Source: a virus
IMG/VR virus record: IMGVR_UViG_3300021085_000105
Coordinates: 1-35,143 of that record
Length of the DNA stretch: 35,143 nucleotides
Strand: one strand, 5' to 3'
In this document: positions 1-35,143 of the stretch, piece after piece
Layout of the letters: every line of letters starts with the position of its first letter
Numbering within the stretch: the stretch's first letter is position 1
Translations under genes and position numbers: made by a program
The notes under the pieces: generated by a model
Told to the model about the DNA's origin: nothing
What the model saw: only the letters and a program-made list of their open reading frames with translations
The model's database searches: none

Positions 1-1
1 T

Positions 2-520
2 GGTAGTGTAAGTGTACCAGTGATGGCTGGTGCAATCATTCAAGTTCAATCATTCGATAAGTTAGATGACCAGATTATAATAGGAACATCTTTTGACGAT
101 GTAATGAGTGTGTCTATCACGCCTACAAGTACAACATCAAAGATACTTGTTAAATGTGACATTAACATCTCAGCTTCGACTGCAAGCAATGGCACTACAG
201 GCGCACGTTACAGTGCTGTAAAACTATATCGGGATAGTACTCAAATTGGACTTAATACATCTGTATTATCTAGTCAAAGTCAGGTGTGGTTTTCCTGTAA
301 TTCAGTTAAAGGCACTAACTCAGGTTACACTCAAATGAACAGCAGTGGCTCGTTCATGGATGCGCCAGCAACTACTTCGGCTATTACTTACAAAATACAA
401 GCAGGTAATACTCATGGCACTTCTATTTACACTTATATAAATAGAGCACCTGTTAATACTGACGGTGCTTTAATCCATAGAGGTATTTCTAACATTACAG
501 TTATGGAGATTGCACAATGA
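2..520 (+). CDS. fibre-type virion protein, 5' end outside the window
   Basis: The reading frame is open to the left edge and runs through the GTG/ATG at 20-25. The codons before it (reading GSVSVPV) align with the N-terminal part of the next gene, so this is probably the C-terminal part of a longer protein rather than a gene starting at 20. It is beta-rich and Ser/Thr-rich, with the signatures SKILV, TTSAITY and a C-terminal VMEIAQ. All of these recur in the neighbour at 517, so the two are paralogues. Such short proteins with SKILV and TSAITY motifs are common near tail genes of marine phages, and a role in fibre or adhesin decoration is inferred. It overlaps the next gene by ATGA (517-520), which suggests translational coupling. 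Confidence 0.6.
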   Translation, partial: GSVSVPVMAGAIIQVQSFDKLDDQIIIGTSFDDVMSVSITPTSTTSKILVKCDINISASTASNGTTGARYSAVKLYRDSTQIGLNTSVLSSQSQVWFSCNSVKGTNSGYTQMNSSGSFMDAPATTSAITYKIQAGNTHGTSIYTYINRAPVNTDGALIHRGISNITVMEIAQ

Positions 521-1053
521 GTTTAACAAAACTAAACAATCAGTCTCTCACCGCAGTCACATCGGCTGGGCTTCCTTCTGGTACTGTATTGCAGGTTATT
601 CAAGACATAGAAACAGCGGCTGGTTCAGAAAGCCTTAACATAGGAGTTTTCTCAGCGGCTATTTTGTCTGCAACGATTACACCTTTTAGTAGCTCAAGTA
701 AAATATTAGTGTTTTGTAGTTTGCACCTTTCTACTGGCGTTCAGACGGCTGGTGCGGCGGCATTATTAAAAAGAGGCTCAACTGCTATCGGACTAGGTGA
801 CGCATTTGGTAGCGGAAGACAAGCAACAGGTGGTGGAATGGGTGCTGGTGTAAGCAATCGTTTAATTAGTAACATTTCTATGACTGTTTTAGACACCCCC
901 TCTACTACGAGTGCAATAACTTACACTGCACACGGTGGTCACGGATTTAATAGTTCTCAAGACCTTTATTGGAATAGAGAACAAAGAACAACTGAAAACG
1001 CTAGTCACTCTAGAGTTAGTTCTACTTTAACCCTTATGGAAATCGCAGGATGA
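517..1053 (+). CDS. fibre-type virion protein, paralogue of the preceding gene
   Basis: This 178-aa beta-rich protein is related over its length to the gene before it. Shared pieces are V-L-Q-V near the N-terminus, SATITPFSSSSKILVF, DTPSTTSAITY and the C-terminal TLMEIAG. No signal peptide, membrane segment or catalytic motif is seen. A host-contact or fibre-tip role is inferred from the family resemblance and from the tandem duplication, a common arrangement for phage receptor-binding parts. The start ATG overlaps the upstream stop and its own stop overlaps the next start (ATGA), so the three genes read as one translational unit. Exact function is unknown. Confidence 0.65.
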   Translation: MSLTKLNNQSLTAVTSAGLPSGTVLQVIQDIETAAGSESLNIGVFSAAILSATITPFSSSSKILVFCSLHLSTGVQTAGAAALLKRGSTAIGLGDAFGSGRQATGGGMGAGVSNRLISNISMTVLDTPSTTSAITYTAHGGHGFNSSQDLYWNREQRTTENASHSRVSSTLTLMEIAG

Positions 1054-1247
1054 AGATGGCGCTAGAACCAGAACTTAAAGTACAGATGGAGCTAGACGCT
1101 CACGAGAAAGAGTGTGCAGTACGCTATGAAATGGTACACGGAAAACTTGAAAACCTAGACAAACGTTTATGGCGGCTAGAGGCAATGATAATGTTCTCTA
1201 CAATGTCTATGATTGGTCTAGGTGTAATGCTCATTACTCAGCTATAA
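1050..1247 (+). CDS. small coiled-coil and membrane protein (XhlA/holin-like)
   Basis: This 65-aa protein has a charged, heptad-like N-terminal two thirds (roughly residues 5-45, rich in E, K and L) followed by one hydrophobic helix (MIMFSTMSMIGLGVMLI) near the C-terminus. That layout matches hemolysin XhlA-like accessory lysis proteins and other small phage membrane proteins. It overlaps the upstream gene by four bases and lies about 0.7 kb before the 3-TM holin. A lysis-accessory role is therefore plausible but unproven. Confidence 0.6.
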   Translation: MKMALEPELKVQMELDAHEKECAVRYEMVHGKLENLDKRLWRLEAMIMFSTMSMIGLGVMLITQL

Positions 1248-1260
1248 GCGGGAGCAACAA

Positions 1261-1740
1261 ATGATCGCAGAAACAATGGCTGGTATAGCTCTAGTCAAAG
1301 GTGCTGTTGATGGAATTAAAAGTATTATAGGTACTGCTAATGACATTAGCGACATCGCAGAGCATATCGACAACTTGTTTGAGGGCGAAAGACAAATACA
1401 ACAAAAAAGAAATAATAAACAAAACGATCCTTTTGCGATTAAAAGCATAGCACAAGAAACTATTGATGCTAAGCTTGCACAAGAAAAAATGAATGAAATG
1501 AGGCAGTTAATTGATTTTAGATTTGGTCATGGTACATGGCAGAGTATAATTAATGAACGTGCTAAACGAATACAGGAAGCTAAAGAAGCGGCTACAGAAA
1601 TAAGGCGACAAAAACTTATTAAACAAAAAGAAATAGAAGAAATAGTTAAAACAATACTTATAGTATGTGGAGCTATTTTATTCGGAGGAGCCGCTATTAC
1701 TGCTTCAGTAATGTATTCAACAGCATCAGCAATGATATGA
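1261..1740 (+). CDS. unknown protein with a C-terminal membrane segment
   Basis: The start ATG has a GGGAG ribosome-binding site. The 159-aa product has an alanine/glycine-rich N-terminus (MIAETMAGIALVKGAVDGIK), a long polar, helix-forming middle rich in K, E, Q and R that looks like coiled coil (about residues 45-125), and a hydrophobic C-terminal helix near residues 128-155 (ILIVCGAILFGGAAITASV). I do not recognise a family. Its position among late small membrane proteins before the holin fits a membrane-anchored late or virion-associated protein. A long antisense reading frame over it is a shadow. Confidence 0.65.
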   Translation: MIAETMAGIALVKGAVDGIKSIIGTANDISDIAEHIDNLFEGERQIQQKRNNKQNDPFAIKSIAQETIDAKLAQEKMNEMRQLIDFRFGHGTWQSIINERAKRIQEAKEAATEIRRQKLIKQKEIEEIVKTILIVCGAILFGGAAITASVMYSTASAMI

Positions 1741-1750
1741 GGAGATAAAT

Positions 1751-1942
1751 ATGTTTGAAGCAATAGTATTAGTATGTCTTACAATTAGTTCAAACTCTTG
1801 CTTTGAAGCAGTAGACACCCGTGGACCATATAAGACACTAGATGAGTGCATGGTGCGGGTTGATGAAATGAAAAGAGACTTACACACTTTACCTAATCAT
1901 AAAGTAGAAGGTTTTAAATGTAAACTTTCATGGGGAATATAA
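1751..1942 (+). CDS. small cysteine-containing protein, unknown
   Basis: This 63-aa protein is preceded by a GGAG site at 1740-1744. A short hydrophobic N-terminus (MFEAIVLVCLTISS) could be a signal or membrane anchor. It is followed by CFEAVDTRGPYKTLDEC and a late Cys near the C-terminus. The CFEA.DTRGPY.TL.EC pattern is one I associate from memory with small proteins of marine phages. Cysteines after a possible signal sequence would fit an exported, disulfide-bonded peptide. Function is unknown. Confidence 0.6.
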   Translation: MFEAIVLVCLTISSNSCFEAVDTRGPYKTLDECMVRVDEMKRDLHTLPNHKVEGFKCKLSWGI

Positions 1943-1943
1943 T

Positions 1944-2339
1944 ATGTTACAAGCACTGATAGGCCCAGTTACAGGGCTACTAGATAAGTTTATACCCGAT
2001 GCAGACGAAAAAGCACGGATAGCGCATGAGCTTGCCACTATGGGTGAGAAGCATGGACAACAGTTAGCACTTGCTCAGATTGAAGTAAACAAAGCTGAAG
2101 CGGCTAGTGGAAGTCTTTTTAAAGGCGGCTGGAGACCTTTTATTGGTTGGGTGTGTGGTGTTGCGTTTGCATATCACTTTGTTTTACAACCAATTATTTT
2201 ATTTGCAGTCACAGCCTACGGTTTACAGATACCCGCATTACCAGAGTTTGACATGACAAGCCTTATGACTGTGCTTGGTGGTATGCTTGGGATTGGCGGT
2301 TTACGTACATATGAAAAGCAAAAGGGGATAACTAAATGA
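1944..2339 (+). CDS. holin of the 3-TM (GTA-type) family
   Basis: This 131-aa protein begins with an amphipathic helix (LIGPVTGLLDKFIPDADEKARIAHELA is typical of the family, residues about 5-31). A polar helix follows, then the hallmark GGWRPFIGWVCG, and then hydrophobic spans around residues 68-95 and 108-123 (including LGGMLGIGGLRTYEK). This layout matches the family Pfam calls holin of 3TMs, for gene-transfer release. It would collect in the inner membrane and release the lysozyme encoded 466 bases downstream. It lies in the late operon, one base after the preceding stop. Confidence 0.85.
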   Translation: MLQALIGPVTGLLDKFIPDADEKARIAHELATMGEKHGQQLALAQIEVNKAEAASGSLFKGGWRPFIGWVCGVAFAYHFVLQPIILFAVTAYGLQIPALPEFDMTSLMTVLGGMLGIGGLRTYEKQKGITK

Positions 2340-2557
2340 AAAAGAAATTAGGTCCACTAGCAAAACCAATGTATGCATCTGATGGTAAGAGTACTGTTAA
2401 TAGCGCGGGTAATTACACAAAGCCAGGACTACGTAAAAGTATTTATAATAGAATACTAGCAGGTAGTAAAGGCGGTAAGCCTGGGCAGAACAGCGCTAGG
2501 AAAATGCAAATGGTAGCTAAAGAATATAAAGCTAAAGGTGGAGGTTATACTTCATGA
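2336..2557 (+). CDS. small basic protein, conserved type in marine phages
   Basis: This 73-aa protein is very basic and glycine-rich (GSKGGKPGQNSARKMQMVAKEYKAKGGGY) with no acidic patch or cysteine. It starts inside the holin stop (ATGA overlap) and itself overlaps the next start. Proteins with the pattern MYASDGKSTVNSAGNYTKP followed by AGSKGGKPGQ.SARK are familiar from marine phages, but their role is not known to me. Nucleic-acid or peptidoglycan contact is only a guess from charge. Its GPLAKPMYASDG stretch resembles motifs in the ejection proteins further on. Confidence 0.65.
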   Translation: MKKKLGPLAKPMYASDGKSTVNSAGNYTKPGLRKSIYNRILAGSKGGKPGQNSARKMQMVAKEYKAKGGGYTS

Positions 2558-2808
2558 GTTTATCTTCACAAGCACAATCGTTAAAAAAATGGACAAAACA
2601 AAAGTGGAGAACTAAAAGTGGAAAACCTTCTAGACAAGGCCCGTTGGCGACTGGAGAGCGTTATATGCCAGCTAAAGCTGTGGGAAGTCTCACACCAGCT
2701 GAACACGCCGCTACTACTAGGAAGAAGAGAGAAGGTACTGCAGCAGGAAAGCAATTTGTTGCAAACACTAAGTCAGCTAAGAAAAAAATTAAAAAGGCAA
2801 GAGCATGA
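2554..2808 (+). CDS. small basic protein, unknown (DUF5872-like)
   Basis: This 84-aa, lysine-rich protein is coupled to its neighbours by ATGA overlaps at both ends. The stretches LKKWTKQKWRTKSGKPS, TGERYMPAKAV and LTPAEHAATTRKKREGT.AGKQF are typical of a small protein family in marine phages that I recall as DUF5872, an assignment made from memory with low certainty. No function is established. The K/R-rich tail (KSAKKKIKKARA) suggests contact with nucleic acid or membrane. A second frame over the same bases (2618-2818) is a shadow. Confidence 0.65.
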   Translation: MSLSSQAQSLKKWTKQKWRTKSGKPSRQGPLATGERYMPAKAVGSLTPAEHAATTRKKREGTAAGKQFVANTKSAKKKIKKARA

Positions 2809-3245
2809 ACATAGATAAACTTAGAGAGGAGCTTAAAGTTGATGAGGGAGTTAAGTACGAAATCTATCTCGATCATTTGGGTTTGCCTACTTTTGGTATC
2901 GGCCATTTGGTTTTATCTACTGATATGGAGAGCGGAGCAGAGGTCGGCACACCTGTCTCAGAGAATAGAGTCAACGAATGCTTTGCTAGCGACGTCAGTG
3001 TGGTGCGAAAGGAGTGCAATATATTATACTCCGATTTCGAAACATTGCCCGAAGAAGCGCAACTAATTATTGCTAACATGTTGTTTAATATGGGAAGACC
3101 TAGACTCAGTAAGTTTAAAGGAATGAAGGCAGGAGTAGACGCTCGTGACTGGAATCGTGCGGCAGATGAGATGGTTGACAGTGCATGGTATAGGCAAGTT
3201 ACTAACAGAGCAGACCGTTTAGTTAATCGTATGCGTAGTATATAA
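2805..3245 (+). CDS. endolysin, GH24 T4-type lysozyme
   Basis: This is a 146-aa muramidase that cleaves peptidoglycan between MurNAc and GlcNAc. The catalytic triad of T4 lysozyme (E11, D20, T26) is found at E14, D23 and T29 within DEGVKYEIYLDHLGLPTFGIGH-type sequence, with spacing identical to T4. The C-terminal lobe ends with W-Y-R-Q-V-T-N-R-A-D-R-L, a family hallmark. No signal peptide is seen, so export depends on a holin, consistent with the 3-TM holin upstream. It starts four bases inside the preceding gene and is the last gene before the intergenic element at 3246-3294. Confidence 0.93.
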   Translation: MNIDKLREELKVDEGVKYEIYLDHLGLPTFGIGHLVLSTDMESGAEVGTPVSENRVNECFASDVSVVRKECNILYSDFETLPEEAQLIIANMLFNMGRPRLSKFKGMKAGVDARDWNRAADEMVDSAWYRQVTNRADRLVNRMRSI

Positions 3246-3268
3246 AACGCCCTTATACGGGGAGAATC
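3246..3268 (+). promoter_or_regulatory. candidate phage promoter upstream of the reductase gene
   Basis: The only real gap between the lysis cassette and the reductase gene carries aaacgcccttatacggggag. It resembles the element at 15759-15779 (both contain CCCTTATA followed by an optional C and then GGGGAG) and the T7 promoter core CACTATAGGGAG. Both elements are followed within about 50 bases by an AT-rich TTATATATTA leader and GAGGTTAAC just before an ATG. Promoter activity and polymerase are inferred. A host -10 box in the AT-rich leader cannot be excluded. Confidence 0.45.
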
Positions 3269-3294
3269 GTCATTATATATTATAGAGGTTAACA

Positions 3295-5076
3295 ATGAGA
3301 AACACAGAGTACAAAGGCCCATCAATGCCTATTTCAGAAGAAATTGATAAGATGAAATACAGATTAGAAGATGAAACATTCGATGGAAAAATTAAGCGGA
3401 TAGCTAAAGCACTCTGTGATGGCATTGAACACCAATATAAACTAGAAGACATTCTAGGTACTATGAGGTTCCTACCAGCAGGACGAGTACAAAATGCTAT
3501 GGGTAGTCCTCGGATTACTACTGCTTATAATTGCTTTGTCAGTGGTATAATTGAAGACTCGATGGATAGCATTATGCTACGTGCTACACAGGCCGCAGAG
3601 ACAATGCGCCGTGGTGGTGGTATTGGGTATGACTTTAGTCGTATCAGGCCTCGTGGTGATATGATTGTATCGCTTGAGTCACAGTCAAGTGGTCCAGTTT
3701 CGTTTATGGGTATCTATGACTCTATCTGTCAAACGATAGCTAGTAGTGGTCACCGCAGAGGCGCACAGATGGGCGTACTAAGGGTAGACCATCCAGACAT
3801 CTATGACTTTATCAGAGCTAAAAGAAACAACGATAAGCTAACAGGCTTTAATATTTCTGTAGGAATTACAGATAGCTTTATGGAATGTTTAGAAGATCCA
3901 TATGCTACATTTGATCTCGTATTTGAAGGACATGTATATAAAACTTTATCTCACGAAGATGCACATGACTTATGGGATGAGATTATGCAGTCTACTTGGG
4001 ATTGGGCAGAGCCAGGAGTTTTATTTGTAGATCGTATTTCAGAGATGAATAACTTATGGTACTGTGAGACTATTGAAGCTACAAACCCTTGTGGTGAACA
4101 GCCACTACCTCCGTTTGGTGCTTGCTTATTAGGTTCATTTAATCTTACTAAGTACGTAAAAACAGGTATTCAATTCTCAGAAGAAGGACCAGCAGACGAA
4201 AGCATATTTGACTTTGTACAGATGGCTAGCGACATTAAAGAAGTTGTCAGAGCAATGGATAACGTTGTAGACAGAACTATTTACCCACTTAAGGAACAAG
4301 AAGATGAAGCACGTAACAAACGACGTATGGGGCTTGGAGTCACAGGACTTGCTAACGCAGGAGAACTCCTTGGATACCCGTACGGCTCAAGTTCTTTCCT
4401 TGATTGGATGGGTGCCGTGTTCAAGACGCTTAGAGACGAGACCTACCGTACTTCGGCAGGATTGGCTAAAGAAAAAGGAGCATTTCCACTCTATACTGAA
4501 CAATACTTAGAAAGTAAATTTATTAATACACTCAGTGAGGACGTTATTGAGTTGATTAAAGAAAACGGTATTCGCAATAGTCACTTGACATCTATCGCAC
4601 CTACAGGTACTATTAGCTTGTGTGCAGACAATGTATCAGGCGGTATTGAACCAGTCTTTAGTCACTACTATGATCGGACTATTCAAACATTTGATGGTCC
4701 AAAGGTTGAGCGAGTAATGGACTATGCTTATTCTCACGGTGTTGAAGGCAAGGGCGCTAACGATATTAGCGTTAACGATCACCTTGAGGTTCTTCTCTTA
4801 GCACAAAAGTACGTTGACTCCGCTTGTTCTAAAACTTGTAACGTAGGAGATGATGTATCATATGATGAGTTCAAACAGGTCTATGTTGATGCCTGGAAAG
4901 GCGGGGCGAAGGGATGTACAACGTTCAGACTTAGTGGTAAGAGATTCGGTATCCTTAACGAAACCGTGGAAGAAGAAACGAAGGTATCTAGCGAAACTCA
5001 GGAAGTGGTTGCAGAAGAGGGAACGGTCGAGGCTTGCTTTATCGACCCGCGAACTGGCCAAAAAGAGTGTTCTTAA
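3295..5076 (+). CDS. nrdJ: ribonucleoside-triphosphate/diphosphate reductase, class II (NrdJ-like)
   Basis: This reductase makes deoxyribonucleotides for phage DNA synthesis. The radical-site motif NPCGEQPLPPFGAC gives N264, C266 and E268, with C277. The partner cysteine is C80 (AYNCFVSGI), and SIAPTGTISL marks the phosphate-binding part. The C-terminus has a cysteine pair, C581 and C592, spaced C-x10-C, which would act as the redox shuttle. At 593 aa it is much shorter than typical cellular NrdJ and has no ATP-cone domain. No radical-generating small subunit is seen nearby, which favours the adenosylcobalamin-dependent class. It starts with a GAGG site, sits between lysis and tail genes, and its stop overlaps the next start. 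Confidence 0.88.
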   Translation: MRNTEYKGPSMPISEEIDKMKYRLEDETFDGKIKRIAKALCDGIEHQYKLEDILGTMRFLPAGRVQNAMGSPRITTAYNCFVSGIIEDSMDSIMLRATQAAETMRRGGGIGYDFSRIRPRGDMIVSLESQSSGPVSFMGIYDSICQTIASSGHRRGAQMGVLRVDHPDIYDFIRAKRNNDKLTGFNISVGITDSFMECLEDPYATFDLVFEGHVYKTLSHEDAHDLWDEIMQSTWDWAEPGVLFVDRISEMNNLWYCETIEATNPCGEQPLPPFGACLLGSFNLTKYVKTGIQFSEEGPADESIFDFVQMASDIKEVVRAMDNVVDRTIYPLKEQEDEARNKRRMGLGVTGLANAGELLGYPYGSSSFLDWMGAVFKTLRDETYRTSAGLAKEKGAFPLYTEQYLESKFINTLSEDVIELIKENGIRNSHLTSIAPTGTISLCADNVSGGIEPVFSHYYDRTIQTFDGPKVERVMDYAYSHGVEGKGANDISVNDHLEVLLLAQKYVDSACSKTCNVGDDVSYDEFKQVYVDAWKGGAKGCTTFRLSGKRFGILNETVEEETKVSSETQEVVAEEGTVEACFIDPRTGQKECS

Positions 5077-5237
5077 TGACTGTCTCAGTTAAAGTAAGAA
5101 ACGATAGATACACTGTTTGTAACTCTTGTCCTAATTTTAACTCAGTAATTAAATCATGTAGTAAATGTAGATGCATAATGAGCGTAAAAACTTGGATGCG
5201 AAAAGCAAGATGCCCTGAAAATAGGTGGGAGAAATAA
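5076..5237 (+). CDS. small zinc-binding-type protein
   Basis: The 53-aa frame begins at the ATG that overlaps the reductase stop (TAATG). A longer frame starting at 5034 lies inside the reductase gene and is less likely. The pattern CNSCPNFNSVIKSCSKCRC followed by K-T and CP..RW (C-x2-C, C-x2-C-x-C, C-P) is a small treble-clef or ribbon-like cysteine arrangement seen in short phage proteins. Zinc binding is inferred. Close coupling to the reductase is suggestive, but no role in thiol reduction can be shown. Confidence 0.7.
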   Translation: MTVSVKVRNDRYTVCNSCPNFNSVIKSCSKCRCIMSVKTWMRKARCPENRWEK

Positions 5238-5238
5238 A

Positions 5239-8200
5239 ATGGCTAATCAAATAGTATCTGTCGATCAGATGGATCAAGTAGGTGTTATCTTAGATGCACC
5301 TGCTTCGGCGTTAGCGCCAAATTCTTTTAGTGACGCTAGAAACGTTAGGTTTACAGATAGCGCAGTAAGAAAAATTGAAGGCGAAGTTACGCTTAACTCT
5401 ATACCTGCAGATACTAATCTTGATACTATTTATGGATCATCAGGAAATACGTTAGGTGACGCTCGTTACCTAGCGTATTGGTCCAACCCTAACTTAGGTG
5501 AATTAGCGGCATATTATGTATACATTATGGCAGTTAAAAACTCATCAGGTATTCATATTGCAGATAGAATTTATTTGCAAGATGAAGAAGGTAATCGTGC
5601 AGATGTCACGCCTACAACTTTAACAAATGCAGATGGCTTTAAAGGGTTTGACCCTGATGGCAAGTGGCAACATACGCTGTTTGCAGGTGGATTTGCTATC
5701 ATTGTTAATAACGGCATACAAAAACCACATTACATCTTAGACCCCATCAGTAGTATTAATGTTGCTAATGTTGCAGACTTTTCAGAATTGCCTGGATGGG
5801 ATTCATATTACATTGATCAAACTATTATTTCGCTAGATTACGATATTAGCCAAGGTAACTATTTTGATTTAGGACAAAAGGTAGACTTTGAAAACTTTGA
5901 AGTTAAAGTAAGTATTAACAATGTAGACTTCGCAGTAGTATCAGGAACACCTGCAGGTACAGGAACGCCTAACACTGCAAATTTTGTTCCTGGAGATGCA
6001 CCTGCAGAAAGCGTTTTAGTAATTGCTTCTAACAAGTTTGAAATATACAACAACCCGAATTCTCTTACAACAACAATTGCAATTAAAGATGTATCAGACA
6101 CTGAGCCTGTAATTATAAAAATAGTATCACGAAATAATGTTAATGTTCGTGCAGGTGTTGTTAGAGCATTTGGTAATTTATTAGTTGCAGGTGACCTAAT
6201 CGAAGTTGATTCAGTTAGTAATGAAATAGTGCGTAGACTTTCAGGCGTTGTAAGAACGTCTGATGTAGCTGTAACAGGCTCTATCCCTAATAACTGGAAT
6301 CCATTTGCGGCAGGTGTAAGTACTGCTGATGAATTTACTTTATCAGACACTAACATTGTGCAAGACATGAAATCAATACAAGGTAATCTTTATATCTACA
6401 CTAACAGTTCTATTCACTCAATGTCACTAACAGGTAACTCGTTAGCTCCAGTTAGATTTAATCTTGTTACAGAAAATTATGGTGCGGCAACAACTGATTC
6501 TGTTCTTGAATATGATGGTAAACACTTAGTAGTCGGTAGTAATGATATTTATGTATTTCCTGGACACCCTGGAAATATTGAATCAATAGCATCAGGTCGT
6601 ATTAGAAATTATTTTTATAATAATTTAAATCCATTACATGAACATGATTTGTTTTGTATTTTAAATAAAGCTAAAGATGAAATATGGATTTGTTATCCTA
6701 CAATTAAATCGATTAGTGGTGAATGTGACGAAGCTATTATTTGGAATTACAGACGTAATAACTGGACTATACGAGACCTTGATGAAGTAATTAGTGGTGA
6801 TATTGCACCTATCAGAGGTGGTGGAATTCCGCTTACTACAATCAATATTGCTAGTGGTAACTCAGGTAGCGATGAGTCTTTAAATACAGGAAGACAAGAA
6901 GTTCAGACCATGACTATTACTGGTGGAATGGAAGCTTCTCATTCAGGGATTAAGCAAGAGCAAACCTATACTGTTCCTACAATCTCCTCTTTTGGAACAG
7001 ATCGTCCTGAGTTAATTAAAGTTACTATTACAGGTGATACTGGACCTAACGTAGTTAACGCTGTTAATGATATTACAATAGGATCTACTTCAAGCGCAAC
7101 AGTATTTACAAGAAGCGCAACTATTGGAGGCGGTTTTCAATTAGATATTGTAACTCAAGACGGTACGACTGCAACAACTACAACTATTTTTGGCTCTGAT
7201 ATATTTACAACTAATGATAATTCAGCTAAAACACAAACACAAGTTGTTGAAGCATTAGTAACGTATATTAATACGGTTATACTTAGCACAAATATTCTAA
7301 GCAATTATACTGCTTCTAGCGAAGTAGATGGGTCTGTAACTAAACTAAGATTAACTTCAGATGTTCCTGGGACTAGGACAATAACTACTGTAACTGCAAC
7401 TTCTTATTCAGGTGGTTTTGTATCTGCAACAGGTACAGGCTCTGATGAGCAAGTTAGTGTTACCGCAGTATTAGCTAATGAAACTGCACGAGGTTACGTT
7501 AAAGGCACAGGCACTTTAGTTCCTTATTATTCTTCAGGTAATTCTTTTGGCAGTAATTACGGTTCAACTTCGGCTAACGATCGCAATGGGCATGTAACGG
7601 CAAGAGATGCTATTAACGAATTACAAGTAGTAATAGGTGGTTGGACTACTGCAGGTGCAAATGGGCCTGATGGCTCTAATAAGACACACACTTACACTGT
7701 AGCACGAGATGGTGATGTTAACTTTATTATTTCAGGATCAGGTGGATCTGGCGCAGACCATAACTACGGTGGCGGTGCGGCTTCTGCGGTACAAGGTGTA
7801 ATTACAGGTGCAGTAGCAGGTGATACAATTAAAATTACTGCTGGAGGCGCTAATAGAAAAGACACTTGGACAGGCGCTGGTAGAGCAGGTAAATCTTCTA
7901 CTTTAGTTTGGAAAAGAGGAAGCACTACAAAAGCAACAATAACGGCTCCTGGAGGCAGAGGTACAGATAACGGTACAGCGGCAGGTCAAGCAAGTGCAGT
8001 GTCACCTTCAAACGCACCTAGCGGTGTAACTTACACTAGAGTCCTTCGCGGTGAAGGATCTACTAGTTCTGTATTTTCAGGTGAAACTAATCGAGGAGGC
8101 CAACGTAATGGTGGTCGAGGTTTCTTTTCTAGGTATGGTGATAATATTTACGGTGGCCGATATCAAACAAGTAGTTTAACATGGCAACCAAGCAAAGCTT

Positions 8201-10785
8201 CTTTTGGTGATGGCACTCAGTCACATTCAGATACACCCCGATGTTGTACTTGGAACGCAACTCCCCCAGGAGTAGGTTTTTTATGGCAAGCCGGTGTGCG
8301 TACTGACTTTACTATAACTAATAATAGAACAGTAGGTAGCCACGCATTACAACAATCAATATACGATTTACATTTAGCGGCATTTGGAAACGACTCATCT
8401 AGTGATATCTCAACTATAAACACTGGACAAACAAAAACAAGATCCCTTATTGGCGATTATGTAACTACGCTTAACTGGACAGGTAATAAGTTAGGGACAC
8501 AACAAACTGCGTATAATATTTCAGGAAGCGCAAGTACAACAAATGCAGGAAGTACTGGAATAGACGTTACAGTGACCCAGAATGGTGCAGTATACGATAT
8601 TAACTTTACTAACAACGGTGTTGCTCCTGCAACCATTACTTCTCCTTCTGCAATTGCAGATACTGATTTTCAAATAGGTGAAACTAAAAATTTGTTAGGC
8701 CAAAGTTCTGTTAACTGGACTTTAGTAGGCACTTATCTTACTAACACAGGTACTTCAAGTTCTGTAACAGCAACTAAAACAGCAGTTACTTCAGGAGTAG
8801 GTAATTACAGTACAAGCGCAACTGATAGTCCTGCTATTATAGCTAGATTTACACATTCTGCGGGTGGATACGTTCCAAACGGATTTACGCATGATGTTCA
8901 ACTTACTAAAAATGTAACTAGTTCTGAAACAATATCAGAGCAAATTGTAACTGCATTAAAACAAACACCTGACTTTGCAGGTAACGATCCTAGAATATCA
9001 GGAGTTACACAACCTACTGACGCTTATTTTTACATAGAAGATAACACTAACACAAATACGTTTGATATTTATTATGTTAAAAATGTTGGTACGGATCATA
9101 CTGATGCTCTAAGTTTTTCTTTCTTAACTAAAGTAGGGACTACTTCTTATGCAGAAACTACTTTTGGTGGCGATTTAACAGTATCTGAAACAACAGCTAA
9201 TGGAGCTTCAGGTGCATCAACTAGCCCGATTATAAGACTTTCGTTTGACGGGACTAATGTTGATACTGTTATTTATGGTGTAGGTATAACTCAAAACGAT
9301 GTAGCACAATCTTTGTCACAGACGTTAGAGAATACAGGTACATTTACAGCAACAGCCAGCGGTGCTACGGTTACTGCAATTAGAGAAGTTAGTTCCGGTA
9401 CAGCAAACTTAATAGGAGTTACTGTACAATCCGATCCTAACAATCACATACCTGCAATACCCGCTACTTTTACTCAAACAGTAGCAGGTCAAAATCCAAG
9501 TATTGGACAAGGAACTGCAACGTTAACGCTTACTGATAGCCAATTCTATAATGCTTATTCTATTGTAGTACCGTTAACAGGTGCGTATAACACTACATTA
9601 AGCGCAACTGACATTGCAAATTTAATTAGAAATACTACGGTTTCAGGGTTTACACTTGGAGGCTCAGGTACATCAGTTACATTTACTACAACTGATAAAT
9701 ATTCAGTTAATAGATTAGATAATGGTCTTGGTACAGGCACTGTTAATAATCACTTATGGACTATGACAGCTGACGATGATGAAGGTGTATTTGCACCTAC
9801 TTCTAATCCGCTACAAAATTCAACTGCAGTAGAAACAACGTCAGGCATTCCAATTAGATATTCTCAGCCTACAGTTATCCGTATTTTATATTCAGATAAT
9901 TCGTTTCAAGACTATGTATTTGGAGGTGCTTCCAATGGCCCATTAGCTATTAGTGAGCCTTATGTTGCTAATCTATATAGTGGTAATACATCAAGTACTA
10001 CTTATACGCATACTAGTATTTCAGACTCTTTAGAGACTCAAATAAAAATAGCAGGTGGTAATAATTTAACAGTTGAAAGAACAGGAAATAATCTTAGAAT
10101 AGCTCCTATTCAGTATAGTACTGATGGTATGTTTATTACTAGCGCAACATTAACTTATTTAGGAACTACAGCTCCTTCTTCAAAGTTAGTAACCGCACCT
10201 GTACCTGCAACTGATGCTACTTTTAGTTCTACGTTTAGTTCGTTTGGGCGATTTGATCCCGATAGGCCATGGGCTACTGACCAAGTAAAAGGTGGTAGTG
10301 TATATCCAATCTTTATTCAAACTAATACAGTTGACGATGCGTCTAGATTACGCGCGGCAGATGTAGGTTATACGTTTGGAGCAGATCCGGCTAATAATAT
10401 TTCAGGCGACCCTTATATTTCTTTTGTAGAGAGAAGAGAGTTAGGTATAACTCCCGAATTAGACACTGAAGAAATTGCAAGAGCCGCCATACAATCGACT
10501 GGCGGTACTGCAACTGAGCTAGGTGGTTTTTTATATTATCCAACGTTGTATATGCGTATGACAGGCTCTAACTATACTGCAGAGTATGCAGAGTTAAAGT
10601 CAGGTTCAACACTAACTAATGATTATACGGTTGGCTCTGACTATAAAATAGATACTCGTATTACAGGTAGATTTATTAACTTTAGGCTAGATGATGCTGA
10701 CTCAGACCCTAGCACTGCTTCAAATCAGTTTGCATGGGGCTTATCCAGTATACAATTTGAAGTTAATAAAGCAGGAGAAAGATAA
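5239..10785 (+). CDS. giant tail nozzle (tail tubular B-like) protein with inserted adhesin region
   Basis: This 1848-aa protein has a GGGAG ribosome-binding site. Residues 1 to about 525 (MANQIV, APNSFSDARNVRF, YIYTNSSIHSM, IWNYRRNNWTIRD) and the last 180 residues (FDPDRPWATDQ, DTRITGRFINFR, FAWGLSSIQFEV) look like the beta-propeller-type nozzle protein of marine podophages, which closes the tail tube. Between them, about residues 530-1665 form a long Thr/Ser/Gly-rich insertion. It includes a glycine-rich segment near 830-960 (GGSGGSGADHNYGGG) and several repeated beta modules. Nozzles are usually around 700-900 aa, so the insertion more than doubles it. A receptor-binding role for the insertion is inferred. 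Confidence 0.75.
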   Translation: MANQIVSVDQMDQVGVILDAPASALAPNSFSDARNVRFTDSAVRKIEGEVTLNSIPADTNLDTIYGSSGNTLGDARYLAYWSNPNLGELAAYYVYIMAVKNSSGIHIADRIYLQDEEGNRADVTPTTLTNADGFKGFDPDGKWQHTLFAGGFAIIVNNGIQKPHYILDPISSINVANVADFSELPGWDSYYIDQTIISLDYDISQGNYFDLGQKVDFENFEVKVSINNVDFAVVSGTPAGTGTPNTANFVPGDAPAESVLVIASNKFEIYNNPNSLTTTIAIKDVSDTEPVIIKIVSRNNVNVRAGVVRAFGNLLVAGDLIEVDSVSNEIVRRLSGVVRTSDVAVTGSIPNNWNPFAAGVSTADEFTLSDTNIVQDMKSIQGNLYIYTNSSIHSMSLTGNSLAPVRFNLVTENYGAATTDSVLEYDGKHLVVGSNDIYVFPGHPGNIESIASGRIRNYFYNNLNPLHEHDLFCILNKAKDEIWICYPTIKSISGECDEAIIWNYRRNNWTIRDLDEVISGDIAPIRGGGIPLTTINIASGNSGSDESLNTGRQEVQTMTITGGMEASHSGIKQEQTYTVPTISSFGTDRPELIKVTITGDTGPNVVNAVNDITIGSTSSATVFTRSATIGGGFQLDIVTQDGTTATTTTIFGSDIFTTNDNSAKTQTQVVEALVTYINTVILSTNILSNYTASSEVDGSVTKLRLTSDVPGTRTITTVTATSYSGGFVSATGTGSDEQVSVTAVLANETARGYVKGTGTLVPYYSSGNSFGSNYGSTSANDRNGHVTARDAINELQVVIGGWTTAGANGPDGSNKTHTYTVARDGDVNFIISGSGGSGADHNYGGGAASAVQGVITGAVAGDTIKITAGGANRKDTWTGAGRAGKSSTLVWKRGSTTKATITAPGGRGTDNGTAAGQASAVSPSNAPSGVTYTRVLRGEGSTSSVFSGETNRGGQRNGGRGFFSRYGDNIYGGRYQTSSLTWQPSKASFGDGTQSHSDTPRCCTWNATPPGVGFLWQAGVRTDFTITNNRTVGSHALQQSIYDLHLAAFGNDSSSDISTINTGQTKTRSLIGDYVTTLNWTGNKLGTQQTAYNISGSASTTNAGSTGIDVTVTQNGAVYDINFTNNGVAPATITSPSAIADTDFQIGETKNLLGQSSVNWTLVGTYLTNTGTSSSVTATKTAVTSGVGNYSTSATDSPAIIARFTHSAGGYVPNGFTHDVQLTKNVTSSETISEQIVTALKQTPDFAGNDPRISGVTQPTDAYFYIEDNTNTNTFDIYYVKNVGTDHTDALSFSFLTKVGTTSYAETTFGGDLTVSETTANGASGASTSPIIRLSFDGTNVDTVIYGVGITQNDVAQSLSQTLENTGTFTATASGATVTAIREVSSGTANLIGVTVQSDPNNHIPAIPATFTQTVAGQNPSIGQGTATLTLTDSQFYNAYSIVVPLTGAYNTTLSATDIANLIRNTTVSGFTLGGSGTSVTFTTTDKYSVNRLDNGLGTGTVNNHLWTMTADDDEGVFAPTSNPLQNSTAVETTSGIPIRYSQPTVIRILYSDNSFQDYVFGGASNGPLAISEPYVANLYSGNTSSTTYTHTSISDSLETQIKIAGGNNLTVERTGNNLRIAPIQYSTDGMFITSATLTYLGTTAPSSKLVTAPVPATDATFSSTFSSFGRFDPDRPWATDQVKGGSVYPIFIQTNTVDDASRLRAADVGYTFGADPANNISGDPYISFVERRELGITPELDTEEIARAAIQSTGGTATELGGFLYYPTLYMRMTGSNYTAEYAELKSGSTLTNDYTVGSDYKIDTRITGRFINFRLDDADSDPSTASNQFAWGLSSIQFEVNKAGER

Positions 10786-10949
10786 TGCAAAATCAACCGC
10801 CTGTATCTGAAGATTATACTGTTTCAGCGTGGCAGTTTGAAGTTACTAATAGCTTAAATACAAACGAGGAGCGTTTAAATACGCTTCTCGAAGCTATTGT
10901 ATTAGCCACTGATTTAGCAGACTTAAAAAACAGAATAAAGGAACTGTAA
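10785..10949 (+). CDS. small helical protein, unknown
   Basis: This 54-aa frame starts at an ATG overlapping the nozzle stop (TAATG) and ends overlapping the next start, again TAATG. An AGGAGA site lies 9 bases upstream. The product has a polar N-terminus (MQNQPPVSEDYTVSAWQF) and a leucine-rich helical C-terminal half (ERLNTLLEAIVLATDLADLKNRI) that could form a coiled coil. Its place between nozzle and ejection genes suggests a minor tail or assembly protein. Confidence 0.7.
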   Translation: MQNQPPVSEDYTVSAWQFEVTNSLNTNEERLNTLLEAIVLATDLADLKNRIKEL

Positions 10950-11425
10950 TGATAAGACTTATTGAGGATAATGATGTTCTAGAAGCGATTAAGCTTATGG
11001 ACGAATCAGAAAAATATAATGACTACTATGGGTATGATAGAAATGAATCTATTTGGATTCAATACTTTACTTCTTTAGTAGAACGTCAGAAAGAAGGAAG
11101 CCCTTATGTACTCGTTATAGGAGACTATGATGAGGACGGTAAGCTTAGAGGGTTTCTTTCTGCTGATGCATTTCAAAATTATTATAATAAAGAATGGGTT
11201 ATGGACGTTAAAGACTGTATTGTAAACCACAAGGTTAACAATGCTTATGTTGTATATCGTTTGTTTGACGCTATGATTGACCATGTTAAGAAACATAAAG
11301 GTAAACATTGGCGTGCCGACTCAGTTCGTGGTGAGCAAGAAGCTATGAATTTTGGTCGTTTCTTGCAACGCCGTTACGATGCGGCAATCCAAGTCTCAGT
11401 AAGAGGCGTATTACAGGAGAATTAA
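10949..11425 (+). CDS. GNAT-like small protein in the tail/ejection cluster
   Basis: The 158-aa protein has the alternating pattern of a GNAT acyltransferase fold: an N-terminal beta-alpha (MIRLIEDNDVLEAIKLMDES), a central strand pair (YVLVIGDYDEDGKLRGFLSA), the strand EWVMDVKDCIV and a helix YRLFDAMIDHVKKH. The usual acetyl-CoA loop (Q/R-x-x-G-x-G/A) is not clear; NHKVNNAYVVYR stands in its place. Enzymatic activity is therefore doubtful. Proteins of this sort are familiar next to nozzle and internal virion genes in marine podophages, suggesting a structural or chaperone role. It is coupled to the neighbours by overlap. Confidence 0.6.
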   Translation: MIRLIEDNDVLEAIKLMDESEKYNDYYGYDRNESIWIQYFTSLVERQKEGSPYVLVIGDYDEDGKLRGFLSADAFQNYYNKEWVMDVKDCIVNHKVNNAYVVYRLFDAMIDHVKKHKGKHWRADSVRGEQEAMNFGRFLQRRYDAAIQVSVRGVLQEN

Positions 11426-12031
11426 ATGTTATTAAAATCACTGATGACTGGTGATATCCATTCTAGATTTGGTGGTCGCGCAGTCTTTAAAGGTGGAGGC
11501 GGAGGTAGTCAAACTACTACTTCAGGAATTGATGAAGAGTTTAAACCTTACCTTGAGCGTGTATTAAAAGATGTTACTAATAGATATGAAGGTGAAGTAG
11601 CTCAAGGGCCAGATGCGATTGTTGCAGGTTTAACTAAAGAACAAAAAGCCGCAATGCGAGCTCAAAAAGCACAAGCAAAAGATATGATGGCAGGTACAGG
11701 GCTCTACGATACTAGAGCCGCTGAAGCACGTTCATTACAAGATCTTGCAGGTTCTTCTGCAGGGCAAGCTTATTCTGGTGGTGTGTTAGGCTCTGCACGT
11801 AGTCAAGCGGCTACGCAAGGTGCATTAGCAGGACGTGCAGGTGAGTATCAACAAGAAAGACAACGTGTTGCAGATCTAGGAGCTAAAAATCTTGGAGACG
11901 TAGGCTCTGCTAAACAAGCATATGAGCAAGCTAGACTAGATGCACCTCATACTTCAGCTTCAAGATACTTTGGATACCTAGCAGGTGCTCCACAAACAAC
12001 AAAAACTACAAGTAGCGGAGGTGGCAAGTAA
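11426..12031 (+). CDS. internal virion (ejection) protein, small
   Basis: This 201-aa protein has a glycine run near residue 23 (FKGGGGGSQTTTSG) and long Ala/Gln/Arg-rich helices (about residues 40-175: KEQKAAMRAQKAQAKDMM, QQERQRVADLGAKNL). It ends in a Gly/Thr/Ser tail. There are no cysteines and no enzymatic motif. Composition and position just before the larger internal proteins match the small ejection protein of T7-like and marine podophages, which helps build the channel for DNA entry across the envelope. It overlaps the next gene by one base (TAATG). Assignment is by context and composition. Confidence 0.6.
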   Translation: MLLKSLMTGDIHSRFGGRAVFKGGGGGSQTTTSGIDEEFKPYLERVLKDVTNRYEGEVAQGPDAIVAGLTKEQKAAMRAQKAQAKDMMAGTGLYDTRAAEARSLQDLAGSSAGQAYSGGVLGSARSQAATQGALAGRAGEYQQERQRVADLGAKNLGDVGSAKQAYEQARLDAPHTSASRYFGYLAGAPQTTKTTSSGGGK

Positions 12032-12903
12032 TGGCTATCAATCTAGTACCAGAATCATTATTAAGTCCAGAAGAAGAACAAGCTAAAATGGCGCAGACGC
12101 TTAATGCAACTCGCGCTAGGCAAGGTGGTCAGCAAGTAAATCTCCCCCAACAAAAAGGTGTACTGTCTCAAGTTAGTGACATGGCTAGGGAAAAAGTAAT
12201 AGGTGACGCAGTTAATACAGGTTCTCAAGCAATGTATGATAAAGGTGCGGCTATGTTTGCAAGTAAAGCGGCACCAGCAACGATGGCGCAAATGGCAGGT
12301 CCAGCTTTAACAACTGCAGGTGGTGCAGGACTAGGCGCAGGCATGGGTCCAGGCATGGCTGGAGTAGCGGCACCAGGACTAGCAGGCGCGGGTGCAGCCA
12401 CTGGCGCAATGGCGGCAATGCCATATGTCGGTGCAGGATTACTCGCAGGTAAAGCGCTAGGGTTCTTTAATAACGGTGGTCATGTTGGTCCTTTGTATGC
12501 ATCACAGGGAAGTAAGACTCCTGAAGGCAAAAGCATTGCTGACCAAATTAAATACATTAGAGATAAAGAATATTATGATGCCCTTGAGCAAGCAGATAAT
12601 GAAATGCATCGTAGTTATTACAAATCAGAAGGTGGTAATATCGGCCCTCTGTATGCAGCTGATGGTTTTAAAGCAAGAACACACTCAATGCCTCAACATT
12701 CAATTGGTATGTATACACCCAAAAGAAAAGAGGAAGCGGCTAAAGAGTCTGAAGATAATGAAAAATCAACTGGATTTTTTAGTTCTTTATTTAAATCAGA
12801 TGGTGGGCAGGTTGGCCCGTTATCTAAATTAAAATATAAATCAGCTGGCGGTGAAGTATACGAATTGAGTTATGGTGGTGGGCCCCTAAAGAAGGAGAAG
12901 TAG
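12031..12903 (+). CDS. internal virion protein with GG-x-V/I-GPLYA repeats
   Basis: This 290-aa protein has polar helices at the N-terminus and a long Ala/Gly/Met-rich hydrophobic stretch at about residues 80-148 (GAGLGAGMGPGMAGVAAPG) that could insert into membranes. Its C-terminal half carries three copies of a short motif: GGHVGPLYASQG near 150, GGNIGPLYAADG near 201 and GGQVGPLSKLKYKSAGG near 257. Motifs of this type recur in the next gene. The hydrophobic segment and its place among ejection genes suggest a protein that enters the cell envelope with the DNA. No catalytic motif is seen. Confidence 0.6.
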   Translation: MAINLVPESLLSPEEEQAKMAQTLNATRARQGGQQVNLPQQKGVLSQVSDMAREKVIGDAVNTGSQAMYDKGAAMFASKAAPATMAQMAGPALTTAGGAGLGAGMGPGMAGVAAPGLAGAGAATGAMAAMPYVGAGLLAGKALGFFNNGGHVGPLYASQGSKTPEGKSIADQIKYIRDKEYYDALEQADNEMHRSYYKSEGGNIGPLYAADGFKARTHSMPQHSIGMYTPKRKEEAAKESEDNEKSTGFFSSLFKSDGGQVGPLSKLKYKSAGGEVYELSYGGGPLKKEK

Positions 12904-12904
12904 C

Positions 12905-15742
12905 ATGAAGCTAAAAAGTCTTAGTCAAAAAGACCGATATGGTAATATGTTCTCTGTTGAGTTCTTTGAACCATCTATCCCATCAATGATGCTTATTCCA
13001 GAGATGGAGCGAGGCAATGGGTATAACGGCGCTGACACAAGCGACCACCCAGGAGACCCTAAAGGCACTGATACAGTACCTGCATGGTTAACCCCTGGAG
13101 AGAATGTTGTCAATGCAGAGGCCTCTAGGATTCCTGGCAATCAAGAAATGATTGATGAGATGAACGATCAAGGCCGTGCCATACAACAGTCACAAGGTGG
13201 ACCTATTCCTACTTATGAAGCTGATGGTGGTATAATACCGCCTATGTATGCGGCAGAAGGTACGCTTCCCCTTGGGTTACGTCAAAATAATCCTGGGAAT
13301 ATTAGACCAGGAGCTGATTTTATTGGTGAAAGCGGTGCTAACGATGGCTATGCTGTATTTGATTCTGAAGAAGAAGGTCTTAGAGCCATACAAAAATTAC
13401 TCGGTACTTATGGTAGTGAGCATAATATAAACACTTTAGAAGGTTTTGCAAATAGATATGCACCGCCCTCAGACAACAATCCAACAAGTAGTTATGTAGA
13501 TTATTTATCTCAGAAAACAGGAATTGCTCCCGATGAAGAAATAAATTTAGCTGATAGAGGCGCAGAGCTTATTCCTGCTATTGTTGGATTTGAGCAAGGT
13601 CAAATGCCTTATACTGAAGATCAAATTAGAATGGCTATTGAAATGGCTGGGACAGATGATCCAGAAGCAGTTAAAGCTATCTTAGATGGAGTGCCTCCTA
13701 CTGATACTGGATTGATGTCAGCGGAAGCTAGTACTGTAGTGCCTAAGTCAGAGGATGAAGTTCCTCCTTCAGACGAAGGTAACTGGTATGATTTCTTATT
13801 TCAAACAAGAGAAGAACGAATAGCTAATAACTTAGCTGAACGTGAAAAGTTAAAAGAAACAGATCCCGAAAGATATGCTCGCTTAGAAGAAAAAGATGCA
13901 ATCTTAGCCGCTAATAAGGTAGAAAAGGCTAGACCCCCTATTCGTAGTGGGCTAGGCGCAGAACCTTACTATGAAAATTCAGTTGCAAAATATAAAAATT
14001 CAAAAGCGCAACAAGAAGCTGACGCTAAAGTTGAAGAGTTATCAGTACCCCCTCGTCTTAATGATGGAACAATTCCTGGAATGGATGAGAGTAGCAGTTT
14101 AGCTAAACAAGGCGAGCGTATGCGTAATGATCCAGTAGAAAATGCAGAAGAACGAGTAGAAATAACTGAAGATTATATTCGGAAATATATTGATGCAGGA
14201 TTAGTTCCGCCTGAGTCTGTTGTTAACGCAAATAAATCAGCCAAAACAGAGTTAGAAAAAGTTACAGAAGAAGAAAAATTACTTCAACAAGAGAATATAG
14301 CTAAGGCAGACGCTGAAGCTAAAGCAGAGAAAGAACGTTTAGATTCGGCGCGCGACGCACTTGGTTTACCTCCTACAGATGTTCCTATTCCTGAGTTAGA
14401 CGGTGTTGGTATCCCTGAAGTATCAACAGAAAATGAATCTAAAGAAACTCAAGCTGAAAAGAATGCGGCTATGACTGAAGCAATGAAAGGCTTTAGGGGT
14501 AAAACATTTAGTCAACCTTCAGCAGATGAACTAAAAGAAGTAGAAAGGCTTGGGAGTAGCCCTCAAGGTAAAGGCTTCGGTACTGAAGTTGCAGGTTACT
14601 TTAAGCAAATGTTTAAAGACTTATTTAGCGGTCCTGAACTTGCTCGTATGGCAGTTATGTATGCTGGTTCTCGTCTTATGGGCTACGATCATGGTGGCTC
14701 ATTACAATACTCTATGACGCAATACATTGATCGTGTTGATTCAGACGTTGAAGCTCGTAAAAAGTTTGTCACTAGCAAAGATGCATTAGAAGATTACACA
14801 GGCAAGTCATTACAAGCTTATAGAGACTCAGGTAATCTAGAAGACCTAGTAGCTAAAGGCAAAACATTATCTATGACAAAGCCAGTAGGTAATTCTTACT
14901 TGCCTGGAATTGGTAAAGTACAACGCTTTGAAGGCTCAGACGGTAATGAATACGTAGAATACCAAGGTAAAATGACATCTGTAAATAGTCTTGCTGGTTT
15001 CTTAGAGCCATGGGATGAAAGTGTCCATGGCAGAGAAGCAAGAAAAGGTAACTTTGAGTCTGCATTTACAAGCGCTACCGATACTGCAAACTCTGAAAGA
15101 GGGTTAAGGGCGGGAACACGTAATAAAGTTGATTACGATGATCGCGTTGCTATTGATGCTTTTAAACTAGGCGGAGAAGCTGAAAGTAGATTTAGGGAAA
15201 TTCTTAATCAAAACGGTGTATCAATTAATGATGTCCCTGAGTTAGAAATTAGCGTAAACAATGCTATTACTAAGTTTGTAAATGATACTATTGATTACAA
15301 AAAATCAGGTGGTAAAGGTATTGAACCAAAAAGCATCAGAGCGTATATCAATAATGAAACAAGATCAGTCTTAACAGGTGTTCCTCAATACGCTATGAAT
15401 GGTACTTCTGACACTAACATGAATCAGCTAGACACTATAATTAAAAAAGAAGTCAGAGATGAAAACGGTAAACGACTTGGTCCTAAAGATAGAGGCTATG
15501 CCAAAGCATATGAAGAGGCGTGGTCAGCTACTTGGGCCGCTTATCAATTAAGAGATGAGTATCCTGATCTTACTAAGAGCAATGACAACTTTGAAGAGCT
15601 AGCTGTTAAAAAGAATGAGCGAAAAGGAGATGCTAACAAATGGACAGCCTTTACTTTATGGGCTTCTAGAACTCCTGGCGAAGAAGTTCAAGCAATTATT
15701 GAGCAAGCAATATTAGACGATAACTTAGATAAGTTATTCTAA
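12905..15742 (+). CDS. large internal virion protein with muralytic-like domain
   Basis: This 945-aa protein has an N-terminal segment (about residues 54-77, GTDTVPAWLTPGENVVNAEA) of a kind common in phage tape-measure and ejection proteins. Residues about 120-235 then match a domain marked by LRQNNPGNIR, a DGYAVFDSEEEGLRA helix, and FANRYAPPSDNNPTSSYVDY. In other phages this domain is associated with peptidoglycan-active structural proteins. The rest is charged, mostly helical and coiled-coil-rich (KAEKERLDSARDALGLPP). The inferred role is local wall digestion and channel formation during DNA entry, as for T7 gp16, but with a different domain. It ends just before the terminator at 15748. Confidence 0.65.
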   Translation: MKLKSLSQKDRYGNMFSVEFFEPSIPSMMLIPEMERGNGYNGADTSDHPGDPKGTDTVPAWLTPGENVVNAEASRIPGNQEMIDEMNDQGRAIQQSQGGPIPTYEADGGIIPPMYAAEGTLPLGLRQNNPGNIRPGADFIGESGANDGYAVFDSEEEGLRAIQKLLGTYGSEHNINTLEGFANRYAPPSDNNPTSSYVDYLSQKTGIAPDEEINLADRGAELIPAIVGFEQGQMPYTEDQIRMAIEMAGTDDPEAVKAILDGVPPTDTGLMSAEASTVVPKSEDEVPPSDEGNWYDFLFQTREERIANNLAEREKLKETDPERYARLEEKDAILAANKVEKARPPIRSGLGAEPYYENSVAKYKNSKAQQEADAKVEELSVPPRLNDGTIPGMDESSSLAKQGERMRNDPVENAEERVEITEDYIRKYIDAGLVPPESVVNANKSAKTELEKVTEEEKLLQQENIAKADAEAKAEKERLDSARDALGLPPTDVPIPELDGVGIPEVSTENESKETQAEKNAAMTEAMKGFRGKTFSQPSADELKEVERLGSSPQGKGFGTEVAGYFKQMFKDLFSGPELARMAVMYAGSRLMGYDHGGSLQYSMTQYIDRVDSDVEARKKFVTSKDALEDYTGKSLQAYRDSGNLEDLVAKGKTLSMTKPVGNSYLPGIGKVQRFEGSDGNEYVEYQGKMTSVNSLAGFLEPWDESVHGREARKGNFESAFTSATDTANSERGLRAGTRNKVDYDDRVAIDAFKLGGEAESRFREILNQNGVSINDVPELEISVNNAITKFVNDTIDYKKSGGKGIEPKSIRAYINNETRSVLTGVPQYAMNGTSDTNMNQLDTIIKKEVRDENGKRLGPKDRGYAKAYEEAWSATWAAYQLRDEYPDLTKSNDNFEELAVKKNERKGDANKWTAFTLWASRTPGEEVQAIIEQAILDDNLDKLF

Positions 15743-15747
15743 TTTAT

Positions 15748-15798
15748 ACCCTAAGAGATAATACCCCCTTATAGGGGAGTGTCTCTTAGGGTTTTTTT
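15748..15798 (+). terminator. rho-independent terminator with a promoter-like sequence in its loop
   Basis: ACCCTAAGAGA (15748-15758) pairs perfectly with TCTCTTAGGGT (15782-15792), an 11-bp stem followed by seven T from 15792 to 15798. The 23-base loop holds the promoter-like element annotated separately. It follows the stop of the 945-aa gene by six bases and would end transcription coming from the left. Confidence 0.85.
15759..15779 (+). promoter_or_regulatory. candidate phage promoter inside the terminator loop
   Basis: The loop reads TAATACCCCCTTATAGGGGAG, close to the T7 promoter (TAATAC, then ATAGGG and AG) but two bases shorter between the halves, and close to the element at 3246-3268. 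Bases 15765-15777 can also fold as a 5-bp hairpin CCCCT/AGGGG with a TAT loop, the geometry of N4 virion-polymerase promoters. Which polymerase uses it, if any, is unknown. A TTATATATTAGGAGGTTAAC leader then leads to the ATG at 15821. Confidence 0.5.
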
Positions 15799-15820
15799 AT
15801 TTATATATTAGGAGGTTAAC

Positions 15821-18800
15821 ATGGCAGAAAATTTTATAGACGAGGAAGGTAATTCTCGTCGATGGATAGACGCCGATACTATTGAAGGTAGTGATGGCAA
15901 AGATCTTCGACTTCGTGGTTTTAATGCTCCTGAAGTAAGCAAAATAACTAATTTAGATTTCGAAAGAGAAGATGGTAAATTACGTTTCTTACAAGGGCAA
16001 CTTGGCGGTAGGGAAACTACTGAAGCTGTAGCAAGAATTGCAGAAGAAGGCGGCTACAATAGGATCATAGATGAAGGCAACGATGATTTTTATGGACGTA
16101 AGTTAGTAAGCATTCAAAATAAAGAAGGAGGCGACTTAACTAATGCGTTATACAAGTCAGGCGCTGTCTCAGAAAATTTATTTACTGATGCAGAAGGTAT
16201 ACGAGCCGCACAGCAAGGTAGATTACAAGCGCAGTTAAAAGGTAAACGTGATTATCAAAATATTATTCAAGAAGAATTAGGTGAAGTTCAAAGTGTACCT
16301 ATTCTATTTAAAGAATCTGCGGATAACGAAAAAGAATATTTAGATTCTGTTATTCAAGTAGTTGCTCAACAAAAAGGCTACGACTTAACCACAGAAGAAG
16401 ATTACAAAGCAGCTTATAATACTGCAATAGAAGGTAACTATGATACTAGAAGTTTACCTTTTAACGCCATTGATTTTTCTCAAGGCGATAGGAATATGTC
16501 AGGCGTTGCGTACAATCAATTTACAGAGTCTTGGAACACAGGCTGGCAAGGGATGGCCACAGCTTTAGCTGGATTTGCAGAGCTTGCTGGCGTTGGATTA
16601 GGGTCTGAAGACTTAGCGAACTGGGGCGCTGATGAAGTTCAGCTTGCAAAAGAAGATTTAGCTAACGCTCCTATACTTAAAAACTTAGACTTCAGAGATA
16701 TAGATGATGTATGGGATGGCTGGCAATATTTTACTAACAACATGGCTATGTCAGCACCTTATTTAATTACACTTTCTGCTGGTCATATACTTTCTCCTGT
16801 AACATTCGGTGCATCTATACCAATAGCTTATGGCTCAATGGTAGGTGTACACTCAGGGAACGTATGGAATGATATTGAAGGTCCAAAAGGACGCGCTGAA
16901 GCGGCTGGTTCTTTAGTTGCAGGTACTGCAATGGCAGTTATGGATAGGCTAGGTATGCAAGGTATTCTTGCTCCGTCTAAACTGTTAACTAAATCAGGTA
17001 GGCTTCAAGTAGCTAAAGAGCTTAAACGATTAAACCCAGGAATGACTTCAGCACAAGCACTAAAATTAATCGGTAAAGAAAGCAAATCAATGATTAAAGG
17101 TGCTATCCAAGGCATGGGTAACTTTGCTTCGGATCACATTAATCGTGGTAGCTTAGTTAAAAATGTTTTAAAGGGTGCAGGTCGAGGCGGTATTACTGAA
17201 GCTGTAACCGAAGCCGCGCAAGAAGGCACAGGTTATATTGCTTCAAAACAAATGTCTGAAGGTGGGCTTGAGCAAAACTTTAATCCTAATGAATTCAGTA
17301 ATCTATTAGCGTCTGCCGCAGTAGCAGGTGGTGCATTAGGTAGTAGCTTTGGTGCCGCTGGTGCAAGCATAGAAGCTGGTGATCGATACGCTATGAGCAA
17401 AGGGCTTATGCTAGGTCGTATAGATAAATTAAATCCATATGACAGAATATCTCAAGAGCTAGGTAAACAAGGCTCCGTGTATGATATAACTAGAGACTTA
17501 AAAAGAAAAACTCTTAAACGAAAAGGCGGAAGACTAGGCGCAGACTACGCTACCAAAGGCAAAACACAAAGAGGCTCGTTCTGGGATAAAATTAAAAATC
17601 CAACCAAGTACTTACCTGAGCTTTATCGTGCCGCCGCTACTACTGCTTTTCGCCCTGAATTATTAAGGCGTTCAGCGTCGGCTAGAAAGCTATACGCTTT
17701 AGTTGGACAACCGCTTGGTCGTCTTTACTCTGGACGTGATGTGGGTGCGCAAGAACAAAAGCATCGTGCTGATTTACTTAATAAATTAAATGCTCAACGT
17801 ATTTTTCAACGCTTTGGTATGCCTGATAGAGTGTCTAGCTCTAACCGCATTTCTGATATGATACGTAGGTTTGTAGCGGCAAAAGGTGATCGTGATGCTT
17901 TAATTAATGACCAAGAAGTAATGGAAAATTATGATTCTATTTTAACTACTGTGAATGAGTTGCAGAGTTTTATGGATGCAGATTATGAGTTAAGAAATAC
18001 TACCTATACCGGACAAGGCGAAGATCGTGTTAATTTATTATTTGAAAATTGGACGGATGCTAAAGGCTGGGATTGGAAAAAAGTCAGAGATAATCGTGAA
18101 GCTTGGTTTGCTTGGATGCGTAATGTAAAAAATTCAAGTGGAAAACAAGCTTACTCTGAGCCTGAAATTGAAGAAATGTACAATAAGATTTCTAATAATG
18201 AAGATGTTACCGACTTCTCTATTGTAGAAGGTGTTGCACATATTCCAGGAACAATCAAAGATAATTCTACAAAGAGCTTATCAGACCTTCCTGGATACGA
18301 TCAATTTGCTAACACAGATATCTTACAAAACTTAATTAATAGAGCAGATCAAACAGCTAAATACACAGCTTACACAGAATACTTTGGTGAGGGCGGTAAG
18401 TATCTAGATCAGTTATACGCTGAAATGAGAGATGAAGGTCTTACTGATGATGAAATTGCAGAGGTAGCTTATCATACTAAGAGTATTATTGATGCAGGCA
18501 CAGGTAACTATAAGCCAATTAAGAATAGACAGATAGCAAATCTACAGCGTGCAGGTGCATTCTATGCATCAACAGTAGGTCTTCCGCTAGCCGCATTTAG
18601 TTCTATCCCTGAATTTATCATGATACTTTGGCAGGGACGTGGTTCTGCTGATGTAAAACGTGGAATTAATTCTGCAACAGGAGAACTTGTAGAGATATTT
18701 AAAGGTATTGTTAATATGAAGCAGAACCCTGCTTTAAAAACACAGCCTAATTTACCTATCTACAGACAATCAGTACAAGACCTTATTAGCGCAGGATTAT

Positions 18801-19903
18801 TTCCTGATGATGCTACAGTAGCTACTCGCTACGGATTAGGTGAAACAGATATTAGTAAAGCTTGGTGGCAGAAACAATTCTTTAAGTATACAGGAATTGC
18901 AGGGATAACTCAACTACAAAGATCTATTGCGGCTTCGGCTGTAGCAGGCTTTGTTTCTGATAGAATTAAAATTCTTTTAGCCAATGAAACAAACTTAAAT
19001 GCTAAAGTTTCTTTTACTAAATGGAACTCTGCTGAAAAAGGAAGTCCAATACTTAATGTTAAAACTAAACGACAGCCTTACAATCAAGATCAACTAGAGG
19101 TATATCGTCAGCTAACTAATTTAGGCATGGATGTAGATGAGTATATTCGTATTCAAAAGAAATATACTAATACAGATAAAAATTCGCAAGGCAAAACATT
19201 GTATGATCGCCTTATGAAAATAAATCCTAACGATCCTGAGATAGCTGCTGATATGGATTTCATACAAGAACAAATGGAGACTGTAACTTGGTATTTTGTT
19301 AACGATAGAGTTCAAAATCCTCAAGCTTATAACCGACCTTTGTTTTTTCAAGATCCTCACTTTCAATTGTTTGTTCAGTTTAATGGTTTTATTTCTACTT
19401 TCACTGCAAATATTGTACCTAAACTTTGGAATGACTATCTGAAAAACGGTAGCCCCCGAATGCAGTATAATACCTTTGCATTAATTTGTGTAATGACAGC
19501 TACTGCAGGGGCGTCTCAATGGCTTAAAGACTATCTTAAGTTTGGAGGCTCTACACCGTATCTATCTAATGAACAGTTAGTGCAACGTGCGCTTATGAAT
19601 TCAGGTGTATTAGGTACAAGTGAAAGAGTACTTAACGCCGCATTTCCCTTGTACGCAGACCGCGATGAAGGTATTGCAGGTAGAATATTCGGTGAGACAG
19701 TTGGTGGTGCTCCTACTGCAAGGCTTGGCTTTACAGCAGGTAAACTAATAAAAGAAATTGGTCAAGGTGATTATGAAGGTTCTCTACGAGCAGGTACAAA
19801 GTTAATACCTGGAGTAGCACCTGTAACACCTGTTAGAAACGCAATAACAGACCTAATGCAAGGAAGAGCGCCTACTCAATGGCCATTTAATCAAGGAGAA
19901 TAA
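15821..19903 (+). CDS. large internal virion protein with N-terminal SNase-like nuclease domain
   Basis: This 1360-aa protein starts after a strong AGGAGG site. Residues about 13-135 match the staphylococcal nuclease fold: IDADTIEG (D17, D19), LRLRGFNAPE (R30, N35, E38) and FYGRKLV (R93), then LTNALYKSGAVSE. Measured against nuclease R35, E43 and R87, the catalytic residues are kept, but the calcium ligand D40 is replaced by N35. The remainder has hydrophobic segments (LSPVTFGASIPIAYGSMVG near 325, AAVAGGALGSSFGAAG near 505) and long polar helices, as expected for an ejected protein that crosses the envelope. It lies directly before the polymerase-like gene. The nuclease may act on host DNA after entry or help packaged DNA processing; both are inference. 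Confidence 0.75.
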   Translation: MAENFIDEEGNSRRWIDADTIEGSDGKDLRLRGFNAPEVSKITNLDFEREDGKLRFLQGQLGGRETTEAVARIAEEGGYNRIIDEGNDDFYGRKLVSIQNKEGGDLTNALYKSGAVSENLFTDAEGIRAAQQGRLQAQLKGKRDYQNIIQEELGEVQSVPILFKESADNEKEYLDSVIQVVAQQKGYDLTTEEDYKAAYNTAIEGNYDTRSLPFNAIDFSQGDRNMSGVAYNQFTESWNTGWQGMATALAGFAELAGVGLGSEDLANWGADEVQLAKEDLANAPILKNLDFRDIDDVWDGWQYFTNNMAMSAPYLITLSAGHILSPVTFGASIPIAYGSMVGVHSGNVWNDIEGPKGRAEAAGSLVAGTAMAVMDRLGMQGILAPSKLLTKSGRLQVAKELKRLNPGMTSAQALKLIGKESKSMIKGAIQGMGNFASDHINRGSLVKNVLKGAGRGGITEAVTEAAQEGTGYIASKQMSEGGLEQNFNPNEFSNLLASAAVAGGALGSSFGAAGASIEAGDRYAMSKGLMLGRIDKLNPYDRISQELGKQGSVYDITRDLKRKTLKRKGGRLGADYATKGKTQRGSFWDKIKNPTKYLPELYRAAATTAFRPELLRRSASARKLYALVGQPLGRLYSGRDVGAQEQKHRADLLNKLNAQRIFQRFGMPDRVSSSNRISDMIRRFVAAKGDRDALINDQEVMENYDSILTTVNELQSFMDADYELRNTTYTGQGEDRVNLLFENWTDAKGWDWKKVRDNREAWFAWMRNVKNSSGKQAYSEPEIEEMYNKISNNEDVTDFSIVEGVAHIPGTIKDNSTKSLSDLPGYDQFANTDILQNLINRADQTAKYTAYTEYFGEGGKYLDQLYAEMRDEGLTDDEIAEVAYHTKSIIDAGTGNYKPIKNRQIANLQRAGAFYASTVGLPLAAFSSIPEFIMILWQGRGSADVKRGINSATGELVEIFKGIVNMKQNPALKTQPNLPIYRQSVQDLISAGLFPDDATVATRYGLGETDISKAWWQKQFFKYTGIAGITQLQRSIAASAVAGFVSDRIKILLANETNLNAKVSFTKWNSAEKGSPILNVKTKRQPYNQDQLEVYRQLTNLGMDVDEYIRIQKKYTNTDKNSQGKTLYDRLMKINPNDPEIAADMDFIQEQMETVTWYFVNDRVQNPQAYNRPLFFQDPHFQLFVQFNGFISTFTANIVPKLWNDYLKNGSPRMQYNTFALICVMTATAGASQWLKDYLKFGGSTPYLSNEQLVQRALMNSGVLGTSERVLNAAFPLYADRDEGIAGRIFGETVGGAPTARLGFTAGKLIKEIGQGDYEGSLRAGTKLIPGVAPVTPVRNAITDLMQGRAPTQWPFNQGE

Positions 19904-19905
19904 CT

Positions 19906-22900
19906 GTGGTTAATATTAACATAAATAGAAGTGCTAATTATGATTTTAGAAATCGTAATAGACAAAAGGTAATGCGAGACCAGCAAGAAGATATTGCACG
20001 GGCCACAGAAGATACCCAAGCAACTATGGCGGCGGCATTAGCTGATAAACAAGCAACTAAAAGTGCATTAGATCAGCAACTTCCTGTTGAACAATTACAG
20101 TCTCGGATGGCACAACCATCTGAGGCTATTCAACCCGAAGGGTTTGTAGGTACTGCACCTGAAAATATGGCACCTGCTAATCTTCAGGCGTACACAGAAG
20201 TAGCACCTACCGAAGAGCAGATAGCAGAAGCTACACAAGATTCGATGTATGAGTATGTACAGCAAGGCTCTCGCCCTGACCCTGCGGTAGACCGTGTAAG
20301 AGAGCTTACGCCTACTCAGAAAGGCTCAAGGTTTATAGGTACGCTTGAAGAACAAGCAATGCCTCGCGGTGTCATTTCAGATGAAGAAGTAGGCGCATTT
20401 GCACAAGCAGTTGAACCTGCAGTTGATGACGCCCTAATATCTGAGGGATTGCATGACAACAGCGTAATGAAGTTTTCTGCAATGATGGATGGTGCATCAA
20501 ATATGTTTGATGTTACAAGTAATAAATTTAATATGCTTGGAACTTCGATTGATTTAAATAACGTAGACCAAGAAATTTTATCTTCAGATCCTCAAAGGAT
20601 TATATTTGAAAATTCAGATGCGCTTAATTTTATTATGCGTAATGATACTAAACTTAATTTGTCTACCGATCCTACTGATCCTAACTCGCCAATTCGAAAG
20701 GAAGCAGGACGTGCTGCAATCATGTCTACTATTTTAGCTTTATCTAATAAAATGGCATTGCAAAGTTCTGAAGTTGATGAAGAAGCAAATAAACAACAAC
20801 ATTCTAATGGACTTAACAGAAATATTTTAGGTCCAGAAATTGGACGTACAATGGAACGCTTTTTGTTTCCTACTCAAATGGATAACCCAGCCGACTTATT
20901 TAAAGGTGTATCCGAAGGCTATGGTTATAACTCACGCATGACACCTGAAGAGCAAAGTTTACTTGGACAAGCAATTCTTCAAGGTTTTGCTGACTCAAAA
21001 ATATTTGACTTTATACAAGCTAAAGAAGTTAAAGATAACGAAGGTAAAAAGACAATAACCTTTGTTACTACTCGTTCAGGCGATAAGAAGATGAGAGCAT
21101 TAAGAAAAGGTATTCGAAGTGCTTTAGGCATTGCTCAAAGCAAAGATAGACCTGTATCTTTAACTAACACAAAGCAAGGTATGTTGCGAGGTGAAGGTGC
21201 AAGTACACAAAAGAACATTACAGCTGCACCTGAAAAGAACTTCCTAACTCAAGAAGTTCAAGATGCAATTAATGCGTTAAGCAGTGTACAACATACTGTA
21301 CCTAGCCACGCAACAACACTATATGCAGGTGTTTTATCTGGCGGGATTAAAAATCGTAAAGGCGTATTTGCTAGAATAGCTAAACAAGACGAAAAATACC
21401 TTAATAATAAAAGACAATCATTGTATAATGATTTTCTTTATAAGTACTCTAAAGGGGTAATTAAAAGCCCAGAAGAAATTGGAGGCGATGTTAACGAATT
21501 CCTTATGCAAGGACAAAGCCAAGAAGAAGCAATTAAATCTGCTTTCTTTGACGTTGCAAATAAACAAGCAGTATCAATTCAAAGAGATCATTTGGTAGAA
21601 AGAAGTGATACACTTAAAGATGGCGTTAATCGTTCTAACGTACCTTTTTATTATGGGTATAGTGTAATTAATAACTCATCACGTATGATGATTACTAATG
21701 ACGAACTTAATTATCAGTCAGATAAATTAGCTAGGTTTTTAGTAGCAGGTGGAATGCCTTCTTTATTTTCTATTTCTCCAAAAGGAGGGCTAGCGGCATT
21801 AGACGTAGCAATCAAAGAATCTAAATCAGCTAAGCCTCTTAAAGGCCAGTCTGGTTTCTTTAGAGTTTTAGCTAGGTCATTAATATTAGATGCTGATAAA
21901 TTGTCTTCAACTGATCAACTAATCGCATTAAAAAATGAGCTATCACAACCTGACAGCGCTATTCGAAAACATGCTATTGAAGTTTATAATTACAGAGAAC
22001 AGAATAAAGCATATAATGAAGCGGCAAAAGTAGCATTACAAAACAATGCTAAAGTTCCACAACCAGAACCGTTTATTCCTAGCGAAGGGTTAGAAAACTT
22101 TTTAAGCCAACACGAAGAAAACGATACGTTTTATTTTGCATTAGATGCTCTGCATGAGTTAGGTGCTTACGATGTCGTTGCTAAACAAGCAAGGGCAAAC
22201 AATAAACCAATGAAGTTTGCTTCTAGAGTTAAAGCAGAGGTAGATGGTAATTCTAATGGAGCTGTTATCCAAGGCTACCAGATGGGAGTTAAAAATATTC
22301 TTGAGAGAGGAGGAGTTCTTTATCAAGGAGAAGGAGATACCGAAGGAGATCTTCGAGAGCAAGTATTCAGACTTATGGCTGACAATGACAAGCTAGAGAA
22401 AGATGAATACTGGGAAGAAATCTTTACAGTTATTGGTAATGATCCCCGAAAGATTAAAAAGTTAATGAAAGTTCCAATTATGACTTCTATTTACGGTAAA
22501 GACCCTGCATTCCATCAAGACACTGCAAAAAAGTTTATTGACGATAACCCAAAAATGTTTGAAGGCTTAATGGCTAATGGTATTCTTAGCTACGAAGGTA
22601 CAATTAAACGTCTTGGAGAACACTTAGAAAAAGGATTATTGCTTGGGTTAGGCAATGCACTTGAACATTCAATACTAGTAAAACGTGCAGGACGTATCTT
22701 TAATTTTGCAGATGAAATGATGAATATTGTAGGCGCTAATGGATTTATGGTTCAAGCAGGTGGAATTGAATACTTACCTGTAGATCCACGAATTGCATTC
22801 CCTCAAGGGGGTCAGGCGTTCGCTCCTTATGGCGATAACACAGCACGAGTTAAATATGGTCAAGCTTTAAAAGCAGAGCGTGGTTTTAAGGGACGTCAAG

Positions 22901-23694
22901 TTGCAGACATTCAAGTAACTAAAGCAATAGCTTCTCCTTCTGCTAAAGCTAAACGCAGATATGTAGGTGAAGGGGAATACAGTAACCCAGATTTAGGTAG
23001 TAAGCTACGTAATCAAGCGGCAGTTAACTTAACTCAAAACATTGACGCAACAGTTGCACAGCGTACAGTAACTAGAGTCATCGGGGGAGCTGTTACACCT
23101 ACTGTAATGCAAGTTTATGATGCGTTTATGGGTGATGCTAACTCGTTTGATACGTTATCAAAAACAGCTAATGATGTATTTGAAGAAGTCAATAGCGATG
23201 ACCCAAAGAAAGGGTTTAATATGTTAAAGGCTGAATATAAAGCATATACAGATTTAATTACACAAATGCGTGATCGTGTTGCTAATGCAAAAGTTTCTGG
23301 AGACACCTTTAATATTGGTGTTAATGGTAAATACAAAATTTTAAGCGATTTGTTATCAGTAGGGCCAAACGGCGGTACTCGTATGGGTGCTATTATGAAT
23401 CGTGATATGCCTGATGGTGATCTTAAAAGCGAGAATCCTAAAGAAAGACGTAGAGCAAAAGCAAAAGATGATGCTATGAAAGCTATTAACGACATTCGTG
23501 CAGAAGCAATTAAGTATGGTTATTTTCCTGGGAAGGAAAACGTACCACTTACTGCAGATCAATTTGGAAGTTTATTCTTTAAGATAGTAAACGTTATGAA
23601 CGTAGATGCTGAGTTTAAAGAAATGATTACCGAAGTTGATGCTCGGAGAAAAGAAATTAGTAAAGAGCGTAAGCGTAAAGAACAATACAGTTAA
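19906..23694 (+). CDS. candidate virion-packaged single-subunit RNA polymerase (N4 vRNAP-like, minimal size)
   Basis: The GTG start at 19906 follows GGAGA. In this 1262-aa protein, residues 1 to about 150 are Gln/Ala-rich and virion-like. Then come the hallmarks of T7/N4-type RNA polymerases in order. A T/DxxGR-like element lies at FYYGYSVINNSSRMMI (R593). Motif A is KAEVDGNSNGAVIQG (D780). Motif B is KKLMKVPIMTSIYG (K851, K855, Y863), matching T7 R627, K631 and Y639 in spacing. AAVNLTQNIDATVAQ matches T7 APNFVHSQDGSHL, and motif C is MQVYDAFMGD (D1072). Both metal-binding Asp residues are present. A-to-C spacing is 292 residues (275 in T7). Being the last gene of the ejection cluster, it is probably packaged and injected to transcribe early genes. 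Confidence 0.82.
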   Translation: MVNININRSANYDFRNRNRQKVMRDQQEDIARATEDTQATMAAALADKQATKSALDQQLPVEQLQSRMAQPSEAIQPEGFVGTAPENMAPANLQAYTEVAPTEEQIAEATQDSMYEYVQQGSRPDPAVDRVRELTPTQKGSRFIGTLEEQAMPRGVISDEEVGAFAQAVEPAVDDALISEGLHDNSVMKFSAMMDGASNMFDVTSNKFNMLGTSIDLNNVDQEILSSDPQRIIFENSDALNFIMRNDTKLNLSTDPTDPNSPIRKEAGRAAIMSTILALSNKMALQSSEVDEEANKQQHSNGLNRNILGPEIGRTMERFLFPTQMDNPADLFKGVSEGYGYNSRMTPEEQSLLGQAILQGFADSKIFDFIQAKEVKDNEGKKTITFVTTRSGDKKMRALRKGIRSALGIAQSKDRPVSLTNTKQGMLRGEGASTQKNITAAPEKNFLTQEVQDAINALSSVQHTVPSHATTLYAGVLSGGIKNRKGVFARIAKQDEKYLNNKRQSLYNDFLYKYSKGVIKSPEEIGGDVNEFLMQGQSQEEAIKSAFFDVANKQAVSIQRDHLVERSDTLKDGVNRSNVPFYYGYSVINNSSRMMITNDELNYQSDKLARFLVAGGMPSLFSISPKGGLAALDVAIKESKSAKPLKGQSGFFRVLARSLILDADKLSSTDQLIALKNELSQPDSAIRKHAIEVYNYREQNKAYNEAAKVALQNNAKVPQPEPFIPSEGLENFLSQHEENDTFYFALDALHELGAYDVVAKQARANNKPMKFASRVKAEVDGNSNGAVIQGYQMGVKNILERGGVLYQGEGDTEGDLREQVFRLMADNDKLEKDEYWEEIFTVIGNDPRKIKKLMKVPIMTSIYGKDPAFHQDTAKKFIDDNPKMFEGLMANGILSYEGTIKRLGEHLEKGLLLGLGNALEHSILVKRAGRIFNFADEMMNIVGANGFMVQAGGIEYLPVDPRIAFPQGGQAFAPYGDNTARVKYGQALKAERGFKGRQVADIQVTKAIASPSAKAKRRYVGEGEYSNPDLGSKLRNQAAVNLTQNIDATVAQRTVTRVIGGAVTPTVMQVYDAFMGDANSFDTLSKTANDVFEEVNSDDPKKGFNMLKAEYKAYTDLITQMRDRVANAKVSGDTFNIGVNGKYKILSDLLSVGPNGGTRMGAIMNRDMPDGDLKSENPKERRRAKAKDDAMKAINDIRAEAIKYGYFPGKENVPLTADQFGSLFFKIVNVMNVDAEFKEMITEVDARRKEISKERKRKEQYS

Positions 23695-23697
23695 ATA

Positions 23698-23744
23698 AAA
23701 ATACCCCACAGGGAATCCTATATGGAAACCTTGTGGGGTATTTT
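23698..23744. terminator. bidirectional terminator between convergent blocks
   Basis: A 16-bp stem (23698-23713 with 23729-23744, one G-T pair) carries AAAATACCCCACA against TGTGGGGTATTTT, with a 15-base loop. T-rich flanks on both strands mean it can end transcription from the late + block and from the early - block, whose stop codons lie at 23694 and 23748. Confidence 0.9.
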
Positions 23745-23747
23745 GTT

Positions 23748-23999
23748 TTATAGCTTAAGCCCAGCGGCTTTCGCGGCTTTAAGCGCCATGCTTCTTTGCT
23801 TATCTGCTTTATGCCGAGCTTGTTTTTCATCAAGCCCTGTTGCAATATAGCCAGCTAAGTTTTCAGCGTGGACTTTATCTAACATTACGCGATTAAAATT
23901 TTCAGAACCAATCATATCATCTGATATTCCTAGCTCTCTAAATTCAACATCCGTAATTTCGTGGCCTAGCTGAGACAGCCAGTTATTATTTTCTGCCAT
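23748..23999 (-). CDS. small protein downstream of the RNA polymerase, unknown
   Basis: This 83-aa protein has a very strong AGGAGG ribosome-binding site six bases before the ATG. It has an acidic N-terminal half (HEITDVEFRELGISDDMIG) and a basic, alanine-rich C-terminal helix (EKQARHKADKQRSMALKAAKAAGLKL). No family is recognised. It is the last gene of the - strand block, nine bases after the 705-aa polymerase gene, ending at the shared terminator. A role as a polymerase partner or inhibitor is possible by position only. Confidence 0.65.
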   Translation of the reverse strand: MAENNNWLSQLGHEITDVEFRELGISDDMIGSENFNRVMLDKVHAENLAGYIATGLDEKQARHKADKQRSMALKAAKAAGLKL

Positions 24000-24008
24000 A
24001 GTAACCTC

Positions 24009-26126
24009 CTAACAGAAGAAGTAATTGGAATCAAGTACGCTTTTAATATTTAACGTACCGATTGTAGGCACAATGCCTTGATAACCCTTACCGAAAGGAA
24101 TACCATTATAGAAGTTATCAGTGTCATACATAGACACAAACTTCTCTCTAGTAGATACCATCAGAGACTCTACGCTACCTGCATGAGTACTGAAGGAGTC
24201 GTGAACAGCACCGAAGTCACCATCCCAGTCAGCTACAGTAAGAGCCATGTGACTGGCATCCATACTATGAACAAAGTTAGGGCTGATGCCACACATAAAG
24301 CCTCGTCTATCAGGTATGTCTGTCTTCTCTCTGATGACATGCTTAAAGCGTATCTCGCCTGTCGGAGTATTAAACCCGTAGCAATCTACTTTAACGGGCC
24401 TAGTGCGATAGCACTCGTATACTACTGGGAAGCCTGATGGGGTCACCCATTCAATCCCTCTCCCTCTATCTGTACCATAGTCTCTGGCCCAGTTAGTGAT
24501 CTCTTGGTCTGCTAGGCGCTGTAAGTACCTCATAGTATCCAGGGGACCAGGGCATACATCTTGTATAGCTCTGATTACTTGGCTACTGAGTTCGTCACAG
24601 TCCCATGTAGAGATATTGTACTGTGTAGTGAAGCCAAACTGATAGCAATCACTGTACATAGACTCAGACATTTTCTTTTGACCACAGCTATAAGCTCTCG
24701 TCATGGCACCACGCTTAGCGATACCCTTACGGATATGCTTCATTGGTATCTGTCTTTCTTCAAACCATTCGGGCATACGCTGAGTGAGTCGCTTAGCTAC
24801 CTGCACATAGAAATCATTCTGTACATCGGTAGGTACAAGACCAACAAGCTGTCCTGTCTTATCGTCCTTAGACATAGCGCCGAGGTGTTGCCACCCGTTG
24901 TTAGCACCGTCGATAGGAATAGGTAACTGCGTGTAGAAGTCGCCTTCACACTTAGAATACTTATACCACTCAACACAACAAGCAAGGAATGAAATAGATT
25001 TCTCTGCGTCTTCTGCAAAGATATGCATCTCGCCTAGCTCTATTATAGTATCGATGTTCTGCTGAGTCCACATAGCTCTGTCTTCAAGGGTCATCTTGTC
25101 TACTGAGATAGTGTCGAGCTCTTCTTGCTCAAGTACACTACGATAGTCTGTAGTAACCCAATCAGGTATCTCATCAATGTTATACGATTGATTAAAGCAA
25201 CAAGCAGTATGTACACCTAACCAGAAGCTTGCTTCTTGGTCAAACAGTTTACCGTCGGCAAAGAGCAACTGACCACGCGCAATATCCGAGCCTTGGAAGT
25301 TAAAGAATGGCTCTGAGTAATACAGCCTACCGCGATAGTCTGCATCAAGATAGAAGCTAAAGTCTTTGTGCAGCCACTTCGCTGCAATTGCCATTACTTC
25401 TTTTACCTCACGGTTCTTAGAGGCTTGGCGTTGATATAGCTTTTCATTCTCTTTAGCGTCTTCACCAGTAAACTCTTCAGTATTAATGAAGGTATCCCAT
25501 TGTTCTAAGATAGCGTCGTGTACGTCAGTGTTAACTAACCAACGAGTAGCTTGTAGCTTATCTATAGCTTTAACGAAGGGTGCTTCTTTATGTTTAATAA
25601 ATCTGTACTCTTTAGATTTATCCCATGTCTTGATAACACTTCTACCGTTACCTTGGATTAAGCTAGTTATTGGTTCAATTAATTCTGCGCTCATACAGAC
25701 AGTTCTACCTGCAATGGCTTCCATTTCACCCCACTTAGTTGTAGCATGAATAGTTACTGGCTTACGGCTCTTCATATGTCCTACCTGTATAGTGAGGTAT
25801 CCACACATGACAAAGCCTTCAATGACAAGGTCACCTACTCTAACATGGTCTCTAAAGTTAACGTTATTACTATCCCAACCTTCAACAATATATTTACCAA
25901 TTGCCATTGAAGCCTGAGTAATAGGCGTTTCACCTTCAGTCTTGCTACGCTTAAAACAGCGTTGCATAGTCTTTCTAGCGAATGTTACCATATCTTCTAT
26001 TAAGAAGTCTAGCATATCAACACCGTCGGTGTCAATCATTCGCATCAGTTGTAAGTTACGTCTAGGCTTGACTCCTAAGTCTTCACCCCTAATCTTCGTC
26101 AGTAGATAGTCCTTCACATCTTCCAT
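24009..26126 (-). CDS. T7-like DNA-dependent RNA polymerase
   Basis: This is a single-subunit phage RNA polymerase of 705 aa. All motifs are intact: DYRGRLYY (D263, R267), motif A PIPIDGANNGWQHLGAM (D406), motif B KGIAKRGAMTRAYS (K467, K471, Y479), SPNFVHSMDASHM, and motif C AVHDSFSTHAG (H642, D643). The C-terminus ends in YFFC, comparable to the aromatic foot of T7 RNAP (FAFA). T7 RNAP has 883 aa; here about 158 residues are missing before the DYRGR motif, so the N-terminal promoter-contacting domain must be reduced or different. It lies near the distal end of the - block and would act on phage promoters in the late region. Its start lies inside the upstream gene. Confidence 0.95.
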   Translation of the reverse strand: MEDVKDYLLTKIRGEDLGVKPRRNLQLMRMIDTDGVDMLDFLIEDMVTFARKTMQRCFKRSKTEGETPITQASMAIGKYIVEGWDSNNVNFRDHVRVGDLVIEGFVMCGYLTIQVGHMKSRKPVTIHATTKWGEMEAIAGRTVCMSAELIEPITSLIQGNGRSVIKTWDKSKEYRFIKHKEAPFVKAIDKLQATRWLVNTDVHDAILEQWDTFINTEEFTGEDAKENEKLYQRQASKNREVKEVMAIAAKWLHKDFSFYLDADYRGRLYYSEPFFNFQGSDIARGQLLFADGKLFDQEASFWLGVHTACCFNQSYNIDEIPDWVTTDYRSVLEQEELDTISVDKMTLEDRAMWTQQNIDTIIELGEMHIFAEDAEKSISFLACCVEWYKYSKCEGDFYTQLPIPIDGANNGWQHLGAMSKDDKTGQLVGLVPTDVQNDFYVQVAKRLTQRMPEWFEERQIPMKHIRKGIAKRGAMTRAYSCGQKKMSESMYSDCYQFGFTTQYNISTWDCDELSSQVIRAIQDVCPGPLDTMRYLQRLADQEITNWARDYGTDRGRGIEWVTPSGFPVVYECYRTRPVKVDCYGFNTPTGEIRFKHVIREKTDIPDRRGFMCGISPNFVHSMDASHMALTVADWDGDFGAVHDSFSTHAGSVESLMVSTREKFVSMYDTDNFYNGIPFGKGYQGIVPTIGTLNIKSVLDSNYFFC

Positions 26127-26349
26127 CAGATATCTTCTTCCATACGTCTAGTCCCCAGATGTGTTCTGAGGGATTATTTAACTCAGTTGCGGGGCAAGTT
26201 AATGCATCACGCTTTGACTTAACTCCGAGTGTCAAGTCATACTCTTCTTCTGGGAAGACCTCCCGTACTCTTGGGATGTCTTCTGTTTCGCATTGTACCC
26301 ATGCTACATACAAGGGGTCGTGTTCTAAGCTTTGGTAATAGATTTGCAT
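26089..26349 (-). CDS. small acidic protein, unknown
   Basis: This 86-aa protein starts within the end of the dCMP deaminase gene (25-base overlap) and its end overlaps the RNA polymerase start by 38 bases. The sequence has an N-terminal strand-rich part (MQIYYQSLEHDPLYVAWVQC) and an acidic middle (EDIPRVREVFPEEEYDLTLG). The tail has W and D residues. I do not recognise a family. The overlaps at both ends suggest translational coupling. Confidence 0.6.
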   Translation of the reverse strand: MQIYYQSLEHDPLYVAWVQCETEDIPRVREVFPEEEYDLTLGVKSKRDALTCPATELNNPSEHIWGLDVWKKISDGRCEGLSTDED

Positions 26350-26759
26350 AACCTTATTATGCCTTTCTCTTTAAGGATTTTATAACCATCCATGTATCTC
26401 TCGTCTGCCTTATCAATGACAACTTCTTTGATCCCAGATTGCAAGATAAGTTTAGTACACTCCATACAAGGCGCGAGCGTAGAGTAGAGTGTGGAGCCAA
26501 GTCCGTTGCCTCCATCACGAGATAACTTACAGATAGCATTAGTTTCAGCGTGAATAACATAAGGTAGAGTAACACCAGTACTAGGATGTTTGCACTCATT
26601 AGGAAAACCCGCTGGAGTTCCATTCCAACCCATTGAGATAATGTTTCCATCTTTGACGATGACTGCACCCACCTGAGTATCTTTATCGTAAGACATTTTA
26701 GATACTCGTTTAGCGATGTCCATATAGAGGTCATCATATCTTTCTTCCTTGATTGTCAT
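26325..26759 (-). CDS. deoxycytidylate (dCMP) deaminase
   Basis: This 144-aa zinc-dependent enzyme converts dCMP to dUMP, feeding thymidylate synthesis. The zinc site is HAETNAI (H70, E72) with TLAPCMEC (C98, C101). The substrate-loop signature GWNGTPAGFPNEC is typical of dCMP deaminases rather than of cytidine or tRNA deaminases. GGAGA precedes the ATG. Together with the reductase on the late strand and the deoxyribosyltransferase-like gene it forms the nucleotide supply set. No thymidylate synthase is seen in the window. Confidence 0.93.
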   Translation of the reverse strand: MTIKEERYDDLYMDIAKRVSKMSYDKDTQVGAVIVKDGNIISMGWNGTPAGFPNECKHPSTGVTLPYVIHAETNAICKLSRDGGNGLGSTLYSTLAPCMECTKLILQSGIKEVVIDKADERYMDGYKILKEKGIIRLCKSITKA

Positions 26760-26874
26760 TAGAATTCTCCATGGCGGCCTTAGCTTCAGATATAGTTCTG
26801 ATCTTTCTACCTGCCTTTGAGTCTATGTTTTGAAGTTTAATTGCCTTCCTTTTGATAGATTTCTTGTAGTTCAT
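26734..26874 (-). CDS. tiny basic protein, unknown
   Basis: This 46-aa frame starts at an ATG with an AGAGGA ribosome-binding site six bases upstream and fills the otherwise empty space between two genes. It overlaps the upstream gene by 38 bases and the deaminase start by 26. The product is strongly basic (MNYKKSIKRKAIKLQN, AGRKIRTISEAKAAM). Charge suggests nucleic-acid binding, nothing more. Confidence 0.6.
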   Translation of the reverse strand: MNYKKSIKRKAIKLQNIDSKAGRKIRTISEAKAAMENSNDNQGRKI

Positions 26875-27022
26875 CTTGAAGTCCTCTAATTTTATTAGCT
26901 CTCATCATAGCTTGGCTACGATACTTGTTACGTTCATTACTTGCATCTTCAAGTAATTGTTTAACATGGGCAAGCTCCTGCTGGAGCAAGCCTATTTGAT
27001 TGTACAGTGCTGTTTCACTCAT
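26837..27022 (-). CDS. small coiled-coil protein, unknown
   Basis: This 61-aa protein overlaps the helicase stop by one base and has a GAGGT site. It is almost entirely an amphipathic helix with heptad spacing of leucines (IGLLQQELAHVKQLLEDA, IRGLQDELQEIYQ), so a coiled-coil oligomer is likely. Small proteins of this kind sit next to replication genes in many marine phages. Function is unknown. Confidence 0.65.
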   Translation of the reverse strand: MSETALYNQIGLLQQELAHVKQLLEDASNERNKYRSQAMMRANKIRGLQDELQEIYQKEGN

Positions 27023-28683
27023 TACATTACCTCAAAGTCTAGTGTATCAGAGTCATGGTATACTAGCCTAGTAGTCTCGTGGTTGTACTTAGCTTGCTTA
27101 GCTGGACCAGTCTTACCAGTAAATCTACTTTTAAGTACAACAAAGTTGATTGTGTTTCTGATTTGTTCGTCGGTGTTTGCCATGTCTCTAGCAAATCCGA
27201 TGATGTCGAAAGATATTTGTTTAATACTTCCTGATCCCTTGATATCATCCATGCTAGGTAACTTGCCTTGCTCAAAGGTAGCTCCACCGCCTTGCACTTT
27301 CCTAAGATGACTAATAACACCGAGCCAGATGTTATGCTTCTTAGTAATCTTGAGAAGGTCTGACATAACTTTATCAATGGCTTCATTACCAGAGTAACCC
27401 TCAGCGCCCTCAGAGACTGCGATTGTAATGTGGTCAAGGATAAGATATTTACATCCCATGAGAGCCATATACTCAATCTTATCAATGAGAGATTCATCGC
27501 CAACAGAGCCTTGATGATCCAATAGAACAAGCTTTTCTGTACCAAATACTTCACGGCTTGCCGCCTCCTGTTCTTCAAGAGCTACATCATACTCTTGTAG
27601 GTTACGTTGTAATTTCATTTGAATAAACTTCTCTGCTGTATCACCAACAGACTCTTCTAATGAAATCATACCTATCTTATCACTAGTTTTGTCGAGTAAG
27701 TCAAGTACTATTTCTTTAATGACAGTACTTTTACCCGAACCAGTACCCGAAGTGAACAAAGTTATCTCACCGAAGCGCATACCGTTAGTCTTCTCATTGA
27801 TACCTGTTAAGCAGTCAGGGTATAACACTGACTCTGTAGCTTGTCGAGCAAGATACTGTTCCCATACAGGCTCATGACCTACTACGATACCTGCAGGGCT
27901 ATAAGATTGTGCATCCCATACAGAACGCATAACACCTTTAGTGCCTTGCTCAAGGTATAACTCACAAGGGTCTTTGCAAGAGCTTGTAGCTATCTTTACC
28001 TTATCGATACCGATAATGTTAGCGGCTTCTTTAATTGCTTTCTGACCTGCAGTATCAGCATCAAAGAACAAAACAACTTCTTCAAATGACCTAATCCAAG
28101 TGCGATCATTGAGTAAGCTCTTTAGATTACTAGCACTAGCAACGCTAACAACAGGATAAATCTTGTTGTAGTGGTCGAGCGAGGCTTGTGCCACCGCCAT
28201 TGCATCGAACTCGCCTTCTGTGATGACAAGCCGCTTGCCTCCAGCTCCAAAGCTTTTGCTACCAAAAGTCCTGACATCTTTAAAGTCTCCTACCGTATTA
28301 AATTGTTTAGGTAATGTTCTAGTCTTGTAGGCTACTAGCTGTTCACCTTTATAATACGGGTAATGATATGCAGTGATATTACGTTCACTATCATAGCTTA
28401 CTCGTACACCAAAGTGTTCTGCTACTGTCTTAGTGATTCCACGATCTTGACAACCACGAGCATCACCTGTGTTAGCAGTGAATGTATCTACATCCCATGC
28501 TGATTTAACTACATTATCTAGAGGCATGTCCTCTTCCTTTCCAATTTCTTTTTCATAATGGTTACAGACAAAGCAATAGCCGTGTCCGTCGTCGTACATA
28601 GTAAAGCCATCACTCGATGGACAAGCAGGACATTTAGTCTTACCTATTTCTTTACTCTCCGTATAATCTTTCTTCTTTTGCAT
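27022..28683 (-). CDS. primase-helicase, T7 gp4-like
   Basis: This 553-aa bifunctional replication protein is close in length to T7 gp4 (566 aa). An N-terminal zinc ribbon (C18, C21, C37, C40: KCPAC and CFVC) reads the primase site. The TOPRIM domain follows with VITEGEFDA (E156) and VLFFDADTAG (D208, D210). The C-terminal RecA-like DnaB helicase domain has Walker A TSGTGSGKST (K318, S319), a Walker B-like KYLILDHI and a DIKGSGSIKQ loop. It would unwind DNA at the fork and make RNA primers for the family A polymerase. The start overlaps the end of a 57-aa gene. Confidence 0.95.
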   Translation of the reverse strand: MQKKKDYTESKEIGKTKCPACPSSDGFTMYDDGHGYCFVCNHYEKEIGKEEDMPLDNVVKSAWDVDTFTANTGDARGCQDRGITKTVAEHFGVRVSYDSERNITAYHYPYYKGEQLVAYKTRTLPKQFNTVGDFKDVRTFGSKSFGAGGKRLVITEGEFDAMAVAQASLDHYNKIYPVVSVASASNLKSLLNDRTWIRSFEEVVLFFDADTAGQKAIKEAANIIGIDKVKIATSSCKDPCELYLEQGTKGVMRSVWDAQSYSPAGIVVGHEPVWEQYLARQATESVLYPDCLTGINEKTNGMRFGEITLFTSGTGSGKSTVIKEIVLDLLDKTSDKIGMISLEESVGDTAEKFIQMKLQRNLQEYDVALEEQEAASREVFGTEKLVLLDHQGSVGDESLIDKIEYMALMGCKYLILDHITIAVSEGAEGYSGNEAIDKVMSDLLKITKKHNIWLGVISHLRKVQGGGATFEQGKLPSMDDIKGSGSIKQISFDIIGFARDMANTDEQIRNTINFVVLKSRFTGKTGPAKQAKYNHETTRLVYHDSDTLDFEVM

Positions 28684-28825
28684 GGCGTGTTACCTTTCTC
28701 TTATGCCTTGCTTTATTAGAGCGGTCATCTCTCTCTGCTTTCTGTTGTTTGTTATTAAACAGCACAAAGAAGTCATCATCGTCTATACGATCGTCATCCT
28801 CAAACGGATCATTTTTCTGTATCAT
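28652..28825 (-). CDS. small protein with acidic N-terminus and basic C-terminus
   Basis: This 57-aa frame occupies the space between the GIY-YIG gene and the primase-helicase, overlapping them by 17 and 32 bases. The first twenty residues are acidic (NDPFEDDDRIDDDDFF) and the remainder is very basic (RSNKARHKRKVTRHAK). The bipolar charge could mimic DNA or bridge proteins. It is not recognised. Confidence 0.6.
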   Translation of the reverse strand: MIQKNDPFEDDDRIDDDDFFVLFNNKQQKAERDDRSNKARHKRKVTRHAKEERLYGE

Positions 28826-29492
28826 TTTTTATTCCATTGTAACTATTAACAAAAGCTTTAGTCAGCATCCATTTCTCGCTACCTAAAGTTTTATTATAGT
28901 ATACCTTTTCTTGGTTGTCATCAAGTTCAGTCAACACATTAAGATGTATCTGCCATTTTAACTCTAAGTAATTGAGAGCAGACTTATCAGGTGCTTCCTC
29001 TAATATCTGATACTTAAAGTGTTCAGGGTTATCTGAAACTTTCTGTGCAGTATCAACACCAGAGGATGCATAAGTTTTCCAGTTAGATTGTCTAACTCGT
29101 TTACCTTTACTGTAATTCCAGTAAGATTTCTTACCGACATAGCGTTTGTCTGTCTCTTTCTCAGTGATAAGATAGATAAAACCTTCCATGTCATAAGGTT
29201 GTAGCTCAAGCCTTGTATCCCATTGACCGTGTGCAAGAGCATCTGAGCCTGTAGCTTGCCATGCCTTCTGGTCAAAGGCAACACACACAGTGCCACCACG
29301 AGGGTTGACCCATACAGTCAAGTCACCCTCCCAGCCTTTCTTTAGCTTGAGTTTAGTTCTGAGGTTAGACTTACATCTAATCTCTCCGTGTTCCTCAGTA
29401 GTGATACCGACCCATCCTCCTGTATCTACTGTAGATACTTCGGTGATGATAACATCTTCGTATCGCTGATGGTCTTCTACATTGGTAGTCAT
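28809..29492 (-). CDS. GIY-YIG endonuclease-like protein with an extra N-terminal domain
   Basis: The ATG at 29492 has GAGGTG five bases before it and is preferred over a TTG four codons upstream. Residues 1 to about 100 form a beta-rich region of unknown type (WEGDLTVWVNPRGGTVCVAF). From residue 104 a GIY-YIG nuclease follows: GFIYLITEKETDKRYVGKK (Y107, Y118, G120), then WKTYASSG and YLELKWQ with the likely metal-binding E177. No intron or splice signal is seen around it, so a free-standing nuclease for host DNA breakdown, or a stand-in for T7 endonuclease I, is more likely than a homing enzyme. That is inference. Confidence 0.75.
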   Translation of the reverse strand: MTTNVEDHQRYEDVIITEVSTVDTGGWVGITTEEHGEIRCKSNLRTKLKLKKGWEGDLTVWVNPRGGTVCVAFDQKAWQATGSDALAHGQWDTRLELQPYDMEGFIYLITEKETDKRYVGKKSYWNYSKGKRVRQSNWKTYASSGVDTAQKVSDNPEHFKYQILEEAPDKSALNYLELKWQIHLNVLTELDDNQEKVYYNKTLGSEKWMLTKAFVNSYNGIKNDTEK

Positions 29493-29493
29493 G

Positions 29494-30180
29494 TTACACC
29501 TCAAAGAAGTCAGTTGGATTACGTAGTATGTGAATACCGTTAGCCGTTTCCAGTAACTTCTCCTTCCATTTTACAATGCCGTATTGAGCACGCCATGCGG
29601 CTAATACTCTATGTTTACGGCGTTTCATAGGGACACCCGCAAGCATCTTCTCTGCTTTCTTTGGTCCAATCTTAGGCAACCCAGGCAAATTATCTGTAGG
29701 ATCACCTTTAAGCATTTGAAGCCAATACAATAAGTCTGCCTTGTCTTCATCGATATCGTAGAATTCATTACGCTTTGGGTTGTAATGATGACCTACAATA
29801 CAGTCTAAGTCTTTATCGATATGTACTACAGTGAAGTCAATCTCTTCTTTAGCGCATTCAATTGCTTTGATGCGTACCATATCATCGGCTTCCATACCAT
29901 CAGAAGGTATAGCCAAGCCATCCTCAATAATACGTTGCATCAAAGGTCTGAATAGACTGGCATCTTTATGCGGGTCTTTACGATTAGCCTTATACTGTGG
30001 ACACAACTCATAACGAAAATTATCTTTGCCTCCACAATAAATTACTTGCTCATCAGACCATACAGGGTCTATCCAATTCTTTTGTAAGATAGCCTTGTAG
30101 TTATCTAATGCGCTGTCTACAGTTTCTTGTTGCCAAGCCGCTTGATATATACAGCTATCAGCATCTATAATTGCTAACAT
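29494..30180 (-). CDS. 5'-3' exonuclease (T7 gp6-like, flap-nuclease family)
   Basis: This 228-aa protein has the conserved metal-binding and DNA-binding parts of the FEN/T7 gp6 family: IIDADS (D6, D8), YKANR, GMEADDMV (E97, D99, D100), HIDKDLDC (D122, D124) and the helix-hairpin-helix-like GDPTDNLPGLPKIGPKKAEKM. It would remove RNA primers and degrade host DNA. AAAGGA precedes the start. At the 3' end FFEV precedes the stop, and GAGGTG there doubles as the ribosome-binding site for the next gene. Confidence 0.92.
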   Translation of the reverse strand: MLAIIDADSCIYQAAWQQETVDSALDNYKAILQKNWIDPVWSDEQVIYCGGKDNFRYELCPQYKANRKDPHKDASLFRPLMQRIIEDGLAIPSDGMEADDMVRIKAIECAKEEIDFTVVHIDKDLDCIVGHHYNPKRNEFYDIDEDKADLLYWLQMLKGDPTDNLPGLPKIGPKKAEKMLAGVPMKRRKHRVLAAWRAQYGIVKWKEKLLETANGIHILRNPTDFFEV

Positions 30181-30194
30181 TATATGTGTCCTTT

Positions 30195-31994
30195 CTAGTG
30201 TACATCTGCGTAACAGCTACCAATGACACCATCGCCATCCATACACTGCACATTGAATTGTTTAGGTGCTTCTCTAAATGCTTCGATACAGATCTCTTTA
30301 ACTCGTTCTGCATCAGACTCTTTAGCAACCCATGCCATCTCATCGTGATAAAAGATAACAGGGTATGCATCTAACTTTTCTTCAGCTATCTTAGCCATTG
30401 CATAACCCACAGCCGCCTTACAAGTAATAGCTTCTGCTGATTGTAACAAGTAGTTAAGCGATTGGTGTGCTGAAGACACATAGACTCGTCTACCATCAAG
30501 GCCAGGAATGAATGCATCTCCGTATCCATTCTTAGTCTGCTGAAAGATGTGGTCCAGCTTAGCCTTAATCTTAGCTAACCCAGGGATTGCTGATTGATAC
30601 TTCTGTTTACTTGCGTTACCAGCTTTATCATCAGGCTTTCCTGTAAGGATAGTGCCTAGTTTCTTACCGCCACCTCCGAAGAGATAAGCGTATAGCCATC
30701 GCTTAGCATCACCACGACTACTGCCTAGAATGTTGGCGTTATAGCTGTGGATGTCACCGCTTGTTACTTCCTTAGTGAAGTCGTCATCACCAATGTAATG
30801 ACACAAGGCTCTCATCTGATTACCAGCTGAGTCAGCACCAACTACTTTGTATCCGTCTTCACAGATAAAGAGACTACGCATCTCTTTGCCCCATGCCGCC
30901 TCGATACTAGGTAAGTTAGTGATTACTTCGTGTCGGGATCTGAAGGTGGGAGTACCGATAACCCACATTCGTCCATGTAGCCTGTCGCCCTTAACCGCAT
31001 TAAGCCAGCCTTCGAGTATAGACCTTCTTGATCTTGTTGTGTAGTATCTGTCAATGTCTTTACCGATGTCTCCAAGCAGTTCGAGAGACGTTGTTGTGAG
31101 TTTAGGGCTTGTCTTATGGAATTCATAGCCAACTTTCTTATAATTCCAGTCATCTGGTTTCCATCCTATAGTATAAAGATACTCTTTAACTTCTTCCATG
31201 TTACCTAGCGTAACCTGTGTAGTATACTGACGCTGGAACTCTTGTTGTGGGTTCCAGTCATCTACTTCAGGCTCATGTCCAAGAAACTCTGTCAGCAGTC
31301 GCCTAGTTACAGCAGTAAAGTCACCTTTCTTTGTGTACTTAGCTGTCTTAGGTTGTTTGTCTACATAGATAGTCATCTCAGGTAGATTAGGATGTACACG
31401 AGATTCAATGTCAGATATCTCTTGACACATTTCTTCGTGTAGCTTGTTGGCTCCATCTATATCAAACAACCAGCCATTCATTCTTATCTTAGCTTCGAAC
31501 ACAGCGGCATCATGCTCTGCTCTAATACCTTTAGATATCAATGGCTTAGTACTGGATTGGTCTTTGAACTCCTTCATCAGGATCTCAAAGACTCTTGTGT
31601 TTAGCTCAACATCTCTTACACAGTATGTCAGCATCTCTTCCGAGAACTCTGACCAGTTATCAAAGCTTAACTTACTGTAGCCAAGATGCTCACCCCAACC
31701 ACCAAGCCCATGCTTGTGTTTGCGCTTGTAGTTGAGTGTTTGGCTCATCATCCATGTATCATATAGCTTCTTGTCATAGAAGTCTATGCCGTACAGCTTA
31801 GTCAGTACAGCTAAATCATATCCGATGATGTTGTGACCGATAAGAGCGTCTGCATTAAGAAGAAAGTTAAGACCAGACTCAATGTCATCTGGCCTCCACT
31901 TGTATATCTTCTTAGTATCGACGTCTTGAGCAACAATACACCATACTTTGGTAGCATCAATGCCATCAGTCTCAATGTCAAATACTAGTCTCAT
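30195..31994 (-). CDS. DNA polymerase, family A with 3'-5' proofreading exonuclease
   Basis: This 599-aa replicative polymerase is shorter than T7 gp5 (704 aa). The exonuclease domain has VFDIETDG (D6, E8), GHNIIGYDL (D60) and YCVRDVELN (D128). The polymerase domain has motif A GADSAGNQMRALCH (D388), motif B RGDAKRWLYAYLFGGGG (R427, K431, Y435) and motif C FYHDEMAW (H550, D551, E552). Y435 corresponds to T7 Y526. A strong AAAGGA site lies before the ATG. It works with the primase-helicase, SSB and exonuclease of the same strand. Confidence 0.96.
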   Translation of the reverse strand: MRLVFDIETDGIDATKVWCIVAQDVDTKKIYKWRPDDIESGLNFLLNADALIGHNIIGYDLAVLTKLYGIDFYDKKLYDTWMMSQTLNYKRKHKHGLGGWGEHLGYSKLSFDNWSEFSEEMLTYCVRDVELNTRVFEILMKEFKDQSSTKPLISKGIRAEHDAAVFEAKIRMNGWLFDIDGANKLHEEMCQEISDIESRVHPNLPEMTIYVDKQPKTAKYTKKGDFTAVTRRLLTEFLGHEPEVDDWNPQQEFQRQYTTQVTLGNMEEVKEYLYTIGWKPDDWNYKKVGYEFHKTSPKLTTTSLELLGDIGKDIDRYYTTRSRRSILEGWLNAVKGDRLHGRMWVIGTPTFRSRHEVITNLPSIEAAWGKEMRSLFICEDGYKVVGADSAGNQMRALCHYIGDDDFTKEVTSGDIHSYNANILGSSRGDAKRWLYAYLFGGGGKKLGTILTGKPDDKAGNASKQKYQSAIPGLAKIKAKLDHIFQQTKNGYGDAFIPGLDGRRVYVSSAHQSLNYLLQSAEAITCKAAVGYAMAKIAEEKLDAYPVIFYHDEMAWVAKESDAERVKEICIEAFREAPKQFNVQCMDGDGVIGSCYADVH

Positions 31995-31997
31995 GTG

Positions 31998-32117
31998 TTA
32001 GTCCTTTCCGTTCTCACATTTTGGACAGTTTAATTCGTCTGAGAGAAAGTCCAATGCCCCCTCATAATAGGGCGTTTTACAACGTTTACAATGATTAATA
32101 GTCCTTAACCTGCTCAT
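31998..32117 (-). CDS. small zinc-ribbon protein
   Basis: The 39-aa frame from the ATG at 32117 carries CKRCKTPYY and CPKCENG, a two-CxxC zinc ribbon. A longer frame from 32231 would overlap the upstream gene by over 130 bases, so the shorter start is favoured, although no good ribosome-binding site is seen. It ends three bases before the polymerase gene. Confidence 0.55.
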   Translation of the reverse strand: MSRLRTINHCKRCKTPYYEGALDFLSDELNCPKCENGKD

Positions 32118-32328
32118 AAAGTTGTTTGTTGTGTCTGGATAACCAGATTTTTGTTTCATCCGAGACTTCCCCGTCTTTGATTTCGGCGTATCCCATATAC
32201 GCTGTAGCAAGTGCTGCACAAGTGGTATCATTTGTATCTAACCCGCAGTATCTGCTAGGCTCCTCGTGTTTGTGTTGTGAACAAGGTCTACCAATAGAGT
32301 CTGTGTGCTTACACTTAAACATCCCCAT
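32095..32328 (-). CDS. small cysteine/histidine-containing protein, unknown
   Basis: This 77-aa protein begins inside the preceding gene's stop region, with AGAGG upstream. The N-terminal part has CKHTDSIGRPCSQHKHEEPSRYC, a C-x-H..C..H-x-H..C arrangement that could bind zinc. The C-terminal part is helical (LSRHNKQLYEQVKDY). Either ATG of MGM could be the start. Function is unknown. Confidence 0.6.
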   Translation of the reverse strand: MGMFKCKHTDSIGRPCSQHKHEEPSRYCGLDTNDTTCAALATAYMGYAEIKDGEVSDETKIWLSRHNKQLYEQVKDY

Positions 32329-32566
32329 TAGCCTCTATCTTAGTGTCTTCATATGGTGCTACCGTACGCCTATAGAATTCCATCTGAGCACCTGCCAATG
32401 CACCCATGACATCATTCATTGTCTGATAGTTGTATGGTTCCATGTGTTTAATGGCGAGTGCAATTAAGTACTGCAAGTCACCTGCTTGCATGTCAGGACC
32501 AAAGCTTTCTAGCTCCTGCTCTAGCCACATAAACTTCTGGCGATCTTCTTTAGTAATATAAGGCAT
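32315..32566 (-). CDS. conserved small phage protein (DUF6899-like)
   Basis: This 83-aa protein has the pattern MPYITKEDR, AGDLQYLIALAIK, YQTMNDVMGALAGAQMEFYRR, VAPYEDTKIEANGDV. From memory this matches a small family found in many phages and labelled DUF6899; I am fairly sure of the family but not of a function. It is all-helical with no catalytic motif. It overlaps the next gene by 14 bases. Confidence 0.75.
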   Translation of the reverse strand: MPYITKEDRQKFMWLEQELESFGPDMQAGDLQYLIALAIKHMEPYNYQTMNDVMGALAGAQMEFYRRTVAPYEDTKIEANGDV

Positions 32567-32567
32567 G

Positions 32568-32720
32568 TTACTTCCTTTCGTAACTAAATATTATATAGTT
32601 GTTATCATTAGATATTTCAGCTATCTCAACACGGTTATCTTTACCCACCGTGTCGAGTAGCCTCATTACATCCTCTCTTAAGCTTAATGCTTTGTCTCTT
32701 ATGTATACTGCTTTATACAT
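32568..32720 (-). CDS. small protein, unknown
   Basis: The 50-aa frame starts at an ATG overlapping the upstream stop and ends one base before the next gene's start region. MYKAVYIRDKALSLREDVMRLL is helical, and a short strand pair follows (RVEIAEISNDNNYIIFSY). A start at 32756 would add 12 residues but lies deeper in the upstream gene with no ribosome-binding site. It is not recognised. Confidence 0.5.
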   Translation of the reverse strand: MYKAVYIRDKALSLREDVMRLLDTVGKDNRVEIAEISNDNNYIIFSYERK

Positions 32721-32937
32721 CGAGCTTGTCGTAGTCTTCATCCCAATTGCCATCATTTAATAGCCCAGCAACGTAGCTAACGCTATCACTATGAATAGAC
32801 CCCATCAAGTTGTAACACTTGTTGTACTCATTGTACTGAAGATTAAGGTCTGTGCATTTAGTTTTACTCATAATGTCGTGATACGTTTCCGTAGCAAGAT
32901 TAAGGCTCTTAGTGTATGTATCAAATCGTGCTTGCAT
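32713..32937 (-). CDS. small protein, unknown
   Basis: This 74-aa protein is mostly helical (MQARFDTYTKSLNLATETYHDIM) with two cysteines and an acidic C-terminus (DGNWDEDYDKLD). It starts ten bases after the deoxyribosyltransferase-like gene with a GAGGAG site. No family is recognised. Confidence 0.6.
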   Translation of the reverse strand: MQARFDTYTKSLNLATETYHDIMSKTKCTDLNLQYNEYNKCYNLMGSIHSDSVSYVAGLLNDGNWDEDYDKLDV

Positions 32938-32947
32938 GGTTTACTCC

Positions 32948-33382
32948 TCAGTAATAGTATGAGATTGCTTCTATGCAATCGTCAAGTTCAAAGTATTTCT
33001 CAGTGTAAATACTCTCATAGAATGGATGAACGTAGTCATCTCTGTCTGCCCACAGTATAATTACTTTATTCTTCATGTGTGCAAACATAAGTTCCATCGC
33101 AGTACCAGTACCTCTACCGCTATCACGTCTTACGTCAGCTAATACAACAGTGCTATTAGCTATGTCTTGCATGTCCATCTTAAAGATACGTCTACAGGCT
33201 GATTGCTCATGTGTAGCTGTCTCAGATAGTTTAAGTTGGTCATGGAAGTCTACCCTACGAGTTGGATCTAACGAACTGATATCGTTCTTCTGAAGTATAT
33301 CTGCCGCTCGAAGTCTCCAAGCTGTCATTCGTTTCTTGGTGCAGTCTTCCATTGGTCCTGCTAGGTATACGTAATTCTTCAT
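32948..33382 (-). CDS. nucleoside 2-deoxyribosyltransferase-like protein
   Basis: The start at 33382 has AAAGGA upstream and puts the first strand, MKNYVYLAGPM, at the N-terminus, the signature of the NDT/Rcl (DNPH1) superfamily. Later come DMQDIANSTVVLADVRRDSGRGTGTAMELMFA, with the likely catalytic Glu in TAMEL, and a closing strand NKVIILW. At 144 aa it fits the family. Members transfer deoxyribose between bases or hydrolyse deoxynucleotides, so a role in base salvage or host nucleotide breakdown is likely. The substrate cannot be told. Its first 128 bases overlap the upstream gene in another frame. Confidence 0.8.
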   Translation of the reverse strand: MKNYVYLAGPMEDCTKKRMTAWRLRAADILQKNDISSLDPTRRVDFHDQLKLSETATHEQSACRRIFKMDMQDIANSTVVLADVRRDSGRGTGTAMELMFAHMKNKVIILWADRDDYVHPFYESIYTEKYFELDDCIEAISYYY

Positions 33383-33551
33383 TGTTTTTCCTTTCATTTT
33401 CAATGATATACGTCTTTAAGTCTTCAAGTCTCTTGACAAGAGCTATATAGTGCTCTTGCCCTGTGCCACTAACGACTGTTTCTTTAGAGTATTGGTCAAT
33501 GGCACTAGTGTATGCTAGTATCAGCGGATTCAAGTTCTCTCTTAAAGTCAT
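33255..33551 (-). CDS. small protein in a long overlap, unknown
   Basis: The ATG at 33551 has an excellent AAGGAGG ribosome-binding site, which argues for translation. The 98-aa product has a helical first half (VKRLEDLKTYIIENERKNNEE) and a Ser/Thr/Arg-rich polar second half. The second half lies over the start of the deoxyribosyltransferase-like gene in another frame (128 bases), so its composition may be dictated by that gene. The start also lies 47 bases inside the upstream gene. Confidence 0.55.
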   Translation of the reverse strand: MTLRENLNPLILAYTSAIDQYSKETVVSGTGQEHYIALVKRLEDLKTYIIENERKNNEELRIPSRTNGRLHQETNDSLETSSGRYTSEERYQFVRSNS

Positions 33552-33834
33552 CCATAGCCTCCTTAAGGTCGCTTCTTAGTTCCACTACTATACTGACGTT
33601 ATTATCCTCGTCTACTATAATAGCTTCGTCTTCCATTGCTGAGTAACATACGTCAGTAAACTGGATGAACACTAGGTTGTATTCATCCGCTGTAAGCTTA
33701 CCGTATAACTCATGGCCACCAACTTCCTCAAAGAGAACTAGTATAGCTAACTCTAGCATACGCTGTGAGTCGTCTTCTTCTAGTTGCACTTCTATGTTTG
33801 TCTTCTTAGGTTTAAAGTCGATGACATCACCCAT
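33505..33834 (-). CDS. acidic small protein downstream of SSB, unknown
   Basis: This 109-aa protein starts with MGDVIDFKPKK, overlapping the SSB stop by one base (TAATG). It is acidic and helical (LEEDDSQRMLELAILVLFEEVGG) with a short beta part (DEAIIVDEDNNVSIVVEL). The N-terminal basic VIDFKPKK followed by acidic residues is common in small phage replication-region proteins. No function is recognised. Confidence 0.65.
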   Translation of the reverse strand: MGDVIDFKPKKTNIEVQLEEDDSQRMLELAILVLFEEVGGHELYGKLTADEYNLVFIQFTDVCYSAMEDEAIIVDEDNNVSIVVELRSDLKEAMDDFKRELESADTSIH

Positions 33835-34319
33835 TAGAAGTCTACCTGTGCTTCGCCTGTGTCTTCACCTTCGATAACGTCAAAGTCTGTACCGCTACTT
33901 GGTGTGTACTCTTTGAGGTCTGTTACTTGTACCTTAGATAAGATAGAGCTAACGCCTTTACGACCTTGCATCTCATATGGGTACTGGAAGAGCATCACAT
34001 TACCTACGCTACCGTTACCTACAATGTTACCGTCGATAGGCTTCTTGGCACCGTCTAGTACGTCAGGTGGTGTGTTATCGCTGTTATCTTTCTTTACAGC
34101 TTTACGCTTGACGTTTGCCTTGTAGAAGACACCTTCATCATCTTCTTCTGTTTTAGTAGTAATAAAGAACTCGTCTTTCCACTTCTTGGCTTCGTCTTTA
34201 TCTCGTGTACGCATCTGTAGTTCCCACTGGAGTGTACCGAATGGGTCTACTGGCTTGACTAGCTTAGCCCAATGTAACTCAGCATCACGTACAATAATAG
34301 TTCTCTTTTCATCAATCAT
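33834..34319 (-). CDS. single-stranded DNA-binding protein, T7 gp2.5-like
   Basis: The start at 34319 has GAGGAT upstream and overlaps the zinc-ribbon gene; a frame starting at 34358 lies inside that gene and is less likely. The 161-aa product has an OB-fold-type pattern with HWAKLVKPVDPFG, IVGNGSVGNVMLFQYPYEM and a GVSSILSKVQVTDLKEY segment. It has an acidic C-terminal tail ending in aromatic F (DVIEGEDTGEAQVDF), the hallmark of phage SSBs such as gp2.5, where the tail binds polymerase and helicase. In N4, an SSB also helps the virion polymerase use hairpin promoters, which may matter here. Confidence 0.85.
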   Translation of the reverse strand: MIDEKRTIIVRDAELHWAKLVKPVDPFGTLQWELQMRTRDKDEAKKWKDEFFITTKTEEDDEGVFYKANVKRKAVKKDNSDNTPPDVLDGAKKPIDGNIVGNGSVGNVMLFQYPYEMQGRKGVSSILSKVQVTDLKEYTPSSGTDFDVIEGEDTGEAQVDF

Positions 34320-34443
34320 CTTTATAATCCTCTGGTTTAATTTCATTACTACATACATAGCATAATAGTTTGTGTGCTATTTCTATTAGCCTATCTGATA
34401 TGTACTGTGTGTTTAAGCAGTGTTTACATGTTATCTTCTTCAT
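34312..34443 (-). CDS. tiny zinc-ribbon protein
   Basis: This 43-aa frame carries CKHC near the N-terminus and CYVC near the middle, a minimal two-CxxC zinc ribbon, joined by a helix (LNTQYISDRLIEIAHKLL). It overlaps the upstream and downstream genes and has no other domain. A regulator or polymerase-binding role is possible but not shown. Confidence 0.65.
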   Translation of the reverse strand: MKKITCKHCLNTQYISDRLIEIAHKLLCYVCSNEIKPEDYKDD

Positions 34444-34588
34444 CTATGTTTACCACTCTACAGTTCTCTACACCTTTCCTATTGATAAACTCTTGTGTAG
34501 CAAGCTTAATAGCTTCTGGTTTGTCTGCTGCAGTGACGAACACAATGTCCGTCACCCAGCCTTCAAGTTTTACCTCATACTTAGTCAT
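34424..34588 (-). CDS. small beta-alpha protein, unknown
   Basis: This 54-aa frame overlaps the DUF3310 gene by ATGA. The sequence alternates strand, helix, strand (TKYEVKLEGWVTDIVFVTA, KPEAIKLATQEFI, ENCRVVNIDEED). This resembles small phage proteins of the beta-alpha-beta kind that modulate host enzymes, but no family can be named. Confidence 0.65.
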   Translation of the reverse strand: MTKYEVKLEGWVTDIVFVTAADKPEAIKLATQEFINRKGVENCRVVNIDEEDNM

Positions 34589-34830
34589 TCGAGTTCCTCT
34601 GGTGTTGTGTTGTAGGTAATCAGGTAGTCAAGATACCACTTGGCTTTCTCTAGCTCTTGTAGCTTGTCATCCTTCTTACCGTACCGCATAAGGTACTTGT
34701 AGACTTGACCCATCAAGTGTGCCTCGACACCATCAAAGTCTTTTAACATGAACACCATCATGTCCATGTACTCGTACCCTGGCACTATCTCTTTGTAGTG
34801 CTTGGGGCTGATTGCATTGTTTTCTTCCAT
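34585..34830 (-). CDS. DUF3310 protein (T7 gp1.7-related nucleotide kinase family)
   Basis: This 81-aa protein starts after AAAGGA. The pattern ISPKHYKEIVPGYEYMD, LMGQVYKYLMRYGKKDD and LQELEKAKWYLDYLI matches DUF3310, the conserved part of T7 gp1.7, which in T7 is a nucleoside monophosphate kinase. Many phages encode only this short domain, so kinase activity cannot be assumed. Context with deaminase and reductase genes suggests nucleotide metabolism. Confidence 0.85.
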   Translation of the reverse strand: MEENNAISPKHYKEIVPGYEYMDMMVFMLKDFDGVEAHLMGQVYKYLMRYGKKDDKLQELEKAKWYLDYLITYNTTPEELE

Positions 34831-34841
34831 GTCAGTCCTTT

Positions 34842-34961
34842 CTATGACTTAAACTTACGTCCTCTGAAGAATACTATGAGGTTTACAGTTGTGTTGATAG
34901 TGAGGGCAGTGAGTATCCACCACTGCCACCACAAGAGATCTAGTCCACTACATTCTATCAT
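34842..34961 (-). CDS. tiny membrane protein (39 aa)
   Basis: The frame encodes a tryptophan-rich start (CSGLDLLWWQWWILTALTI) and one membrane-spanning helix continuing to LIVFF, then a basic tail (RGRKFKS). It overlaps the preceding 27-aa frame by 14 bases. The hydrophobic helix followed by positive charge fits an inner-membrane peptide with its C-terminus in the cytoplasm. Small early phage membrane peptides often interfere with host functions; that is only a possibility here. Confidence 0.5.
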   Translation of the reverse strand: MIECSGLDLLWWQWWILTALTINTTVNLIVFFRGRKFKS

Positions 34962-35031
34962 CTAGCCATATCCCTGCCAAGAGACAGAAAGTAGTTATCA
35001 GGACTGGGAGTATTATGTAGTATACTGTCAT
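34948..35031 (-). CDS. tiny membrane peptide (27 aa)
   Basis: The ATG overlaps the stop of the partial gene to its right (ATGA), and a GAGG lies upstream. The peptide is nearly all hydrophobic (YYIILPVLITTFCLLAGIWL) with an acidic end. It and the 39-aa gene after it form a tandem pair of tiny membrane proteins. Confidence 0.45.
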   Translation of the reverse strand: MTVYYIILPVLITTFCLLAGIWLDDRM

Positions 35032-35143
35032 GCCGCTAACCTCATAATTCTTTCTCTGTGTAGCCCGTAGTTCTCACTGCTAGGCCAGTAGATGATTGTA
35101 TCGTTACTCATGCCATCGCTATCATCTACAAACAAGACAACGA
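35028..35143 (-). CDS. C-terminal end of a gene cut by the right edge
   Basis: The frame is open from the right edge to a stop at 35028-35030 and encodes about 37 residues, including VVLFVDDSDGMSNDTIIYWP and ENYGLHRERIMRLAA. It is probably the end of a longer gene, although an internal ATG could begin a 27-aa product. It is not recognised. Confidence 0.45.
   Translation of the reverse strand, partial: VVLFVDDSDGMSNDTIIYWPSSENYGLHRERIMRLAA

Follow-up and report, generated by a model that had tools for sequence, protein, structure and literature searches.

Gene context of a large putative ejection protein

The window analyzed here comprises positions 1 to 35,143 of the 35,143-base virus record IMGVR_UViG_3300021085_000105, which derives from a marine podophage and is probably a fragment rather than a whole genome. 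Within it, an open reading frame for a 1360-aa protein lies between genes for a 945-aa virion protein and a 1262-aa polymerase-like protein (Table 1). The 1360-aa frame opens with an ATG, ahead of which stands a strong Shine-Dalgarno site (TAGGAGGTTAAC). As this site, TAGGAGGTTAACATG, precedes the ATG, the N-terminal domain should be translated as part of the long protein, in which about 1200 further residues follow it. Among PHROGs, the 1360-aa protein matches two virion structural protein families, phrog_6958 (E 5.1e-16) and phrog_30152 (E 3.9e-6), the matches falling on the remainder outside the N-terminal domain. The last 561 residues are modeled as almost wholly helical, at low confidence (model of residues 800-1360, pLDDT 42).

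Table 1 Coordinates of the putative ejection cassette and of the features within it
Feature	Position	Strand	Basis
Upstream virion protein, 945 aa, with transglycosylase/endolysin-like domain at residues about 114-255	12905..15742	+	PHROGs
Putative ejected internal virion protein, 1360 aa	15821..19903	+	phrog_6958, phrog_30152; same architecture in relatives
SNase-like domain, residues 1-140	15821..16240	+	Profile of bacterial SNases, Foldseek/VIA matches, invariant columns
Asn35, aligned with the Ca2+ ligand Asp40 of SNase	15923..15925	+	Asn in phage relatives outside the CRP-7 clade
N4-type virion RNA polymerase-like protein, 1262 aa	19906..23694	+	tblastn, motifs A/B/C

The 945-aa protein matches phrog_873 (E 2.2e-31), phrog_2276 (E 4.9e-21) and phrog_7182, a tail injection transglycosylase family (E 8.6e-7). 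Downstream, the packaged polymerase that an earlier note on this DNA had proposed was borne out as N4-type: tblastn aligned residues 534-811 of the 1262-aa protein with virion RNA polymerases of N4-like phages, that of Salmonella phage FSL SP-058 among them (E 4e-6), and the single-subunit polymerase motifs A (DGNSNG, residue 780, nt 22243), B (KVPIMTSIYG, residue 855, nt 22468) and C (VYDAF, residue 1070, nt 23113) are intact, their residues being invariant in 11 relatives. A profile search of PDB sequences with this protein found no polymerase, and PFAM and NCBIfam profiles gave no match to it. At 1262 aa, about a third of the length of N4 gp50, this N4-type polymerase sits in a non-Schitoviridae podophage relative. 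In Roseobacter phage CRP-7, gp33 (L009 8766-12470) occupies the same place and retains YGK and HDA motif remnants; a profile comparison of gp33 with the polymerase-like protein of the window gave no significant match.

With a transglycosylase upstream, an N4-type polymerase downstream, virion-structural PHROG matches and a position in the late cassette, an ejection cassette is the best reading of the locus. Judged from this context, the 1360-aa protein is most likely a podoviral ejection protein that enters the host with the phage DNA, and the ejection proposed in the earlier note gains support from the virion-structural PHROGs and the cassette position.

Two further genes lie on the opposite strand. 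One, for a second single-subunit RNA polymerase (24009-26126, 705 aa, phrog_414, E 2.5e-102), converges on the gene of the packaged polymerase. The other, a 231-aa frame (28809-29504) flanked by the primase/helicase and exonuclease genes, matches two homing-endonuclease PHROGs and one labeled NAD synthetase (E 8.3e-23), and likely encodes a homing endonuclease.

Residues 1-140 form a staphylococcal nuclease-like domain

General profile libraries give little signal for the N-terminal domain. The Pfam staphylococcal nuclease (SNase) model alone reaches 13.5 bits (E 0.1), below its cut-off of 21 bits, sequence searches of the PDB gave signals too weak to be decisive, NCBIfam returned no match, and in PHROGs only the uncharacterised family phrog_18798 was recovered (E 6.7e-4). 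By comparison with bacterial SNases the relationship becomes clear. A profile of 47 bacterial sequences, assembled without any phage sequence, scores the 1360-aa protein at 27.5 bits (E 1.4e-10 for one sequence). When the domain was shuffled 2000 times, the highest score against the same profile was 12.3 bits. The profile matches 18 of 18 phage proteins, the weaker ones at 12-22 bits. Reciprocally, a phage profile recovers every one of the 70 bacterial SNases sampled, each with a single-sequence E <= 1e-3 and the strongest at 1.6e-13. These 70 (L047-L076, L107-L146) combine the 30 best-scoring proteins with 40 from lower ranks, out of 150 genomes sampled.

An AlphaFold2 model of the domain, built from 17 sequences, has a mean pLDDT of 75, with residues 38-60 poor (below 50). 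Foldseek places SNase crystal structures at the top of its PDB matches (E 2.7e-4, probability 1.00). VIA aligns 101 residues with SNase structures at 3.3 A and a Z of 8.3, a value that would be middling by itself; all the VIA matches listed are SNases, and the matched range, residues 13-137, covers nearly the entire domain. The order of strands and helices in the model fits the SNase/OB fold. The profile scores, the model matches and the conserved active-site residues described below are three independent lines that settle the assignment: on profile and model evidence, residues 1-140 are a genuine SNase domain of the PF00565 type. Both the fold that the earlier note had proposed and its comparison of a predicted structure with SNase thus came out positive.

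The active site is retained and Asn35 is an ordinary variant

In the translated frame the residues singled out by the earlier note are correctly numbered, with R30 at nt 15908, N35 at nt 15923, E38 at nt 15932 and R93 at nt 16097. R30, E38 and R93 correspond to the catalytic Arg35, Glu43 and Arg87 of SNase. In the profile alignment D17, D19, T20 and D89 pair with SNase D19, the metal ligand D21, T22 and D83, so that the expected active-site set reads D17, D19, T20, R30, N35, E38, K41, D89 and R93. D17, D19, R30, E38, K41, D89 and R93 are invariant in all 17 sequences compared. Five catalytic residues (D17, D19, R30, E38, R93) fall within the 12 invariant columns of the domain (hypergeometric p about 1e-6). 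The retention of the Arg/Glu/Arg triad claimed earlier therefore holds throughout the family, with no loss among the 17 sequences.

The domain departs from the canonical S. aureus enzyme at position 40, where Asn35 stands in place of the Ca2+ ligand Asp. Throughout the phage family this position is Asn, save in the CRP-7 clade, which has Asp, and there is no sign of decay. A genome scan with the phage alignment retrieved chromosomal SNases of Pseudomonas and Neptuniibacter that carry the motif GLNAPE, and those of the Pseudomonas type score far above the Pfam threshold (Pfam SNase E 4.7e-16). Of the 70 bacterial SNases, 38 carry Asp at position 40 and the other 32 carry Asn, a rough proportion since the survey covers one phylum, that of Pseudomonas and Neptuniibacter, and is skewed to high scorers. 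D21, R35, E43 and R87 are intact in every one of them, whichever residue occupies position 40. By this comparison, Asn at position 40 is clearly an ordinary, non-defining state of the SNase family. The suggestion that an Asp to Asn change tunes the enzyme or shuts it off inside the capsid consequently finds no support, Asn being common in bacterial SNases and Asn and Asp segregating by clade in the phages. As a candidate off-switch Asn35 was rejected, because the 32 bacterial SNases with Asn keep the other catalytic residues.

The same data bear on whether the domain is an enzyme at all. Its OB-fold could have lost catalysis and serve solely to bind DNA or protein, with Asn in place of Asp as the trace of that loss, as the sub-threshold Pfam score and the Asn itself might be taken to indicate. 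The invariance of D19, R30, E38 and R93 in 17 relatives argues against this reading, as do the Asn-bearing bacterial SNases with intact D21, R35, E43 and R87, and we regard it as very unlikely.

Conservation, selection and modularity of the domain

The same architecture is shared by 17 other distinct relatives, which come from IMG/VR and include gp34 of CRP-7, a cultured Roseobacter podophage. These proteins are 1310-1418 aa long and begin with the domain, which keeps this place in all distinct relatives whose N-terminus is complete. Compared with the window protein, distant relatives show 25-29% identity in the domain and 19-21% in the remainder, whereas in close relatives the domain is the less conserved part (73% versus 90%). 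Estimates of dN/dS are 0.11-0.32 for the domain and 0.04-0.20 for the remainder, and in several pairs the rate in the domain is higher, by a factor of up to about three. As estimated from these comparisons, the domain is under purifying selection that is looser than in the remainder. A search of a cultured-phage collection with the domain matched CRP-7 alone, one further match being at chance level. A 1043-aa protein of Pseudomonas phage JB8 is homologous to the C-terminal part and carries no SNase signal, so that the SNase domain is a separable, added module.

These observations also bear on a possible role of the domain on the phage's own DNA, either in packaging and head completion or during entry, for instance by trimming the leading end or introducing a nick there, which would allow the packaged polymerase to begin. 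Virion nucleases required for assembly are known, T4 gp4 being one example (as cited in PMC7824862), and the protein adjoins the packaged polymerase. SNases, however, are non-specific and fit poorly with a precise cut, and JB8 shares the C-terminal part yet does without the domain. We consider a role on phage DNA unlikely.

A proposed model for delivery of the putative nuclease

Our preferred reading, to which we give about an even chance, is that the domain is an active, metal-dependent SNase delivered with the genome and most likely directed against host nucleic acid; its activity, target, packaging and ejection are each predicted. In this model, the N-terminal 140 residues would constitute a catalytically competent SNase-family phosphodiesterase, dependent on metal and mounted on a large helical podoviral ejection protein. 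The 1360-aa protein would be synthesized late and packaged into the virion, from which it, the transglycosylase protein and the N4-type RNA polymerase would be ejected together. The nuclease domain would refold in the cell envelope or the cytoplasm, where it would cut nucleic acid, with host DNA or RNA as the likeliest substrate, ahead of any phage gene expression. An active, delivered nuclease is favored by homology, by the fold, by an active site that stays invariant despite about 20% identity elsewhere, and by purifying selection. The fixed place of the domain in relatives, the cassette context, its nature as a separable module and the normality of Asn at position 40 point the same way.

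Several points weigh against this delivered nuclease. An SNase active in the capsid would, in seawater rich in Ca2+, endanger the packaged genome. The genome might be spared if the protein crosses the tail unfolded, or if the capsid leaves the enzyme too little room to act. The more specific scheme, in which the virion carries a nuclease, already folded or able to fold, next to its own genome, some device (ejection-coupled refolding, metal supply or compartment) keeps it harmless to that genome, and it is ejected to destroy host DNA before phage genes are expressed, is tentative, and we put it well short of even. The faster evolution of the domain in several pairs and the low-confidence model region around residues 38-60 are further counterpoints.

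Alternatively, the domain may belong to the entry apparatus and act at the cell surface or in the periplasm, degrading nucleic acid that is extracellular or bound to the envelope, or else the DNA of competing phages (superinfection exclusion). Ca2+ is supplied both by the periplasm and by seawater, and its availability there would suit such a role. The N-terminal domain of T7 gp16 ends up in the periplasm and remains there (PMC8954989); by analogy, a periplasmic N-terminus would keep the domain off the host chromosome, which also counts against delivery to host DNA. In prophage BtI1, an SNase-related domain replaces the N-terminal transglycosylase of the relative 0305phi8-36 (PMC2147016), whereas the transglycosylase here is on a separate protein. 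We judge a periplasmic or surface role improbable.

If the delivered domain is active, these abundant marine podophages bring a DNase or RNase together with an RNA polymerase into the first moment of infection. Two questions would then be open to experiment: how a non-specific nuclease can be stored next to the genome of a phage, and whether host nucleic acid can start to be taken over without phage gene expression.

Relation to known systems

SNase domains are already known in phages as stand-alone genes. For an SNase domain on a phage virion protein there is a single precedent in print, found in prophage BtI1. Its homologue of gp147, the tail hub of 0305phi8-36, likewise carries an N-terminal SNase-related domain, whose use the authors called obscure (PMC2147016). 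That system differs in being Gram-positive and in involving a myovirus-like tail hub rather than a podoviral ejection cassette, with no polymerase neighbor reported (PMC2147016). An entry of similar length is A0A6J5NQ80 (BFVD/UniProt), a 1342-aa protein of an uncultured Caudovirales phage whose SNase-like domain is matched by our model (Foldseek probability 0.98); its label, "Staphylococcal nuclease (SNase-like), OB-fold", is an automatic annotation only. As the earlier cases comprise stand-alone genes, the BtI1 tail hub and this automatically annotated protein, what is new is an SNase that is carried by a predicted podoviral ejection protein, has an N4-type polymerase as its neighbor and is retained throughout an entire phage group.

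The components have separate parallels. Bacterial SNases of the Pseudomonas type (L039, motif VRMIGLNAPETAKKG) have D17, D19, R30, N35, A36, E38, K41, D89 and R93 in common with the domain, but are short (about 270 aa), chromosomally encoded and free-standing. N4-type ejection cassettes (gp50 vRNAP, gp51, gp52; PMC12633501) likewise pair a packaged single-subunit-type RNA polymerase with ejected proteins, although the polymerase has about 3500 residues there and 1262 here; the word nuclease is absent from that paper. Large virion-injected proteins bearing effector enzyme domains are also found among phage polyvalent proteins (PMC5512222), where the main text of the catalogue does not mention SNase, and a review of ejection proteins (PMC8954989) does not mention nucleases. 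Among cultured phages, CRP-7 gp34 (QBQ72827.1, MK613349; PMC6918029), of 1368 aa, has the same relative position, an N-terminal SNase domain and the catalytic residues, and differs in its Asp at position 40 and in the remainder, where identity is about 20%. The paper describing CRP-7 does not mention a nuclease (PMC6918029), and gp34 was deposited as a hypothetical protein. The present analysis therefore provides an annotation for this hypothetical protein of a cultured phage.
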